Below, piece by piece: positions 1-64,000 of a stretch of DNA of 64,000 bases. Positions within the stretch are counted from its first letter, which is position 1. Every line of letters begins with the position of its first letter. A program made the translations under genes and the position numbers. This DNA is from an uncultured Flavobacteriaceae bacterium. GTDB taxonomy: Bacteria > Bacteroidota > Bacteroidia > Flavobacteriales > Flavobacteriaceae. Location: assembly GCA_943788165.1 (NCBI GenBank), contig CALSPF010000001.1, forward strand, positions 620,001 through 684,000. The letters run 5' to 3'. The notes below the pieces were generated by a model, which worked only from the letters and a program-made list of their open reading frames with translations, did not search any database and was not told where the DNA came from.

Positions 1-2
1 TT

Positions 3-317
3 CCAAGTATAAATGAGGGTATGAATGCGATAAATGAAGTGCGTTATATTCCTCTTGGATTGAGCCTTTTAGTATTCCTCAGTATATTTTTATTTACCAA
101 ACGAAAAATTCAACTTCGACTCATACAGCTTGTGTTTGCCGCCCACAGTATTTTTGCCGTATGCTATGTGTATGGTATTGGTTTTATCAAGATGATCGAA
201 AAAATTCACCTTTCCTCAGGAATATTTTTTGTTTTGGGTCTTCTGTTCTTAGGTTTAGCCCATGGAGCGATCAAAAAAGATGAAGCCTTAATTCGCTCAA
301 TCGACCGTTTGCGCTAA
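3..317 (+). CDS. DUF4293 family membrane protein, 5' truncated
   Basis: The frame is open to the left window edge, so the N-terminus is missing; the first ATG inside the window (21) is probably internal. About 105 residues remain with three hydrophobic segments and a basic patch (FTKRKIQLRL) between the first two. The C-terminus IKKDEALIRSIDRLR matches the ending I remember for DUF4293 proteins of Bacteroidota, which are about 130-150 residues with four membrane helices. The function of the family is unknown. It is convergent with the phosphoesterase gene and their 3' ends overlap by 21 bases. Confidence 0.7.
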   Translation, partial: PSINEGMNAINEVRYIPLGLSLLVFLSIFLFTKRKIQLRLIQLVFAAHSIFAVCYVYGIGFIKMIEKIHLSSGIFFVLGLLFLGLAHGAIKKDEALIRSIDRLR

Positions 318-818
318 TCCCTTACCACGTAAACCGAGTTCGATTACTTCCATGTTTTGAAGCTTTCCTTTCTCGATCTCAAAACGAAGCATGGTTCTTA
401 TTTGATGAAATCCGTGTATGCCTGCTGCGCCGGGATTCAAATGCATCAACTGGCGATTCTTTATATACATCACTTTTAAAATGTGTGAATGACCGCAGAT
501 AAAGACAGTGGGTTGCTGTTTGTCGAGTAGGGCACGAACCCGTGGTGTATATCTCCCTGCAGGACCGCCAATGTGAGTCATTACAATAAGCGCACCTTCG
601 CAAACAAAACTTTTGTTTTCGGGGAAACTTACCCTAGCCTCATTTCCATCGATATTACCATAGACAGCACGCAGGGGTTTTAAGTTAACGAGGGTGTCGG
701 TAACTCCAAGTTGACCAATGTCTCCGGCATGCCAAACTTCATCAGCGCTTTTTGCATAGCTTAAAATACGCTCGTCAATATGACCATGGGTATCTGAGAG
801 AAGAAGTATTTTTTTCAA
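297..818 (-). CDS. YfcE/MJ0936-type metallophosphoesterase
   Basis: A 173-residue calcineurin-like phosphoesterase. It shows the metal-binding motifs of the family in order: LLSDTHGH near the N-terminus, WHAGDIG, GNIDGNE, MTHIGG and CGHSHIL. Family members hydrolyse phosphodiesters with two metal ions; the physiological substrate is not known here. I choose a TTG start at 818 (LKKILLLSDTHG), because the family begins right at this strand; the frame is open a further 25 codons upstream without similarity that I recognise. It is convergent with the DUF4293 gene and divergent from truA. Confidence 0.85.
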   Translation of the reverse strand: MKKILLLSDTHGHIDERILSYAKSADEVWHAGDIGQLGVTDTLVNLKPLRAVYGNIDGNEARVSFPENKSFVCEGALIVMTHIGGPAGRYTPRVRALLDKQQPTVFICGHSHILKVMYIKNRQLMHLNPGAAGIHGFHQIRTMLRFEIEKGKLQNMEVIELGLRGKGLAQTVD

Positions 819-1144
819 TTGTTGTATCTTTATACACCTTAATCTTTGCCATGCAATATACTGCAAATAATCCCTATTGTGCAGATTATACAAGACGGTG
901 GAACTCGTTATTGTTTAGTAATATCTATTGTTTAGACGGTTATTCTAATATTACCTTGATAAATTTAATCTTTTGACTTGTTTGGGGAGGGTTCAGTCTT
1001 TTATGAAAGCGAAGCTATACGGTTGAAATTCACAAAGAGTCATTGGTTGCGGGGTTTTTATCAGGAGTAAAAAAAATTTAGCTCAAAAGGTAAAAAGAAA
1101 TCGAATCTCATATATAATTAGTAGGGCAAGTAGCTAGTTTCTAA

Positions 1145-1152
1145 TATCTTTG
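1145..1152 (+). promoter_or_regulatory. -7 box (TATCTTTG) of truA
   Basis: This matches the Bacteroidota sigma-70 -7 consensus TAnnTTTG. Only four bases separate it from the GTG start of truA, so the transcript would be leaderless or nearly so. Confidence 0.55.
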
Positions 1153-1156
1153 CAGT

Positions 1157-1903
1157 GTGCGATATTTTCTCTCCTTAGCGTATAATGGAACTCCCTTTCA
1201 TGGCTGGCAACGCCAACCCAATGCGAGTAGTGTACAAGAAACCTTGGAGGAGGCTTTGTCTACTTTGTTAGGACAACCTATTGCCATTATGGGAGCGGGC
1301 CGCACCGACACAGGCGTGCATGCCAAACAGATGGTGACGCATTTCGATGTAGATATTGATACTGAAACTGAAAAGAACCTCGTGCATATGCTCAATCGCT
1401 ATTTGAATGAAAATATTGTCATACACTCCTTCCATCCAGTGAAAGAGGAGGCTCATGCGCGCTTTGATGCAACGCATCGCACTTATGAATACCATATCGC
1501 TTTCCAAAAGAATCCTTTTAAGCACAACGCCCACCACATTCTTCACACTCCACCCGATATTGCTCTGATGAATGAGGCAGCAAATTACTTATTGCAGCAA
1601 AGTGATTTTAAAGCCTTTTCCAAAACCCACACGGATGTGAAAACATTTTTATGCGATATATCCTTTGCACATTGGGTATCAACAGAAGATGGCGCTATCT
1701 TTACCATCACCGCCAATCGGTTTTTGCGTAACATGGTTCGTGCTATTGTGGGAACTTTGTTGGACGTGGGAACTAAAAAAATAGCCGTGGACGAAATCAA
1801 TCGTATTATAGAAAGCAGGGATAGAGGGCAAGCAGGATTTTCCGTTCCCGCCTGTGGTTTGTATTTAACTGAAATTAACTACCCATCCGAGGTATACTTA
1901 TAA
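1157..1903 (+). CDS. truA: tRNA pseudouridine synthase A
   Basis: TruA converts uridines 38-40 of tRNA anticodon arms to pseudouridine. The 248-residue protein has the family length. The catalytic aspartate is D51 in GRTDTGVHA; other family signatures are YNGTPFHGWQRQP near the start, the RFDATHRTYEY strand and the FLRNMVRAIVGTLLDVG helix. The start is GTG at 1157, because no ATG lies upstream in frame and the protein begins with the family's first strand (RYFLSLAYNG). The gene is followed without a gap by an ABC exporter gene (stop 1901-1903, ATG 1904), so the two are probably co-transcribed. Confidence 0.96.
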   Translation: MRYFLSLAYNGTPFHGWQRQPNASSVQETLEEALSTLLGQPIAIMGAGRTDTGVHAKQMVTHFDVDIDTETEKNLVHMLNRYLNENIVIHSFHPVKEEAHARFDATHRTYEYHIAFQKNPFKHNAHHILHTPPDIALMNEAANYLLQQSDFKAFSKTHTDVKTFLCDISFAHWVSTEDGAIFTITANRFLRNMVRAIVGTLLDVGTKKIAVDEINRIIESRDRGQAGFSVPACGLYLTEINYPSEVYL

Positions 1904-3670
1904 ATGAATAAAGAAAAATCAAGCTTATTTGATCGTGCTCTTTTTGGCAAAATAATTGCGTTTTCAAAACCTTACAAACGTTATTACTACCTCGTTATGG
2001 CAGCAGCCATATTATTGTCTGCATTTTCTACGCTTACGCCGTATTTGCTCAAAATTGCTGTTGATGACTATATCACACCGCGTTTGTATGAAGGCTTATT
2101 GCTGTTCATCTGTATTATGCTTGGAACACTGCTGTTGGAAGTTTTTTTTCAATATATTTTCGTTTATTATGCCAACTGGCTGGGGCAAATGATCGTTAAA
2201 GATTTGCGTACAACTCTCTTTAAAAAGCTCATTCACTTTAAAATGGCCTATTTTGACACCTCTGCTGTTGGCCGTTTGGTCACCAGGTCTGTAAATGATA
2301 TCGAAACCATTGCCAGTATTTTTAGCCAAGGTCTGTTCATGATCATTGCTGATTTTCTCAAAATGGGATTGGTCATCGTCATCATGTTGTCGATCAATTG
2401 GGAATTGTCTCTCATTGTGTTTTCTGTTCTTCCAATCATTGTCTATGCAACCCGCGTTTTTCAACGCTCTATGAAGAAAGCATTCGAAGATGTTCGCAAG
2501 GAAATTGCCAACCTCAATACCTTTGTGCAAGAACGTATTAGCGGAATGAAAATAGTGCAGTTGTTTGGACGCGAAGCAATAGAACAAAACACTTTTGAAG
2601 CCATCAATGGACGTCATAAAAACGCATGGTTGAAAACGGTTTGGTTCAACTCGATCTTTTTTCCAGTGGCAGAAATCTCTACTTCAGTCACCATCGGTCT
2701 GTTGGTGTGGTATGGAGGTTTTCGTTCTTTGAGTGGGGTAACCATTTCGTTGGGAACCTTATTTTTATTTATTCAACTAGCACAAATGCTCTTTCGTCCA
2801 CTACGTCAATTGGCCGATAAGTTCAACACGCTTCAAATGGGAATGGTAGCAGCAGAGCGTGTTTTCGCCATTTTATCTACAGAAAGCGCCATCGAGAATA
2901 CTGGAAAACACACTCCCAAGTTAGTGAATGGGCAAATTTCGTTAGAGAACTTGCATTTTTCCTATCTATCCAACGAAGAGGTGTTGAAGGGGATATCGTT
3001 AGTAGTAGAGCCTGGAGAAACCGTTGCCATTGTTGGGGCTACTGGTGCAGGAAAATCTACTTTAATCAATTTGATTTCACGTTTTTATGAATTCGATAAA
3101 GGCGACATAAAAATTGATGGTATCTCTATTCGTGACTATGAACTGTCCAATTTACGGCGTCAGGTTGCGCTAGTCATGCAAGATGTTTTTTTGTTTGCGG
3201 ATTCCATCATGAACAATATTACTCTTTTTGATCCCAATATTTCCAGAAAGGATGTCATTGATGCGGCAAAGAAAATAGGCGTGCATTCTTTCATTGAATC
3301 GCTGCCCAACGGTTATGATTATAATGTCCAAGAAAGAGGGGTAATGCTTTCTTCTGGCCAACGTCAGCTGATCGCATTTTTACGAGCTTATCTTTCTTCT
3401 CCTTCCATTTTGGTTTTAGACGAGGCGACATCTTCTGTAGACTCTTTTTCAGAAGAATTGATTCAACAGGCGACAGAACAAATAACCAAAGGGAAAACGT
3501 CAATCATTATTGCACACCGTTTGGCCACCATCAAGAAAGCCAATAGAATTGTGGTCATGGACCAAGGGAAAATTATTGAGGTTGGATCACACAAAGAATT
3601 AATTGAAAAAGAAGGGGGTGCCTACCAGAAATTACATCAACTTCAATTTAATCAAGAGGAGTTCGCCTAG
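1904..3670 (+). CDS. ABC exporter, fused permease/ATPase (MsbA/MdlB-like)
   Basis: A 588-residue half-transporter: six membrane helices in the first about 310 residues, then one nucleotide-binding domain. Walker A GATGAGKST lies at about residue 377, the signature LSSGQRQ at about 482, Walker B ILVLDEATSS at about 503, and the H-loop IAHRL about 30 residues later. The signature is LSSGQ, as in many lipid or multidrug exporters. It would act as a dimer in the inner membrane; the substrate (lipid A core, drug or lipid) cannot be told from sequence. ATG follows the truA stop directly. Its TAG stop overlaps the stop of the convergent cdaA gene. Confidence 0.9.
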   Translation: MNKEKSSLFDRALFGKIIAFSKPYKRYYYLVMAAAILLSAFSTLTPYLLKIAVDDYITPRLYEGLLLFICIMLGTLLLEVFFQYIFVYYANWLGQMIVKDLRTTLFKKLIHFKMAYFDTSAVGRLVTRSVNDIETIASIFSQGLFMIIADFLKMGLVIVIMLSINWELSLIVFSVLPIIVYATRVFQRSMKKAFEDVRKEIANLNTFVQERISGMKIVQLFGREAIEQNTFEAINGRHKNAWLKTVWFNSIFFPVAEISTSVTIGLLVWYGGFRSLSGVTISLGTLFLFIQLAQMLFRPLRQLADKFNTLQMGMVAAERVFAILSTESAIENTGKHTPKLVNGQISLENLHFSYLSNEEVLKGISLVVEPGETVAIVGATGAGKSTLINLISRFYEFDKGDIKIDGISIRDYELSNLRRQVALVMQDVFLFADSIMNNITLFDPNISRKDVIDAAKKIGVHSFIESLPNGYDYNVQERGVMLSSGQRQLIAFLRAYLSSPSILVLDEATSSVDSFSEELIQQATEQITKGKTSIIIAHRLATIKKANRIVVMDQGKIIEVGSHKELIEKEGGAYQKLHQLQFNQEEFA

Positions 3671-4458
3671 AGCGATAAATCCTCAGAGAGGCTTCGTTTT
3701 AATTTTTCACCAGAAGTAAAGGTTTCTAAACGACCATCTTTGATGTAAACGATTTCACCTCTTTGTTCTGAGATAACGACCACCAGAGCATCTGTCTTTT
3801 CAGAGATGCCCGCACCAGCCCGGTGTCGAAGCCCAAAATGATTTGGAATAGTTGTAGATTCAGAAACGGGAAGAACCACGCGTGTTGCTGTAATGGTGTT
3901 TTCTTTTATAATAATGGCCCCATCATGTAGTGGACTGTTTTTATAAAAAATACTTTCTAGTATTTGTGGACTCAATCTAATCGAGGTACTGTCTCCAGTG
4001 CTTTTGACAAAATCTAAGCTATTACTTCGTTCAAGAACAATGATTGCTCCGGTTTTTTCCTTGGCCATGTTTTCACAGGCACTAACAAATAGGGACAAGT
4101 CCAACTGAACGTTTTTTGCATCGTCTTGGTTCAGGAAGTTAAAATAACGAATCAAACTCTTCCTGCTGGTGTAATTGGTTGACCCCAGAAGAAGTAAAAA
4201 CTTTCTAATTTCCTGTTGAAAAACCACAATCAATGCAAAGAATCCAACACTAATAAAGTTCCCCAATACGTTACTCAATACATTCATGTTTAGGGTAACG
4301 GTGAGTTGATACATAAAGTAAATAATCACAATTCCTAAGAATATATTGATGGCAACAGTACCACGAACAAGTTTGTATAAATAGAAAAGGAGTAGTGCGA
4401 CCAAAACGATATCAATGGCATCGACAAAATTGAATTCAAGAAAACTAAAGTTTTTCAC
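3667..4458 (-). CDS. cdaA: Diadenylate cyclase CdaA (c-di-AMP synthase)
   Basis: Makes cyclic di-AMP from two ATP at the inner membrane. The 263-residue protein has three N-terminal membrane helices (to about residue 80) and a DAC/DisA_N domain. The catalytic DGA is visible in LHDGAIIIKENTI and the ATP-binding RHR motif in GLRHRAGAG. The length fits the CdaA (YbbP/DacA) family. It lies 30 bases downstream of folP on the same strand, a neighbourhood I know from other Bacteroidota, so the two are probably co-transcribed. c-di-AMP usually controls potassium and cell-wall homeostasis; its receptors are not in this window. Confidence 0.95.
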   Translation of the reverse strand: MKNFSFLEFNFVDAIDIVLVALLLFYLYKLVRGTVAINIFLGIVIIYFMYQLTVTLNMNVLSNVLGNFISVGFFALIVVFQQEIRKFLLLLGSTNYTSRKSLIRYFNFLNQDDAKNVQLDLSLFVSACENMAKEKTGAIIVLERSNSLDFVKSTGDSTSIRLSPQILESIFYKNSPLHDGAIIIKENTITATRVVLPVSESTTIPNHFGLRHRAGAGISEKTDALVVVISEQRGEIVYIKDGRLETFTSGEKLKRSLSEDLSL

Positions 4459-4488
4459 AGGGTTCCTTTTTTGTAAAATTAGAAAAAA

Positions 4489-5310
4489 CTATTGGAGTTG
4501 CTTCAATAGAGTCACACATTCTTTGGCTTCCTTAACATCATGTACGCGTAATAGTTGTGCTTTTTTAAGCAAGGCTACAGTGTGAAGCACGGTACTCCCG
4601 TTAAGGGCATCTGCGGCACTATTCGCCAAGGTTTTATAGATCATCGATTTTCTAGACACACCAGCCAAAACGGGACAATTGAATTGTTGAAAGCGATCAA
4701 ATTGTTTGAGTAGACTAAAGTTATGAGCTGTTGTTTTACCAAAACCAAATCCTGGATCAAGAATCACATCCTGTATTCCTGCGGCTTGACAGTCGCTAAT
4801 TTTTGATGAAAAAAAATGCATCATTTCAGTAAACAAGTCACTGTAAGTAGGGTTGTCCTGCATGGTTTTGGGTTTCCCTTGCATGTGCATGGCAATGTAT
4901 GGAACATGAAATTGCCCAACTACCTTGAGCATTACTTCGTCAAGATTGCCGGCTGAAATGTCGTTGATCATTGCTGCGCCTCGATCAAGACATTCTTTAG
5001 CAACTTTTGAACGAAAGGTGTCTATGGAAAAGAGGGCATTAGGGAAGGTTTTTTTTAGTGTTTCTAAAACAGGGATGAGACGTTTGAGTTCTTCTTTTTC
5101 GCTAACTTCTTTTGCGCCAGGACGCGAACTATATGCCCCTAGGTCAATAAAATCGGCTCCCTCTTCCAAGAGTTTCTCACATTGTTTTTGTGCTTTTGTA
5201 GTTTCTTGAAAGTTTCCTCCATCATAAAACGAATCTGGTGTTAGGTTTAAAATCCCTAAAATTTTAGGGGAAGCTAAATCAATTAGACTTCCGTTGCAGT
5301 TTATGGTCAT
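4489..5310 (-). CDS. folP: Dihydropteroate synthase
   Basis: Condenses 6-hydroxymethyl-dihydropterin diphosphate with p-aminobenzoate in folate synthesis; it is the sulfonamide target. The 273-residue TIM barrel carries the family signatures ILGILNLTPDSFYDGG, DLGAYSSRPGA, ISIDTFRSKVA-type strand 3 (FSIDTFRS), MINDISAG, MHMQGKP, LDPGFGFGKT and GVSRKSMIY. The start MTINCNG at 5310 is the only reasonable ATG. It leads the folP-cdaA pair and is divergent from the DUF1599 gene, with an 87-base shared upstream region. Confidence 0.96.
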   Translation of the reverse strand: MTINCNGSLIDLASPKILGILNLTPDSFYDGGNFQETTKAQKQCEKLLEEGADFIDLGAYSSRPGAKEVSEKEELKRLIPVLETLKKTFPNALFSIDTFRSKVAKECLDRGAAMINDISAGNLDEVMLKVVGQFHVPYIAMHMQGKPKTMQDNPTYSDLFTEMMHFFSSKISDCQAAGIQDVILDPGFGFGKTTAHNFSLLKQFDRFQQFNCPVLAGVSRKSMIYKTLANSAADALNGSTVLHTVALLKKAQLLRVHDVKEAKECVTLLKQLQ

Positions 5311-5397
5311 ACGCGTTAACTTCTATGAATAACTTTTGTCATTCGAATTTGATGGACTTAAATAATTCCCCGAAATTTACGCAAATTTACAGCCAAG

Positions 5398-5934
5398 ATG
5401 ATTCCAACTGAAACCCATTATCAACAAATTACTGATGCCTGTCGGACTTTATTTATTAAAAAGATGAAGGATTACGGGGTGGCATGGCGAATTTTGCGGT
5501 TACCCTCTTTAACCGATCAAATCTTTATTAAAGCGCAACGCATCCGAAGTATCCAGCAGTTGGAGGAACAAAAAGTGGCCGAAGGACAACAGAGTGAGTT
5601 TATTGGGATTGTTAATTACTGTATCATGGCCTTGATTCAGCTAGAAAAAGGAGTGTCAGAACAACCCGATCTGGACGATCAGGAAACAATTGCCTTGTAT
5701 GACAAGCACCGTAAAATATCCCAAGATTTAATGTTGGCCAAGAACCATGACTATGGCGAGGCTTGGCGTGATATGCGGGTCAGCTCTTTAACTGATTTAA
5801 TCCTGCAAAAACTTTTACGCGTAAAGCAAATCGAGGATAATCAAGGCAAAACATTGGTAAGTGAAGGCATTGATGCCAATTACCAAGACATGATCAATTA
5901 TGCTGTTTTTGCTCTAATTCACTTGGATCAATAG
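5398..5934 (+). CDS. DUF1599 protein with internal duplication
   Basis: A soluble 178-residue protein of the DUF1599 family, which is widespread in Bacteroidota. I know no proven function. It consists of two related halves: KMKDYGVAWRILRLPSLTDQ with INYCIMALIQLE in the first, and KNHDYGEAWRDMRVSSLTDL with INYAVFALIHLD in the second. The shared DYGxAWR / SLTD / INYxxxALIxLD residues are likely structural or metal/nucleotide-binding positions. It is followed two bases later by the permease gene and then tpiA, so all are probably in one operon with tpiA-prmA-clpS. Confidence 0.85.
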   Translation: MIPTETHYQQITDACRTLFIKKMKDYGVAWRILRLPSLTDQIFIKAQRIRSIQQLEEQKVAEGQQSEFIGIVNYCIMALIQLEKGVSEQPDLDDQETIALYDKHRKISQDLMLAKNHDYGEAWRDMRVSSLTDLILQKLLRVKQIEDNQGKTLVSEGIDANYQDMINYAVFALIHLDQ

Positions 5935-5936
5935 AA

Positions 5937-7010
5937 ATGATTCGACTCTTCCTAGAAAAAATATTGAGTGGCCTTTTGACCCTAGTTGGGGTAGCTACTT
6001 TGATCTTTTTCTTGTTCAATGTCATGGGCGATCCTACTCAAATGATGGTCGATCAAAACGCTACCCAAAGTCAAGTAAAAAAAATTCAACAGAAATATGG
6101 GTTTGACTTGCCTGGCTACCAACAGTTTTTGTACTATTTAAACGATCTCTCTCCGGTGTCGATCCACAGTTCAGAAAAAAAAGATTTTTCTGGATATAGT
6201 CAAGACAAATACGGCGGATTTTCTGTGCAACTAGGCACAACAGTCCTTGCTTTAAAATGGCCTTATTTGCGCAGTTCTTATCAGCGTCAAGGCAAAAGAG
6301 TGACTACAATCATTCGTGAAACACTCCCCAATACTTTTCTGTTAGCGGTCACATCCATCGGACTTGCCATAGTGTTAGGGATGATTTTGGGGGTGATTGC
6401 CGGCTATTACAAAGGTTCTGCTACCGATAAACTTCTGGTTTTATTGAGTACTTTTGGCATGAGTGTTCCTTCTTTCTTTAGTGCTATTTTATTTTCATGG
6501 ATTTTTGGCCATGTATTGGCCGACTATACTGGTCTAAATATGACTGGGAGCCTCAATGAAATCGATGATTTTGGTGAAGTACAGCAACTACAGCTACAGA
6601 ATTTAATTTTGCCTGCCGTGGTATTGGGAATTCGCCCAATCGCTGTGATTGTGCAATTGGTACGTTCAGGAATTATAGATGTGATGACACAAGAGTACAT
6701 TAAAACTGCTTTTGCTAAAGGTTTGAGTCCCTTTCAAGCTGTTTACCGTCATGCCATCAAGAACACCATGAATCCAGTCATAACAGTCATTTCTGGTTGG
6801 TTCGCTTCCATGTTGGCAGGGGCTGTTTTTGTAGAGTATATTTTTGGTTGGCGTGGACTTGGAAAAGAAATCGTCACTGCCTTAACCACGCTCGATATTC
6901 CTGTGGTTATGGGAGCAGTACTGGTCATAGCTAGTTTATTTACACTAATCAACATCTTAGTTGATTTTTTATATATGTATATTGATCCTAAAGCAAACCC
7001 TTTTAATTAA
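5937..7010 (+). CDS. Orphan OppB/DppB-type ABC transporter permease
   Basis: A 357-residue membrane protein of the peptide/nickel permease class. It has one N-terminal helix with the family motif VMGDPTQMM, a periplasmic insert of about 50 residues longer than usual (about 65-115), then five helices. The ATPase-contact (EAA-like) loop reads YIKTAFAKGLSPFQAVYRHA, and the C-terminus contains YIFGWRGLGKEIVTAL. Such permeases normally work with an OppC partner, two ATPases and a binding protein, and none is present nearby. It sits between DUF1599 and tpiA. Confidence 0.85.
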   Translation: MIRLFLEKILSGLLTLVGVATLIFFLFNVMGDPTQMMVDQNATQSQVKKIQQKYGFDLPGYQQFLYYLNDLSPVSIHSSEKKDFSGYSQDKYGGFSVQLGTTVLALKWPYLRSSYQRQGKRVTTIIRETLPNTFLLAVTSIGLAIVLGMILGVIAGYYKGSATDKLLVLLSTFGMSVPSFFSAILFSWIFGHVLADYTGLNMTGSLNEIDDFGEVQQLQLQNLILPAVVLGIRPIAVIVQLVRSGIIDVMTQEYIKTAFAKGLSPFQAVYRHAIKNTMNPVITVISGWFASMLAGAVFVEYIFGWRGLGKEIVTALTTLDIPVVMGAVLVIASLFTLINILVDFLYMYIDPKANPFN

Positions 7011-7015
7011 ACAAA

Positions 7016-7765
7016 ATGAGAAAAAAAATCGTTGCCGGTAACTGGAAACTAAACAACAATCAACAAGAGACAACTGCCTTTATTTCTGCCCTAAAGGCGA
7101 AGGGGAGTTTTAATGGTGTTGAGGTTAAAATAGCCCCAACCTCTATTCATTTAGCGCAGGCTGTGACTGAACTTAGTGATTCAGCTATTGAGGTTATTGG
7201 GCAAAACATGCATCAAGCGAACAACGGAGCATATACGGGTGAGATTTCAGCAGGAATGCTGCAAAGTGTGGGGGTCAATTCTGTGATTCTTGGTCACTCA
7301 GAGCGACGTGCTTATTTCAATGAAACTGACGAAGCTCTGGCTGAAAAGGTGAAGACGGCAGTAGCCCACGATATGGAAGTTGTTTTTTGTTTTGGTGAAG
7401 AATTAGAAGATCGCAAAACCGGTAATCATTTTGCGGTGGTTGAAGGCCAATTGCGCAAAGCACTATTTGATCTTAATCCGTCCGATTGGAAATACATTGT
7501 GTTGGCCTACGAACCTGTGTGGGCAATTGGAACTGGTGAAACAGCTTCCCCTGAACAAGCACAATTGATGCATGCTTTCATACGAAATTTAGTTACAGAA
7601 GGTTTTGGTGCAGCCATTGCTGAAAATGTTGCTATCTTGTATGGCGGAAGTGTTAAGCCTGCCAATGCGCAAGAAATCTTTTCTAAGCCTGATGTAGACG
7701 GCGGATTGATTGGTGGTGCAGCGCTTAATGCCGATGATTTTTTTGCAATCGTTCAATCAATATAA
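7016..7765 (+). CDS. tpiA: Triose-phosphate isomerase
   Basis: Interconverts dihydroxyacetone phosphate and glyceraldehyde-3-phosphate in glycolysis and gluconeogenesis. The 249-residue barrel shows all active-site parts: AGNWKLN with the catalytic lysine K11, the electrophilic histidine in ILGHSERR, the catalytic glutamate in AYEPVWAIGTG, and the phosphate loop YGGSVKPANA. The start is five bases after the permease stop; the stop TAA is directly followed by the prmA ATG. Confidence 0.97.
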   Translation: MRKKIVAGNWKLNNNQQETTAFISALKAKGSFNGVEVKIAPTSIHLAQAVTELSDSAIEVIGQNMHQANNGAYTGEISAGMLQSVGVNSVILGHSERRAYFNETDEALAEKVKTAVAHDMEVVFCFGEELEDRKTGNHFAVVEGQLRKALFDLNPSDWKYIVLAYEPVWAIGTGETASPEQAQLMHAFIRNLVTEGFGAAIAENVAILYGGSVKPANAQEIFSKPDVDGGLIGGAALNADDFFAIVQSI

Positions 7766-8602
7766 ATGGCAACAACCTATATTCAACTGAAGTTAACCAT
7801 TTCTCCACTAGAGAGCGGACAAGAAATTGCTCTTGCTTTTTTGGGTGAAATGGGCTTTGAAAGTTTTGTGGAAACAACCGAAGGACTTGAAGCCTATATT
7901 CAAGAAGAAAGTTGGACTCCCAATTTATTGGATCAATTGTATCCATTGGTTGAAAATGGCTTGGATATAGGTTGGAGTTTAACAGCTATTCCTCCAGAAA
8001 ATTGGAATGCGGTTTGGGAATCTGATTTTCAACCCATTTTGATAGAGGATATATGTGCCGTTAGAGCACATTTTCATGCACCCATTGATGTTCCGTTTGA
8101 ATTGGTCATTACGCCCAAAATGAGCTTTGGGACGGGTCATCATCAAACTACCCATATGATGTTGAACACCCTATTGAACAACCCCCCCAAAGATGAAGTT
8201 GTTTTAGACATGGGCTGCGGTACGGGGGTGTTGGCTATTTTAGCTGAGAAGCTTGGCGCAGTATCCATCGATGCAATAGATGTTGAGTCCTGGTGTTTTG
8301 AAAATACAGTTGAAAATGCAGCTATGAATGACTGCAAAAAAGTTAATGCCATTGAAGGTGATCGAAAACTGATTCCTGAAAAAGAGTACGGTACGATCAT
8401 AGCCAATATCAATTTGAATGTATTGTTGTTGGATATACCCTTGTATGCAGAGCGTTTAAGCTCAAACGGAAAACTATTCTTGAGTGGTTTTTATACCCAT
8501 GACATCCCCGCTATTGAATCTAAAGCCAACCAAAATGGATTGCAAATGGTAGACTACCAACAAAAAGATAACTGGGTGGCAGCCCATTTTCATAAAAAAT
8601 AA
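7766..8602 (+). CDS. prmA: Ribosomal protein L11 methyltransferase
   Basis: Trimethylates ribosomal protein L11 using S-adenosylmethionine. The 278-residue protein has an N-terminal substrate-recognition domain and a class I methyltransferase domain with motif I VLDMGCGTGVLAILAEKLG at about residue 148, preceded by the typical MSFGTGHHQTTHMML stretch. The motif IANINLNVLLLD corresponds to the NPP-like active-site region of the family. The start abuts the tpiA stop, and the last base is shared with the clpS start (TAATG), pointing to translational coupling. Confidence 0.93.
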   Translation: MATTYIQLKLTISPLESGQEIALAFLGEMGFESFVETTEGLEAYIQEESWTPNLLDQLYPLVENGLDIGWSLTAIPPENWNAVWESDFQPILIEDICAVRAHFHAPIDVPFELVITPKMSFGTGHHQTTHMMLNTLLNNPPKDEVVLDMGCGTGVLAILAEKLGAVSIDAIDVESWCFENTVENAAMNDCKKVNAIEGDRKLIPEKEYGTIIANINLNVLLLDIPLYAERLSSNGKLFLSGFYTHDIPAIESKANQNGLQMVDYQQKDNWVAAHFHKK

Positions 8603-8883
8603 TGGCTGATTTTCCCTCTACACAAGAACAAGAACAAGAAGAAACGGCTGTCTTGACAGCAAGTGAACATCATATCATCTTGCACAATGACGATGTCAAT
8701 ACCTTTGATCACGTGATCAGTTGTTTGGTCCGTATATGTGATCAGACGGCCGAACAGGCCGAACAGTGTGCCTATATTGTTCATTACAATGGAAAATGTG
8801 AGGTTAAAACAGGATCATTGGAGGACTTGAAACCACGTTGTCTTCGTTTATTAGATGAAGGTTTATCGGCAGAATTGGTTTAA
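8602..8883 (+). CDS. clpS: ClpS adaptor for Clp protease
   Basis: ClpS binds the N-terminal domain of ClpA/ClpC and delivers N-degron substrates. The 93-residue protein has the short acidic, glutamine-rich N-terminal extension of the family, followed by HHIILHNDDVNTFDHVI (the hydrophobic-pocket region; N and D of NDD bind the substrate amino group) and QAEQCAYIVHYNGKCEVKTG. It overlaps the prmA stop by one base, a common arrangement in this phylum. Confidence 0.93.
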   Translation: MADFPSTQEQEQEETAVLTASEHHIILHNDDVNTFDHVISCLVRICDQTAEQAEQCAYIVHYNGKCEVKTGSLEDLKPRCLRLLDEGLSAELV

Positions 8884-8893
8884 ATTATTGGTA

Positions 8894-8901
8894 TAGATTT
8901 G
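8894..8901 (+). promoter_or_regulatory. Probable -7 box (TAGATTTG) of the glutathione peroxidase gene
   Basis: Matches TAnnTTTG just after clpS, leaving an untranslated leader of about 50 bases before the ATG at 8960. Confidence 0.35.
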
Positions 8902-8959
8902 CCTAACTCTAGGGCATGATGTACTTTGCATTGCTGTTCTTTTTTAACAGTTATATCGC

Positions 8960-9505
8960 ATGAAAAAAAATTGTTTACTCATGGTGGCATTAATGGTCAC
9001 CACATTACACGCACAAACAACTATGGAAAACTCTTTACATCAATTTACGGTTGAAACCCTTGAAGGGGAAACATTTGACTTTTCGAGCTTGAAAGGCAAA
9101 AAGGTTATGTTGGTCAATACGGCTTCAAAATGTGGTTTAACTCCGCAATACAAAGATTTGCAAGCGCTCTACGAGCAGTATGGAGCAGAAAACTTTGTAA
9201 TTGTTGGTTTTCCTGCCAACGATTTTTTAGTACAAGAACCTGGAACAAACGAAGAAATAGGCGCGTTTTGTGAACGCAACTACGGAGTGACCTTCCCTAT
9301 GATGGCCAAGATTGGCGTTAAAGGAAGAGACATGCACCCAGTTTATGCTTTCTTAACCCAAAAAGAAAAGAATGGTATAATGGATTCTAAGGTGACTTGG
9401 AATTTTCAAAAATATTTGATCAACGAAGAGGGTGTGCTAGAAAAAGTGATTTCTCCACGCACCTCTCCCGTTGATCCAGAAGTTATAGAGTGGATCACAA
9501 AATAA
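8960..9505 (+). CDS. Exported glutathione-peroxidase-like thiol peroxidase
   Basis: Reduces peroxides with thiol or thioredoxin reductants. The 181-residue protein starts with a signal peptide (KKNCLLMVALMVTTLHA) and continues as a GPx fold: the peroxidatic cysteine in NTASKCGLTPQYKDL, the GFPANDFLVQEPG loop, and WNFQKYLI with the conserved Trp and Asn. The active residue is Cys, not selenocysteine. It has its own candidate promoter and lies five bases before the trans-sulfuration gene. Confidence 0.9.
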   Translation: MKKNCLLMVALMVTTLHAQTTMENSLHQFTVETLEGETFDFSSLKGKKVMLVNTASKCGLTPQYKDLQALYEQYGAENFVIVGFPANDFLVQEPGTNEEIGAFCERNYGVTFPMMAKIGVKGRDMHPVYAFLTQKEKNGIMDSKVTWNFQKYLINEEGVLEKVISPRTSPVDPEVIEWITK

Positions 9506-9509
9506 TTCC

Positions 9510-10658
9510 ATGAAAAAGAAACAATTTGAAACCCAATGTGTCCATGAGGGTCAATTGAAAGACAAACAATACAAAGGAGCCATTTCTCCCCTGTATATGT
9601 CGACTGCCTATTCGTATGAAGAAACGGACCGCTATCCTCGCTATTTCAACACACCCAATCAAGCAGGTTTAGCAAAGAAAATTGCTGCCTTGGAAGGGGC
9701 AGAGGAAGGCTTGATTTTTGGCTCTGGAATGGCGGCCATTTCAACAGCTTTGCTTGCCTATTTACACAAAGGGGATCATGTGGTGTTGCAAAACGATTTA
9801 TATGGTGGGACGACAAATTTAGTTGTAGAGCATTTTAACAAATACGGTATTGAATATGCTTTTGCAGATGCCTTGGATGCAGCCTCTTTTGAAGCGAAAA
9901 TTCAGCCCAACACTAAGGTTATCTATATAGAAACCCCCAGTAATCCTTTGATGAAGATTGTTGATTTAGCAGCCATTGCTGCGCTCGCCAAAAAGCACCA
10001 GTTGGTGTCGATGATCGATAATACTTTTGCTTCACCGGTAAATCAAAACCCCATTGCGTTTGGAATTGATATTGTCTTGCATTCTGCCACAAAATACCTG
10101 GGAGGACATAGTGACATTTTAGCTGGTGCAGTTGCCTGTTCAGCAGCCCACATGGAACGTATTTTTTCTATAGCAAAGAGCCTTGGGGGGAACCTAAGCG
10201 ATATTTCTGCTTGGTTATTGGAACGCAGTATCAAAACCCTAGCCATTCGGGTGAAACAGCAAAATGAAAATGCCTTGGCATTGGCGCATTACTTGGAAGA
10301 GCATCCACTGATTGCGAAGGTCTACTACCCGGGATTAGCCTCGCATCCTGATCATGCTCTAGCGAAACGGCAAATGCATGGTTTTACAGGTATGATGTCT
10401 TTTGAAATTGCCAGTGGAGTTGATCGACCTACCTTTGAAAAAAACCTCGAAATTATTCAGCCTGTTGTCAGTTTAGCAGGGGTGGAGAGTACCATTACCA
10501 TTCCCTCGATTACGTCCCACAAACTACTTTCTCCAGTGGGAAGAGCTAAGCAAGGAATAGCGGATAATCTGGTGCGTTTCTCCGTGGGAATCGAAACCCT
10601 CGAGGATTTAAAAGGTGATTTAAATAACGCTTTAAAAAAAGCTGAACATGAAGGTTGA
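9510..10658 (+). CDS. Trans-sulfuration PLP enzyme (cystathionine synthase/lyase family)
   Basis: A 382-residue Cys/Met-metabolism PLP enzyme. The PLP-binding lysine is in HSATKYLGGHSD; other family signatures are FGSGMAAISTALL, YGGTTNLV, YIETPSNPLMKI and SLGGVES-type SLAGVESTITIPS. Members make or cleave cystathionine, or act as methionine gamma-lyases; sequence reading cannot separate these. Its 3' end overlaps bshB1 by 11 bases, which suggests a link between cysteine supply and bacillithiol synthesis, since cysteine is the last building block of bacillithiol. Confidence 0.88.
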   Translation: MKKKQFETQCVHEGQLKDKQYKGAISPLYMSTAYSYEETDRYPRYFNTPNQAGLAKKIAALEGAEEGLIFGSGMAAISTALLAYLHKGDHVVLQNDLYGGTTNLVVEHFNKYGIEYAFADALDAASFEAKIQPNTKVIYIETPSNPLMKIVDLAAIAALAKKHQLVSMIDNTFASPVNQNPIAFGIDIVLHSATKYLGGHSDILAGAVACSAAHMERIFSIAKSLGGNLSDISAWLLERSIKTLAIRVKQQNENALALAHYLEEHPLIAKVYYPGLASHPDHALAKRQMHGFTGMMSFEIASGVDRPTFEKNLEIIQPVVSLAGVESTITIPSITSHKLLSPVGRAKQGIADNLVRFSVGIETLEDLKGDLNNALKKAEHEG

Positions 10659-11367
10659 TATCCTCGCTTTTGGCGCACATCCAGACGATATTGAATTGGG
10701 TTGTGGAGGAAGCATTGCTCTTGCCATTGCACAAGGAAAAACAGTAGGCATGGTTGATCTTACTCGTGGAGAGCTAGGAACACGTGGGTCGGCAGAAATT
10801 CGCAAGCAAGAAGCGATGAATGCAGCTGAGCTACTACAGGTGTCTTTCCGAAAAAACTTAGAATTTCGCGATGCTTTCTTTATCAATGATGAAGAACATC
10901 AGCTTGCAGTTATCCATCAGATTAGAACATATCAACCCAGTATTGTTTTATGCAATGCCATTGATGACCGTCATATTGATCACGGAAAAGGGAGTCAGTT
11001 GGTTAGTGACGCATGCTTTTTGGCAGGCTTGCAGAAAATTGAAACCCAAGATGAGGAAGGAAAACCACAGCAGCCTTGGCGCCCACAGTATGTTTACCAT
11101 TATATTCAATGGAAAGAAATTACGCCAGATTTTGTGGTGGATATTTCGGCTCATCTAGACACTAAAATAGCATCCATAGAAGCCTATTCAAGCCAATTCT
11201 TCGACCCAATCAGTAATGAGCCTTCAACGCCTATAAGTAGTAAGAATTTCATTGAAAGTGTACGTTATAGAGCACAGAATTTAGGCCGCCTCAGTAATGT
11301 AGAAGCTGCCGAAGGTTTTACCGTGGAACGTACCCCATTAATCAATGATTTCAAAAACGTTCGATAA
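10648..11367 (+). CDS. bshB1: Bacillithiol biosynthesis deacetylase BshB1
   Basis: Removes the acetyl group from GlcNAc-malate in bacillithiol synthesis. The 239-residue PIG-L/LmbE protein begins MKVDILAFGAHPDDIELGCG; the zinc motif AHPDDxE is intact, and the third zinc ligand is probably in DDRHIDHGKG. The ending RNLGRLSNVEAAEGF resembles the BshB1 subgroup, which distinguishes it from generic LmbE proteins. It overlaps the upstream trans-sulfuration gene by 11 bases. bshA and bshC are not in the window. Confidence 0.9.
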   Translation: MKVDILAFGAHPDDIELGCGGSIALAIAQGKTVGMVDLTRGELGTRGSAEIRKQEAMNAAELLQVSFRKNLEFRDAFFINDEEHQLAVIHQIRTYQPSIVLCNAIDDRHIDHGKGSQLVSDACFLAGLQKIETQDEEGKPQQPWRPQYVYHYIQWKEITPDFVVDISAHLDTKIASIEAYSSQFFDPISNEPSTPISSKNFIESVRYRAQNLGRLSNVEAAEGFTVERTPLINDFKNVR

Positions 11368-11404
11368 TTGTTAAACTTAGTTTTGACGAGCTGAAAAAAT
11401 AATG

Positions 11405-11412
11405 TAAATTTG
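11405..11412 (+). promoter_or_regulatory. -7 box (TAAATTTG) of tRNA-His
   Basis: Matches TAnnTTTG and ends 11 bases before the first tRNA base, a distance suited to transcription starting just ahead of the mature tRNA. Confidence 0.55.
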
Positions 11413-11422
11413 CCGCATAAAT

Positions 11423-11497
11423 GGTGGTTGTAGCTCAGTTGGTTAGAGCGCCTGATTGTGGTTCAGGAGGTCGGCGGTTCGAAACCGCTCTTCCACC
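11423..11497 (+). tRNA. tRNA-His (GTG)
   Basis: Cloverleaf with anticodon loop TTGTGGT between stem arms CCTGA and TCAGG, D-arm GCTC/GAGC, and T-arm GGCGG/CCGCT around TTCGAAA. The extra G at position -1 and the discriminator C73 are typical tRNA-His identity elements. In my folding, acceptor pairs 5-68 and 6-67 are T-T mismatches. No CCA is encoded. The 3' side carries a scar of decayed mobile-element-like genes. Confidence 0.93.
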
Positions 11498-11524
11498 CTT
11501 ATAAATGAGAGAGTTAACGCTTTC

Positions 11525-11640
11525 TCATTTTTTTTTGGGCACAACCTGGGGTACAACTTTACCTCATTTACCTACTATTTCACTTCTAAACCTATAATAC
11601 TCATTTGGCTTAACTATCTATCCATCAACGAAGTATTTAA
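11525..11640 (-). pseudogene. Fragment of a lost gene, possibly an integrase tail
   Basis: The minus strand, read from 11640, gives KYFVDG, stop, IVKPNEYYRFRSEIVGK, stop, GKVVPQVVPKKK, stop. Such a protein-like reading with two internal stops suggests a decayed coding end. Its 3' end is only 28 bases from tRNA-His and points towards it, the usual place and direction of an integrase gene in a tRNA-inserted element. I do not recognise the protein with confidence, so the integrase idea is inference from position. Confidence 0.3.
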
Positions 11641-11800
11641 TTTTTCCGTTTACTACCTTAGTTTTTGTTGATGTTCATAATTGATTACTATTTACAACAT
11701 CTAAATTATCCTTCCAATTTTAGGAAATTCAATAATAAAATTTGTCTGTCTAAGGTAGACTAAACATTATCCATTACTTCTAAAGTAAACCGTTTTCAAC

Positions 11801-11920
11801 TTACATAAGTAAGGATGTATAATCACAGATTCTAGTGTACAAAAAAACGCCCCCGTTAGAGGACGTTTGTATCGCATATTCACTTGTTACTTTGTTTGGA
11901 GAACCTTTGGGTCTTGGCAT
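11801..11920 (-). pseudogene. Remnant of an MPRPKGSPNK-type protein gene
   Basis: The first 14 codons read MPRPKGSPNKVTSE, a start I associate with small proteins of Bacteroidota mobile elements (MARPKGSxNKxT type). After that the similarity ends and a stop follows at codon 40. A hairpin with a T-run lies inside the reading frame at 11841-11867. I read it as a truncated relic. A second, weaker relic of the same kind of start lies at 12262-12309. Confidence 0.4.
11841..11867 (-). terminator. Intrinsic terminator, minus strand
   Basis: On the minus strand AACGTCC pairs with GGGCGTT (one G-T pair) around an eight-base loop and is followed by a run of T. It would end transcription entering from the right, on the strand of the decayed genes. 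Confidence 0.5.
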
Positions 11921-11974
11921 GATTTTTGGCAATTTCGGATTATTATGATTTGCATTACACTTTAAATTTATTTT

Positions 11975-12265
11975 ATGAAAGTTATATTTTCCTTCCTTTT
12001 TATTTCAATCTCTTTTATCTCTTGCAATAATGAAGAAGCCTGTCCCAATATCGGTTCTCCTGTTTGTGGTGGTGATGGAATAACATATGGCAACGAATGT
12101 TATGCATTAGCAGAAGGTGTTAAAGAATTTACAATGGGAGAATGCATATTTTGTTATGAAATATACCAACCTGTTTGTGGTTCTGATGGAATAACATACA
12201 GTAATGATTGCAAGGCAAGAGTAGCTGGAATTACTGAATTTACAACTGGAGAATGTTCTGATTAA
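11975..12265 (+). CDS. Double Kazal-domain lipoprotein (protease inhibitor-like)
   Basis: A 96-residue protein with a lipoprotein signal peptide (FLFISISFISC, lipid cysteine C17) and two Kazal-like modules. Module 1 has PVCGGDGITYGNECYA and ends GEC at about residue 56; module 2 has PVCGSDGITYSNDCKA and ends GEC. The C-x(n)-PVCGxDGxTYxNxC pattern is the hallmark of Kazal serine protease inhibitors. It would sit on a membrane surface, perhaps protecting against secreted or foreign proteases. It is flanked on the other strand by decayed mobile-element fragments, so it may be cargo. Confidence 0.85.
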   Translation: MKVIFSFLFISISFISCNNEEACPNIGSPVCGGDGITYGNECYALAEGVKEFTMGECIFCYEIYQPVCGSDGITYSNDCKARVAGITEFTTGECSD

Positions 12266-12309
12266 CTTCTGTTGTTATGTTTATTATGGCTTCCTCTTGG
12301 TCTAGGCAT
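12262..12309 (-). pseudogene. Second relic of an MPRPRGS-type gene start
   Basis: The minus strand reads MPRPRGSHNKHNNRS and then a stop. The first nine residues resemble the relic at 11801-11920 (MPRPKGSPNK). The two copies lie on either side of the Kazal gene, as if that gene had been inserted in, or duplicated with, this sequence. Confidence 0.3.
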
Positions 12310-12330
12310 ATATTAGAGTATTTTATTAAC

Positions 12331-12548
12331 TTAAAGTATGTTGAGGTACTCATTCAAAACCATCCCTTTTTGATATGCAATTTGAATCAGTTCTTGTTTT
12401 ACTGCATTAAAAATAACACTTGCTCTTGCCATACTGTATCTAGTAAATCCTGTCTCGGTTAAACCGTTAGATGCTGATACTTTTTTGTAATTTTTACTTC
12501 TGCCTCTGTGAGTCTAATTTGAATGTATTTTGTTTTTGAATATGTTTT
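12331..12548 (-). pseudogene. Frameshifted mobilization/ribbon-helix-helix protein remnant
   Basis: The minus strand reads KTKYIQIRLTEAEVKITKKY in one frame. After a run of six A it continues in the next frame as SASNGLTETGFTRYSMARAS, and this frame ends at a stop at 12331. The pattern RLTEAE..(K)..GLTxTxFTR is that of small DNA-binding relaxosome or plasmid mobilization proteins. There is no start codon, and one frameshift separates the halves. It lies on the same strand as the other relics next to tRNA-His. Confidence 0.45.
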
Positions 12549-12581
12549 TTATTTTAATTTTATGTTAATTTTTTTTAAATG

Positions 12582-12621
12582 AAACAGCAAAAAACCTAAA
12601 TAAACAGCAAAAAACCTAAAT
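12582..12621. repeat. Exact tandem 20-bp direct repeat ahead of susC
   Basis: Two perfect head-to-tail copies of a 20-base unit (AAACAGCAAAAAACCTAAAT), at 12582-12601 and 12602-12621, about 60 bases before the susC start. No regulator gene is present in the locus, so this is the only visible candidate operator; it may equally be a replication-slippage product. Confidence 0.8.
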
Positions 12622-12679
12622 AAAATGCTAAATTTAAATATATTTAGTAATTAATTATATTAACCAAACATTAAAATTT

Positions 12680-15600
12680 ATGATTATGGACTACAAAAAA
12701 TCATCTTTAAATTTTAGCTCAAGTGTTAAAATTGGATGGAAAAACCATGTGAAAGTGAACCTTCTTTTGTTTACTTTTTTATTTGGATCGTATAACTTTA
12801 CTTATGCGAAACCAAATGATAATGAAGCTGAAGAATATCATTTAAAAAATGATTTGACGAATGCGTTTAGCAAAACTTCAACAAAAGGGAATCAATCTAA
12901 ACAAGAGAATTCTGCTCAACTTACCTTGACAGGTAATGTTACAGATGACACAGGTTCTCCACTTCCTGGTGCGACTGTTATTGAAATTGGCTCTTCAAAT
13001 GGGGTGATTACAGATTTCGATGGTGGGTTTACCCTCTCAGTTTCTGGGCCTGAAGCAGCAATTCTTGTTTCCTATTTAGGTTTTGATTCTGTTCAGATTT
13101 TAGCTTCTGATTTTGGCGACCAAACGAATATCTCCTTAACCGAATCAGCGTCCGCTCTCGATGAGATTGTCATTACAGGATATGGTCGACAAGTGAAAAG
13201 AAATATTACTGGAGCTGTCTCATCAATATCGGCTAAGCAAATAGAAGACCTTCCTTTGGCTAGTTTTGAAAATGCTATTCAAGGTCAAATGGCTGGGGTG
13301 CAAGTTACTGAACCGTCTGGAGAGCCTGGAGCAGGGGCAACCGTACGAGTTCGTGGTATTGGATCAATTTCTGCTGGTAATGAGCCATTGTATGTTGTAG
13401 ACGGTTTTCCAATTTCTAAAAACGTCGATCTTGGAGTTCAAGGGGATAACTTTAGAAGAGGATCAGGGCGTTTTCGCCCACCAACTCAAAATCCTCTAGC
13501 CAACTTGAATCCAAATGATATCGAATCTATTCAGGTCCTGAAAGATGCCTCAACGGCCTCTATCTACGGATCTAGAGGATCGAATGGAGTCGTTATTATT
13601 ACAACCAAAAGAGGAAAAAAAGGAGGAGCGCCGTCTTTCTCTTATAATACTTTTGTTGGAACACAGTCTGTTGCCAATAGACTGGACTTGATGAATTCTG
13701 CGGAATTAATAGAGTACAATAAAGAAGCATCAAACAATGCATACTTACAAAACGGACCTGCTGGGGCAAGCACCTCTGATCCAAATAGCGTAAGAACAAA
13801 TGGTGCTTGGAGACTTGCAGAGGATGTTCTTAATCCAAGTGGTGTAGATAATGACTGGCAAGACACTCTGTTTAGATCTGCTTTGGTCCAAACCCATAAT
13901 CTTTCTGTTTCAGGTGGATCAGATAATTCAAGTTATTTCATTTCTGGGAATTATTTTGATCAAGACGGTATTATTGAAAAATCGAATTTTAAACGATACA
14001 GTTTACGCGTAAACCTTGAAGTTGATTTAAACGATAGAACAAGAGTTGGTCTAAATCTTGCTCCTTCTTATATTGTTTCAGATAAAGTTCCTGCGGGGTC
14101 TCCTTATTTTGCACGTCCTCCTGGAATTGTGTATTCAGGTATTGTCCACGCACCATTTGTTAAGCCATATAATCCAGATGGAAGCATCAACCAATTGAAC
14201 AATCAAAGTTATATTCTAACTCCAGAAGGACAATCATCTTCTTTCACATCAGCGAGTAACCCTTTAGCGATTATTCAGGCTGTTGATGACCGCTTGAATC
14301 AGAATAGAACCTTCGGAAATATTTTCATGGAATATGATCTTACGAGCGATTTAATTTTTAAAAGTTATTTCGGTGTAGACGTTAACAATTACAGCCGTAA
14401 CTTTTATAGAGCAAGTAGTTTACTTTACAGAACATCTTCTTCTGGAGAAACATATGGTCAAACAAGTTCTTCAAATAGTTTAAGCTGGGTAGCAGAACAA
14501 ACACTTAACTACAACAAAGAAATTGGTAGCCATAGAATAGATGCCTTAGTTGGATATACTGCACAAAAAGAAAGAATTAATATCAGTACAGCAGTTGCAG
14601 ATAACTTTCCAGATGATTTAGTAAAAACAATTAGTGGAGGCCAAATATCACAGGGAACTGCAGTTCAAGAAGAATGGTCATTGGTTTCAATGTTAGCCAA
14701 AGTAAATTATTCTTATGAAGATCGATTCCTAGCAACAGCCTCTTTACGATCTGATACATCTTCAAGATTTGGTAAGGGAAACAAGACGGGTATTTTTCCT
14801 GCATTATCTGCTGGATACAGAATTTCAGAAGACATTGGTGCTGACTGGCTAAGTGACTTGAAATTAAGAGCAAGCTGGGGGCAAACAGGGAATTTTTTAA
14901 TTCCTAATTATGCTTCTATTGGTCTATTGAGTACTTACAATACAACTTTTGACGGAACACTAACCAACGGAATAGCTCCTTCGACCATAAGCAATCAGGA
15001 TTTAAGTTGGGAGAAAACAGCTTCAGTCGATATTGGACTTGATTTTGGCTTTTTAAACGATCGAATTTATGGATCTTTTGAGTATTTTCAAAGTACAACA
15101 ACTGATCTATTATTAGCAGTTCAAATTCCTTCCGCATTAGGCTTTACAAATGCATTAACAAACATAGGAGAAGTTGTAAATAAAGGTTTTGAAATTAGTT
15201 TAACCAGTAGAAATCTAGTTGGTGAGTTAAAATGGACAACAGATTTTAATTTTTCTACAATCAACAATGAAGTTACAAAATTAGGCCCATCCGGAGATCC
15301 TATATTAAGTAGTGGTGCAGCTGGAAATAGACATATTACCAAAATTGGAGAAGCTGTAGGAAGTTACTATGGATATCAAACCAATGGAATTTATCAAAAT
15401 CAAGCTGAAATTGATAATAGCGGTATAGTTGATCAAGTTGCTACACCTCGTCCTGGAGATTTTAAATGGGTTGATGTTAATGAAGATGGTTTTATTAATT
15501 CTGCTGACCGTACAGTTATTGGAAATTATTTACCTGACTTTACTTATGGTATGAATAACCGTTTCGAATACAGAGACTTTGAGTTTAGTTTTCTCTTACA

Positions 15601-16036
15601 AGGAGTTGAAGGAAATGAAGTGTTAAATCTCACTAGACGTCACATGGGTAATGGAGAAGCTAATTACAACAGTTACAGTGAATGGAATAATCGTTGGAGA
15701 TCTGAAGCACAACCTGGAAATGGATCAATTCCTAGAGCCAATCGTCAGACGGGAAATAGTAACAACCGACCTTCAAGTTATCAAGTTGAAGATGCATCTT
15801 ATTTGAGACTTAGAAATGTAACTTTGGCCTATAATTTTCCCCAAAATGAACTTGGAGGGAAAATCGAAGATCTAAGACTATACTTGTCTGGAACAAACTT
15901 ATTCACTAAAACAGATTATTTAGGGTTTAACCCAGAAGTTAATAACCAAGATGATAATACAAATGTACAAGGTGAGGACTACGGTGCTTATCCTTTATCA
16001 AGTGTTATCACCATAGGAATCAATGCTAAATTTTAA
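12680..16036 (+). CDS. SusC/RagA-like TonB-dependent outer membrane transporter
   Basis: An 1118-residue outer-membrane importer for oligosaccharides, working with the SusD protein encoded next. It has an N-terminal export signal ending near FTYAKP (residue about 44), a carboxypeptidase-D-regulatory-like domain (about 81-150, LTLTGNVTDDTGSPLPGATV), a TonB box (LDEIVITGYG, 160-169), a plug domain with NAIQGQMAGVQV, VRVRGIGSIS and EPLYVVDGFPI, and a long 22-strand barrel. ATG at 12680 or 12686 (MDYKK) are both possible. There is no N-terminal STN domain, so it should not signal to an anti-sigma factor. It heads an operon with susD. Confidence 0.95.
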   Translation: MIMDYKKSSLNFSSSVKIGWKNHVKVNLLLFTFLFGSYNFTYAKPNDNEAEEYHLKNDLTNAFSKTSTKGNQSKQENSAQLTLTGNVTDDTGSPLPGATVIEIGSSNGVITDFDGGFTLSVSGPEAAILVSYLGFDSVQILASDFGDQTNISLTESASALDEIVITGYGRQVKRNITGAVSSISAKQIEDLPLASFENAIQGQMAGVQVTEPSGEPGAGATVRVRGIGSISAGNEPLYVVDGFPISKNVDLGVQGDNFRRGSGRFRPPTQNPLANLNPNDIESIQVLKDASTASIYGSRGSNGVVIITTKRGKKGGAPSFSYNTFVGTQSVANRLDLMNSAELIEYNKEASNNAYLQNGPAGASTSDPNSVRTNGAWRLAEDVLNPSGVDNDWQDTLFRSALVQTHNLSVSGGSDNSSYFISGNYFDQDGIIEKSNFKRYSLRVNLEVDLNDRTRVGLNLAPSYIVSDKVPAGSPYFARPPGIVYSGIVHAPFVKPYNPDGSINQLNNQSYILTPEGQSSSFTSASNPLAIIQAVDDRLNQNRTFGNIFMEYDLTSDLIFKSYFGVDVNNYSRNFYRASSLLYRTSSSGETYGQTSSSNSLSWVAEQTLNYNKEIGSHRIDALVGYTAQKERINISTAVADNFPDDLVKTISGGQISQGTAVQEEWSLVSMLAKVNYSYEDRFLATASLRSDTSSRFGKGNKTGIFPALSAGYRISEDIGADWLSDLKLRASWGQTGNFLIPNYASIGLLSTYNTTFDGTLTNGIAPSTISNQDLSWEKTASVDIGLDFGFLNDRIYGSFEYFQSTTTDLLLAVQIPSALGFTNALTNIGEVVNKGFEISLTSRNLVGELKWTTDFNFSTINNEVTKLGPSGDPILSSGAAGNRHITKIGEAVGSYYGYQTNGIYQNQAEIDNSGIVDQVATPRPGDFKWVDVNEDGFINSADRTVIGNYLPDFTYGMNNRFEYRDFEFSFLLQGVEGNEVLNLTRRHMGNGEANYNSYSEWNNRWRSEAQPGNGSIPRANRQTGNSNNRPSSYQVEDASYLRLRNVTLAYNFPQNELGGKIEDLRLYLSGTNLFTKTDYLGFNPEVNNQDDNTNVQGEDYGAYPLSSVITIGINAKF

Positions 16037-16047
16037 ATTAAATAGAC

Positions 16048-17418
16048 ATGAAACTAAACTATAATATATACACAATAATTTTACTCGTTTTTGTCTCTTG
16101 TTCGAAAGAATTTACTGAATTAGCGCCAATTTCTGAGCGCAATGCAGATAATTTTTACAACACTGCAAGTGACATGGAGGTTGCTGTAAATGCAATTTTC
16201 AGTACCTTAAAAGACAATGGAGCATTCAATCAAAGTTACTGGATTCTTCAAGAGTTACGATCTGATAACACCTTTTGGGATGGAACTGGATTAGCAGAGG
16301 AAGTAACAGTTTTCGATAATTTCACAGAGATTTCCACCAGTGATATCACGGAAGATGCTTGGGCAACTTCCTATCTTGGAATTTCGAGAGCGAACATTGT
16401 TTTGAATCGAATTGAGGATATTTCAATGGATGCATCAACAAAGTCGCGTCTTACGGGCGAAGCATTGTTTCTAAGATCGTTATACTACTATAACTTGGCA
16501 GTACTTTTTGGAAATATTCCACTGATTTTATCAGAAACGGCTTCAGTAGAAGAAGGGAACAATCACCAACAAGTAGCAGCTTCAGTCGTTTATGCTCAAA
16601 TTGTCGCTGACCTTGCATTGGCGGAATCAGCCCTGCCATCCAAAGCAAGTACTTCCAATGGAAGAATTTCAAAAGGAGCAGCAGCTGCCCTCTTGGGTAA
16701 GGTTTATCTAACTATGGGAGATTCTTCTAATGCAGAATCAGTATTACGCAGAGTTTTAACCTATGGTTATTCTCTGGTTGCAAACTACAGTGACCTCTGG
16801 GGAGTAGCTAACGAATACAATGATGAATCAATTTTTGAAGTTGATTTTCAAGGTGGTTTAGGAAGCCAAGGGAACAGTTTTACAAGCCAATTTCATGGGG
16901 TTTTATCTCAATCGGTCACTTCTGGACAACGGAATATCCCAGAGCAAGATCTTGTTGATGCTTATGAAAATGGAGATTTACGATTTGCCGCATCTATAGA
17001 AGGAGTTACCGGAACAAGTACAGGATATACGATCAAATTTGGATCTACAAATCCTTTTACAGACGACGATGCGCCAAATAACTGGCCAGTGTTGAGGTAT
17101 GCGGATGTATTATTAATGTTGGCAGAGTCTCTTGGAGAAACAAATGAAGCTTACGGATTTATAAACCAGGTAAGAACTCGCGCAGGTTTAGCACCAATAG
17201 ACCAGAACACGCCTGGAACCTTTACAGACAAACTTCTGCATGAAAGAAGAGTTGAGTTGGCTTTTGAAAATCACAGATGGCCAGATTTACTTAGAATGAA
17301 TAAAGCGACAACTGTATTGGCAGCTCAAGGGAAAAACGTTAACGGAAAACTCTTGTTTGCGATTCCACAAAGAGAATTAGATTTAAACTCCAATTTCACA
17401 CAAAATTCAGGATATTAA
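16048..17418 (+). CDS. SusD/RagB-like glycan-binding lipoprotein
   Basis: A 456-residue surface lipoprotein that caps the SusC barrel and binds the glycan. The signal peptide ends in the lipobox LVFVSC with lipid cysteine C18. The SusD N-terminal signature is visible (NFYNTASDMEVAVNAIFSTL), followed by TPR-like repeats (LFLRSLYYYNLAVLFGNIPL; AAAALLGKVYL) and the family C-terminus with LLHERRVELAFENHRWPDLL. It starts 11 bases after susC and ends at a strong terminator, so susC and susD form their own transcript. Confidence 0.95.
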   Translation: MKLNYNIYTIILLVFVSCSKEFTELAPISERNADNFYNTASDMEVAVNAIFSTLKDNGAFNQSYWILQELRSDNTFWDGTGLAEEVTVFDNFTEISTSDITEDAWATSYLGISRANIVLNRIEDISMDASTKSRLTGEALFLRSLYYYNLAVLFGNIPLILSETASVEEGNNHQQVAASVVYAQIVADLALAESALPSKASTSNGRISKGAAAALLGKVYLTMGDSSNAESVLRRVLTYGYSLVANYSDLWGVANEYNDESIFEVDFQGGLGSQGNSFTSQFHGVLSQSVTSGQRNIPEQDLVDAYENGDLRFAASIEGVTGTSTGYTIKFGSTNPFTDDDAPNNWPVLRYADVLLMLAESLGETNEAYGFINQVRTRAGLAPIDQNTPGTFTDKLLHERRVELAFENHRWPDLLRMNKATTVLAAQGKNVNGKLLFAIPQRELDLNSNFTQNSGY

Positions 17419-17430
17419 TTAACTAACTTT

Positions 17431-17466
17431 AAAGGCATCATTTAAACTTAAATGATGCCTTTTTTT
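17431..17466 (+). terminator. Strong intrinsic terminator after susD
   Basis: A perfect 13-bp stem (AAAGGCATCATTT with AAATGATGCCTTT) with a six-base loop, followed by a T-run. It separates susCD from the enzyme genes, which may lower their expression relative to susCD or need their own promoter. Confidence 0.9.
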
Positions 17467-17489
17467 ATCTAAATTTAATAAATTTCAAA

Positions 17490-18383
17490 ATGAAAAAATT
17501 AGCACTATTGCTATTTGCCTTTGTTTCTATAACATTGGTTAATGCACAAGAAAAAAAATTAAATATTATCGCTATTGGTGCTCATCCCGATGATTGTGAT
17601 AGTAAATTCGGCGGTACTGCGGCCTTATTTGCTAAAATGGGGCATAACGTTAAATTTTTGGCTCTTACTAGTGGAGATGCTGGCCACCAGTCCGAGGGTG
17701 GAGGTGCATTGGGTAACAGACGAAGAGAAGAGGCTAAAGATGCAGGAAAGGCCCTTGGAATTGCAGAATACCAAACCTTAGATAATCACGATGGAGAATT
17801 ACTTCCTTCTTTGGCTGTAAGACACCAGGTTATTAGAGCCATTCGAGAGTGGGATGCAGATATTGTTTTAGGGTTACGCCCAAACGACTACCATCCTGAT
17901 CATAGAAATGCAGGAAAGGTTGTTGTCGATGCCTCTTATATGGTGATTGTTCCAAACGTATGTCCAGACACACCTCCATTATCAAAAAACCCATTGTTCC
18001 TATATATGGAAGATCGCTTCCAAAAGCCTTACCAACATCAGGCTGATGTTGTCATTGCAATTGATGAAACAATTGAATTAAAAATAGATGGGTTAGATGC
18101 GCATACTTCTCAAATGTATGAATGGCTTCCTTGGACAAATGGAGGAGACGCTAGTGTAGCGAAAATCCCAACATCACCAAAAGAAAGACGCGCATGGCTT
18201 GCAGAGAGAACAAAGAAAAGATCAGGAAACATCAACTCCAAGAAACAGGCCACACTTGTTAAATGGTATGGCGATAATGCTGCGAAAAAAGTAAAGTATG
18301 TTGAGTCATTTGAAGTTGCTGAGTACGGTTTTCAGCCCTCTGAAAAAGATATTAGAGAGTTTTTCCCTATGCTAAAAAACTAA
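17490..18383 (+). CDS. Exported PIG-L/LmbE-type N-deacetylase
   Basis: A 297-residue PIG-L enzyme with a signal peptide (MKKLALLLFAFVSITLVNAQ), so it acts in the periplasm or outside. The zinc motif is complete: H32, D34 (catalytic base) and D35 in AIGAHPDDCD, with the third zinc ligand probably in NDYHPDHRNAG. Family members remove acetyl from GlcNAc-type sugars. In this locus it would deacetylate N-acetylhexosamines before import, which would remove the need for NagA. Family length is normal (about 230-300). Confidence 0.87.
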   Translation: MKKLALLLFAFVSITLVNAQEKKLNIIAIGAHPDDCDSKFGGTAALFAKMGHNVKFLALTSGDAGHQSEGGGALGNRRREEAKDAGKALGIAEYQTLDNHDGELLPSLAVRHQVIRAIREWDADIVLGLRPNDYHPDHRNAGKVVVDASYMVIVPNVCPDTPPLSKNPLFLYMEDRFQKPYQHQADVVIAIDETIELKIDGLDAHTSQMYEWLPWTNGGDASVAKIPTSPKERRAWLAERTKKRSGNINSKKQATLVKWYGDNAAKKVKYVESFEVAEYGFQPSEKDIREFFPMLKN

Positions 18384-18393
18384 ATTTTCCCCT

Positions 18394-19656
18394 ATGAAAA
18401 AAAACCTGCTTTTGGTAGGCTTAATACTTATCATTTTTTTCGTTATTTCCTTTCTAACAAATATCATAGGTCCGCTTGTACCTGATATAATTGAAAGCTT
18501 TGGATTGAGTTTAACAATGGCAGCATTTCTTCCATTTGCCTTTTTTGTCGCTTATGGAGTGATGTCAATTCCATCAGGAATTTTAATAGAACTATATGGA
18601 GAGAAAAAGGTCATGATTATGGCCTTTTTAATCTCTTCGGTGGGCGCTTTTTTATTCGCTCTTAACGCGCACTATATTTTTTATCTTGTCTCTCTATTTT
18701 TAATTGGCTCAGGGATGGCAATGCTACAAGTAGCAATAAACCCATTGCTTAGAACAATTGGAGGAGAAAAGGATTTTGCATTTAATTCTGTTTTAGGACA
18801 ATTGTTTTTTGGCTTGGCTTCTTTCCTTAGTCCACTTGTGTATTCATATATAGTCATTAATTCATCAGACATAAATCAATCCAGTAGTTGGGTAACTCAA
18901 TTACTATCAAAAATCACCATACCAGGTCTAGAATGGATTTCATTATACTGGATTTTTGCCATCATATCCTTATTAATGGTCTTTGTGATTATGTTTTCTA
19001 AATTCCCAGTAGTTGAACGAAAAGAGGATGAAAAAACTGGGGCGATAGACACCCATATAATGCTCCTCAAAAAGCCAATGGTATTATTGTATTTCTTTGC
19101 AGTTTTTTGTTACGTGGGGACGGAGCAAGGTATTGCCAATTGGATTTCACAATTTTTAGCTGTTTATCATGACATTGACCCTCAAGTCCAAGGCGCTAAA
19201 ACGATTTCTAATTTTTGGGGAATGATGACTTTAGGGACGCTCTTAGGACTAGTTCTTTTAAAGTTTTTAGATAGTAGAAAAGTTCTTATTGTTACTTCAA
19301 CCGCTTCTATTTTAGCATTATTGATGGCTCTTTTTGGAAACAGCGCACAAGCTTTAATTGCCTTTCCAATCATAGGCTTTTTTATCGCCACAATGTGGTC
19401 AATTATAATTTCATTAGCTTTAAATTCTGTTGCTGAAGCACATGGCTCTTTTTCAGGTATACTTGTTACTGGAATTGTTGGAGGAGCTGTTGTTCCATTT
19501 ATTGTAGGAGGATTAGGAGATATTTTTGGCCTTAGAACAGGAATGGTTTTCTTGTTTATAACGCTTTTATTTATCCTCTCAATTGGATTTTGGTCAAAAC
19601 CATTAATCAACAATGAAACTTTCCTAACCTCTTTTAAAAAGGCAAAAAGTAAATAA
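18394..19656 (+). CDS. MFS sugar transporter (FucP/NagP-like)
   Basis: A 420-residue inner-membrane protein with 12 predicted helices. The first has FLTNIIGPLVPDIIESFGLS, followed by YGVMSIPSGILIELYGEKK, which matches the FHS (fucose/glucose/N-acetylglucosamine) branch of the major facilitator superfamily. It begins 10 bases after the deacetylase gene and ends five bases before the ROK kinase gene. It should bring the free amino sugar or related monosaccharide into the cytoplasm; the exact substrate is inferred from context only. Confidence 0.88.
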   Translation: MKKNLLLVGLILIIFFVISFLTNIIGPLVPDIIESFGLSLTMAAFLPFAFFVAYGVMSIPSGILIELYGEKKVMIMAFLISSVGAFLFALNAHYIFYLVSLFLIGSGMAMLQVAINPLLRTIGGEKDFAFNSVLGQLFFGLASFLSPLVYSYIVINSSDINQSSSWVTQLLSKITIPGLEWISLYWIFAIISLLMVFVIMFSKFPVVERKEDEKTGAIDTHIMLLKKPMVLLYFFAVFCYVGTEQGIANWISQFLAVYHDIDPQVQGAKTISNFWGMMTLGTLLGLVLLKFLDSRKVLIVTSTASILALLMALFGNSAQALIAFPIIGFFIATMWSIIISLALNSVAEAHGSFSGILVTGIVGGAVVPFIVGGLGDIFGLRTGMVFLFITLLFILSIGFWSKPLINNETFLTSFKKAKSK

Positions 19657-19661
19657 ATCAG

Positions 19662-20492
19662 ATGGCATATATTGGAGTAGATTTAGGTGGAACAAAAGTC
19701 CACATTGCCAAAATAGTTGATCAATCTTGTGAAAAATATATCCGATCACTTATTCCAAGTCAAGGAACTGAAGAAGAAGTCTTAGATGTTATTAAAGACG
19801 CAATTGCTAAAGTAATCGATCAAGATATAGTGGGCATTGGAATTGGTGTCCCAAGCGTAGTTGACCAGCAATTGGGAATTGTGTATGATGTACAAAATAT
19901 ACCCTCATGGAAAAAAGTACACTTAAAAGATATTTTGGAGGCCCATTTTAAAATCCCAGTCCACATCAATAACGATGCAAATTGTTTTTCTCTAGGCGTA
20001 CTTCATTTTGGTGTAGGGAGAGACTTTGACTCATTTGTTGGCCTCAGTATTGGAACAGGCATTGCCGGAGGAATCGTCATCAATAAGAAACTATACAACG
20101 GTTTTAATACTGGCGCTGGTGAATTTGGAATGTTAGCCTATCAAGAAGATAACTATGAGCATTATTGCAGTGGTCAATTCTTTCAAAAAGTACACGGGCT
20201 CGCGGGTGAAAAAGTATTTGAAAGAGCAAAGGCAGGGGATTTGGATGCTCTTGCGATTTACACAACTTTTGGAAAACACCTTGGAAAGCTACTTAACCAA
20301 ATTTTGTACACATATGATCCGGAGCTTATTGTTCTTGGAGGGTCAGTCAGTAAAGGATATTCTTTTTTTGAAAAAGGGATTCAATTAAGTTTACGAGATT
20401 TCGCCTATCAAAATTCAATTTCTAATTTAAAAATAACCATATCCAACGATCCAGATATCGCTGTTAAAGGAGCCGTTGCACTATGCTATTAA
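19662..20492 (+). CDS. ROK-family sugar kinase
   Basis: Phosphorylates a hexose or hexosamine after import. The 276-residue protein has the ATP-binding start YIGVDLGGTKVHIAKI, the sugar-binding NNDANCFSLG, the phosphate loop GLSIGTGIAGGIV and GEFGM. The usual ROK zinc site (GxH followed by CxCGxxGC) is not conserved: the corresponding stretch is HYCSGQFF. I believe this variant occurs in other Bacteroidota. In context a glucosamine or N-acetylhexosamine kinase is the most economical reading. Confidence 0.87.
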   Translation: MAYIGVDLGGTKVHIAKIVDQSCEKYIRSLIPSQGTEEEVLDVIKDAIAKVIDQDIVGIGIGVPSVVDQQLGIVYDVQNIPSWKKVHLKDILEAHFKIPVHINNDANCFSLGVLHFGVGRDFDSFVGLSIGTGIAGGIVINKKLYNGFNTGAGEFGMLAYQEDNYEHYCSGQFFQKVHGLAGEKVFERAKAGDLDALAIYTTFGKHLGKLLNQILYTYDPELIVLGGSVSKGYSFFEKGIQLSLRDFAYQNSISNLKITISNDPDIAVKGAVALCY

Positions 20493-20509
20493 CCAAATAA
20501 TATAATTAA

Positions 20510-23159
20510 ATGAGATTTATACACACCCGTTACTTACTAATTGTTTTTTTGTTTTCGTTAAGCAGTTTGACCTTTGCCTCTGACTTAATACCACTTAAAA
20601 TCCACAAAAGTGTCGAAGGTGCTCCCATTACACTTGGAATTCCCTTTCCACAGGGTGAACTTTTCTCGCCAGACCACATTCGTTTATTGGATAAGAACGG
20701 AAACGAAATTCCTAGTCAAACGACAGAAGTAACCTCATGGGCTCCAGTAGATAACAGTATAAAATGGATATGGGTATTTTTCTTTTCCAATGGGGATCAA
20801 GAATATCAGCTTGAATACGGGGAAGAGGTTTCAAAGGCACCCCTAAAAGGACCAACAATAAAAATAAAAAATGCACAGCGAAAAGGGCAAACTACTATTG
20901 TTAATACCGGACCACTTCAATTCAATATCCTCAAGGGTAAAGGTGGTTTTATCGATAATGTGATGTTCGATACTGATGGAAATGGTTTTGATGAACAAGA
21001 TGAAATTGCTACTTCTGTTAATGGTAGAGGTTCATTTTTAGATCTTCTGGACGCACAAGGTATTGATCCCTCTACTGCAATAGTTAATAGAACTGTACGA
21101 GAAAAAGGATCTGGCCCTTTACATTCGATTATTCGTATTGAAGGAGAATATTCCTACAGTAGAGATGACAACCGAAATTCTCCTTTCATTATCCGAGTGC
21201 ATGCTTATGCAGGAAAGACCTATATCAAAGTGCTACATACAATGACCTATACAGGAGTTCCAGACATGCACGACCAATCATTGAGTGGCTATGATAATAT
21301 TGCAACGGGCTATTCCAGCTCATTCAATAATAATAAGGTGACCGAAGATAAAGGATGGACCATCCCCAACGATCAGATTCATTCTATGGGTTTAAACCTA
21401 AAGTATAATCTTGAAGCAAACAAACAATTTACAACGGCATATTCACTTGGGAATTGGAGTGAAAATAAAGAGGAACAGATTTTTGTAGATTCGCTTAACG
21501 ATAAAAGTAGCGCTTCTATTTTTCAAGAAGGGCCTAAGCTAACCAGAAAAAACAACAGCTCTCCAGAAGAAAGAATTGCTGGGTTTAATGCCAAAATTCG
21601 TGTGGGATCAGATTTAAAAAAACAAGTTCAACGCGCTGAAGGCTGGGCAAATATTAGCGACAGCAAGTGGGGGATTAGTCTCGGAATAAAACATTTCTTA
21701 AAAGAATATCCCAAAGAGATCGCTTTTAATGATTTAAACGAAGAGGCTATTGCTTATTTGTGGTCTCCCAAAGCACCTCCAATGAGTTTTGAACGAGCCA
21801 ACACAACACCAGATCAGGGAATGATTGCCAACTTTGCTGAGGGGATTACTAAAACAAGTGAATTAGTGATTCACTTCCACAGGGCAAATGTATCAACCAA
21901 TGATTTAGAGTCAACGATGGCTTATTTTTTAGATCCTCCCGTAGCCAGTGCAGATCCATCTGTATATTCACGCAGTCAAGTTTACGGTAATTTTTCACCA
22001 AGAAGTAATCGAAACGCTGCTTTTGAGCGATCGATTGACTATAAATTTCATTGGCAGAAATTTAATCAAGATTGGGAGCCGTGGTATGGTATGTTTGATT
22101 ATGGAGATCAAAAAAAATATTTTCTATAAAGACGAATGGATTCGATGGCAAAACAACGAACCCGCAATAGATTTTATGTATTGGATTCAATTCATGCGAA
22201 CCGGAGATCCAAACTATTACAATGCCGCCGAAGCAATGAGTCGTCACACCATGGATGTTGATAATGTTCATTGGCCAAAAGATCCAGAATATTATGGGGA
22301 TACAAATGATGCCATTGATTTTTGGAAAATTGACAATGCGAATACAACCGAATCGAAGGCAACTCCCTACCTAGGAATTGGAAGAAGACACGCGTCTCAA
22401 CATTGGGCAGCCCTTTTGAGTGCACATGTTTGGAATCAAGGCTGGATTGCTTCTTATTATCTTACGGGTTACCATAGAGGCTTGGAGATAGCCCGTTTAA
22501 CTGCAGACTCTTTTCTAAGAAGACAATGGGGAGAACATGGACTAACGGGACGAAGATTGTATTTATCCGTATGGAATTTGGTTGAGGCTTGGGATGCAAC
22601 CAAAGATCCAAAATATCATGAAGATTTAAAAGATCGTGTTCAACGAATGCTTTATTTACAAAACGGAGCAGATCAATATGATAGCTTTGTGATTGATCGT
22701 TACGGATATTCTCAGGTGTATGTATCACACGGCTTATATAAATACTACCAATTAACACAAAGTAAGGAAGTCAAACAGGGGCTTATTCGACATGCAAGAG
22801 CGGTTAGAGATAACCCGCCTTATAATCATGAATATGAGTCTTTACTCTCCACCATTCACAGTTTGTTAGTAGGGTATGAGCTTACAAAAGAGGAGAGCTT
22901 TTTGACGGTAGCCAAAATGCGCTCTGAATTGCTTCAATCTGATTCAGTTGAAAAGGACTTATATAGTTATGACACGCAAAAATCGCTAGGAGATGCCTTG
23001 TTAAAGGCTTCCAGACTTCCAGATAATGGAGTGCTTACCAAACCCAGTGGGAGATTTATTTCCAATTGGAATCCATTGCAAGGTTTACGTGTGTTTGGAT
23101 GGACCCATTTTTATAGTATACCTTGGTTAGAATATTGGTTAAATGAAGAAAAGAAATAA
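20510..23159 (+). pseudogene. Exo-rhamnogalacturonan-lyase-like (PL26/YetA-like) enzyme, frameshifted at an A8 run
   Basis: Two overlapping frames, 20510-22129 and a +1 frame continuing to 23159, encode the two parts of one exported enzyme of about 880 residues. The first has a signal peptide (LLIVFLFSLSSLTFASD) and an N-terminal beta-domain (APITLGIPFPQGEL, NEIPSQTTEVTSWAPVDNSI KWIW) like the RIFT-barrel of PcRGLX/YetA proteins. The second has an alpha/alpha-barrel-like part (ASQHWAALLSAHVWNQGW, GLTGRRLYLSVWNLVEAWDA). The break is at eight A residues, 22110-22117; seven would join QK-NIFYKDEW in frame. Both parts look well conserved, so it may be a recent mutation, a homopolymer read error or a slippage site. 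The family assignment is moderate. Confidence 0.65.
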
Positions 23160-23997
23160 GCGTATTTTATTTAAGAGAAACGGGCTAATTGTTCTCTTTT
23201 TGTGGACTATTTCCTTTTCGGGACAAAACGATTCTTCCCTTAAACAACAAATAGTATCTCATTCCGATGGAGTGGGACTATGGTGGGCAGGTCACAATGG
23301 TTGGATCATTAAATCTAACGGGTTGGTTATTTCTACTGATATTCTTCTAAACTATGACAAAAGAAAACAGTCTCCGCCAATAAACGAAGAAGAATTAGCC
23401 GAAATATTGGATATTTCTTTTATTACCCATGGCCATAAAGATCATTTTGCCAGAAGTATTTCTAAAACTCTACTTGAAAAATCAAGTTGTATTTTTGTAA
23501 TTCCTCAGAGCTGTATCACTATCGCAAAAGAATTGAATATTCCACCAGAGCGGATCATCGTTGCTAAGCCCAGAGAACCTTTTGAAGTTTTAGGGGTAAA
23601 AGTTTCTCCACTTAGAGCCATCCATGGAAATTCAAATTTCGCGATATATTATAAAGCTAATTTAGAAGATTGTGGTTATGTTTTAGAAGTGGGAGGAAAA
23701 CGATTTCTTCAACCAGGTGACAGTTTCCTTTTAGAGGATCATCTCATGGAGAAGAACATTGATGTGCTTTTCTTTTCACCTACTGAACACAATATGCACA
23801 TTAAAAGCAGCCTAACTTTAATTAATAAAATAAAGCCAAAATACATTTTACCACAACATCACTCTACAGTTGTCGTCAACGAAAATACTTTTTTCTGGGC
23901 TAAAGGTTACCACCGAGAAGTGAAGAGTCAACTCTCACTCGCACTAAAAAAGCGATATTATATTTTAAAGCAGGGGGATAAAATTTTAATTAATTGA
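23143..23997 (+). CDS. Exported metallo-beta-lactamase-fold hydrolase
   Basis: A 284-residue MBL-fold protein with a signal sequence (GLIVLFLWTISFSGQ). The metal motif THGHKDH is at residues 95-101, with later ligands in IHGNSN, QPGDSF and PQHHST. The overall form (WWAGHNGWIIKSNGLVISTD start) resembles the UlaG/NAPE-PLD-like branch, which includes sugar lactonases and phosphodiesterases. It overlaps the end of the lyase gene by 17 bases, so it belongs to the same transcript. A role on the glycan (lactone or ester opening) is inference. Confidence 0.8.
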   Translation: MKKRNKRILFKRNGLIVLFLWTISFSGQNDSSLKQQIVSHSDGVGLWWAGHNGWIIKSNGLVISTDILLNYDKRKQSPPINEEELAEILDISFITHGHKDHFARSISKTLLEKSSCIFVIPQSCITIAKELNIPPERIIVAKPREPFEVLGVKVSPLRAIHGNSNFAIYYKANLEDCGYVLEVGGKRFLQPGDSFLLEDHLMEKNIDVLFFSPTEHNMHIKSSLTLINKIKPKYILPQHHSTVVVNENTFFWAKGYHREVKSQLSLALKKRYYILKQGDKILIN

Positions 23998-24014
23998 ATT
24001 AGTAGGCTCTCAAT

Positions 24015-25925
24015 CTAAAAGTAAAATCGCTTAAAGGTCTCTATTGCCTCGTATTCAGACATACCTAAAAAATTATATTCTTTTGCGATTGACCTATTCA
24101 GTTCAGAGGTTCTTAGTAAAATACTGTTATTGTCTTCTTCCAACACAAGCAATTGATCAATCTGGGATTGATGTTTGTTTATTAAAGAGATTTTATCGTT
24201 GACTTGAGATGGACTCATTGGTACGGCCATATCAATATTTTGTAGATCCCAATTCTCCAACCCACCCTTGTACATCCATACCCAGCAGTCTTTCATAAAG
24301 GGTTCTAGCTTAAGTTCATTTATAGAGGATAAAAGAATTTCCCAACAAAGGCGTTGAGTTGAATGTGGAACACCTAAATTACCTGCGGCAAAAATCTGGT
24401 GAGGCTTTATCTTTTCAATGAGTGAAGAAATCACTTGTAGGTCTTTCTTATTGGGGTTATTTTTTTTTGTGATTCTATTTTCATAAAATGGCAGACTTAA
24501 AAAATGAACGTTTTCTTTGGGTAGGTTTAGCAACCGAGCTGATTCTTGTGATTCACTTACACGAATAAAACTCTTTAATTCCCTTAAGGCGACAGAATCT
24601 GTATGGCCTTCTTTTGTGTTTAAAATCTCATTCTTTAATTTTTGAAAATTTAATTGATTGGGTTCAATTTGTAAGTACACTTCAATGTATCTCAAAGCAT
24701 GTTCATTTGAAACACCTCTACTTCCAGAGGTTTGGTAGGCTATATGCACCTGATGTCCTTGCTCTATTAATCTTGAAATAGTTCCGCCCATACTGATTAT
24801 ATCGTCAACTGGATGCGGACTAAAAATCAAACTTCTTTTGGAAGATGGGTTTGCCCTTTCAGGACGATTTTCATCTGAATATTTTGGTTTTCCACCTGGC
24901 CAACCGGTTATTGTTTTTTGCACTTGGTTGAACATCCAAATGTTTAAATCATAGACAGATCCGTAGGTGTTAATCAAGCCAGACAAACCATTCTCAGAAT
25001 AATCTCTTGGGGTAAGTTTTAATATCGATTTTCCAACTCGTTTACACAACCAAAAAACCGCTTTTTTTGTTAAAACCTCTGTCCACTCACAATCTAAAAC
25101 TAACCATGGGGTATTGATTCTAGTTAAATCAGAACTTGCTTCATTGTCAAGTATGAAAGTTACATTTGGGTGTTCTTGGAGAAAGGATGCAGGAGCAACC
25201 TCACTTATTGGCCCTTCAATTGTTTTGGCAACAACACTTGCTTTGTGATTACCCCATGCGAGTAAAACAATTCTTTTGGCCTTCATTATGGTATTAATTC
25301 CCATGGTAATTGCTTTCTTAGGAACTTTTTCAACTCCATTGAAGTCTTTTGCAGCATCATTTAAAGTCAGTGGATCAAGGGTTACCAATCGTGTGACAGA
25401 ATTTCTATGGGAGCCTGGTTCATTAAACCCAATATGAGCAGTTCTTCCAATCCCCAATAGTTGATAATCTAAGCCTCCTAGGGATACAATTTTATTTTCA
25501 TACATTTTGCAATAATCTCTGATATCATCTGAAGTTAAATCCCCCTTTGGAATATTTATCTGATTTTCAGGAATATCAATATGATCATATAAATGAACAC
25601 GCATAAAATGATGATAACTTTGCGCTTCTTTGGAAGAAATTGGATAATATTCATCTAGATTAAAAGTGACTACGTTTTTAAAACTTAAATTGTCGTTTTG
25701 ATGAAGCCAAACCAATTCTTTGTATACATCAATTGGTGAGGATCCTGTGGCAAGCCCCAGTACAAATTTTCGATCCACAGTTGTTTTGATATGCTGTGCT
25801 ATTTCATTGGCAACTAATTTAGAAGATTTGGTAGCCGAAGAATAGGTTAGATTGTGAATTTTCTCAAAACGGGTTTCTTGAAATTTACCAGGTGATTCAT
25901 GATTTATTGTGTTTTTTTTATCCAT
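24015..25925 (-). CDS. nagB: Glucosamine-6-phosphate deaminase fused to a PIG-L-like domain
   Basis: The N-terminal about 300 residues are NagB-like: LGLATGSSPIDVYKEL, VVTFNLDEYYP and LLGIGRTAHIGFNEPGS, with the catalytic His and Glu retained. NagB turns glucosamine-6-P into fructose-6-P and ammonia. The C-terminal about 280 residues are PIG-L-like, but the motif reads FSPHPVDDIISMGG, so the catalytic-base Asp position is Val. Such roughly 640-residue NagB fusions are known in Bacteroidota. I start at ATG 25925 rather than the upstream TTG (25937). It is convergent with the MBL gene, 17 bases apart, and closes the amino-sugar locus. Confidence 0.88.
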   Translation of the reverse strand: MDKKNTINHESPGKFQETRFEKIHNLTYSSATKSSKLVANEIAQHIKTTVDRKFVLGLATGSSPIDVYKELVWLHQNDNLSFKNVVTFNLDEYYPISSKEAQSYHHFMRVHLYDHIDIPENQINIPKGDLTSDDIRDYCKMYENKIVSLGGLDYQLLGIGRTAHIGFNEPGSHRNSVTRLVTLDPLTLNDAAKDFNGVEKVPKKAITMGINTIMKAKRIVLLAWGNHKASVVAKTIEGPISEVAPASFLQEHPNVTFILDNEASSDLTRINTPWLVLDCEWTEVLTKKAVFWLCKRVGKSILKLTPRDYSENGLSGLINTYGSVYDLNIWMFNQVQKTITGWPGGKPKYSDENRPERANPSSKRSLIFSPHPVDDIISMGGTISRLIEQGHQVHIAYQTSGSRGVSNEHALRYIEVYLQIEPNQLNFQKLKNEILNTKEGHTDSVALRELKSFIRVSESQESARLLNLPKENVHFLSLPFYENRITKKNNPNKKDLQVISSLIEKIKPHQIFAAGNLGVPHSTQRLCWEILLSSINELKLEPFMKDCWVWMYKGGLENWDLQNIDMAVPMSPSQVNDKISLINKHQSQIDQLLVLEEDNNSILLRTSELNRSIAKEYNFLGMSEYEAIETFKRFYF

Positions 25926-26024
25926 AAAATATAACAATTGTAAAAAAATAAGACAGAAAATAGACTAAATAAATTTATACTACGGTTATTTAAAAGCCAT
26001 TAAAAAATTAGACAAATTAGTGCC

Positions 26025-26690
26025 TTAGAATGCTATCCCAAAGCCAAAGTTCCCAATGAGAACACCGCTGGTACCAACACCTGGAATGGTAGGGAATTCT
26101 TCTGTTTGGGTTCCACTGCCTGGAAGGGTTAGACCATTTTCAGTATAAGTAAAATCTCCTGTAACGTCGATTGTATCGGGAATGTCACCAATTCCATAGC
26201 CTACTTCTAGTCGGAAATAAAAACGTCCTCCGGTCTTGATTCCCAATTTAATGTTGGTGGTGTTTATGCTCTGCGAAATGGAAGCTGTTCCATTACCCCT
26301 GTTTCCGTTATCATCAGTAAGTTCAATGTTGGTAAAAACTAAATCGGTATCTAACGAACCGAAGCCAATACCCGCATAAACGCCCTTTCCTTTGTTACCG
26401 AAATAGATATTTGATCCAAACTCAGTGTAGGTTAATTCAACCTCAACTTCGTCTGGGTTGACATTAAAACTGCTGTAATCGAAGAAAGGAGCAATGCGAT
26501 TTCCCAAAAGAGGAGTAACGCCTTCTAGCGATAGTCCAGCAATATTTGGAACACCAAATTTAACACCAATGGCAATGCGTTTGATTGAAGGTAACTCTAG
26601 TGAGTCCATGGTTTCGATATCTTGTTCAATTTCTTGTGCAAAGGCAATCGTGGAACTAAGCATGAATAGTGATAAGAATAAATTTTTCAT
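26025..26690 (-). CDS. Outer-membrane beta-barrel-like protein, unknown function
   Basis: A 221-residue protein with a clear signal peptide (MKNLFLSLFMLSSTIAFAQ). After a short acidic linker it has alternating hydrophobic strands rich in glycine and aromatic residues and ends IGNFGFGIAF, with a terminal aromatic residue as required for outer-membrane barrel assembly. I do not recognise the family beyond general small beta-barrels of Bacteroidota. It lies 20 bases downstream of the M28 peptidase gene on the same strand. Confidence 0.6.
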   Translation of the reverse strand: MKNLFLSLFMLSSTIAFAQEIEQDIETMDSLELPSIKRIAIGVKFGVPNIAGLSLEGVTPLLGNRIAPFFDYSSFNVNPDEVEVELTYTEFGSNIYFGNKGKGVYAGIGFGSLDTDLVFTNIELTDDNGNRGNGTASISQSINTTNIKLGIKTGGRFYFRLEVGYGIGDIPDTIDVTGDFTYTENGLTLPGSGTQTEEFPTIPGVGTSGVLIGNFGFGIAF

Positions 26691-26710
26691 AGTATTAAAT
26701 ATAAAGTTTG

Positions 26711-27697
26711 TTATTTTGATTTATCTACAACTAAGCGGTCTTTACGATTGGCTACTTCCCATGCGGTGTAAAAGACCAAGCGAGCACGCTCCTCTAATAG
26801 ATCAAATTCGATTTTCTCTACCGTATCTGTCGGTTTGTGGTAATCGGCATGGGTGCCATTAAAATAGAAAATAACAGGAATATTGTTTTTTGCAAAGTTG
26901 TAATGGTCACTTCTAAAGTAAAAACGATTTGGATCGTCTTCTGCATTATAGGTATAGTCTAATTCTATATTCGTAGTGGCTTTATTGGCTTCTTCAGAAA
27001 TTTCATGTAACTCGTTACTCAAACGGTCACTCCCAATGAGGTAAATATAGTTGCGGTTATCACTTTCGCGCTTTGGGTCGGTGCGACCAACCATGTCTAT
27101 GTTGAAGTCGGCTATTGTATTGGCAAGCGGATAGAGCGGATTATCGGTATAGTATTTAGAACCAAGTAGTCCTTTTTCTTCTCCAGATACGTGTAAGAAT
27201 ATAACCGAGCGTTGTGGCCCTTTTCCAGCTTCTGCTGCTTTTTGGAAAGCTTCAGCAATTTCCAACAAAGCTACAGAACCAGAACCATCGTCATCAGCAC
27301 CATTATAAATTTGCCCATTCTTGATCCCTTCATGGTCCAAGTGAGAAGAAATCACCACATACTCATCTGGTTTTGTGCTTCCTTCAATAATAGCAACAAC
27401 ATTTTCAGTTGAAACAGCTTCTCCTTTTATGGTCAATTCCATACTTTGGAAATAATCGTCGGTTCCTTTTGCTGGCGCAATTCCGCGTTTTTCGTAAAAT
27501 TCTTTCAAGAAGGTTACGGCTCTCTTTTGTCCTAATTTACCGGTCTCTCTTCCTTGAAAAAAGTCGGAGGCATAAACATAGAGCAATTCTTTTAAATCTT
27601 GTCGATTGATTGATTCGGCAAAAGGTTGGGCTTCTTCATATTGAGCAAAACTCAATGCAGAAGAAAAAATCAGGGCAAATATAATTAAGTGTTTCAT
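26711..27697 (-). CDS. Exported M28-family zinc aminopeptidase
   Basis: A 328-residue peptidase with a signal peptide (MKHLIIFALIFSSALSFAQ). Metal-binding motifs of M28 are in place: SSHLDHEG (first His and base Asp), NGADDDGSGSVALLEIA (bridging Asp), HVSGEEKGLLGS (catalytic Glu and metal Glu), NIDMVGR (Asp) and HADYHKPTDT (last His). It would release N-terminal amino acids from peptides in the periplasm or outside. It sits between the DUF3050 gene and the beta-barrel gene, all on the minus strand. Confidence 0.92.
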   Translation of the reverse strand: MKHLIIFALIFSSALSFAQYEEAQPFAESINRQDLKELLYVYASDFFQGRETGKLGQKRAVTFLKEFYEKRGIAPAKGTDDYFQSMELTIKGEAVSTENVVAIIEGSTKPDEYVVISSHLDHEGIKNGQIYNGADDDGSGSVALLEIAEAFQKAAEAGKGPQRSVIFLHVSGEEKGLLGSKYYTDNPLYPLANTIADFNIDMVGRTDPKRESDNRNYIYLIGSDRLSNELHEISEEANKATTNIELDYTYNAEDDPNRFYFRSDHYNFAKNNIPVIFYFNGTHADYHKPTDTVEKIEFDLLEERARLVFYTAWEVANRKDRLVVDKSK

Positions 27698-27707
27698 TGT
27701 TGAATGA

Positions 27708-28496
27708 TTAAATTAGAACAGCAGAGGGGAGTTGAGACAAAATGCCATCCCACAATTTGATACGCATTTTTAAGGCTTTTTTGGCAGCCTCAATGGATTC
27801 TTGAATTTTGATTGGATCTCCCGCACAAAGTTCTTCCATCATTTTTAGTGCCATAGGACCGTGTTCATCTCCATCTACTTCAATATGACGATCAAGATAA
27901 TAAATTAGATGATGTAAAGCTACTCCTTCATTGCGAAGATTTTTTACCATCTCAATGAACATATCTGGGATCAAGTCCTCACGGCCAAAGGTGAAAACAG
28001 CCGCAATGACATGCAATTTGTTTTCTTTGATGGTGGAGAAGGTAAAGGACAAGAAATCACTAACATATTCAGGAAGTGAAGTCTTAGCGATAAGTTCCTC
28101 TACGTTGTTTTCTTGATTGAGTTGAGCTAAGAACTCTGTGATTGGTGCTGTGTTAGCACCAGCTTCTACCATGGATTGAAGGTACATTTCAAAATGACTC
28201 ATGATTTCTCCGTCTTTGTTGAGGTCAGTTTCCTCTCCCCAAACAATTTCATTGATCAATCGACCTGCTGTTGGGTGAGTAGAGGGGCGCCAGGGGAGTT
28301 GTGTACAGGTCAATTCGACTTGTAGTTTTTTTACCAATGACATAAAATCCCATACGGCAAAAACATGTTGTTCCATGAATACACGAATATCATCAACGCC
28401 TTGTATTTGTTTGTACAATGGGTGTTTAATAAGTATTTTCTTGTAGGGGGCTAATTCTTTTTCAATTCCTCGCATAATCTTCTTCATTTTTTCCAT
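27708..28496 (-). CDS. DUF3050 protein (heme-oxygenase-like fold)
   Basis: A 262-residue protein that I recognise as DUF3050. Its features are LIKHPLYKQIQGVDDIRVFM, EQHVFAVWDFMSLVKKLQ, RLINEIVWGEETD and HLIYYLDRHIEVDGDEHGP. The histidines and acids on helices (MEQHVFAVWDF, VDGDEHGPMA) resemble the heme-oxygenase-like or diiron-oxidase superfamily, but the activity is unknown. The -7 box ends only two bases before the ATG at 28496, so translation may really start at the next methionines (28487 or 28475). Confidence 0.82.
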   Translation of the reverse strand: MEKMKKIMRGIEKELAPYKKILIKHPLYKQIQGVDDIRVFMEQHVFAVWDFMSLVKKLQVELTCTQLPWRPSTHPTAGRLINEIVWGEETDLNKDGEIMSHFEMYLQSMVEAGANTAPITEFLAQLNQENNVEELIAKTSLPEYVSDFLSFTFSTIKENKLHVIAAVFTFGREDLIPDMFIEMVKNLRNEGVALHHLIYYLDRHIEVDGDEHGPMALKMMEELCAGDPIKIQESIEAAKKALKMRIKLWDGILSQLPSAVLI

Positions 28497-28498
28497 TG

Positions 28499-28506
28499 CA
28501 AATATA
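28499..28506 (-). promoter_or_regulatory. -7 box (TATATTTG) of the DUF3050 gene
   Basis: Matches TAnnTTTG on the minus strand, two bases from the first ATG; it argues for a leaderless transcript or a start at an internal Met. Confidence 0.5.
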
Positions 28507-28554
28507 GAATGAAAGGGGGATTCGAAAAAATAATTTTCTTATATTCATACTTAG

Positions 28555-29151
28555 ATGGAGGAACTTTTTTCTTTTTTAATTGCCAGCGTACTTTTAACTC
28601 TTTCTCCTGGCCCAGATTTGCTGATGGTCATTGGGCAGAGTATTGAAAACGGTTTTCGTGCTGCACTTACCTTTATACTGGGTTTAATTACGGGACTGTG
28701 TGGACACACCATACTGTTGGTTGTTGGCTGGGCACAGTTTTTGGGTGAACAACCACAAATCATAGTATTAGTCAAGGGCATGGGGTTTGTCTACTTCAGT
28801 TATTTGGGTTGGGGAGCTATTCGTCAACATTACCGTGGTAAATTCAATGAGTCAGTAATCCTTCCGCTGCCAAAAAAGCAGTACACCCAAGGCCTTATTA
28901 TGAATTTGATCAACCCAAAAGTAAGTTTGTTTTTTTGGTTGTTTTTCCCTGGATTTCTTTTCAGCAATCAGTTTCCAACAGCCTTTCAATATAGCGTATT
29001 GGGTGGCTTGTTTCTACTGCAAGCATTCTTTGTCTTTTCAATTATGGCCTATTTTTCTGCTGCATTCAGTTCGTTTTTCAACCGCTATCGAATGGGATTG
29101 ATTAATGGAGTATTGTGGATTGCCTTGGGGCTCTATTTGCTTTTCGATTAA
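28555..29151 (+). CDS. LysE/RhtB-family amino acid exporter
   Basis: A 198-residue inner-membrane protein with five to six helices. It has the family N-terminal signature LLTLSPGPDLLMVIGQSIENG, then GLCGHTILLVVGWAQFL, YLGWGAIRQHYRG and NLINPKVSLFFWLFFPGFL. LysE/RhtB proteins export amino acids such as lysine, threonine or homoserine lactone; specificity cannot be read. Its upstream region is shared with the divergent DUF3050 gene. Confidence 0.92.
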   Translation: MEELFSFLIASVLLTLSPGPDLLMVIGQSIENGFRAALTFILGLITGLCGHTILLVVGWAQFLGEQPQIIVLVKGMGFVYFSYLGWGAIRQHYRGKFNESVILPLPKKQYTQGLIMNLINPKVSLFFWLFFPGFLFSNQFPTAFQYSVLGGLFLLQAFFVFSIMAYFSAAFSSFFNRYRMGLINGVLWIALGLYLLFD

Positions 29152-29165
29152 ACAATGTATCTTTG
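29136..29165 (+). promoter_or_regulatory. Promoter of the HMG-CoA lyase-like gene
   Basis: TTTG at 29136-29139, an 18-base spacer, then TATCTTTG at 29158-29165, a close match to the Bacteroidota TTTG-N19-TAnnTTTG promoter. It overlaps the end of the LysE gene and lies three bases ahead of the ATG at 29169. Confidence 0.6.
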
Positions 29166-29168
29166 ACC

Positions 29169-30023
29169 ATGGAGTCTTTCGATTTAGTGGAATGCCCCCG
29201 CGATGCCATGCAAGGGGTGAAGCAGTGGATTCCCACCCAGCAAAAGATTGTGTATGCACAAGCCTTGTTGAAAGTGGGCTTTTCCACCCTAGATATAGGG
29301 AGTTTTGTTTCCCCTAAAGCGATTCCGCAAATGCGCGATACTGCGGCAGTGTTGGATGCACTTGATCGTTCAGAAAGTAATACAAAACTATTGACGATTG
29401 TAGCCAATGTACGAGGAGCTATTGACGCTTGCGCTCATCCAGAAGTTGACTGGTTAGGCTACCCATTTTCTATTTCTGAGAATTTTCAAATGCGTAATAC
29501 CCATAAAACGATTGATGAATCAAAAATTGTTTTAGAGCAAATCATCGACTTGGCGCAAAAGAGTAACAAGAAGTTAGTGGTTTATCTTTCTATGGGATTT
29601 GGTAATCCCTATGGAGATCCATGGTCTCCAACCATTGTTGCCGAATGGGTGACTTATTTGTCAGGACTAGGAATCTCCACCATCTCTCTGTCTGATACAG
29701 TTGGTTCGGCAAGCTTACCCATCATACAACAATTGTTTACAACCCTTATTCCGGCATTTCCTACTGTTGCTCTTGGAGCACATTTGCATACCCGGTATAC
29801 AGAAGCAGTACCAAAAATTGAAACGGCCTATTTGGCTGGTTGCCGTCGTTTTGATACAGCTATTAAAGGTTATGGCGGTTGCCCAATGGCAAAGGATGAA
29901 TTGGTTGGAAACTTGCCCACCGAGAAACTTTTGTCATTTTTTAGTACACACAAAATCCCGCATAAACTCAATCCTCTTCATTTTGAATCGGCTTTTAATC
30001 AGTGCTTAAACACCTTTATTTAA
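29169..30023 (+). CDS. Hydroxymethylglutaryl-CoA lyase-like enzyme
   Basis: A 284-residue HMGL-like TIM barrel of the DRE-TIM metallolyase group. It begins FDLVECPRDAMQGVKQWIPT and shows FSTLDIGSFVSPKAIPQM, SLSDTVGSAS, GAHLHTRYTEAVPK (metal-binding HLH) and IKGYGGCPMA with the catalytic cysteine loop. HMG-CoA lyase cleaves HMG-CoA to acetyl-CoA and acetoacetate in leucine degradation. I use ATG 29169: the frame is open further upstream, but family homology and the promoter place the start here. An operator-like inverted repeat overlaps its stop codon. Confidence 0.85.
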   Translation: MESFDLVECPRDAMQGVKQWIPTQQKIVYAQALLKVGFSTLDIGSFVSPKAIPQMRDTAAVLDALDRSESNTKLLTIVANVRGAIDACAHPEVDWLGYPFSISENFQMRNTHKTIDESKIVLEQIIDLAQKSNKKLVVYLSMGFGNPYGDPWSPTIVAEWVTYLSGLGISTISLSDTVGSASLPIIQQLFTTLIPAFPTVALGAHLHTRYTEAVPKIETAYLAGCRRFDTAIKGYGGCPMAKDELVGNLPTEKLLSFFSTHKIPHKLNPLHFESAFNQCLNTFI

Positions 30024-30038
30024 AATTAGTCTAAATAA
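30016..30038. promoter_or_regulatory. Operator site A (23-bp inverted repeat)
   Basis: Arms TTATTTA and TAAATAA flank AAATTAGTC. It is nearly identical to sites at 30077 and 31294. It lies just upstream of the porin promoter's -33 element. The form suits a metal-responsive (Fur or DtxR-like) dimeric repressor; the regulator's identity is inference. Confidence 0.65.
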
Positions 30039-30040
30039 AC

Positions 30041-30071
30041 TTGCTTGATTAATATTTCCAATATATATTTG
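30041..30071 (+). promoter_or_regulatory. Porin promoter between two operators
   Basis: TTGC at 30041-30044, 19 bases, then TATATTTG at 30064-30071. Operator A ends two bases upstream and operator B begins five bases downstream, so bound repressor would cover both sides. Confidence 0.6.
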
Positions 30072-30076
30072 CATCA

Positions 30077-30099
30077 TTATTTAAATTAAATCTAAATAA
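30077..30099. promoter_or_regulatory. Operator site B (23-bp inverted repeat)
   Basis: Arms TTATTTA and TAAATAA flank AATTAAATC. It covers the expected transcription start of the porin gene, eight bases before its ATG; a classic repressor position. Confidence 0.65.
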
Positions 30100-30107
30100 A
30101 TATAACG

Positions 30108-31292
30108 ATGAAAAACTATATTTTTATTTTCTTATTCACAGTTACTGGTTTTTTCCTTCAAGCGCAACAGTTTCAAACAGTTGTCAATACCACTGGAGAC
30201 TCATTGGTTGCAGCACAACAAATTAATGGATATCAGCGAATTTTAAACAACCTAAGTGGAATACCGCAGGGAGTCACTATTGGAGGTTATGGAGAAGTTT
30301 TATACAATCAACCTACCAATTTAAACGGCGAACTAGATGTGCAACGTCTAGTGATGCTTTTTGGCTACAAGTTTGATAACCGTGTTCAGTTTGTTACTGA
30401 AATAGAGTTTGAACATGTCAAAGAGGTATACATTGAACAAGCATTTATTAATTATTCGGTTGCTAACGGGCTCAATATACGTGCGGGTTTAATGTTGGTC
30501 CCCATGGGTATCATAACAGAATTTCATGAACCCACAACCTTTAATGGGGTTGAACGCCCAAGTATGGACAAGGTAATTGTTCCCACTACGTGGAGAGAAA
30601 TTGGAATTGGTGTTTCTGGAAGATTTGACGACTTAAGTCTTCGTTACCAAGCTTATTTGTTCAACGGATTTTTATCGCATGATGGAAAAGAAGGTAAGTT
30701 GAAAGGTAGTAGTGGACTTCGAGGTGGACGTCAAAAAGGTGCTGAGTCAGTAGTGGACCAATTCAATTTATCAGCAAAATTAGATTATTATGGTATTCCC
30801 AATCTTCGTTTAGGTTTGTCTGGTTATTTTGGGAGAACACAAGCAGTGGACGGACAGAATGCAATCCCTGGGAGTGACGTTGGTGTAGCAATGTTAGGGC
30901 TAGACGCTCGCTTCAAGTGGCAAAACCTTTCTGCGCGTGGACAATTTGTTCATGCGAGCCTTAGTGATACAGACGCATATAACACACTTACGGATCGCGA
31001 TTTAGGTAGCGCTCTTGGGGGCTTTTATGTAGAGACTGCTTACAACCTACTTCCGCTTGCAAACCGTCAACGCTTGGATGCTTTTGTTCGCTATGAAAAC
31101 TATGATACGCACAAAAATGTGGGAACATCAATTGTTAAAAACCCTGCCTTTGATCGTGAAGAATGGACACTTGGACTAAGTTACCATATGTCTATTGGTA
31201 CAGTCTTTAAAGTTGATTATCAGTCAAAAAAGACCGGTTTAGCAGAATCTCAGGTTGGCCAATTTAATGTAGGAGTAGGGGTGTGGTTTTAA
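30108..31292 (+). CDS. Outer-membrane porin (phosphate-selective porin O/P-like)
   Basis: A 394-residue protein with a signal peptide (FIFLFTVTGFFLQAQ) and a 16-strand-type porin body ending in an aromatic residue (VGVGVWF). IGGYGEVLYNQPTNLNGELD, LVMLFGYKFDNRVQFVTEIE and GLMLVPMGIITEFHEPTTFNGVERP resemble OprO/OprP-like porins of Bacteroidota. It is flanked by three operator sites that suggest control by metal (probably iron). The next genes encode an FMN-binding protein and a small membrane protein, so it may serve substrate entry for a redox or metal uptake system rather than phosphate. Confidence 0.82.
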   Translation: MKNYIFIFLFTVTGFFLQAQQFQTVVNTTGDSLVAAQQINGYQRILNNLSGIPQGVTIGGYGEVLYNQPTNLNGELDVQRLVMLFGYKFDNRVQFVTEIEFEHVKEVYIEQAFINYSVANGLNIRAGLMLVPMGIITEFHEPTTFNGVERPSMDKVIVPTTWREIGIGVSGRFDDLSLRYQAYLFNGFLSHDGKEGKLKGSSGLRGGRQKGAESVVDQFNLSAKLDYYGIPNLRLGLSGYFGRTQAVDGQNAIPGSDVGVAMLGLDARFKWQNLSARGQFVHASLSDTDAYNTLTDRDLGSALGGFYVETAYNLLPLANRQRLDAFVRYENYDTHKNVGTSIVKNPAFDREEWTLGLSYHMSIGTVFKVDYQSKKTGLAESQVGQFNVGVGVWF

Positions 31293-31293
31293 T

Positions 31294-31316
31294 TTATTTA
31301 AAATTAATCTAAATAA
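31294..31316. promoter_or_regulatory. Operator site C (23-bp inverted repeat)
   Basis: Differs from operator A at a single base (A at 31307 for G at 30029). It lies directly upstream of the -33 element of the FMN-binding protein gene, showing that both transcription units share one regulator. Confidence 0.65.
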
Positions 31317-31318
31317 AA

Positions 31319-31350
31319 TTTGGTACCTAACCTCAGGTAAAATATATTTG
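31319..31350 (+). promoter_or_regulatory. Promoter of the FMN-binding protein gene
   Basis: TTTG at 31319-31322, 20 bases, then TATATTTG at 31343-31350, 16 bases before the ATG at 31367. Operator C touches its upstream edge. Confidence 0.6.
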
Positions 31351-31366
31351 TAAAGAATTTAATTAA

Positions 31367-31906
31367 ATGCTTAGAACAACCAACTTAATATTCTTTTTTT
31401 TAGGATTTTTCCTCCTCTCTTTTGGTTTTCCTTTGAATGAAAATTCTTTGGCAAAACGCATCGAGAAAAAAATCAATAAAGAGATAACAGCGGTCTTTTC
31501 GGTAGCAGATTTTACCCTAGAAACTTCCTCAATACAAATAGAAAGCAATCAATTCTTATTGGCGCATTCTATTCGGGAAATTAAAGTTGAAGGACAATTA
31601 GCTGGCTATGCTTTTATGGGTACTGCTCCAAGCAAAACAGATTCTTTCGATTATTTGATTTTATTCGATCCAACCTTTACCATTAAGAAAGCAACTGTTT
31701 TGGTCTATCGTGAAGATTATGGTGGAGAAATTTCCAGCAAGCGATGGCTTTCTCAGTTTGTTAAAAAACAAACAGGAGTAAGTTTTATCTATGGCGATAC
31801 CATTAGCGCAATTTCTGGTGCTACCATATCTGTTCAATCCATGACAGCCTCAGTCAACCATGTTTTTTCTTCCTTAAAAGATGTTCAATCTACCATTGGT
31901 CAATAA
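31367..31906 (+). CDS. Exported FMN-binding-domain protein
   Basis: A 179-residue protein with an N-terminal export signal or anchor (LIFFFLGFFLLSFGFP) and a C-terminal FMN_bind domain. The flavinylation motif SGATIS is at residues 150-155; Thr153 would be linked to FMN by an ApbE transferase. This domain carries electrons outside the inner membrane in RnfG/NqrC-like and extracellular electron transfer proteins. It is preceded by an operator-controlled promoter and overlaps the next membrane protein gene by one base (TAATGG). Taken together, a flavin-based reductase function, for example on ferric iron, is plausible but unproven. apbE is not in the window. Confidence 0.8.
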   Translation: MLRTTNLIFFFLGFFLLSFGFPLNENSLAKRIEKKINKEITAVFSVADFTLETSSIQIESNQFLLAHSIREIKVEGQLAGYAFMGTAPSKTDSFDYLILFDPTFTIKKATVLVYREDYGGEISSKRWLSQFVKKQTGVSFIYGDTISAISGATISVQSMTASVNHVFSSLKDVQSTIGQ

Positions 31907-32406
31907 TGGAACCTTATTTCCTATTGCGCAATTTTTCTAAACCGTTCAAAGGATTTATACTGGCTTTTCTTTTTGTACTTTCTGTAGGTTATTTTACTGG
32001 CTTGTCTTTTGTTGCACAAACCGATAGTAATTACCCTTCCGGGATTGTTGAAAATTATAATGGAAATGAGGATAGCGAAGAAGTTTTAGTAATGAAGTTC
32101 AAAAAAGGACAGCGTGAAATGCTCACCATCGTCCACACCCACGTGCTGTCTATTGGATTTATCTTTGCTCTACTTGGGCTACTTGTTTGGGGAACACAAA
32201 TCTCGACCAAATGGAAGACCTTTTTAACCATTGAACCCTTTTGCTCCATTATAATTACTTTTGGAGGGATTTATTTAATTTGGCTAGAATACACCGCAAT
32301 GGCTTATGTTGTAATGATTTCTGGTATTTTAATGACTCTAAGTTTTATTGCTGGGGCGGTGGTGGTGTGTTTAGATTTAATTAAATCGCCAATTGAGTCT
32401 CATTAA
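31906..32406 (+). CDS. Four-helix membrane protein linked to the FMN-binding protein
   Basis: A 166-residue inner-membrane protein with about four helices: one N-terminal (FILAFLFVLSVGYFTGL), a loop of about 35 residues with GIVENYNGNEDSEE, then three helices. The second helix begins with two histidines two positions apart (H77 and H79 in IVHTHVLSIGF), which could bind heme or metal. I recall similar small membrane proteins beside FMN-binding proteins in Bacteroidota, but I cannot name the family. Its start overlaps the preceding stop, so translation is coupled. Confidence 0.65.
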   Translation: MEPYFLLRNFSKPFKGFILAFLFVLSVGYFTGLSFVAQTDSNYPSGIVENYNGNEDSEEVLVMKFKKGQREMLTIVHTHVLSIGFIFALLGLLVWGTQISTKWKTFLTIEPFCSIIITFGGIYLIWLEYTAMAYVVMISGILMTLSFIAGAVVVCLDLIKSPIESH

Positions 32407-32420
32407 TGGTTGAAATGTTA

Positions 32421-32428
32421 TAAATTTG
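32421..32428 (+). promoter_or_regulatory. -7 box (TAAATTTG) of guaB
   Basis: Matches TAnnTTTG, 27 bases before the guaB ATG at 32456. Confidence 0.5.
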
Positions 32429-32446
32429 CTCGCAACTAATTCTTAA

Positions 32447-33928
<1,482 letters not shown>

Positions 33929-33937
33929 TCATAAGAC

Positions 33938-34279
33938 TTAGCGTGCAACGAATTTAAACAACTTTACTTGCCCTTGAGTTTCTATGCGGACAATGTACAT
34001 TGTTTTTGGTTCAAGGCTAAGGTTACGCTGAAAATCAAATAAATCAACTTGATTAAATGAAGCTACTTCATTGCCTATAATACTGTAGATTTTCACATGG
34101 CCAGTGCCGGTTAGACCTTTGATACTGAAGACTCCATTTTTGTAAATTATATTGACAATTGTCGAATTTACATAAACTGAATTTGTGGTGTTTATGAGGG
34201 AGGGAAGCTTGCTCCCAAACGTTGTGTTTGGGAATAAAAAAAGAGCAGTCGAGAAAAAGAGCAAAAGGCTTTGTTTCAT
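33938..34279 (-). CDS. Small exported protein made almost only of a T9SS sorting-like domain
   Basis: A 113-residue protein: signal peptide (MKQSLLLFFSTALFLFPNTTFG), about 35 residues of linker, then a C-terminal region like the type A sorting domain of type IX secretion (VKIYSIIGNEVASFNQ, then TMYIVRIETQGQVKLFKFVAR with the usual YxVxIxT..GxxKxxKxVxR end). There is no cargo domain. I place the start at ATG 34279, where the signal peptide begins; an upstream ATG at 34297 is possible. It may be a degenerate secreted protein or a free sorting-domain protein. Confidence 0.68.
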   Translation of the reverse strand: MKQSLLLFFSTALFLFPNTTFGSKLPSLINTTNSVYVNSTIVNIIYKNGVFSIKGLTGTGHVKIYSIIGNEVASFNQVDLFDFQRNLSLEPKTMYIVRIETQGQVKLFKFVAR

Positions 34280-34482
34280 CTTCCAATATATAGACACAAT
34301 TTAGTCTTTTAATTGTTGATAAAAAAATTTTTATAAACAATTAAGTAATTGATTAGATGTGTATTATCTTTTTTATTAATAATTAGCGTGAGTATTTTGT
34401 TAATAAGACACAATAATTTTGTTTTTTTTCGTTTAAAAGTAACGATTCTAATCATCATCTTTACACTAAAGCTGCGAATCAT

Positions 34483-35337
34483 ATGAAGTTTCAGATTATT
34501 TTATGCGTTGTTCTGTTGGGTGTGTTGACAAGTTGTGATCAATGGACTAATGTTGATCAGGATGCCCTTGTTGCTCGTGTTGGAAGTCACTACTTATACC
34601 TTTCAGACATAGAACGTCAATTGCCAGTAAACATTTCTCAGAAGGATAGTATTTTACTGACTCAAAGTGCGATTAACACCTGGGCAAAAAAGCACTTGCT
34701 TTACGATCAAGCTGTTTTTAATCTAGAGCAATCATCTCAGGCAGTTTTAAACACACTGGTGGAGGACTATCGCCTCGATTTGTGGGCAAGAACATTCAAA
34801 GAGTCCTTGGTCAAGTCTGTCATTGACACCATTGTCGACCCCTCATTAATGCGTTCCTATTATGAAGAAAATCAGTTTAATTTTGCGCTTAAAGAAAACG
34901 TAATGCAAGCGCGCGTGATTGGTTTGTCAAAAACAGCCACAAACCTTGATGAAGTAAGCATTCGTTTTCAGCAAAATAAGGAAGAAGACAAACAGTACCT
35001 CGATTCGTTGCGCATTCAGTTCACTTCTTATCAGAACAGCGATTCCATTTGGTACACCAAGCGATCTTTTCTTGAGCAATTCCCTTCAATTCCTGTTTTG
35101 AGTTTTGATAATTATCTAAAAAAATCACAATTTTTCTTCATTGAAGATTCAATCGAAGTATATTTGCTGTGGGTGTCGGATTATCGACTAAGGAATGAAA
35201 ACGCACCTTTTCAATTGGTGGAAAATACCATTCGAAAAATTGTTTTCAACCAATCCAAATTAGAATTCATTAAACAATTTGATCAAGAAATTTTACAAGA
35301 TGCAATACAAGCCAACAAGTTTGAAATATATCCTTAA
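34483..35337 (+). CDS. SurA/PpiC-like periplasmic lipoprotein
   Basis: A 284-residue lipoprotein (signal ending VLLGVLTSC) with the arrangement of the SurA N-terminal domain: VARVGSHYLYLSDIERQLP at the start, a helical middle, and a beta-rich later part without a recognisable catalytic PpiC motif. It is directly followed, with overlapping ends, by a full SurA-like isomerase, so it likely helps outer-membrane protein folding as a chaperone. Sequence similarity is weak; the call rests on the N-terminal pattern and the neighbour. Confidence 0.7.
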   Translation: MKFQIILCVVLLGVLTSCDQWTNVDQDALVARVGSHYLYLSDIERQLPVNISQKDSILLTQSAINTWAKKHLLYDQAVFNLEQSSQAVLNTLVEDYRLDLWARTFKESLVKSVIDTIVDPSLMRSYYEENQFNFALKENVMQARVIGLSKTATNLDEVSIRFQQNKEEDKQYLDSLRIQFTSYQNSDSIWYTKRSFLEQFPSIPVLSFDNYLKKSQFFFIEDSIEVYLLWVSDYRLRNENAPFQLVENTIRKIVFNQSKLEFIKQFDQEILQDAIQANKFEIYP

Positions 35338-36691
35338 TGTATGTTTATTCTTGACAACACTAGTTGTTGTCGCTCAAGGGCCAAAAGCAGATAGTCAAGG
35401 GCGTATTAAGTTAGACGGAGTTATCTCGGTGGTTGGTGATTATGTTATTTTGGATTCCGATATCGATAAAACACTAACTGACATGGAGTCGCAGGGTATT
35501 TCAACCAAAGGCGTGACACGATGTGAGTTACTGGGAAAACTGATGGAGGATAAACTCTATGCCCATCATGCCATTCAAGACAGTCTCGAAGTATCTGATG
35601 CGGAAGTTTATTCTTATGTCGACCAAAGTATTGAATATTTCACGCAACAGCTAGGAAGCCTAGAAAAGGTGTTGGAATTCTACAACAAGACCGATGAGCT
35701 TTCGTTTCGTGACGAGCTCTTTGAAATCAATAAAGCTCAGAAATTGTCACAATTAATGCAGGCAGATATTATTGATAATGTAGAAATTACGCCAGAAGAA
35801 GTACGCGAATTTTTTGAGTCAATTCCAAAAGAAGATTTACCCATTTTTGGAACTGAGTTGGAAATTGCACAAATTGTTATTGAACCTGCGGTGAAAGAAG
35901 AAGAAAGAAAGCGGATTATTGCTCAGTTGGAAGGCTTTAAAAATGATGTCGAAGAGAAGGGGTTGAGTTTTGCCTCTAAGGCAATTTTGTATTCTCAAGA
36001 TCCAGGGTCACGTTCAAGTGGAGGGAAATATACCTTACACAGAAAACGCCCTAGAATGGCGAAAGAATTTAGAAACATGGCCTTTAGCCTTGAACAAGGA
36101 GAAGTTTCTGCTCCATTTAAAACAGAATTTGGCTGGCACATATTGACCGTTGATGAAATTAGAGGCCAAGAAATTGACGTTCGCCATATTTTACTTATGC
36201 CAGAAGTCGATAATGAAACGTTGACGAAAAGCAAGGCCATATTGGATTCTATTCGTGTGCGAATCATGGATGAAGAAATGACCTTTGAGAGTGCCGCATA
36301 TAATTTTTCTTTTGAAAAAGAAACCCGAAATAACGGTGGTAAAATTGTTAATCCGGTCACGGGCGACACACGTTTTGAGTTGACGAAAATGGATCCCGAA
36401 TTATACAATCAAGTGAAGAATCTCGAGAAGGGTCAAATTTCACTTCCCTTATTGGAAGAAGACCGTGGAGGAGCAAAGAAATACAAGATACTCAAAGTGG
36501 TGAACCGCTATGACGAGCACGAAGCCGATTACTCCAAAGATTATACTAAAATTAAAGATTTAGCATTGCGAGACAAACAAGTCCGTACCGTTAAAAAGTG
36601 GATTAAAAATAAGATAGAAGACACCTTTGTTAGCGTAAACAAATCTTTCCGTGATTGTACATTTTCCAACAATTGGACCAAGCAAGAATAG
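35300..36691 (+). CDS. SurA-like peptidyl-prolyl isomerase/chaperone
   Basis: A 463-residue periplasmic folding factor for outer-membrane proteins. It has a signal peptide (YILNVCLFLTTLVVVAQ), a SurA N-domain (LDGVISVVGDYVILDSDIDK), and two PpiC-type rotamase domains: about 180-285 (LEIAQIVIEP, SQDPGSRSSGGKYTLHRKRP, FKTEFGWHILTVDEI) and about 290-400 (VRHILLMPEVD, RNNGGKIVNP). I choose ATG 35300 (MQYKPTSLKYIL), 21 bases inside the track of the longer frame, so that the signal peptide is close to the N-terminus. It overlaps the preceding gene by 38 bases. Confidence 0.88.
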   Translation: MQYKPTSLKYILNVCLFLTTLVVVAQGPKADSQGRIKLDGVISVVGDYVILDSDIDKTLTDMESQGISTKGVTRCELLGKLMEDKLYAHHAIQDSLEVSDAEVYSYVDQSIEYFTQQLGSLEKVLEFYNKTDELSFRDELFEINKAQKLSQLMQADIIDNVEITPEEVREFFESIPKEDLPIFGTELEIAQIVIEPAVKEEERKRIIAQLEGFKNDVEEKGLSFASKAILYSQDPGSRSSGGKYTLHRKRPRMAKEFRNMAFSLEQGEVSAPFKTEFGWHILTVDEIRGQEIDVRHILLMPEVDNETLTKSKAILDSIRVRIMDEEMTFESAAYNFSFEKETRNNGGKIVNPVTGDTRFELTKMDPELYNQVKNLEKGQISLPLLEEDRGGAKKYKILKVVNRYDEHEADYSKDYTKIKDLALRDKQVRTVKKWIKNKIEDTFVSVNKSFRDCTFSNNWTKQE

Positions 36692-36696
36692 TTTAT

Positions 36697-37143
36697 CTAC
36701 TTAAAATATTTTAAAGGAACCCAAAGCATTCCAAAACATTCTCCACCATTTTTGTGGATATTTTTGTGGTGCATTTTGTGAGCACGTCGTAAGCCTTTTG
36801 CATACTTACTGGTTGAATTCCGAAATATTTTAAAGCGCTGATGAATGAATATATCATGCACAATAAAGTAAGTCATGCCGTAGGTAAAGATACCTGCCGC
36901 AATTGGGAAGCCAGCCCAAAAACCAAATTCTCCCCACAAGACCATTAATGCCATGCTAACCGCAGCATAGAAGATGAAAAATAAATCATTTCGCTCGAAC
37001 CAAGAGTCGTGGTCTTTTTTGTGATGATCTTTGTGCCAGATCCACAAAAATCCGTGCATGATGTATTTGTGCGAAAACCAAGCCATGTACTCCATGAATA
37101 AAAAAGTGCCAAGGTAAATTGAGATCCAATAGAAAACGTCCAT
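36697..37143 (-). CDS. crtZ: Beta-carotene hydroxylase (CrtZ-type)
   Basis: A 148-residue non-heme di-iron membrane hydroxylase that adds hydroxyls to the beta rings of carotene, giving zeaxanthin. The four histidine clusters of the fatty acid hydroxylase superfamily are visible: HKYIMH, HKDHH, HDIFIHQR and HKMHHK, with three to four membrane helices between them. Length is that of bacterial CrtZ (150-170). It is eight bases downstream of crtB, in one operon. Yellow carotenoid pigment is therefore expected, if phytoene desaturase and lycopene cyclase are encoded elsewhere. Confidence 0.93.
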   Translation of the reverse strand: MDVFYWISIYLGTFLFMEYMAWFSHKYIMHGFLWIWHKDHHKKDHDSWFERNDLFFIFYAAVSMALMVLWGEFGFWAGFPIAAGIFTYGMTYFIVHDIFIHQRFKIFRNSTSKYAKGLRRAHKMHHKNIHKNGGECFGMLWVPLKYFK

Positions 37144-37150
37144 AAATAAA

Positions 37151-37990
37151 TTATAAAAGATTAAATCGGTAGTTCACATATGATCGAGCCAATACACCCA
37201 TTTTCTCGTAATTAGGAACTCTAATACGGGAAGAAGTGATGTCGATAGAAGGTGTTTTTTTAAGCTTGTTTAATAGCCTTGCATAGTATTTGTAGGCAGT
37301 ATACACTCCAAAACGAGCAGAATTGGGAAGCTGAAAAATACCCTCGAGGCCTTTTTTAAAGTCTTCTTCTATTTCTTTGATGATCGTTAATTTGTTCTCT
37401 TCAGAAAAATCTTTGATATTGATGTTTGGGAAATAGGAACGACTCAAACCTTCAAAATCATCCTTAAGGTCACGCAAAAAATTTACTTTTTGAAAAGCTG
37501 AACCCAAGGCCATTGCCGAGTTTTTAAGGTGTAAATAAGTTGCATTGTCACCATTGACAAACACCTTTAGACACATTAGCCCAACAACATCTGCAGAGCC
37601 ATATATATAGGCTTTGTAGTCTTCGTCGGTCAAATAGGTCGTCTTAGATAAATCCCAACGCATGCTTCGCATAAAGGCATCAACCAATTCTCGGTCAATG
37701 GCATATTTATGAAAACTGTGTTGAAAAGCATTTAGAATTGGGTTTAAGCTAATTTTGTTTTCAATGGCCAAATTTAGGTCTTCTTCGAAACGGTTGAATA
37801 ATTCCTCTTTTGGATAGTCGTGAAAAGAATCTACAATTTCATCAGCGAAGCGAACGAAGCCATAAATATTGTAAATGTCACTTCTGATGGAAGTATCCAA
37901 CATTTTAGTGGCCAATGAGAAGGAAGTACTGTACGATTCTGTTACCCCTTTACTGCATTGAAATGATACTTCATCAAACAACTTTTTCAT
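37151..37990 (-). CDS. crtB: Phytoene synthase
   Basis: Joins two geranylgeranyl diphosphates to phytoene, the first carotenoid step. The 279-residue protein has both aspartate motifs of the squalene/phytoene synthases: GFVRFADEIVDSF near residue 45 and the second at KVNFLRDLKDDFEGL near 168. SYSTSFSLATKML and YGSADVVGLMCLKVF are also family signatures. It lies downstream of the CarH-like regulator; crtI, which often lies between these two genes in flavobacteria, is not here. Confidence 0.94.
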   Translation of the reverse strand: MKKLFDEVSFQCSKGVTESYSTSFSLATKMLDTSIRSDIYNIYGFVRFADEIVDSFHDYPKEELFNRFEEDLNLAIENKISLNPILNAFQHSFHKYAIDRELVDAFMRSMRWDLSKTTYLTDEDYKAYIYGSADVVGLMCLKVFVNGDNATYLHLKNSAMALGSAFQKVNFLRDLKDDFEGLSRSYFPNINIKDFSEENKLTIIKEIEEDFKKGLEGIFQLPNSARFGVYTAYKYYARLLNKLKKTPSIDITSSRIRVPNYEKMGVLARSYVNYRFNLL

Positions 37991-38009
37991 AACTTAAATA
38001 GCATAGTCT

Positions 38010-38046
38010 CTAGCACCACGGTGAATATTGGGCTAGCGGTGAATAT
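38010..38046. repeat. Interrupted direct repeats in the crtB upstream region
   Basis: CTAG + CGGTGAATAT occurs at 38033-38046, and the same sequence with five extra bases (CACCA) after CTAG at 38010-38028. They lie 20-56 bases ahead of the crtB ATG and are candidate binding sites for the adjacent MerR/CarH-type regulator. Confidence 0.4.
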
Positions 38047-38066
38047 ATAATAAAGATAGGAAAAAG

Positions 38067-38990
38067 TTAAACAAAGACACTTACGTTAAGTTGTTCTTCA
38101 ACAAAGTCTTCAATCTTGTCATAAACATTGATCCCTGGAGCAGCGAGAGTTTTGTCGATGTGCTGTACTTGTGACCCAAAAATAGACAATTGATTATCGG
38201 TATTTTCAATGAGTTCTTTGTTGAAATCATCAATGTAGTCATTGATTTCTTCTTTGTTTGGTTCCACTGTTACATAGGAAACAAAATGTAACGAAGGGCT
38301 GTAACTAAGTAATGTTTTGAGGCTTACGGTTGGAATAGATTGCCCCAAGAAGATGGTTTTGTACCCTTTGCTCAAAACGAAATAATTAAGGAAAAGAATA
38401 CTTAACTCATGTATTTCATTTTCGGGTAAGTACAAAACAAAAGTCGATGCATTTATTTCAGGTATGGAGTCCCGTTGCATGACTTCTGTCTGGATATGGA
38501 TTTTTTGTTTAATCAAGTTGGTGATAAAGTGTTCGTGAGAAGGAGAGATTGCCCCAGTTTGCCACAAAATACCCAAACCACTCATGAGTGGAACAAAAAT
38601 ATTTAAGTAAATAAAGATAAAATCATTCTTGGCCAATAATTCATCAAAAGTTGCATCGAACATGGTGATATCAAAATTCACCATTGACAGTTTAAACGCG
38701 TTAATGTAGACCTGTTCAGAATTCGATTTCAAGGCAACTTCACGCACAAGAAAGGGTATTTCTCTTTCAGGTAAATTAGCAATCTTGGAGATCTTGATTC
38801 CATGATTGTACAAGAGGGTTATGTTAAGTAATTTCCGTAAACTATCGAGGGAATACCTGCGGATGTTGGTATCTGTTCTCTCGGGCTGTAAAAGGTTGTA
38901 CCTTTTCTCCCAAATTCGTATTGTATGTGCTTTAATTCCTGAGATGTTCTCAAGATTTTTTATGCTAAAGCTGTTCTTTATCCTCTTCAT
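38067..38990 (-). CDS. MerR-family regulator with CarH-like B12-binding photoreceptor domain
   Basis: A 307-residue regulator: MerR helix-turn-helix at residues 8-75 (ISGIKAHTIRIWEKRYNLLQ), a helical bundle at about 90-170 and a cobalamin-binding domain at about 180-300. The CarH hallmark W-x9-EH is exact: W143, E153, H154 (LWQTGAISPSHEH). A lower-axial histidine candidate is H194 in ENEIHELS, like the ExHxLG of CarH. CarH-type proteins bind adenosylcobalamin as a dark repressor and release DNA in light. Its position just upstream of crtB and crtZ fits light control of carotenoid synthesis. Confidence 0.85.
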   Translation of the reverse strand: MKRIKNSFSIKNLENISGIKAHTIRIWEKRYNLLQPERTDTNIRRYSLDSLRKLLNITLLYNHGIKISKIANLPEREIPFLVREVALKSNSEQVYINAFKLSMVNFDITMFDATFDELLAKNDFIFIYLNIFVPLMSGLGILWQTGAISPSHEHFITNLIKQKIHIQTEVMQRDSIPEINASTFVLYLPENEIHELSILFLNYFVLSKGYKTIFLGQSIPTVSLKTLLSYSPSLHFVSYVTVEPNKEEINDYIDDFNKELIENTDNQLSIFGSQVQHIDKTLAAPGINVYDKIEDFVEEQLNVSVFV

Positions 38991-39019
38991 GTGTCTAATT
39001 TTAATTGAGAAAGCTTAAA

Positions 39020-39027
39020 CAAAAGTA
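39020..39027 (-). promoter_or_regulatory. -7 box (TACTTTTG) of the CarH-like regulator gene
   Basis: Matches TAnnTTTG on the minus strand, about 30 bases upstream of the ATG at 38990. Confidence 0.45.
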
Positions 39028-39050
39028 CGAAAAAAAAATGAATCTAACTG

Positions 39051-39136
39051 TGCGCACGAGAAGACTCGAACTTCCACGGGATTTAACTCCCACTAGGCCC
39101 TCAACCTAGCGCGTCTACCAATTCCGCCACGTGCGC
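39051..39136 (-). tRNA. tRNA-Leu (GAG)
   Basis: On the minus strand the acceptor GCGCACG pairs with CGTGCGC. The anticodon arm is CTAGG-TTGAGGG-CCTAG (anticodon GAG), there is a long variable arm as in class II tRNAs, and the T-loop is TTCGAGT. It is 86 bases long with discriminator A and no encoded CCA. Confidence 0.95.
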
Positions 39137-39149
39137 CTATGGGCAGTAG

Positions 39150-39222
39150 TGACTTGGCTGGGGCTCGAACCCAGGACCCTCTCCTTAAAAGGGAGATGCT
39201 CTACCAACTGAGCTACCAAGTC
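39150..39222 (-). tRNA. tRNA-Lys (TTT), copy 1
   Basis: 73 bases; acceptor GACTTGG/CCAAGTC, anticodon arm TCTCC-CTTTTAA-GGAGA (anticodon TTT), T-loop TTCGAGC, discriminator A. Identical to the copy at 39233-39305. Confidence 0.95.
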
Positions 39223-39232
39223 GTTTTAAAAG

Positions 39233-39305
39233 TGACTTGGCTGGGGCTCGAACCCAGGACCCTCTCCTTAAAAGGGAGATGCTCTACCAACTGAGCTACC
39301 AAGTC
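39233..39305 (-). tRNA. tRNA-Lys (TTT), copy 2
   Basis: Identical in sequence to copy 1, separated by 10 bases. The three tRNAs lie close together on one strand and are probably processed from one transcript. Confidence 0.95.
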
Positions 39306-39364
39306 ATTACTTTTTAAGGGTGCAAATATACATGCAAAAATTAATAATTCATCATCTTATTGTC

Positions 39365-39372
39365 TAAATTTG
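39365..39372 (+). promoter_or_regulatory. -7 box (TAAATTTG) of aroK
   Basis: Matches TAnnTTTG, 25 bases ahead of the GTG start of aroK. Confidence 0.45.
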
Positions 39373-39397
39373 TTTTCGTATTTTAAAACATTTTTTT

Positions 39398-39919
39398 GTG
39401 CATTCAATTTTCCTTTTGGGCTACATGGGTTGCGGTAAATCTACCCTTGGAAGAAAACTTTCCCACCAACTTAATCTTCCCTTTTTTGACCTAGATCATT
39501 TTATTGAGATGGAAGAAAATTCAACTGTGGCAAAGTTGTTTTCTTCCAAAGGAGAAATTTATTTTAGACGCCTTGAGCGCAATGCTTTGGATCGATTTAT
39601 TACCAGCGAGGATGCGGCAATTGTTGCCCTTGGTGGTGGAACTCCATGCTATTTTGATAATATGGAAAAATTACTTTCGTCAGAGCACAGAACACTTTAT
39701 GTCAAGGCAAATATTCCAACCCTGTCTGCTCGTTTAATGCAAGAAAAACAGACACGTCCATTGATTAGTCATTTGACTACACAAGATCAGCTGAATGAAT
39801 TTATTGGCAAGCATTTATTTGAACGGGCTCCTTATTACCAGCAATCTCAACTAATTGTAAGTGTAGACGGGAAGGCGATCGAAGAGATTGTAGACGAAAT
39901 CACCGATCTATTAGCTTAA
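39398..39919 (+). CDS. aroK: Shikimate kinase
   Basis: Phosphorylates shikimate at the 3-hydroxyl in aromatic amino acid synthesis. The 173-residue protein has the P-loop GYMGCGKSTLGRKL, the shikimate-binding DLDHFIE and the FRRLERNAL arginine region, VALGGGTP (Walker B-like glycine motif), and the LID with RPLI. The start is GTG at 39398, giving the family N-terminus (HSIFLLGYMGCGKS). The 3' end overlaps the convergent phosphoribosyltransferase gene by nine bases. Confidence 0.95.
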   Translation: MHSIFLLGYMGCGKSTLGRKLSHQLNLPFFDLDHFIEMEENSTVAKLFSSKGEIYFRRLERNALDRFITSEDAAIVALGGGTPCYFDNMEKLLSSEHRTLYVKANIPTLSARLMQEKQTRPLISHLTTQDQLNEFIGKHLFERAPYYQQSQLIVSVDGKAIEEIVDEITDLLA

Positions 39920-40411
39920 ATAAACACCAATGTCTCCAGAAAAATGCACTTCAATGTGTTCGTTTAAGGAGGTGGAGAGTGATAGCCCTTTAAAATCGGC
40001 CTTAATGGGGTATTTTTTATGGTTTCGATTAACTAAAACAGCCGTATTGAGTTGAGCCAATGGGACATCCAAGAGATATTTAACGGCATACATCAATGTG
40101 CTTCCTGTATTGAGAACATCATCTACAACCACCACCGATTGATTGCTTAGTTCACTTAAATCATGCGATGAAGTTACATTTGACAGTGGATTCTTTTTAT
40201 CAACGTTTAGTTCAACTAGATGGACAGTCAAGTTCGCTATTTGCTCTAAATGGGTTTTTATTCTTTTGGCATAGATAACGCCATTGTTTGCAATTCCGGC
40301 AAGGTAAATGGTATCGCGATCTTGGTTGTGCTCATAGATTTGATAGGCAATGCGCAGCGTGCAATGCTCAATTTTGGTGGCGTCAAAAATTAATTCGTTT
40401 ATTTTTGGCAT
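39911..40411 (-). CDS. Phosphoribosyltransferase-domain protein (PyrR/HPRT-like)
   Basis: A 166-residue type I phosphoribosyltransferase fold with the PRPP-binding loop VVVVDDVLNTGSTLM at about residue 85. IAGIANNGVIYAKRIKTHLE resembles the substrate-binding first loop of PyrR and HPRT proteins. Whether it is an enzyme (for uracil or hypoxanthine) or a regulator cannot be told. A -7 box lies 21 bases upstream. It is convergent with aroK. Confidence 0.82.
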   Translation of the reverse strand: MPKINELIFDATKIEHCTLRIAYQIYEHNQDRDTIYLAGIANNGVIYAKRIKTHLEQIANLTVHLVELNVDKKNPLSNVTSSHDLSELSNQSVVVVDDVLNTGSTLMYAVKYLLDVPLAQLNTAVLVNRNHKKYPIKADFKGLSLSTSLNEHIEVHFSGDIGVYLS

Positions 40412-40431
40412 GATGATGGTTATGATAATAT

Positions 40432-40439
40432 CAAAGGTA
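40432..40439 (-). promoter_or_regulatory. -7 box (TACCTTTG) of the phosphoribosyltransferase gene
   Basis: Matches TAnnTTTG on the minus strand, 20 bases ahead of the ATG at 40411. Confidence 0.5.
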
Positions 40440-40498
40440 GAAAGATTTGTCGTTACTTAGACTAATATGATAAATTTACCTCAATAACCCCCTTATCC

Positions 40499-40944
40499 AT
40501 GAAAAAGACCTACATAGTTGTTTTACTTTTTTTACTTCACTTACTGTATTTGGGCAAGAAAAAAATATTGCATCAAATCAATTGGCTGTTTCGGGCTACG
40601 ATTTAGTCAGTTATTTCACCAATGATTCTCCGCAGAAAGGAAATCAAAAACAGGCTGTTGTTTACGATTCTGTTTTGTATTACTTTAGCTCTGAAGAAAA
40701 TAAAAGTATATTTGAAAATTCACCGGAAAAGTATTTGCCACAATATGGTGGATGGTGCGCTCATGCGATGGCCAAAGACAAGAAAGTACAAATAAACCCT
40801 GAGGCTTATCTTGTTAATGAAGGAAAACTATTCCTTTTTTACAAAACCAGTTGGAACAATACTCAGCTTAAGTGGCTAAACAATCCTTCCGAATTAAAAC
40901 AAAAAGCTGCCGAAAATTGGCGAAAAAAAGTAGAGCAAGAATAA
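40499..40944 (+). pseudogene. Exported YHS-domain protein, frameshifted in the signal peptide
   Basis: An ATG at 40499 starts a signal peptide (MKKTYIVVLLF), but the reading frame is lost at a run of seven T (40527-40533). Adding one T would continue as FTSLTVFGQEKNIASNQL into the intact YHS domain (AVSGYDLVSYFTNDSPQKG, PQYGGWCAHAMAKDKKVQIN). Without it only an unexported form from a TTG at 40582 is possible. YHS domains are linked to heavy-metal proteins. It lies ahead of a clearly broken ATP-grasp gene with no gap, so the whole locus seems to be decaying. Confidence 0.75.
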
Positions 40945-41956
40945 ATGATTCGTTTACAGCGTATCTTGAAGTATGAGTTTTGGCCCTTTTGGCTCTTTTA
41001 TGTGCCGGGCTATATCAATTGGGCTCGTTTGGCTATTTTGGCGCGTTACACAACCTATTTCACGACCACTAACCCCATGATGAATAACAGCGGAGCATTC
41101 AATGTTTCTAAGTTTGACTACTTGTCCAAGCTCCCCAAAGAATGGATTCCTATGTCTGCAAAGATCAATGCTGCGATTGATTCAAAGTCCTTGATAAGCG
41201 TTTTAAACTAAAATAAATTGTTTTTTCCTTTAATTGTAAAGCCAGACCGTGGGGAGAGGGGGATGGGAGTACAGCTTGTATCGTCACTCAAGGCATTGAA
41301 GAAAATAATTCATGCCAGTCCATACGACGAACTGTTACAGCAATCATATTGCAGTTACCCAAACGAAGCGGGTATATTGTATTATCGTTACCCAAATGAA
41401 ACCAGCGGTAGAATAAGCTCAATAACACCAAAGGAGTTTTCAGTGGTTACAGGATATGGTTCAAGTACTTGGGGAAAATTGATCGAAGGCAATGTTCGGC
41501 TCAAACATCGTTTAAAAACGCTTAACGAACGGCATGCTGATTGCTGGGATTGTTAATCAGGAAACGAAGAACAAAAGCTTGTTGAGCCCATTGAGCCATA
41601 ATTTAGGCACCAAGTTTATGAATTGACAACACCTTGGCTAGCAGCAATTGACAGCCTACATAGATCATTGGGCAGATCAATTGCCAGGGTTTTATTACGG
41701 ACGCTTCGATATCAAATACACCACATGGGAAGCTTTGTTGACAGGAAAAGAATTTAAAATAATTGAAATCAATGGAGTGAATGCAGAACCTGCACACATC
41801 TACGACCCAAACCATACCATTGCAAAAGCTTACCGTGATATTTTTTCACACATGAAAACAATTCATCAAATTAACTTGCAAAACAGATCTTTGGGTATTG
41901 CCCCAAAACGCCTTAAACCTTTTTTAACCGAACTAATTCAGACTGCAACCCAATGA
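40945..41956 (+). pseudogene. Broken ATP-grasp (D-Ala-D-Ala ligase-like) gene
   Basis: The parts of an ATP-grasp protein are spread over two frames. The N-terminal part (RLQRILKYEFWPFWLFYVPG) ends at a TAA at 41209; the same frame continues after two codons with FFPLIVKPDRGERGMGVQLV and runs to 41556. The end (PGFYYGRFDIKYTTWEALL, FKIIEINGVNAEPAHIYDP) is in another frame, after two further in-frame stops near 41622-41640; a short piece of a third frame (GNEEQKLVEPIEP) fits between. At least three stops and two frameshifts make it a true pseudogene. Its last four bases overlap the DinB start. Confidence 0.88.
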
Positions 41957-42453
41957 TTTCCCCCTCTACCATAACCACTCATTTGCATCTTTGGCAAGAC
42001 ATGATTGACCTTTGTTCTTCGCTTGATCAAGATCACTATACCTTTAAAAGCAAATTACTTAACGATGCTTCAATTGGAGAGCATTTACGCCACTCCTATG
42101 AATTCTATTTTTGCTTGCTAAAAGGGAGAGAGACCAGTGTTATTAATTACGAAAAACGCGAACGAGATCGACAGATAGAAACTGATTTAGCTTATACGAT
42201 TGATCGAATCCTAGCATTGCAAAAACAAATGCAAAAAATCACAGAAGATGCACCCTTGCAACTCAGTTCCAAAGAAGCAAGTTCTGAGGTGATATCAACC
42301 TCTTATGAAAGAGAATTGGTTTATTGCCTTGACCATGCGATTCATCATCAAGCCCTCATAAAAATTGGTTTAGAAGAGTTGGAGTGTGTCGACTTGGTGA
42401 ACGAGAATTTTGGGTTTGCATATTCTACTATTCGATACCGAATGCAGGATTAA
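41953..42453 (+). CDS. DinB-family protein
   Basis: A 166-residue four-helix-bundle protein of the DinB/YfiT superfamily. The three putative metal-binding histidines are in GEHLRHSYEFYF (first helix pair) and YCLDHAIHHQALIKIGL (last). Such proteins are thiol-dependent transferases or metal hydrolases; in bacillithiol producers some are BSH S-transferases, and bshB1 is present in this genome, but the link is inference. It starts with ATGA overlapping the ATP-grasp pseudogene, and appears intact. Confidence 0.82.
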   Translation: MISPSTITTHLHLWQDMIDLCSSLDQDHYTFKSKLLNDASIGEHLRHSYEFYFCLLKGRETSVINYEKRERDRQIETDLAYTIDRILALQKQMQKITEDAPLQLSSKEASSEVISTSYERELVYCLDHAIHHQALIKIGLEELECVDLVNENFGFAYSTIRYRMQD

Positions 42454-42837
42454 TTATTCTTCTTTGGCCGTATCTTCGTCTATATAACCATCTAAACTAC
42501 GACGATCTTTTTTCGTTGGTCGACCTTCCCCTTTTTCGCGATAATAATCTTGAGAGAGCTTTTGTAAGTCTTTGCGCTCAAAGGCCTCTCGAGGAGTTGT
42601 ATCCATGCGATAAATGTCGACCAATTTTGCGCCAAGTCTAGATTTAGGAATATCCATGACCATGCATTGGTAATTGATTTGATCTTTCCGGATCTCAATT
42701 TTATCTAGTGGCAAGACTTCGCGCGAAGCCTTCACCACTTGGCCATTAATTTTTATTTGCCCTTTTTTACAGGCAGTACTGGCGATATTTCGCGACTTGT
42801 AATAACGAACACACCATAGATATTGGTCGATTCTCAT
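42454..42837 (-). CDS. S4-domain RNA-binding protein (Hsp15-like)
   Basis: A 127-residue protein with an N-terminal S4 RNA-binding domain (MRIDQYLWCVRYYKSRNIAS, CKKGQIKINGQVVKASREV) and a basic C-terminal tail, the form of E. coli Hsp15 (HslR), which rescues stalled 50S subunits carrying peptidyl-tRNA. Its stop codon directly abuts the stop of the convergent DinB gene. It is divergent from the FKBP gene. Confidence 0.88.
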   Translation of the reverse strand: MRIDQYLWCVRYYKSRNIASTACKKGQIKINGQVVKASREVLPLDKIEIRKDQINYQCMVMDIPKSRLGAKLVDIYRMDTTPREAFERKDLQKLSQDYYREKGEGRPTKKDRRSLDGYIDEDTAKEE

Positions 42838-42906
42838 CTTTAAAATTGCGTTAAAGTTCTACGCTAAAGTAAAGTAAAATTGTATCTTGCACACCAAATT
42901 TTTAGC

Positions 42907-43803
42907 ATGAAAATCGCACCATTTTCCCCCATTATTCTACTACTCATTTTTGTGCTTGCCTTCAACGCATGTAAATCAGATGATCCTCAAGATACAGTTG
43001 AGCTAAGAGATTATGCAGAGCAAGAACACACTGATGAGCAATTGTTGCGTGAATTTTTACAAACACACACATACAATTATGAAGACTTTCCTCCGGCAGA
43101 AGGAACGGTTGTAGGTATAATCATCGACAGTTTAACGGGTGATTCGGCCAATAAAACAGCTTTGATCGATTTGGTTCAGTCGACTAAAGTTCCTGTGACT
43201 AATGCAGAAGATGTGACTGTAAACCACACCTTATACCATCTTGTAGCTCGTCAAGGTGTTCACATTGAAAATAAGCCTTCTATAGTAGATTCTGTCTACC
43301 TGTCGTACACTGGAAAACTATTAGATGGGACACAGTTCGATCAGAGTATTTCACCAATTTGGTTTGATACTACCCGGGTTATTCGTGGATTCAGTTATGG
43401 ATTGCAGAATTTTGCGCCAGGTCAATATGCACAAAATGAAAATGGTACCATCGATTTTTCGGGTTACGGACAAGGCTTGATTTTTATGCCTTCTGGGCTA
43501 GGATATTTTGCAGGGGCCCAAGGGCAAATCCCAGCGTACTCTCCGCTTGTATTTGAAGTGTCGGTGTATACAACCAACCAATCTGACCACGATGGTGATG
43601 GGATTTTATCCATCAACGAAGACCCTGATGGTGACGGTAATCCGTATAACGATGATACCGATCAAGATGGTATTCCAAACTTTCTAGATTCGGACGATGA
43701 TGGAGATCAAATCTTAACAGCCAACGAATATGATGTGGATAAAGATGGTCAACCCGACGATGATGATAATGACGGGATTCCAAACTATTTAGACAACGAA
43801 TAA
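42907..43803 (+). CDS. FKBP-type isomerase lipoprotein with calcium-binding repeats
   Basis: A 298-residue lipoprotein (lipobox LAFNAC). After a linker, residues about 130-225 form an FKBP domain (VDSVYLSYTGKLLDGTQFDQ; FSYGLQNF; GQGLIFMPSGLGYF; PLVFEVSVY). The C-terminal about 70 residues are five short acidic repeats of thrombospondin-type-3 form (DHDGDGI, DPDGDGN, DTDQDGI, DVDKDGQ, DDNDGIPN), which bind calcium. It acts on the periplasmic or outer face as a folding helper. I choose ATG 42907 over the upstream in-frame start at 42880, since the lipoprotein signal begins there. Confidence 0.9.
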   Translation: MKIAPFSPIILLLIFVLAFNACKSDDPQDTVELRDYAEQEHTDEQLLREFLQTHTYNYEDFPPAEGTVVGIIIDSLTGDSANKTALIDLVQSTKVPVTNAEDVTVNHTLYHLVARQGVHIENKPSIVDSVYLSYTGKLLDGTQFDQSISPIWFDTTRVIRGFSYGLQNFAPGQYAQNENGTIDFSGYGQGLIFMPSGLGYFAGAQGQIPAYSPLVFEVSVYTTNQSDHDGDGILSINEDPDGDGNPYNDDTDQDGIPNFLDSDDDGDQILTANEYDVDKDGQPDDDDNDGIPNYLDNE

Positions 43804-43807
43804 ACGT

Positions 43808-44422
43808 TTAGTCTTTTCTTGACTTTCCTTTCAATTCATAAGAAGCACTCAGAATCCATTGCTTAGCGCGCGCATCTACTTTTCCTCGAATATCAGTCCC
43901 ATTGTTGCCAATAATGTCTATTTCATTGTCGGTAAATCCGCGTTCAAAACGAATCCCTAAACCGAAACGACCGAGTTGTAAGCGGGTACCCAGTTGAAGT
44001 CCAACCGTGAAATTTTCGCTCACCTCTCCAAGGTTAACAGCTGTTGCTTTTTCAGATAAAATATATTGAAAAGATGGGCCAGCAAATACACTCAATGGTC
44101 CCAAAATCTTGTAACCTAAAAGAATAGGGGCTTCAATTTTGTTTAAGGCAATTGAGCTATTATCACTAAAATCACTTCTGCTTTGACTGAATTGTAGTTC
44201 GGGACGAAGGTAAAAAAGTAATAAATCAATTTTGCTGTACACACCAACATGAAAAGCTGTTTTCGCGTCTGCTTCAAAGCTAGCTAGACTAACATCAGTT
44301 GGGCTTAAAACACCGAATGAATCATAATTCACACCTCCTTTTACCCCAAATTCAAATTGGGCAAAAAGAGGTGTAATTAAGAAAGATAAGAGTAAGCTCA
44401 GGTATAATTTTCGGGTATGCAT
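43808..44422 (-). CDS. PorT-like outer-membrane beta-barrel protein
   Basis: A 204-residue protein with a signal peptide (KLYLSLLLSFLITPLFAQ) and an eight-strand-type barrel (FEFGVKGGVNYDSFG; LRPELQFSQSRSDF; LGTRLQLGRFGLGIRFERGF; WILSASYELK). It belongs to the general porin-family/OmpW-like barrels of Bacteroidota; function unknown. I start at ATG 44422 (MHTRK), just after the stop of the upstream transketolase gene, rather than at 44455 inside it. Confidence 0.75.
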   Translation of the reverse strand: MHTRKLYLSLLLSFLITPLFAQFEFGVKGGVNYDSFGVLSPTDVSLASFEADAKTAFHVGVYSKIDLLLFYLRPELQFSQSRSDFSDNSSIALNKIEAPILLGYKILGPLSVFAGPSFQYILSEKATAVNLGEVSENFTVGLQLGTRLQLGRFGLGIRFERGFTDNEIDIIGNNGTDIRGKVDARAKQWILSASYELKGKSRKD

Positions 44423-44429
44423 GGTTTGG

Positions 44430-45383
44430 TTATTTGCGTTGGATGACTTTTTCACTAGCTTTCACAATGGCAGCTGCGTTTAGGCCATACTTATCCATCA
44501 ATTGTGCCGGTGTTCCAGATTCACCAAAGGTATCTTGAGTAGCAATGAACTCCTGTGGGGTTGGTGTACTTTCTGCCAGAACACGGGCAACACTCTCTCC
44601 TAAACCACCAAGGTAGTTGTGTTCTTCAGCAGTAACAATAGCCCCCGTTTTTCCTACAGACTTAATGATAATATCCTTGTCTAAAGGTTTGATGGTGTGT
44701 ATGTTAATTACTTCAGCAGAAATGCCATTGGCTTGCAATGTTTTTGCTGCTTCTAGGGCTTCCCAAACCAGGTGGCCTGTCGCAACAATGGTTACATCTG
44801 TTCCTTCTTGCAAAAGGATACCTTTTCCAATTTCAAAGTTTTGATCCGCAGGAGTGAAATTGGCCACTTTTGGACGACCAAAGCGAAGATAAACAGGTCC
44901 TTCGTAGTCAGCAATTGCTATAGTTGCTGCTTTGGTTTGGTTAAAATCACATGGATTGATAACCACCATACCAGGAAGCATTTTCATTAGACCAATGTCT
45001 TCTAGAATTTGGTGAGTAGCGCCATCTTCACCAAGGGTAACTCCAGCATGAGATGCACATATTTTTACATTTTTGCCTGAGTAAGCGATGGATTGACGAA
45101 TTTGGTCGTATACACGCCCCGTGGAAAAGTTGGCGAAAGTTCCGGTGAATGGAATTTTCCCCCCGATGGTTAATCCTGCGGCAATTCCCATCATATTGGC
45201 TTCTGCGATTCCTATTTGGAAAAAACGCTCTGGGTTTTCTTCGATGAATTGATCCATTTTGAGGGAACCAATTAGGTCGGCACAAAGTGCGACAACATTT
45301 GGATTGGTTCTTCCTAGTTCTGTTAATCCTGCTCCAAAACCAGAACGGGTGTCTTGAGAACCTTGATTGATATATTCTTTCAT
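44430..45383 (-). CDS. Transketolase, C-terminal subunit
   Basis: A 317-residue protein holding the pyrimidine-binding and C-terminal domains of transketolase: ADLIGSLKMDQF, FFQIGIAEANMMGIAAGLTI (the catalytic Glu that activates thiamine diphosphate), TGTFANFSTGRVYDQIRQ and ASHAGVTLGEDGATHQ, then the C-domain VTAEEHNYLGGLGE. It pairs with the N-terminal subunit encoded 18 bases upstream. Together they transfer two-carbon units in the pentose phosphate pathway. The division into two genes is common in Bacteroidota and archaea. Confidence 0.94.
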   Translation of the reverse strand: MKEYINQGSQDTRSGFGAGLTELGRTNPNVVALCADLIGSLKMDQFIEENPERFFQIGIAEANMMGIAAGLTIGGKIPFTGTFANFSTGRVYDQIRQSIAYSGKNVKICASHAGVTLGEDGATHQILEDIGLMKMLPGMVVINPCDFNQTKAATIAIADYEGPVYLRFGRPKVANFTPADQNFEIGKGILLQEGTDVTIVATGHLVWEALEAAKTLQANGISAEVINIHTIKPLDKDIIIKSVGKTGAIVTAEEHNYLGGLGESVARVLAESTPTPQEFIATQDTFGESGTPAQLMDKYGLNAAAIVKASEKVIQRK

Positions 45384-45401
45384 TTGTATTGCGTTATTCG
45401 A

Positions 45402-46247
45402 TTAATAATCCCCGAGGGTCTCAGGATTCTGTGCCAAGGCATTAGCCAATTGCTCGTCATTGGGAGCTTTTCCGTGCCAAGCATGCGTGTGCATCATAAA
45501 ATCTACCCCATTCCCCATTTCTGTTTTCATAAGAATACAAATAGGTTTTCCTTGTCCAGTCATGGCTTTTGCTTTATGTAGAGTAGCGACAATGGCCTCA
45601 ATGTCATTTCCTTTGTCAATAGTTAACACCTCCCATCCAAAGGCAAGGAATTTCCCTTGAATACTCCCCATGGGCAATACTTCGTCTGTAGATCCATCGA
45701 TTTGTTTTCCATTTAGGTCAACTGTCGCAATTAGGTTATCTACCTTTTTTGCTGCGGCATACATAATGGCCTCCCAATTTTGTCCTTCTTGTAATTCGCC
45801 ATCTCCCATTAGCGCATAAACTAATTTTGAATCATTGTTTAATTTTTTGGCTTGTGCAGCACCAAGGGCAACAGATAGTCCTTGTCCGAGTGAGCCAGAA
45901 GCAATGCGTATTCCGGGTAAGCCTTCGTGGGTGGTTGGGTGACCTTGTAAACGCGAATCAATCAAACGAAAGCTGTTCAATTCATCTACAGGAAAGTAAC
46001 CTCTTCGGGCTAAAACACTGTAGAAAACAGGTGAAATATGACCGTTGGATAAAAAGAAAAGATCTTCGTTTGTACCGTTCATATCAAAGCCTTCCTTCAA
46101 ATCAAGGATTTCATTGTAAAGGCTTACAAAAAATTCAGCACATCCAAGGGAACCTCCTGGGTGCCCCGAATTTACTTTGTGAACCATGCGGAGAATGTCT
46201 CTTCTAACTTGAGTGACGGTGTCCTGCATTGCGTGTGTTAATGACAT
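45402..46247 (-). CDS. Transketolase, N-terminal subunit
   Basis: A 281-residue protein with the diphosphate-binding domain of transketolase: MVHKVNSGHPGGSLGCAEF, FFLSNGHISPVFYSVLA, ASGSLGQGLSVALGAA and the thiamine motif ALMGDGELQEGQNWEAIMYA with VDLNGKQIDG. ATG 46247 (MSLTHAMQ) is a better start than 46268, which lies in an upstream extension shared with the divergent tgt region. It is followed 18 bases later by the C-terminal subunit. Confidence 0.94.
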   Translation of the reverse strand: MSLTHAMQDTVTQVRRDILRMVHKVNSGHPGGSLGCAEFFVSLYNEILDLKEGFDMNGTNEDLFFLSNGHISPVFYSVLARRGYFPVDELNSFRLIDSRLQGHPTTHEGLPGIRIASGSLGQGLSVALGAAQAKKLNNDSKLVYALMGDGELQEGQNWEAIMYAAAKKVDNLIATVDLNGKQIDGSTDEVLPMGSIQGKFLAFGWEVLTIDKGNDIEAIVATLHKAKAMTGQGKPICILMKTEMGNGVDFMMHTHAWHGKAPNDEQLANALAQNPETLGDY

Positions 46248-46429
46248 ATGTTTTGTTTTATACAACAAAATTAAAATTTCAACAATGTTCTACCTCCTTT
46301 TTGACTGAAACTTATCAAACATTACCAACATTTTTTTGGGCTTTCAAAAATAGAATTTGTGGGGATTTCTTGTTCTTCTGGTTTTGCAGTAGGGCGGACT
46401 TACGTATCTTTAACAACTTAAATGTTTTG

Positions 46430-47560
46430 ATGGAATTTAAATTACACAATACCGATCCTGGAAGTAAGGCCCGCGCTGGAGAAATTACAACTGCACATGG
46501 GAAAATTCAGACCCCAATTTTCATGCCTGTGGGAACGGCTGCAACGGTTAAAGGGGTTCATCAGCGTGATTTGAAAACCGAGATTAATCCCGATATTATT
46601 TTGGGAAACACCTACCATCTTTACCTACGTCCTGGAACTGATATTTTACAACAGGCAGGTGGCTTGCACAAGTTTATGGGATGGGATCGTCCACTGTTGA
46701 CAGATTCTGGAGGCTACCAAGTCTATTCGCTTTCTGCCAATAGAAAAATTAAAGAGGCTGGCGTGAAGTTTAAATCCCATATTGACGGTTCTTATCATGT
46801 ATTTACTCCCGAAAATGCGATCGATATTCAACGCCAAATTGGTGCCGATATCATTATGGCATTTGATGAGTGTACACCTTACCCTTGCGATTATAAGTAT
46901 GCGAAAAGATCGATGCACATGACCCACCGCTGGTTGGATCGTTGTATCGCACAAGATAAAGCAAGTCCATTTTTATATGACTATGAACAAACCTTTTTTC
47001 CCATTGTTCAAGGAAGTACCTACAAGGGTTTACGTAGACAATCGGCTGAGTTTATTGCTTCAAGAGGAGCAGAAGGAAATGCTATTGGTGGATTATCTGT
47101 TGGTGAGCCGGCCGATGAAATGTATGCAATGACTGAGGTAGTGTGTGAAATTCTACCCGAAGACAAGCCCCGTTACCTAATGGGCGTTGGTACACCCATA
47201 AATATCTTGGAAAACATTGCCCTTGGCGTAGATATGTTTGACTGTGTTCTTCCGTCCAGGAATGCTCGTAACGGAATGCTCTACACCGCACATGGATCCA
47301 TAAATATTAAAAACAAAAAATGGGAAAATGACTTTTCGGTCATTGATCCTGACGGGCATACATTTGTCGATACAGAATATTCAAAAGCCTATTTGCGTCA
47401 TTTGTTCTCTGTAAACGAATTACTCGGAAAGCAAATCGCTACGATTCACAACCTAGGATTTTATTTAGCATTGGTGCGTCAGGCAAGGGAGAAAATCATG
47501 GCAGGCGAATTTGCCGCATGGAAAAACAAAATGGTTCAACAAATGAACAAACGCCTCTAA
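46430..47560 (+). CDS. tgt: Queuine/preQ1 tRNA-ribosyltransferase
   Basis: Exchanges guanine-34 for preQ1 in tRNAs of the GUN codons. The 376-residue barrel has LGNTYHLYLRPG, LLTDSGGYQVYSLS (catalytic-base Asp), IMAFDECTPYPC, GLSVGEP and VLPSRNARNG (nucleophile region). The zinc-binding CxCxxC is missing: the aligned stretch is GHTFVDTEYSKAYLRHL, though the later IHN histidine is kept. I start at ATG 46430, the family start (MEFKLHNTDPGSKARAGEI), with a TATCTTTA -7-like box at 46405; the frame is open much further upstream. Confidence 0.94.
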   Translation: MEFKLHNTDPGSKARAGEITTAHGKIQTPIFMPVGTAATVKGVHQRDLKTEINPDIILGNTYHLYLRPGTDILQQAGGLHKFMGWDRPLLTDSGGYQVYSLSANRKIKEAGVKFKSHIDGSYHVFTPENAIDIQRQIGADIIMAFDECTPYPCDYKYAKRSMHMTHRWLDRCIAQDKASPFLYDYEQTFFPIVQGSTYKGLRRQSAEFIASRGAEGNAIGGLSVGEPADEMYAMTEVVCEILPEDKPRYLMGVGTPINILENIALGVDMFDCVLPSRNARNGMLYTAHGSINIKNKKWENDFSVIDPDGHTFVDTEYSKAYLRHLFSVNELLGKQIATIHNLGFYLALVRQAREKIMAGEFAAWKNKMVQQMNKRL

Positions 47561-47563
47561 TGC

Positions 47564-48643
47564 ATGTTTAAAAAGATTGATACATATATCATTAAACGCT
47601 ATCTGGCAACCTTTTCTGTCATGTTGCTGCTCTTTATACCCATTGGTATCATGGTTGATGTGGCAGAAAAGATAGACAAGTTCAAAGAAAATGAAGTTCC
47701 CTTTTCCGAGATATTTTTCTACTACATTGATTTCATGTGGTATTTCGGAAATATATTATTTCCCATATTTCTCTTTCTAGCCGTCATTTGGTTTACCTCC
47801 AAATTGGCCAATAATACTGAAATAATTGCCATTCTAAGTTCAGGTATTTCTTTTTATCGTTTTCTTCGTCCTTACGTCATTTCGGCTTCCCTAATTGCCG
47901 TTTTTGCTTTTTTTGCCGGAATGTTTATTGTTCCAAAGGCCAGTGAAGGCTTCAATGCCTTTTCATACAAGTACTTGATTAAACGAAAAGACGATCGTAA
48001 AACTTCCAACCTTTTTAAACAAATCAACGAGAACGAGTTTATTTACATCAGTAGTTATAACCCAACACGTATGCGGGGTATGGATTTTAGTCTGGAACAC
48101 TTTGAAAACGATTCCCTCAAGTTTAAAATAATGGCTCAGTCCATTCGATGGGTAGAAAGAGATTCCCTTTTTCGCCTGGTCAATTACAAGAAACGCGTCG
48201 TTTTGGGGGACGAAGAACGCTATTATAAGGAGAATATTTTGGACACCATTTTTGATTTTGAAGTGCAAGATTTAGCACCGCTAAATTACAAAGCTGAAAC
48301 CTTGTCCATGTTTCCACTCAATGAGTTTATCAAAGAGGAAAAACGCAGCGGTTCAGTATCCATCAATCAACATTTATTGGTACGTCACAAAAGGTATAGT
48401 CTACCTGTTTCTGCTTTTGTATTAACCATTATTGCAGTGGCTGTTTCTTCTTTTAAACGAAGAGGAGGAATGGGTGTCAATCTTGCCTTTGGAATTTTAC
48501 TGGGGTTTATTTTTATTTTTTTCGATAAGATCTTTAGTGTTTTGGTAGCCAAATCTAACTTTCCTCCTGCGTTAGCTGCCTGGCTTCCAATTCTCATTTT
48601 TGGTCTTTTGGCCTACGGACTCCTGAACTATGCAAAACGATAA
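47564..48643 (+). CDS. LptF/LptG-family permease
   Basis: A 359-residue inner-membrane protein of the YjgP/YjgQ family that, with LptB, extracts lipopolysaccharide for transport. It has six helices, three before and three after a large periplasmic jellyroll domain (about 125-265). It starts IDTYIIKRYLATFSVMLLLF, and the typical NTEIIAILSSGISFYRFLRP and SLPVSAFVLTIIAVAVSSFKRRGG are present. It starts three bases after tgt and overlaps the next gene by 14 bases, so the three are in one operon. Confidence 0.93.
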   Translation: MFKKIDTYIIKRYLATFSVMLLLFIPIGIMVDVAEKIDKFKENEVPFSEIFFYYIDFMWYFGNILFPIFLFLAVIWFTSKLANNTEIIAILSSGISFYRFLRPYVISASLIAVFAFFAGMFIVPKASEGFNAFSYKYLIKRKDDRKTSNLFKQINENEFIYISSYNPTRMRGMDFSLEHFENDSLKFKIMAQSIRWVERDSLFRLVNYKKRVVLGDEERYYKENILDTIFDFEVQDLAPLNYKAETLSMFPLNEFIKEEKRSGSVSINQHLLVRHKRYSLPVSAFVLTIIAVAVSSFKRRGGMGVNLAFGILLGFIFIFFDKIFSVLVAKSNFPPALAAWLPILIFGLLAYGLLNYAKR

Positions 48644-49523
48644 TACCAAGAGTTTAGTTCACCTTCATTTTCTAATTTTTCTTTGGGGATTCACCTCCAT
48701 TTTAGGCGCATTAATCGACTTGGATTCCATGCCCATTGTTTGGTATCGAATGACCATTGCATCGGCTTTAATAGCCGTTTACTTTCTTCTTTTTTCGCCT
48801 AAATCCTTTCAACTGCACAAAGGTGCTTTGAAATATTATATGCTTGGGGGTTTGCTCATTTCGGTGCATTGGGTAATGTTTTTTTACGCCATAAAAATTT
48901 CATCCATCTCACTCACCTTATCGATTTTGTCTTCCGCCTCTTTGATGACCTCTATCCTGGAGCCCCTAATCTATAAACGTCCTTTTCGTTTGTATGAAAT
49001 CTTTTTTGGCTTGTTTGTTATTTTTGGCCTTTACCTCATTTTTGGTGTGCAAAAAGAAAACCTAGAAGGGATAGTAGTGGCCCTAATCTGTACCCTTCTT
49101 TCGGTGCTTTTCTCCCTATTAAATGGGAAGTTGATCCAGCATTATCCGGCCAATAACATTTCCTTTTATCAATTGTTAACCGGAGCAATAGTGATCTCTT
49201 TTGCAATTTTGTTTAATGTAGAAAACCCCGCTTCTCTTATTCAGTTGTCTTGGAACGATTGGTTGTGGCTTTTTCTGTTATCATCGGTTTTCACTGCCTA
49301 CGCGACCATTGGATCTGTTGTTATCTTAAAACATGTTACTCCTTTTACCATGATGCTATCACTCAATTTGGAGCCCGTATACGGGATTCTATTTTCCCTC
49401 TGGATTTTTGGAGAGCAGGAATTGATGAGTACTCAATTTTATATTGGTGTTTTGATCATTTTAGGAGGAGTTGTTGGGAATGGAATTTATAAACGACAAT
49501 TGAAAAAAAATAGCCCTCCTTAA
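48630..49523 (+). CDS. EamA/DMT-family transporter
   Basis: A 297-residue membrane protein with ten predicted helices in two EamA repeats: the first (HLHFLIFLWGFTSILGALI ... LTLSILSSASLMTSILEPLI), the second (VALICTLLSVLFSLLNGKLI ... FTMMLSLNLEPVYGILFSLW). The drug/metabolite transporter superfamily mostly exports amino acids or metabolites; substrate unknown. It overlaps the LptF/G gene by 14 bases. Confidence 0.9.
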   Translation: MQNDNTKSLVHLHFLIFLWGFTSILGALIDLDSMPIVWYRMTIASALIAVYFLLFSPKSFQLHKGALKYYMLGGLLISVHWVMFFYAIKISSISLTLSILSSASLMTSILEPLIYKRPFRLYEIFFGLFVIFGLYLIFGVQKENLEGIVVALICTLLSVLFSLLNGKLIQHYPANNISFYQLLTGAIVISFAILFNVENPASLIQLSWNDWLWLFLLSSVFTAYATIGSVVILKHVTPFTMMLSLNLEPVYGILFSLWIFGEQELMSTQFYIGVLIILGGVVGNGIYKRQLKKNSPP

Positions 49524-49533
49524 TAAAAATTTT

Positions 49534-49541
49534 TACCTTTG
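49534..49541 (+). promoter_or_regulatory. -7 box (TACCTTTG) of accA
   Basis: Matches TAnnTTTG. It includes the TTG at 49539 that opens the longer accA frame, so that codon cannot be the real start; the ATG at 49560 fits. Confidence 0.55.
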
Positions 49542-49559
49542 TTTGATACACTGAAACCA

Positions 49560-50513
49560 ATGGAATATTTAGATTTCGAATTACCAATTAAAGAGATTAC
49601 CGACCAATTGACTAAATGTAAGTTAATTGGAGATAAAAACGAGATTGACGTAACGGATACCTGCGAGCAGTTGGAGCAGAAATTAATTTCGACCAAAGAA
49701 GAAATCTATGGAAATTTGTCGCCTTGGCAACGTGTTCAGTTATCACGTCATCCCTCAAGACCCTATACTTTAGACTACATCAATGCCATTTGTGGAGACA
49801 CATTTTTGGAGTTACACGGTGACCGAAATGTGCGTGATGACAAGGCCATGATTGGCGGGTTGGGCAAGATAAAGGATCAATCGTTTATGTTTATTGGTAC
49901 TCAAAAAGGATACAATACCGCTACACGTAAGTACCGTAACTTCGGAATGGCTAACCCAGAAGGCTACAGGAAAGCATTGCGCTTAATGAAATCTGCAGAG
50001 AAATTTGGTCTGCCCATTGTCTCTTTTGTAGATACACCCGGAGCCTATCCTGGTTTAGAAGCAGAAGAACGTGGACAAGGTGAAGCCATTGCCCGAAATA
50101 TTTTCGAAATGCTTTCTGTCAAAGTTCCTGTAATCGTTGTAATTATTGGTGAAGGTGCCTCTGGTGGTGCCCTAGGGATTGGTGTTGGAGACCGTATTTT
50201 TATGATGGAGAATACGTGGTATTCTGTCATCTCACCAGAATCATGTTCTTCTATTTTATGGAGAAGTTGGCAATACAAAGAGCAAGCAGCAGACGCATTG
50301 AAGCTTACCGCCAATGACATGAAAAAAGCCAAACTCATTGATAGAATAATAAAGGAACCTCCTGGAGGAGCGCATTACGATCGTGAAGAAGCATTTGCTT
50401 CTGTGCAAGCCGAAATATTGAAAACATTCAAAGTCCTCGATAAACTTTCTCCAGAAGAACTTATTGACCAACGCCGTCAAAAATTTGATGAGATGGGCGT
50501 CTTCAATGGCTAA
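49560..50513 (+). CDS. accA: Acetyl-CoA carboxylase, carboxyltransferase subunit alpha
   Basis: Transfers the carboxyl group from carboxybiotin to acetyl-CoA, with AccD, in fatty acid synthesis. The 317-residue protein has the family start [17 protein letters not shown], then [74 protein letters not shown] and [12 protein letters not shown]. The start is decided by the -7 box covering the upstream TTG. It is a single gene with its own promoter, followed by a 121-base gap before dnaB. Confidence 0.96.
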
Positions 50514-50634
50514 AAGGCTTTTCAGCTTTATTAACAATTATTCTGACTTATAAACACCCATTTGTTTACTCTTAACGGATACTTCATCCTGTGAAAATAA
50601 CTAAGCACACCAACAATTAGGCTACTTTTAACCA

Positions 50635-52161
50635 ATGGAAGAACGGAAACCAATCATTGCTCCTGCAGTTGGAAAAACTGGAGTAGTAAATTTAGAAAAA
50701 GGTAGAATACCCCCACAAGCTGTCGATTTAGAAGAGGCAGTTTTGGGCGCAATGTTGATCGACAAAAAAGGAGTCGATGAAGTGATTGATATTCTTCAAA
50801 TAGAAGCTTTTTACAAAGAATCGCATCAGCATATTTTTGAAGCCATCCATCACCTTTTCGAAACTTCCGAACCAATCGATTTGCTCACCGTTTCCGCTCA
50901 ACTCAGAAAAATAGGTACCTTAGAGAAAGTGGGAGGTGATTTCTATTTGGTACAATTGTCCAAGCGTGTTTCTACTTCTGCCCATATTGAATTTCATGCC
51001 CGTATTATCTTACAGAAGTTCATTCAGCGTTCTTTAATTAAGATTTCAAACGAAATCATTGAAAGCTCATTCAAAGACTCTATCGATGTTTTTGATTTAT
51101 TGGACGAGGCAGAATCCAAGCTCTATGATGTTACCCAAGGAAACATCAAGAAATCGTCTGAGTCTGCACAAAACTTAGTTATTCAAGCCAAGAAGCGCAT
51201 CGAAAACATTGCCAAGAAAGAAGGTTTGAGTGGAATAGCCACCGGCTTTGAAAAACTCGATGCACTAACCTCTGGATGGCAACCCAGTGACCTGATCATT
51301 GTTGCCGCTCGTCCGGGTATGGGTAAAACTGCATTAACCCTTTCCATGGCACGAAACATAGCTGTGATGAAGAAAACACCTGTTGCCTTCTTTTCTTTAG
51401 AGATGTCTTCGGTACAGTTGATCACACGTTTGATTTCTGCTGAAACAGGCTTGTCTTCCGAAAAGCTGCGTACCGGGAAATTAGAAAGCCACGAATGGGA
51501 ACAACTCAATGTTAAAGTGAGCGACCTCGAAAAAGCTCCCTTGTTTATCGATGATACACCTTCGTTGTCTATTTTCGATCTACGGGCAAAGGCACGTCGT
51601 TTATCTTCACAACACGGAATCAAGCTAATCATTGTGGATTACCTTCAATTGATGACAGCAGGATCTAACAATAAAATGGGGAATCGTGAACAAGAAATTT
51701 CAACTATTTCACGTAATCTTAAGGCCTTAGCAAAGGAACTCGATGTTCCAGTGATTGCCCTTTCACAGCTTTCTCGTGCGGTAGAGACTAGGGGAGGGAA
51801 TAAGCGGCCTATCCTTTCTGACCTAAGAGAATCTGGAGCAATTGAGCAAGATGCCGATATTGTATCCTTTATCTACCGTCCCGAATATTATGGAATTGAT
51901 GAATGGGACGATGAAGAGCGTACCTCTTCGGTAGGACAAGCCGAATTTATTGTCGCCAAACACCGTAATGGTGGATTAGATAATATTCGTTTAAAATTCA
52001 TTGGACATTTAGGAAAATTCGACAACTTAGAATCGTTTGATACCCCTTACGAATTCCCCTCTAAAATGAATGAGCCTAGCATTTCTCCAGAGCAATTCCC
52101 TTCTGCTGGTGATGCCTTTGGTACTTCTTTTAATGAGGAGGACAACGATGTCCCATTCTAG
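50635..52161 (+). CDS. dnaB: Replicative DNA helicase
   Basis: The ring helicase of the replication fork. The 508-residue protein has the N-terminal DnaB domain (PPQAVDLEEAVLGAMLIDKK) and a RecA-like C-terminal domain with Walker A AARPGMGKTALTLSMARN, FFSLEMSSVQLITRL, Walker B LIIVDYLQLM and DLRESGAIEQDADIVSFIYR. No intein is present. It ends at a bidirectional terminator shared with the convergent ribosomal gene cluster. Confidence 0.97.
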   Translation: MEERKPIIAPAVGKTGVVNLEKGRIPPQAVDLEEAVLGAMLIDKKGVDEVIDILQIEAFYKESHQHIFEAIHHLFETSEPIDLLTVSAQLRKIGTLEKVGGDFYLVQLSKRVSTSAHIEFHARIILQKFIQRSLIKISNEIIESSFKDSIDVFDLLDEAESKLYDVTQGNIKKSSESAQNLVIQAKKRIENIAKKEGLSGIATGFEKLDALTSGWQPSDLIIVAARPGMGKTALTLSMARNIAVMKKTPVAFFSLEMSSVQLITRLISAETGLSSEKLRTGKLESHEWEQLNVKVSDLEKAPLFIDDTPSLSIFDLRAKARRLSSQHGIKLIIVDYLQLMTAGSNNKMGNREQEISTISRNLKALAKELDVPVIALSQLSRAVETRGGNKRPILSDLRESGAIEQDADIVSFIYRPEYYGIDEWDDEERTSSVGQAEFIVAKHRNGGLDNIRLKFIGHLGKFDNLESFDTPYEFPSKMNEPSISPEQFPSAGDAFGTSFNEEDNDVPF

Positions 52162-52180
52162 AAAGCAAAAAATTTAAACA

Positions 52181-52212
52181 AAAAAAAATCAGCCAAGTGG
52201 CTGATTTTTTTT
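52181..52212. terminator. Bidirectional terminator between dnaB and rplT
   Basis: A stem AAATCAGCC/GGCTGATTT with loop AAGT, with A-run before and T-run after, so it works on both strands for the convergent genes. Confidence 0.9.
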
Positions 52213-52232
52213 GAGTACAATAATGAGTTGTT

Positions 52233-52577
52233 TTATTTGATTTTATCAACGATTGCTTTAAACGCATCTGGGTGATTCATCGCTAAGTCTGCAAGGACTT
52301 TACGGTTCAATTCGATATCGTTTGCTTTTACTTTTCCCATGAACTGGCTATACGACAATCCGTGTAGGCGAGAAGCTGCGTTAATACGTGTAATCCATAA
52401 AGAACGGAAATTACGTTTTTTGGTTTTGCGGTCACGGTAGGCATAAAGCATTGCTTTATCTACGGCGTTTTTCGCTACGGTCCATACGTTTTTACGACGT
52501 CCAAAATATCCTTTGGCTTGTTTAAAAACTTTTTTTCTGCGTGCTCTTGAAGCAACTGAGTTTACTGATCTTGGCAT
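52233..52577 (-). CDS. rplT: Ribosomal protein L20
   Basis: A 114-residue 50S protein, also a repressor of its own operon in several bacteria. It starts [20 protein letters not shown] and shows [40 protein letters not shown] and [14 protein letters not shown]. It is the last gene of thrS-infC-rpmI-rplT. Confidence 0.98.
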
Positions 52578-52663
52578 GTTTTTTCTTTTTTTGTTACGAG
52601 GCGGTTGTTAAACACTTTAAAGGCCTGCAACAGGGTTGATGATTAATTAAACCGGAACAAGGC

Positions 52664-52861
52664 TTATTTTAAGCGCAATTGTTCTTTGATGTTGGCGGCA
52701 TCACTTTCGTGAACCAATCCTGTGTGGGTCAATTTAAGCTTACGCTTCTTTGACTTTTTGGTCAGGATGTGACTCTTAAAAGCATGCTTTCTTTTGATTT
52801 TACCTGTACCTGTAAGCTTAAAGCGCTTTTTGGCAGAGGATTTTGTTTTCATTTTTGGCAT
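52664..52861 (-). CDS. rpmI: Ribosomal protein L35
   Basis: A 65-residue highly basic 50S protein: [20 protein letters not shown], then [20 protein letters not shown]. It lies between infC (28 bases) and rplT (86 bases), the usual order. Confidence 0.98.
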
Positions 52862-52889
52862 TGCAAAGGTGTTTATTTATTGTACTCGG

Positions 52890-53444
52890 TTATTTTTTCT
52901 TTGGGCTAATGAACATGGTCATGCGTTTCCCTTCCAATTTTGGAAGCTGTTCCACTTTACCAAGATCTTCTAAATCTTGCGCTAAACGAAGCAACAAAAT
53001 TTGGCCTTGTTCTTTAAACACAATCGAACGTCCTTTAAAGAAAACAAAGGCTTTTAGCTTTGCACCTTCTTTCAAGAACTTTTCTGCGTGTTTCTTTTTA
53101 AAGTCATAATCATGTTCATCGGTTTGTGGACCAAAACGAATCTCTTTGATGATAACTTTTGTGGCTTTTGACTTCAACGCTTTTTCTCGTTTACGTTGTT
53201 CGTACAAAAACTTCTTGTATTCTAAAATTTTACAAACGGGGGGAGTAGCATTGGGAGAAATCTCTACCAAGTCCAATTCCAACTCATCTGCTAGCGCTAA
53301 CGCTTTCTTAATTTGATATAAACCGATTTCAACATTATCACCCACCAAGCGAACTTCTTGTACAGTGATTTTTTCATTGATCTTGTGTGGATCCTGTTTG
53401 ATTACTCGGCCTGGACGGTTCGTCCTTCTTCTACGTATTGCTAT
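52890..53444 (-). CDS. infC: Translation initiation factor IF-3, with apparent AUA start
   Basis: IF-3 binds 30S subunits and rejects non-standard start codons. The conserved N-domain begins well before any ATG, GTG or TTG that could encode it: reading from ATA at 53444 gives (M)[20 protein letters not shown] then [18 protein letters not shown], the expected family N-terminus, 184 residues in all. The first usual start codon (TTG 53348) would remove 32 conserved residues. A purine-rich AAAGGAAAG lies five bases upstream of ATA, rare in this phylum. E. coli infC starts at AUU for autoregulation, so AUA here very likely serves the same end. Confidence 0.93.
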
Positions 53445-53462
53445 GGTACTTTCCTTTAAAGG

Positions 53463-55409
53463 TTAAATTTCAAATTTTGAACTACTCGCGTTAATTTGGG
53501 CCTGTATCTTTTCTACAAAGGTTTCAAGCGTCAAAGAACCCGTATCTCCGTCCACTCTATTTCGTACAGAAACAGTGTTTTCAGTTGCTTCTTTCTCTCC
53601 AACAATGAGCATATATGGGAATTTGCTCAGCTGTGCGTCGCGAATTTTCTTCCCAATGGTCTCATTTCGGTTATCGATGAGAGCGCGAATTTCGTTATTT
53701 TTCAGTTGATTTGAAACTTTTTCAGCGTATTTTTCATACTTCTCGCTCACAGATAGAATAATCACCTGTTCTGGGGTCAACCAAAGCGGGAAATTTCCAT
53801 CGGTATGTTCAAGTAAAATAGCGACAAATCGCTCTAAACTTCCAAAGGGAGCACGGTGAATCATAACCGGGCGATGCAACTCATTGTCACTTCCTTTATA
53901 GGTCAGTTCAAAGCGCTCAGGTAAGTTGTAGTCTACCTGTATGGTTCCTAATTGCCATTTACGGCCTAAGGCGTCTTTTACCATGAAATCGAGCTTTGGA
54001 CCGTAGAAGGCAGCTTCCCCATATTCTACCACATAATTCAACTCTTTTTCTTTGGCTGCATTGAGAATGGCTTGTTCGGCCAAATCCCAGTTTTCATCAC
54101 TACCAATATATTTTTCGGGTTTTTCTGGATCACGCAAGGAAACTTGTGCCGTGAAGTCCTCGAAACCTAGCGAACTGAAAACATAAAGGACCAAGTCGAT
54201 CACTTTTTTGAATTCTTCGTCCAATTGATTGGGCATACAGAAAATATGCGCATCGTCTTGCGTAAACCCACGCACACGGGTCAGACCGTGGAGTTCTCCA
54301 CTTTGTTCATAACGGTATACTGTTCCAAACTCTGCATAGCGTTTGGGTAAATCTTTATAGCTCCATTGGCGGGCATTGTAAATCTCGCAGTGGTGTGGGC
54401 AATTCATCGGTTTCAACAAAAAGGTTTCGCCTTCTGCCGGTGTTTCGATGGGTTGGAAACTATCGGCGCCATATTTTTCGTAATGACCCGAGGTCATGTA
54501 CAATTCTTTGTTTCCAATGTGGGGAGAAATCACTTGCTCATAGCCCGCTTTTTTCTGTGCTGCTTTGAGGAAGTTCTCCAAACGTTCGCGCAAGGCTGCG
54601 CCTTTGGGTAACCACAAAGGGAGACCTTGTCCAACTTTTTTGGAAAAGGTAAACAAGTCCAATTCTTTCCCTAGTTTTCGGTGATCGCGTTTTTTGGCCT
54701 CTTCGAGAAGGGCCAAGTATTCGGTCAATTCTTTTTGTTTGGGGAAGGAAATACCATAAATCCGTGTTAGCTGTGGTTTGGTTTCATCTCCGCGCCAGTA
54801 GGCACCCGCAACAGACAATAGTTTAATTGCTTTCACAAAGCCGGTGTGTGGAATGTGTCCACCACGACAGAGATCCGTAAAATCGGCATGATCGCAAAAG
54901 CTAATGGTGCCGTCTTCTAGGTTTTCAATTAACTCGACCTTAAACGGATTGTTTTCTGCTTTGTAAAACGCCAAGGCATCTGCCTTACTCGACGAGCGCA
55001 TGCTAAAGGCAAACTTTTCGCGTGCAAAGGTCAGAAACTGTTTTTCTAAAGCGGGTAAATCTTTTTCTGAAAAACTGTCTCCACCAAAATCTACATCATA
55101 ATAGAATCCGTTTTCGATGGCCGGTCCAATGGTTAATTTTGCGGTAGGATACAAGGCCAAAAGACTTTGCGCCAGTATGTGTGCAGAGGAGTGCCAAAAG
55201 GCAGTTTTCCCCTCATCGTCATTCCAAGTAAACAAACGTAGATCACCATCGGCTTCAATGCGCGTGATGGCTTCTACGGTTTCCCCGTTGAATTTTGCCG
55301 ACAAGACATTGCGGGCGAGACCTTCGCTAATGTCCGTAGCGATATCAAGTACCGTTAATGGATTTTTGTATTGACGGACAGAGCCGTCGGGTAGTGTGAT
55401 TGCAATCAT
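53463..55409 (-). CDS. thrS: Threonyl-tRNA synthetase
   Basis: Charges tRNA-Thr. The 648-residue class II enzyme has an N-terminal TGS domain ([20 protein letters not shown]), the editing domain ([13 protein letters not shown] with its HxxxH-type histidines; [19 protein letters not shown]), catalytic domain with zinc ligands in [10 protein letters not shown] and [34 protein letters not shown], and an anticodon domain with [19 protein letters not shown] choose ATG 55409; an in-frame TTG at 55430 is part of the -7 box. It heads the cluster with infC, 18 bases apart. Confidence 0.97.
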
Positions 55410-55427
55410 GTGTGAATCAATAATGCG

Positions 55428-55435
55428 CAAAGATA
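55428..55435 (-). promoter_or_regulatory. -7 box (TATCTTTG) of thrS
   Basis: Matches TAnnTTTG on the minus strand, 18 bases ahead of the chosen ATG; it drives thrS-infC-rpmI-rplT. Confidence 0.55.
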
Positions 55436-55471
55436 ATGGGAATCAACAAGGCAGCCAATACAGAAGGGCAA

Positions 55472-55699
55472 TTATCCTTTTCTTTTTTTCCCCAACAGCG
55501 AAGTGACCAAGCGACCAATTCCCCAAAAGCCTAAGCCAATGGCAGCAATAAAGAACAGTAGACCCACAATTAGAACAGGCCAATAGAAGGGGTGTCCTTC
55601 GTTTTTAAATGCCTGCATCACAATGACTGGCCCAATAAAACTACAGACGATGGCGTACATAACGCGTTGAAGTCCTTGTTGTAAAGCGATTTTATCCAT
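55472..55699 (-). CDS. Small membrane protein (DUF6095-like)
   Basis: A 75-residue protein with two helices (VMYAIVCSFIGPVIVMQAF; YWPVLIVGLLFFIAAIGLGF) and a basic tail. The pattern LxxGLxxxxY..FIGPxxxxxxFKNxxxPxxxPVLxxG matches what I remember as DUF6095 of flavobacteria. The function is unknown. ATG 55699 overlaps the murQ stop by eight bases, so it is translationally coupled to murQ. Confidence 0.65.
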   Translation of the reverse strand: MDKIALQQGLQRVMYAIVCSFIGPVIVMQAFKNEGHPFYWPVLIVGLLFFIAAIGLGFWGIGRLVTSLLGKKRKG

Positions 55700-56507
55700 G
55701 GGTATAGTGTTCAATTGCAGCACGAATGCTTTGGTGTTTTTCCAATAAGGCTGTTGCTTTGGCTAAGTTTACCCCCACTTTTTCTTGAATTATGGCCAGG
55801 GCACGCTGGTGTAATTTTGCATTGCTCAGCTGCAAATCCACCATTTTATTACCGTGAATATGCCCCAGGCGAATCATGGTAGCGGTGGTAATCATGTTGA
55901 GGATCATTTTTTGGGCAGTGCCCGCTTTCATACGCGAGCTTCCCGTCACAAATTCGGGACCTACAACTACCGCAATGGGGTAGTTGGCCACCTTGGTTAA
56001 AGGAGCATTTGGATTACAGCAAATGCAGCCGGTGGGGATTCCTTGTTCTTGACAGGCTATTAGGGCATGCACGACATAGGGCGTGGTGCCCGACGCAGCA
56101 ATTCCCACCACAATGTCCTTCTTGTTTATATTGTATTCCTCAAGGTCTTTCCAGCCTTGGGTGGTGGAATCTTCCGCATTTTCAACGGCTTTGTATACGG
56201 CTGTTTTACCGCCTGCAATGAGGCCAATAACGGTGTTGGGATCGGTGCCAAAGGTGGGTGGACATTCCGAGGCGTCTAAAATTCCCAAACGTCCGCTAGT
56301 ACCAGCACCCATATAAAACAATCGCCCCCCTGCTCGCAATTGTGTTTCTACCGCAACAATCAATGCCTCGATTTGAGGGAGCATCTCCCCAATGGCTTGG
56401 GTGACCTTTTGGTCTTCAGTATGTATGCCCGCTACCAAATCCTTCACCGAATAGGTTTCTAGGTCGGTGTAAAACGAATCTTGTTCGGTTATTCTTTTAA
56501 ATTCCAT
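55692..56507 (-). CDS. murQ: N-acetylmuramic acid 6-phosphate etherase
   Basis: Cleaves the lactyl ether of MurNAc-6-P to GlcNAc-6-P in peptidoglycan recycling. The 271-residue SIS-domain protein has MGAGTSGRLGILDASECPPT, GLIAGGKTAVYKAVENAEDS, VGIAASGTTPYVVHAL and the signature GSSRMKAGTAQKMILNMI. The product GlcNAc-6-P would need NagA somewhere in the genome, although none is seen in this window. It has a -7 box immediately upstream. Confidence 0.95.
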   Translation of the reverse strand: MEFKRITEQDSFYTDLETYSVKDLVAGIHTEDQKVTQAIGEMLPQIEALIVAVETQLRAGGRLFYMGAGTSGRLGILDASECPPTFGTDPNTVIGLIAGGKTAVYKAVENAEDSTTQGWKDLEEYNINKKDIVVGIAASGTTPYVVHALIACQEQGIPTGCICCNPNAPLTKVANYPIAVVVGPEFVTGSSRMKAGTAQKMILNMITTATMIRLGHIHGNKMVDLQLSNAKLHQRALAIIQEKVGVNLAKATALLEKHQSIRAAIEHYTHG

Positions 56508-56512
56508 TATCC

Positions 56513-56520
56513 CAAAGATA
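56513..56520 (-). promoter_or_regulatory. -7 box (TATCTTTG) of murQ
   Basis: Matches TAnnTTTG on the minus strand, five bases ahead of the ATG at 56507; implies a very short or absent leader. Confidence 0.5.
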
Positions 56521-56526
56521 GATTAA

Positions 56527-56589
56527 AATTAAAAATTAAAAATTAGGAATTAGGAATTAGGAATTAGGAATGGGGAATGGGGAATGGGG
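56527..56589. repeat. Graded heptamer tandem array
   Basis: Nine seven-base units in register: AATTAAA twice (56527-56540), AATTAGG four times (56541-56568), AATGGGG three times (56569-56589). The change proceeds stepwise along the array. It lies between the murQ promoter and the icd terminator; nothing else is seen in the rest of this 240-base gap. Confidence 0.85.
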
Positions 56590-56714
56590 AAAGAAGAATT
56601 AGGACAGGAGTATCTACCAAAGGTGGAGACAACTGGCTGAGGGTATCGGGGTAGTGGGATAGTCTCTAGCATTACTCAAACCGGTGTGCATGCCAGCAGA
56701 GAAAAAATAAAGGG

Positions 56715-56741
56715 CAAAAAAAACGCTCCCGAAGGAGCGTT
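56715..56741 (-). terminator. Intrinsic terminator after icd
   Basis: On the minus strand AACGCTCC-TTCG-GGAGCGTT, an eight-bp stem with a stable UUCG-type loop, then a T-run. Confidence 0.92.
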
Positions 56742-56747
56742 TAAGTA

Positions 56748-57974
56748 TTAAGCTAACTTGGCGTCGAGATTCTCTTTTAACGCAGACAAGAATTGCTGTG
56801 TGGTGAGGTAATGCTCTTTGGATAAGTTTTCTTTATGAATAAGGATAGCCAAATCTTTGGTCATTTTTCCGCTTTCAACGGTTTCAACACAAACGGTTTC
56901 TAGGGCTAAACAAAAATTGATCAAGGCTTGGTTGTCGTCCAACTTCCCACGGTGTTGTAGTCCGCGTGTCCATGCAAAGATAGAAGCAATAGGGTTGGTC
57001 GAAGTATCTTTTCCTTGTTGGTGCTGACGGAAGTGACGGGTCACTGTACCATGGGCAGCTTCTGCTTCCATGGTTTTTCCATCAGGTGTAACCAGGGTAG
57101 AGGTCATTAGTCCTAAAGAACCAAATCCTTGGGCAACGGTGTCAGACTGAACGTCTCCGTCATAATTTTTACATGCCCAAACAAAGCCTCCGCTCCATTT
57201 CATTGCTGCGGCTACCATGTCATCGATCAAACGGTGCTCATAAGTAATGCCTGCTGCAGCGAATTTTTCGGTGAACTCATTTTCAAAGACCTCTTGGAAA
57301 ATTTCCTTAAAACGTCCGTCATAGGCTTTCATGATCGTATTCTTGGTCGACAAGTACAATGGCCATCCTTTTTTCAAGGCTTGGTTCATACATGAACGCG
57401 CAAAACCGTAGATCGAAGAATCGATATTGTACATACACATGGCGACTCCGTTTTCTTCGAAGTTATATACTTCCCATGTTTTTACAGGACTTCCGTCTTC
57501 TGGCGTAAAGCTCATGGTGAGTTTTCCTTTTCCAGTGGTTACAGTATCTGCTGCTTTGTACTGATCGCCGAAAGCATGACGTCCAATACAGATCGGTTTA
57601 GTCCAACCTTGGACGTAACGCGGTACATTGCTCATAATGATAGGCTCGCGGAATACAGTTCCACCAACAATATTACGGATGGTTCCGTTGGGCGAACGCC
57701 ACATATTCGATAGCTTAAATTCGGTTACACGATCTTCATCGGGTGTAATGGTGGCACATTTGATTCCTACATTGTGCTTTTTAATCGCATTGGCTGCGCG
57801 AACAGTGATCTCATCATTGGTTGCATCACGAGAAGTCACCGATAAATCGTAGTATTCTATGTCAAGATCGAGATAAGGGAGGATCAATTGTTCTTTGATG
57901 AAGGACCAGATGATGCGTGTCATTTCATCTCCATCCATTTCAACCACAGGGTTTTGTACTTTTATTTTTGCCAT
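56748..57974 (-). CDS. icd: NADP-dependent isocitrate dehydrogenase
   Basis: Oxidatively decarboxylates isocitrate to 2-oxoglutarate in the TCA cycle. The 408-residue protein is of the eukaryote-like dimeric type: [20 protein letters not shown] at the start, [20 protein letters not shown] (substrate loop), [30 protein letters not shown] (metal aspartates), and [12 protein letters not shown], the NADP-binding segment. It is a single gene with a strong terminator. Confidence 0.96.
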
Positions 57975-57994
57975 TGTGTTTAATTAAGGGTTAC

Positions 57995-58019
57995 AAAAAA
58001 GGCCGCAATAGCGACCTTT
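57995..58019 (-). terminator. Intrinsic terminator after rplS
   Basis: On the minus strand AAAGGTCGC-TATT-GCGGCCTTT (one G-T pair) followed by a T-run; it insulates rplS from icd. Confidence 0.88.
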
Positions 58020-58030
58020 TAAAATATTGA

Positions 58031-58381
58031 TTAACGTTGATGCTCTTTGATACGAGCTTTCTTACCACGTAGTTCTCTAAAGTAGTAAATACGTGCACGA
58101 CGTACTCGTCCGCGTTTGTTGATTTCGATTTTTTGTAATGCAGGAAGGTTGATTGGGAAGATACGCTCTACACCAACAGTTCCAGACATTTTACGAATGG
58201 TAAAGGTCTTGGCCAAGCCTTGTCCTTTGATTTGGATAACTACCCCGCGATAAAACTGCGTACGTACTTTTTCTCCTTCGCGGATTTCATAGTAAATAGT
58301 AATGGTGTCACCCGCTGAAAATTCAGGAAATTCTTTCTTTTCGATGAATTGATCCTGTACATAATTAATTAAAGATTCCAT
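58031..58381 (-). CDS. rplS: Ribosomal protein L19
   Basis: A 116-residue 50S protein at the 30S-50S interface: FSAGDTITIYYEIREGEKVR, QFYRGVVIQIKG, TFTIRKMSGTVGVERIFPIN and the basic end RGRVRRARIYYFRELRGKKA. In many bacteria it is co-transcribed with trmD; here trmD lies on the same strand upstream but with a 274-base gap and a separate promoter in front of rplS. Confidence 0.97.
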   Translation of the reverse strand: MESLINYVQDQFIEKKEFPEFSAGDTITIYYEIREGEKVRTQFYRGVVIQIKGQGLAKTFTIRKMSGTVGVERIFPINLPALQKIEINKRGRVRRARIYYFRELRGKKARIKEHQR

Positions 58382-58445
58382 GTTTATCTTTTATTGTTTA
58401 CTACATGCAACATACACGAATCTCGTCAGAGGTTAAATGCGATGG

Positions 58446-58475
58446 CAAAAATACGATTAATTTTATTTTCTGCAA
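58446..58475 (-). promoter_or_regulatory. rplS promoter
   Basis: On the minus strand TTG (58475-58473), exactly 19 bases, then TATTTTTG (58453-58446): a full match to the Bacteroidota housekeeping promoter, leaving a leader of about 60 bases. Confidence 0.65.
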
Positions 58476-58484
58476 GCCCTAATG

Positions 58485-58632
58485 ACTTTAATTTAATTTG
58501 TCATTTGCAGGCTAACGATCGGGACCAAAGCGGGTTAAAACAACATCCATCTACAGGGAGAGGGTCCACAGTGACTGAAGTAATCTCCTCAATCTCCCAC
58601 TAGCGCGCGTTTGTAACGCGTGCTGTTTTTTT
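58485..58632 (+). ncRNA. Candidate structured RNA or regulatory region ending in a plus-strand terminator
   Basis: In the 274-base gap between rplS and trmD this stretch is clearly more GC-rich than its surroundings and ends in a strong hairpin with T-run (58602-58632) on the plus strand, although no plus-strand protein gene precedes it. Reading frames across it are short and unlike any protein I know. A small RNA is a possible explanation. I could not identify a known RNA family or a convincing plus-strand promoter. Confidence 0.25.
58602..58632 (+). terminator. Plus-strand intrinsic terminator between rplS and trmD
   Basis: A ten-bp stem AGCGCGCGTT/AACGCGTGCT (one G-T pair) with a three-base loop, then G and seven T. 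All neighbouring genes are on the minus strand, so its transcript is unexplained. Confidence 0.7.
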
Positions 58633-58655
58633 CAAAGTAGTTCGCATTAATCCCC

Positions 58656-59333
58656 TCAGTCTTCCAACAAGTCAGGACGTAAAAGCTGGGTGCGTTCTAG
58701 GGCTTGGTCTTCGCGCCATTGCTCTACTGCAGGGGTATTTCCTGAGGTGAGGATTTCAGGGACAGTCCAGCCTTTGTACTCTGCCGGTCGGGTATAGATG
58801 GGGGGAGCCAAGAGTTGGTCTTGGAAACTATCACTTAATGCAGAAGATTCATCGCCCAGTACACCCGGAATTAAACGGATGATGCTATCGCAAAAAACAG
58901 CAGCGGCCAATTCTCCACCAGATAAAACAAAATCGCCAATGGAGATTTCTCGTGTAATAAAATGATCGCGTACCCGTTGATCCACTCCTTTGTAATGCCC
59001 ACAGAGAAGAATGATGTTTTCATACAAGGAACATTGGTTGGCAATGGGTTGATTTAGGGTTTCTCCATCGGGCGTCATATAGATAACTTCATCATATTCC
59101 CGTTGGGCTTTTAGTTTACTGATGCATTTGTCGATGGGTTCAATCATCATGACCATCCCGGCACCTCCACCATAGGGGTAGTCATCGACTTGCTTGTATT
59201 TATTCAAGCTGAATTCGCGGAGGTCGTGGAAGTGAATTTCCGCTTTCCCACCATCAATAGCGCGTTTGACGATCGAAGCTTCAAAGGGACTTCGTAATAA
59301 TTCAGGAAACAAGGTAATGATGTCAATACGCAT
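58656..59333 (-). CDS. trmD: tRNA (guanine-37-N1)-methyltransferase
   Basis: Methylates G37 of tRNAs to prevent frameshifting. The 225-residue SPOUT enzyme starts [20 protein letters not shown] and has [31 protein letters not shown], the SAM-binding knot [15 protein letters not shown], and [23 protein letters not shown] 59333 is the family start; the frame is open 13 codons upstream, across the region near the terminator of the HtrA gene. Confidence 0.97.
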
Positions 59334-59371
59334 AGGAATCGCTTTCTGCAAAATTGCGGAATCCTTTCCCA

Positions 59372-59399
59372 AAAAAAAAGCTTTCCCGAAGGAAAGCTT
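59372..59399 (-). terminator. Intrinsic terminator after the HtrA gene
   Basis: On the minus strand AAGCTTTCC-TTCG-GGAAAGCTT, a nine-bp perfect stem, then a long T-run. Confidence 0.92.
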
Positions 59400-59407
59400 A
59401 ATTTATC

Positions 59408-60787
59408 TTATAGACGGAGACGAATTTTCTCTCCTGATGGATTGATGTAGGTGATCCAATCGATCTCTCGCGGGTTAAAATCACTCAGGTCTTCTACCGA
59501 ATAGATGCGTTCACCATTGATGTCTAAAATCAGGGATCCGGTTTCAATCTGCCCATTGAAATAGGGGCCAGCATCTTCAACCAAAACCCCTTTGTCAATA
59601 CCAAAGGCTTTCTTATCCTCCTTAGCGAGGTTTTTTAAACTCATGCGAAGAAATGGAACACTTTGGTTTTTCTCTAAGGTAACGGTCAGACGTTTTTCTT
59701 TCCCATCTCGTTTTAAGAGGACTTCGACAGCATCGCCAGGGCGTTTACTTTCTAAGTAACCCGTCAAATCAGAGAATTGTTTGATTTTGACTTGATCTAC
59801 TTTTAGTAAAACATCTCCTTCTTGAATCCCTGCTCTTGCTGCACCCATACCTTCAATGGTTTGAGCAATATAAAAGCCCTCGTTTTCGGTCAGCTCTAAT
59901 TGTGGGAATTGATCTTTGTACTCAGGCGAAATAGCTGCTCCACGAACTCCTAATAAACCTTTTTGTGTACTCCCATATTCCACTAAGTCTTCAAAAACCT
60001 TGCGGGCTATGTTGCTGGGAATGGCAAAAGAATAGCCTTCAAATCCACCCGACATGGAGGTGATGGCGGTATTGATACCAATCAATTCTCCCGCCGTATT
60101 GACCAAGGCGCCTCCGCTGTTTCCAGGATTGACCGCTGCATCTGTTTGAAGGAAAGACTGATTCATATCATCGCGGGCATTTAAGTCACGTGCTTTTGCA
60201 CTAATAATTCCTGCAGTTACTGTAGAATTTAGGTTAAACGGATTCCCAATGGCCAAGACCCATTCGCCAATTTGCATTGTTGTAGAATTACCGAAGTACA
60301 AATAGGGTAGACTTTCTTCGGTATCTATTTTAAGTACTGCTATATCGGTGTAGGGGTCTGTTCCTACTAAATTTGCTGTGTAACGTACATTGTTGTTGGT
60401 GGTAACTTCAATCTTAGTGGCGCCCTCGATTACGTGGTTGTTGGTGATGATATATCCGTCTGGGGAAACAATGACCCCAGAACCGGTTCCTATCCGATTT
60501 GGTGTACTTCGTTGGCCGTAAAAATAACTAAGGGGAGAGAAGCTGTCGTTACTCGTTGTGGTATTTTTAACATGTACGACGGCATCAATACTTTTTCCGG
60601 CTGCCTCAACAAAATTCGATGGAGCAGAGGATGTTCCACCAAGATTGTAAGCATAAGAAGCTCTGTGTACTGGTGGGGGTGTTTCTTTTGAATCAACTGG
60701 AGGGGTGGTTGTGAAGAAAAAAACAAGCTGCACTGTGATAAAGGAACTTACAAGTGCAATACCGATCATTTGTAATGTAGTTTTCAT
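59408..60787 (-). CDS. HtrA/DegP-like periplasmic serine protease
   Basis: A 459-residue protein quality-control protease anchored by an N-terminal helix (LQMIGIALVSSFITVQLVFF). The catalytic triad is H118 (NNHVIEG), D148 (YTDIAVLKI) and S224 (NPGNSGGALV). Two PDZ domains follow at about 270-360 and 370-455; the second is less typical. HtrA proteins degrade or refold misfolded envelope proteins. It is a single gene with terminator, divergent from dapF. Confidence 0.95.
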   Translation of the reverse strand: MKTTLQMIGIALVSSFITVQLVFFFTTTPPVDSKETPPPVHRASYAYNLGGTSSAPSNFVEAAGKSIDAVVHVKNTTTSNDSFSPLSYFYGQRSTPNRIGTGSGVIVSPDGYIITNNHVIEGATKIEVTTNNNVRYTANLVGTDPYTDIAVLKIDTEESLPYLYFGNSTTMQIGEWVLAIGNPFNLNSTVTAGIISAKARDLNARDDMNQSFLQTDAAVNPGNSGGALVNTAGELIGINTAITSMSGGFEGYSFAIPSNIARKVFEDLVEYGSTQKGLLGVRGAAISPEYKDQFPQLELTENEGFYIAQTIEGMGAARAGIQEGDVLLKVDQVKIKQFSDLTGYLESKRPGDAVEVLLKRDGKEKRLTVTLEKNQSVPFLRMSLKNLAKEDKKAFGIDKGVLVEDAGPYFNGQIETGSLILDINGERIYSVEDLSDFNPREIDWITYINPSGEKIRLRL

Positions 60788-60884
60788 AGTAGTAATATTT
60801 TACTTCAAAAATAAGAAAAGCTCCCCCTTAGATGAAAAGCCTTTAACATGTCTTTAACAGACAATAAATCCTTAAAATATTACG

Positions 60885-60892
60885 TAGCTTTG
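60885..60892 (+). promoter_or_regulatory. -7 box (TAGCTTTG) of dapF
   Basis: Matches TAnnTTTG and lies six bases ahead of the ATG at 60899, which argues against the longer frame starting at 60848. Confidence 0.55.
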
Positions 60893-60898
60893 TGGTCT

Positions 60899-61678
60899 AT
60901 GCAATTTAATTTTCATAAATACCAAGGAACAGGAAATGACTTTGTCATGATAGATGATCGTGCTGGGGTCTTTCTTGCCAATGATCACAACCTTATTGAA
61001 CGCTGTTGCGACCGTCGTTTCGGGATTGGCGCAGATGGGCTAATCTTGGTGCAAGAAAGTAGCACCGCAGATTTCAAAATGGTCTATTTCAATGCCGATG
61101 GAAGAGAGAGTACCCTTTGTGGAAATGGTGCACGGTGCACGGTAGCTTTTGCCGCATCTCTAGGAATTATATCGACTAAGACGCGTTTCCAGGCAATTGA
61201 CGGAGTACATACCGCTGTTTTACATGCCGATGGAAGTGTGGCTTTGCGAATGCACAATGTAAGCGAGATTCGTTGTGAAGAAGACTACACCTTTTTGGAT
61301 ACTGGATCTCCCCATCATGTCGAAATGGTTGAACAACTGGCACAGTTTCCGGTTAAAGAAAAAGGCCGATTGATTCGTCAGGGAGCTCCTTATTTCGAAG
61401 CGGGCTCTAATGTAAATTTTGTCGAAAAAATTAATTATACACACTTTGCGATTCGTACCTATGAACGCGGTGTGGAAGACGAAACCTTATCTTGTGGGAC
61501 AGGAGCTACTGCTGTGGCCATTGCCATGCACAAGCGTGGCCTTACTCAAGCGGAACAGATGACCATCGAGGTAGAAGGGGGAAGCCTACAGGTTTCTTTT
61601 AGCGCAGTAGGCGAGCAATATACATCGATTGATTTACAAGGCCCTGCAGAGTTCGTCTTTGCAGGCAAATTTGCATGA
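60899..61678 (+). CDS. dapF: Diaminopimelate epimerase
   Basis: Interconverts LL- and meso-diaminopimelate for lysine and peptidoglycan. The 259-residue protein starts FHKYQGTGNDFVMIDDRAG. It has both catalytic cysteines: STLCGNGARCTVAFA and ETLSCGTGATAVAIAMHKRG. The start at 60899 follows the -7 box. The last four bases (ATGA) overlap the next gene, and dapF, the acetyltransferase and mltG form a tight operon. Confidence 0.97.
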   Translation: MQFNFHKYQGTGNDFVMIDDRAGVFLANDHNLIERCCDRRFGIGADGLILVQESSTADFKMVYFNADGRESTLCGNGARCTVAFAASLGIISTKTRFQAIDGVHTAVLHADGSVALRMHNVSEIRCEEDYTFLDTGSPHHVEMVEQLAQFPVKEKGRLIRQGAPYFEAGSNVNFVEKINYTHFAIRTYERGVEDETLSCGTGATAVAIAMHKRGLTQAEQMTIEVEGGSLQVSFSAVGEQYTSIDLQGPAEFVFAGKFA

Positions 61679-62190
61679 ATATTGATCAACTCCATTTGAG
61701 GTCGCTGGTTACAACCGATATTGATTTTCTTTTTGCCATAGAAAACGATCGGTCTTTGTGGCACCTCTCCAATACTGTGATTCCATATTCTCGAGACGTA
61801 TTAGAAAAATATATAGCCAATGCACATCAAAATATCTTTAGCGTAAAACAGCAGCGTTTTGTGCTGACTAATACAGCACAGACGCCTTTAGGATTGGTCG
61901 ATTTGTATGATTTTGATGCCATTCACAAGCGTGCAGGGGTGGGTATTGTTGTTCAAGCAAAAAGCCGTGGTAAAGGGTGGGCGAAAAAAGCATTAAATTT
62001 GGTGGAAGAAATTGCCTTTAATCAGCTGAAATTGCATCAATTGTACGCAGGTGTAGGAGAGGATAATGTAGCGAGTTTAGCTTTGTTTGAAGCGCTTGGC
62101 TATGAACGTACTGCTGTCAAAAAAGATTGGAATTTTTATCATAATCGCTACCACGATGAGGTGGTATTTCAAAAAATAAAACATGTATAA
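61675..62190 (+). CDS. GNAT-family N-acetyltransferase
   Basis: A 171-residue acetyltransferase of the RimJ/RimL/SpeG-like branch: LHLRSLVTTDIDFLFAIEND, GLVDLYDFDAIHKRAGVGIV, the acetyl-CoA loop QAKSRGKGWAKKAL, and HQLYAGVGEDNVASLALFEA with LGYERT. The acceptor (protein N-terminus, polyamine or other) is unknown. It overlaps dapF by four bases and mltG by eight. Confidence 0.9.
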   Translation: MNIDQLHLRSLVTTDIDFLFAIENDRSLWHLSNTVIPYSRDVLEKYIANAHQNIFSVKQQRFVLTNTAQTPLGLVDLYDFDAIHKRAGVGIVVQAKSRGKGWAKKALNLVEEIAFNQLKLHQLYAGVGEDNVASLALFEALGYERTAVKKDWNFYHNRYHDEVVFQKIKHV

Positions 62191-63226
62191 ACGCAAAATT
62201 GGCTTGGCCATCCTACTGATCATTACTGCCATTGGTTTTTATTTTACCTATACATTTTACCGGGTGTTCTTTTCCCCAAATACCTCCTTTAACAATGCAA
62301 CTTCCTATGTGTTTATTGCCACAGATGGTTCTGTAAACGCATTGATGGAAGACCTAGCTCCTTTGTTGGATTCGCCAGAAGATTTTCGTGTAGCCGCCCA
62401 AAAGAAAGGATATTTAGACCGCATTCGTGGCGGGAAATATGCCATAAAGAAAGGGATGAATAATAACAAAATTATCAATAATTTACGGGTAAGCTCTTTG
62501 CCAGTGAAGGTTACGTTTAATAACCAGGAGCGTTTAGCTAATTTGGTGGGTAGAATTTCAACCCAAATTGAGGCGGATAGTCTATCGCTAATCGAACAGT
62601 TTCTTGACACAGCTTTTTTAAATGAAAATGGATTTACGCCAGAGACAGCTTTGGCGATGTATTTACCGAATTCCTATCAGTTTTTTTGGAATACCTCTGC
62701 AAAAGATTTCCAGCAGCGTATGCTGAAAGAGTACAAGAGTTTTTGGACACCCAAGCGACTTGAAGCTGCAGAAGAAAAAGGATTGACACCCATCGAAGTA
62801 ATCAGCTTGGCCTCGATCGTACACAAAGAATCTGTTAAAGTAGAAGAGCGTCCAGTTATCGCTCAAGTGTATTTAAATCGGTTGAGAAAGCGAATGCGTT
62901 TGCAGGCTGATCCTACCGTAATTTATGCCTTGAAAAAGGATGTAAATGACTTTGCCATGATTATTCGTAGGGTACTAAAAAAAGACTTAAAAATTAAATC
63001 GCCCTACAATACTTATCGAATAAAAGGTCTACCTCCTGGGCCCATTGGGATGCCAGATGTTTCGGCCATCGATGCAGTTCTCTTTCCAAAGCAGAACAAC
63101 TACCTTTATTTTGTGGCCGATCCTACCAAACCTGGGTACCACGATTTTTCAACAAGTTTACGGGAACACAACCGAAAAGCGAAGCGCTATTACCATTGGC
63201 TGAATCAACAGCGTTTATATCGCTAG
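62183..63226 (+). CDS. mltG: Endolytic murein transglycosylase
   Basis: Cuts nascent peptidoglycan glycan strands and so sets their length. The 347-residue protein has one N-terminal membrane helix (IGLAILLIITAIGFYFTYTF), a LysM-like part (RIRGGKYAIKKGMNNNKIIN), and the YceG catalytic domain with LYLPNSYQFFWNT, SLASIVHKESVKVEERP (catalytic Glu in HKE) and LQADPTVIYAL, GLPPGPIGMP near the end. It is the last gene of the dapF operon and its 3' end overlaps the convergent methyltransferase gene by 12 bases. Confidence 0.95.
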   Translation: MYKRKIGLAILLIITAIGFYFTYTFYRVFFSPNTSFNNATSYVFIATDGSVNALMEDLAPLLDSPEDFRVAAQKKGYLDRIRGGKYAIKKGMNNNKIINNLRVSSLPVKVTFNNQERLANLVGRISTQIEADSLSLIEQFLDTAFLNENGFTPETALAMYLPNSYQFFWNTSAKDFQQRMLKEYKSFWTPKRLEAAEEKGLTPIEVISLASIVHKESVKVEERPVIAQVYLNRLRKRMRLQADPTVIYALKKDVNDFAMIIRRVLKKDLKIKSPYNTYRIKGLPPGPIGMPDVSAIDAVLFPKQNNYLYFVADPTKPGYHDFSTSLREHNRKAKRYYHWLNQQRLYR

Positions 63227-63955
63227 TTCTTTGTGAAAGAGGAAAATAGCGGGTCTTTTTTGAAGATCTACTTTGATTTTTTTCCACTGTTTTATGGGCG
63301 CAGATTTCACCCATTCTGTCGGTAAAGTTAAATCGCAAGCTATACTCAATTGAGTGGTGGGAGAGAGGGTTTTGATAAAATCGTTGAGGAGTTGTTCATT
63401 GCGATAAGGGGTTTCAATAAAGGCCTGAGTTTGATCGTAATCTCCTGAATGTTTTTCTAAGCGTTTAATTGCCCACGAACGTTCTTGTTTGTCGATAGGT
63501 AAATAACCATTAAAAGCAAAAGACTGTCCATTCATGCCTGAGGCCATTATGGCTAATAAAATAGACGAAGGGCCAACCAATGGCTTGATAATAAAGTTTT
63601 TAGCATGGGCGCGTTTAACCATTACTGCTCCTGGGTCTGCTATGCCAGGGCAACCTGCATCGGACAAGAGGCCCATTGAGAGCCCCTTTTCCATGGGGGC
63701 TAGATAGGTTTGTAATTCCATGGGATCGCTAAACTTATTCAATGGGAACAGGACTAGTTCGTCTTGTTTCTTTTGGGGAGCAATACGTTTAATGAAGCGT
63801 CTGGCTTCTTTCTCGTTTTCTACAATAAAATGGGTGAGGGGTTCAATGGTCTTTCGAATGGTTAAGGGCAGCACCTCCATTGGCGGATTGTCTCCCAAAG
63901 TACAGGGAATCAAATAGAGGACTGGGTTCTTTTCTGTTGCTAGGATGGGTTCCAT
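63215..63955 (-). CDS. RsmI-like SAM-dependent methyltransferase
   Basis: A 246-residue tetrapyrrole-methylase-fold protein related to RsmI, which 2'-O-methylates C1402 of 16S rRNA. It starts PVLYLIPCTLGDNPPMEVLP. It has LLSDAGCPGIADPGAVMVKR (SAM-binding), VGPSSILLAIMASGMNGQSF and FIETPYRNEQLLNDF. The N-terminus (TLGDN rather than TPIGN) differs from classical RsmI, as in the shorter Bacteroidota group, so the target may differ. Confidence 0.87.
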   Translation of the reverse strand: MEPILATEKNPVLYLIPCTLGDNPPMEVLPLTIRKTIEPLTHFIVENEKEARRFIKRIAPQKKQDELVLFPLNKFSDPMELQTYLAPMEKGLSMGLLSDAGCPGIADPGAVMVKRAHAKNFIIKPLVGPSSILLAIMASGMNGQSFAFNGYLPIDKQERSWAIKRLEKHSGDYDQTQAFIETPYRNEQLLNDFIKTLSPTTQLSIACDLTLPTEWVKSAPIKQWKKIKVDLQKRPAIFLFHKELAI

Positions 63956-64000
63956 TGATCGAGAATTTTTTTACAGGCTGTATATATTTTTTTGTACACA

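What the first reader, a model, noticed from the sequence alone, without database searches (positions are those of the whole stretch)
12680..25925. Amino-sugar utilization locus that seems to bypass NagA by deacetylating outside the cytoplasm
Seen: susC, susD, exported PIG-L deacetylase with intact HPDD motif, FHS-type MFS transporter, ROK kinase, exported PL26/YetA-like lyase (two frames), exported MBL-fold hydrolase, and convergent NagB/PIG-L fusion. No nagA, no classical glycoside hydrolase and no regulator is present. Known: PIG-L enzymes deacetylate GlcNAc groups, ROK kinases phosphorylate hexoses, NagB needs glucosamine-6-P. Inference: a glycan with N-acetylhexosamine and uronic acid is cut by the lyase, deacetylated in the periplasm, imported as free amino sugar, phosphorylated and deaminated. 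The target glycan and the MBL enzyme's role (lactone or ester opening) would be new.
Basis: partly seen in the sequence, partly recalled or inferred. Interest (0 to 1): 0.72.

Follow-up and report, generated by a model that had tools for sequence, protein, structure and literature searches.

The report
Bacillithiol-salvage operon in Bacteroidota
This DNA holds a set of neighbouring genes, conserved in many bacteria, that would let the cell take up an amino-sugar compound (likely the glucosamine-malate core of the bacterial thiol bacillithiol), cut it apart outside the cytoplasm and use the pieces without the usual NagA enzyme, whose gene was not found in this genome.

Summary
In detail: susC, susD, PIG-L, FHS-type transporter, ROK kinase, PL26-fold lyase in two frames, MBL hydrolase, convergent NagB/PIG-L fusion. 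Database copies of the lyase run in one frame. No nagA reaches the curated cut-off in this genome (94.55% complete). The gene set is a real module: of 80 lyase loci, 50 have ample flanks and 47 of these carry a PIG-L gene. The NagA bypass is therefore supported. The uronic-acid glycan is not: this genome has no detectable GH88 hydrolase, and relatives add a DASS symporter (within 4 kb of the lyase in 19 of 20 fetched regions, 9 of them re-samples) or, never with it, a DctA C4-dicarboxylate carrier. I propose that the acid part is a C4-dicarboxylate: the PIG-L enzyme frees the amine of a malyl-glucosaminide (bacillithiol type), the lyase beta-eliminates fumarate, and glucosamine passes through transporter, ROK and NagB. 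Substrate and catalysis are inferred. Against it: the window operon lacks the carrier, DASS may carry sulfate, and the PIG-L lacks one malate-contacting arginine of BshB.

The parts
12680..16036 (+). SusC/RagA TonB-dependent outer-membrane transporter
   Evidence: TIGR04056 904 bits, cut-off 368
16048..17418 (+). SusD-like surface lipoprotein (Cys near the N-terminus, read by eye)
   Evidence: SusD_RagB 102 bits, SusD-like_3 90 bits
17490..18383 (+). PIG-L/LmbE hydrolase, signal-like N-terminus read by eye, AHPDD and HPDH intact; predicted extracytoplasmic deacylase of an N-acyl-hexosamine
   Evidence: PF02585 90.5 bits; best NCBIfam TIGR04001 BshB1 112 bits, below its cut-off 182.5; alignments; model pLDDT 93, LmbE-like folds
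18394..19656 (+). FHS-type MFS sugar transporter (predicted glucosamine importer)
   Evidence: MFS_1 108.6 bits; TIGR01272 gluP 120, fucP 107, NagP 91 bits, all below cut-offs
19662..20492 (+). ROK kinase without zinc cysteines and with ExGM in place of the usual ExGH (predicted glucosamine kinase)
   Evidence: ROK 142 bits; ExGM in 47 of 51 aligned ROKs
20510..23159 (+). PL26/PcRGLX-fold lyase, signal-like N-terminus read by eye, broken into two frames here (20510-22129, 21948-23159); predicted to split the amino-sugar/acid bond by beta-elimination
22110..22117 (.). run of A at which the lyase frame breaks in this assembly
   Evidence: sequence; intact copies exist
23143..23997 (+). MBL-fold hydrolase (UlaG-like), hydrophobic N-terminus read by eye, accessory, role unknown
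   Evidence: Lactamase_B_3 42 bits; PRK11709 36 bits, below cut-off; its cluster occurs in 7 of 80 loci
24015..25937 (-). NagB (glucosamine-6-phosphate deaminase) fused to PIG-L, convergent
   Evidence: PRK02122 846 bits; TIGR00502 271 bits, cut-off 237; in-line in the same operon in relative L130

Best explanation
The locus belongs to a conserved operon family (SusC/SusD, PIG-L, transporter, ROK kinase, PL26-fold lyase, in some members NagB, and in many relatives a dicarboxylate-type carrier) that likely salvages an N-acyl-glucosaminyl-malate compound, most likely bacillithiol or its disulfide. Proposed steps: SusCD imports it over the outer membrane (inferred). The PIG-L enzyme, predicted to be exported, hydrolyses the amide on the amino sugar, removing acetyl or cysteine (inferred; family chemistry known). 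The PL26-fold lyase takes a proton next to a carboxylate of the malyl group and expels the sugar, giving free glucosamine and fumarate; this is the chemistry of uronate lyases moved to a malyl ether (inferred). Fumarate enters by a DASS or DctA carrier where relatives have one (the genes are shown, the substrate is inferred) and joins the TCA cycle, so no further acid-catabolic genes are needed. Glucosamine enters by the FHS transporter, is phosphorylated by ROK, and NagB turns glucosamine-6-phosphate into fructose-6-phosphate and ammonia, so NagA is not needed (inferred from families). My confidence by layer: amino-sugar use without NagA about 0.75; release of a C4-dicarboxylate about 0.55; bacillithiol-type substrate as given below.
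For: Module: with at least 4 kb upstream and 2 kb downstream, 50 of 80 loci qualify; PIG-L clusters in 45, plus L044 and L056 by HPDD motif, so 47 of 50; SusD 39, SusC 38, ROK 35, MFS 34 of 50. PIG-L is met in three distinct clusters (c4, c14, c11 with NPCBM), as if the activity is required. Amino sugar: NagB next to the lyase or in the operon. Dicarboxylate: DASS in 24 of 80 loci (22 within 5 kb of the lyase), DctA cluster in 8 of 80 (at the far end of the operon, 2.4-9.1 kb from the lyase), never both; the two DctA proteins scanned score 565 and 543 bits with NF002461, cut-off 513; in the phylum sample DASS lies 36 bp to 3.8 kb from the lyase (between matched stretches) in 19 of 20 regions, in all six families where the lyase was found, and is the only PF00939 match in G126, G052 and G343. 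The minimal operons in L128 and L129 keep SusCD, PIG-L, lyase and DASS but no MFS or ROK. DASS of L042 matches NaDC3, NaDC1, NaCT and VcINDY (260-237 bits) above the sulfate carrier SLC13A1 (230). Bacillithiol link: PIG-L scores best to BshB1 and Foldseek ranks BshB first; Bca, an LmbE enzyme, cleaves bacillithiol conjugates (PMC4101496, passages); BSH or N-Me-BSH genes are frequent in Bacteroidota and Balneolota (PMC12719100, passages) and N-Me-BSH was found in Polaribacter (PMC6282198, passages); an FAD oxidase near N-methyl-tryptophan oxidase (232 and 227 bits, cut-off 257) lies between susD and PIG-L in L024 and L032. The lyase fold is PL26 over the whole length.
Confidence: 0.35

Rival explanations
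1. One reading: a glycan or oligosaccharide of N-acetylhexosamine and uronic acid. The lyase cuts at the uronate, the PIG-L deacetylates, the free amino sugar is imported, and the unsaturated uronate is used by other genes.
For: PL26 fold and the known action of PcRGLX on a uronate glycan; SusCD pair; amino-sugar genes. GH88 is over the cut-off in 14 of 26 other lyase genomes.
Against: No GH88 match in this genome and none over the cut-off in 12 of 26; no other glycan-degrading enzyme among the conserved operon clusters and scanned neighbours; a DctA-type C4-dicarboxylate carrier or DASS does not fit an unsaturated uronate.
Confidence: 0.22
2. An amino-sugar conjugate with another carboxylic acid (for example a lactyl, glyceryl, aspartyl or tartryl group). 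The same operon logic holds, the acid differs between clades, and the carriers DASS, DctA and lactate permease follow it.
For: Carrier type varies: DASS, DctA, and lactate permease with a MOFRL kinase in L046; the window and 20 of 50 well-flanked loci have no DASS or DctA in the fetched stretch.
Against: DASS and DctA share C4-dicarboxylates as usual substrates (established knowledge); the L046 arrangement was seen once; a bare lactyl or glyceryl ether has no leaving group placed for this elimination.
Confidence: 0.2
3. Chitin- or peptidoglycan-type GlcNAc scavenging as in Thermococcus: PIG-L as diacetylchitobiose-like deacetylase, with the lyase-fold protein acting as a glycosidase rather than a lyase.
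For: PIG-L is about as close to diacetylchitobiose deacetylase as to BshB by sequence and fold; a NagA-free route by deacetylation has an archaeal precedent (recalled).
Against: No chitinase or glucosaminidase among the conserved operon clusters; I know of no PL26 member that hydrolyses; the dicarboxylate-type carriers stay unexplained.
Confidence: 0.12
4. The PIG-L protein is not a deacylase but a hydratase like GalB, hydrating the unsaturated acid made by the lyase.
Against: HPDD and the third metal His are kept in all 34 operon PIG-Ls that I aligned; GalB lacks the catalytic Asp (recalled, not tested here).
Confidence: 0.05

Closest known systems
Polysaccharide utilization locus (SusCD type)
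   Same: SusC/SusD pair followed by enzymes with signal-like N-termini, an inner-membrane transporter and a kinase; ECF sigma and FecR genes in many relatives
   Different: one lyase and one PIG-L, no glycoside hydrolase; a DASS or DctA carrier in many relatives
PL26 exo-rhamnogalacturonan lyase PcRGLX
   Different: distant in sequence; linked to PIG-L, NagB and dicarboxylate-type carriers
BshB / Bca (bacillithiol deacetylase and conjugate amidase, LmbE/PIG-L)
   Same: HPDD plus His metal site; Arg78 aligned with BshB Arg53; best NCBIfam hit is BshB1
   Different: signal-like N-terminus; below the BshB1 cut-off; Tyr in place of Arg109
Thermococcus/Pyrococcus diacetylchitobiose deacetylase route (recalled)
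   Same: deacetylation before kinase and deaminase, no NagA
   Different: archaeal and linked to chitinase and glucosaminidase; here SusCD, a lyase-fold enzyme and dicarboxylate-type carriers
NagK-NagA-NagB GlcNAc catabolism
   Same: ROK kinase and NagB
   Different: no NagA found; deacylation predicted before import

Membership tests
SusCD-type utilization locus | adjacent SusC and SusD genes | tested here: met
SusCD-type utilization locus | at least one carbohydrate-active enzyme in the same operon | tested here: met
   PL26-fold lyase and PIG-L, by family only
PL26 | PcRGLX domain architecture and fold | tested here: met
PL26 | lyase activity on rhamnogalacturonan | not testable with these tools
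   needs an enzyme assay; no paper with the term PcRGLX was found
BshB1 (TIGR04001 equivalog) | score over the curated cut-off | tested here: not met
   112 bits against 182.5; the BshB1 of this genome is window 10648-11367, 284.5 bits
BshB1 (TIGR04001 equivalog) | Arg109 contact to GlcNAc-malate | tested here: not met
   Tyr134 at that column, in all 34 aligned
LmbE/PIG-L metallohydrolase | HxDD plus His metal and base motif | tested here: met
   H32, D34, D35, H138 invariant in 34 aligned of the 49 c4 members plus window
NagB glucosamine-6-phosphate deaminase | TIGR00502 equivalog score | tested here: met
   271 bits, cut-off 236.9
NagA-dependent GlcNAc catabolism | nagA in the genome | tested here: not met
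   no match over the cut-off in a 94.55%-complete genome
Bacillithiol-salvage pathway (proposed) | C4-dicarboxylate carrier in the operon family | tested here: inconclusive
   DASS or DctA in 32 of 80 loci, never both; DASS in 19 of 20 regions; absent from the window operon; DASS may carry sulfate
Bacillithiol-salvage pathway (proposed) | lyase releases fumarate from GlcN-malate | not testable with these tools
   needs an enzyme assay

The most novel reading that the evidence does not exclude
This is a dedicated pathway for eating bacillithiol, probably the most widespread small thiol of bacteria. SusCD brings in bacillithiol or its disulfide, an exported PIG-L amidase removes cysteine (or acetyl), and a PL26-fold enzyme is a new kind of glycosyl-malate lyase that splits GlcN-malate into glucosamine and fumarate, which enter by separate carriers and feed glycolysis (via NagB) and the TCA cycle.
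Probability: 0.33. Interest if true: 0.85.

Novelty: new variant of a known kind. Interest (0 to 1): 0.6.

Why it matters
If true, it gives the first catabolic route that I know of for bacillithiol, a pool of carbon, nitrogen and sulfur that dying Bacteroidota and Bacillota cells would release, and a first non-uronate role for a polysaccharide-lyase fold. Even if the acid is another one, the operon defines a NagA-free route of amino-sugar use, predicted to start outside the cytoplasm, shared by several phyla, and the carrier genes tell biochemists which products to look for. No paper on such a route appeared in the listings; only open-licence PMC papers were searchable, and most of these listings were capped.

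Tried and rejected
Tried: (1) Uronate model by GH88 search: weakened, not excluded. (2) Fold comparison to choose the PIG-L substrate: LnmX, GalB, diacetylchitobiose deacetylase and BshB tie, not informative. (3) PcRGLX catalytic residues could not be compared: no paper with that term was found, and no model coordinates were in the Python box. (4) Comparison of DASS with solved carriers: for L042 nearer to dicarboxylate carriers, for L089 the sulfate carrier is close behind; not decisive. (5) PIG-L without lyase: a flavobacterial clade of 16 sequences lies together in the tree, often next to a Tat-type GFO/IDH/MocA protein (cluster in 12 of 20 regions); another context, not used for the model. 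(6) The FAD oxidase near PIG-L as N-methyl-cysteine oxidase: kept as a hint only (2 loci, below cut-off). (7) Bacillithiol genes near the operon: BshB1 lies 1.3 kb upstream in the window, probably by chance. (8) Rfam: only a tRNA in 8000-32000. (9) PMC5270733 (passages) holds nothing on bacillithiol catabolism in the places shown.

Dropped before counts: the count of 50 excludes 30 of 80 loci with short flanks; itself kept the best 80 of 101 candidates. G331 was left out of the 20 regions because its lyase lies at a contig end. In L120 (G056) the DASS was missed by my ORF picking and counted from the coordinates; G347 has no DASS near the lyase. The genomes for searches are 26 of the 80 loci's genomes, chosen by me for spread; one more genome (G017) has a nagA-like match at 178 bits, below the cut-off of 226.
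Full report
OBSERVATION. The lyase is broken into two frames in this assembly at a run of A near 22110, but a database protein identical over the N-terminal frame runs through 882 residues (P0001, 8 member sequences on 16 contigs, source not shown), so the break is either a sequencing error or recent. The host genome (2.18 Mb in 4 contigs, 94.55% complete) has no nagA over the cut-off (8 amidohydrolase-superfamily matches exist), no GH88 match, a second NagB-family gene and one DASS on other contigs. It has bshA (555 bits) and BshB1 (window 10648-11367, 284.5 bits), so it likely makes bacillithiol itself; bshC was not searched.

MODULE. A profile of 36 lyases found 80 loci in one-per-species genomes (the best 80 of 101). 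Calling ORFs and clustering them showed the same operon again and again: often ECF sigma and FecR, then susC, susD, PIG-L, MFS, ROK, lyase. With at least 4 kb upstream and 2 kb downstream (50 of 80 loci) PIG-L is present in 47: 45 by cluster, 2 more by HPDD motif; L062, L078 and L079 lack it. PIG-L comes in three clusters, c4, c14 and c11 with NPCBM, so the activity seems needed rather than a particular gene. SusD is in 39, SusC in 38, ROK in 35, MFS in 34 of the 50. An own-phylum sample gave the lyase in 22 of 395 genomes including this one.

AMINO-SUGAR END. NagB is near in 12 of 80 loci; in L033, L034, L050 and L094 a stand-alone NagB follows the lyase directly, and the L034 copy scores 317 bits against a cut-off of 237. 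In L130, of the same family as the window, the operon reads susC susD PIG-L PIG-L MFS ROK lyase NagB-PIG-L DASS. nagA is over the cut-off in 8 of 27 lyase genomes examined. So a route acyl-hexosamine to hexosamine to hexosamine-6-phosphate to fructose-6-phosphate without NagA is well supported by gene content. That the PIG-L works outside the cytoplasm rests on its N-terminus, read by eye.

ACID END. The genes added in relatives are DASS symporters (24 of 80 loci, 22 of them within 5 kb of the lyase) or DctA-type carriers (8 of 80, at the far end of the operon), never both. Two of the eight DctA-cluster proteins were scanned: both pass one C4-dicarboxylate model (565 and 543 bits, cut-off 513) and miss another (478 and 448 against 570). 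All six families in which the lyase was found have it. Three of these genomes have no other PF00939 match. L128 and L129 keep SusCD, PIG-L, lyase and DASS but no MFS or ROK in the region. The DASS of L042 is nearer to NaDC3, NaDC1, NaCT and VcINDY than to the sulfate carrier SLC13A1; that of L089 is nearest to NaDC1, with SLC13A1 close behind NaDC3 and above VcINDY. The common substrates of DASS and DctA are C4-dicarboxylates (established knowledge). This points to malate, fumarate or succinate as a product, rather than to an unsaturated uronate. In line with that, GH88 is not a fixed partner: no match here; over the cut-off in 14, below it in 4 and without any match in 8 of 26 other lyase genomes. 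No KduI, KdgK or KdgA gene was met among the 50 neighbouring proteins scanned with Pfam (recurrent clusters and a selection of single ORFs, not all).

MECHANISM. A compound with glucosamine, an N-acyl group and a C4 acid is known: bacillithiol, Cys-GlcN-malate. LmbE enzymes act on N-acetyl- or N-acyl-glucosamine cores, and one of them, Bca, cleaves bacillithiol conjugates, presumably leaving GlcN-malate (PMC4101496, passages; the paper prints 'maleate'). A polysaccharide lyase abstracts a proton next to a carboxylate and expels the glycosyl oxygen on the neighbouring carbon. A malyl glucosaminide offers the same arrangement: loss of a proton at C3 of the malyl group and departure of the sugar from C2 gives fumarate and free glucosamine. 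A lyase that makes fumarate from an ether is known (carboxymethyloxysuccinate lyase, EC 4.2.99.12, recalled). This would explain together the PIG-L, the lyase, the sugar route and the dicarboxylate-type carriers, and why no further acid-degrading genes are needed. Bacillithiol and its N-methyl form are frequent in Bacteroidota and Balneolota by gene content (PMC12719100, passages) and N-methyl-bacillithiol was detected in Polaribacter (PMC6282198, passages). In L024 and L032 a FAD oxidase close to N-methyl-tryptophan oxidase (232 and 227 bits, cut-off 257) lies between susD and PIG-L, as a use of N-methyl-cysteine would need; this is a hint from two loci.

DOUBTS. The window operon itself has no DASS or DctA, and 20 of 50 well-flanked loci have PIG-L but neither carrier within the fetched stretch. 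DASS may carry sulfate. L046 has lactate permease and a MOFRL kinase instead. G498 has a DASS-PIG-L pair without SusCD or lyase beside it. Among the 120 homologues listed per search, close PIG-L copies far outnumber close lyase copies, and the surroundings of the metagenomic ones could not be fetched. A related flavobacterial PIG-L clade without lyase (16 sequences) is often paired with a GFO/IDH/MocA protein. I found no assay of any operon member, and no paper on such a route was seen in the listings.

VERDICT. The genes and the NagA bypass stand; the uronic-acid glycan is unlikely; a C4-dicarboxylate-bearing amino-sugar conjugate, best candidate bacillithiol, is my preferred and testable reading.

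Noticed in passing
window 8960-11367: Small thiol-metabolism cluster just upstream of the locus: glutathione-peroxidase-like, cystathionine-lyase-like PLP enzyme, and a BshB1 over its cut-off (284.5 bits).
   Followed up: partly
window 11424-11497: tRNA gene between bshB1 and susC.
   Followed up: no
window 11975-12265: 96-aa exported or lipoprotein-like ORF with what looks like two Kazal-type (protease inhibitor) repeats, by eye.
   Followed up: no
L170-L185 (PIG-L regions without lyase, same family): A separate PIG-L clade (16 sequences) is often next to a Tat-signal GFO/IDH/MocA protein (cluster in 12 of 20 regions); an MR/MLE enolase-fold protein and a GH109 protein occur near some.
   Followed up: partly
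L166:1-2900 (G498): Divergent DASS and PIG-L pair with no SusCD or lyase beside it, in a 66%-complete genome.
   Followed up: partly
L046:9059-15879: PIG-L and lyase followed by an L-lactate permease and a MOFRL/DUF4147 (glycerate-kinase-like) gene; no DASS or DctA in the fetched stretch.
   Followed up: no
window 19662-20492 and operon ROKs: ROK kinases of the operon form a subfamily with ExGM in place of ExGH (47 of 51 aligned) and without the zinc cysteines.
   Followed up: partly
L024:5332-6531 and L032:6626-7855: FAD oxidase near N-methyl-L-tryptophan oxidase between susD and PIG-L.
   Followed up: partly
G000:C2:653243-653917: Second NagB-family gene of the host genome, on another contig, in a 641-aa frame like the fusion.
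   Followed up: no
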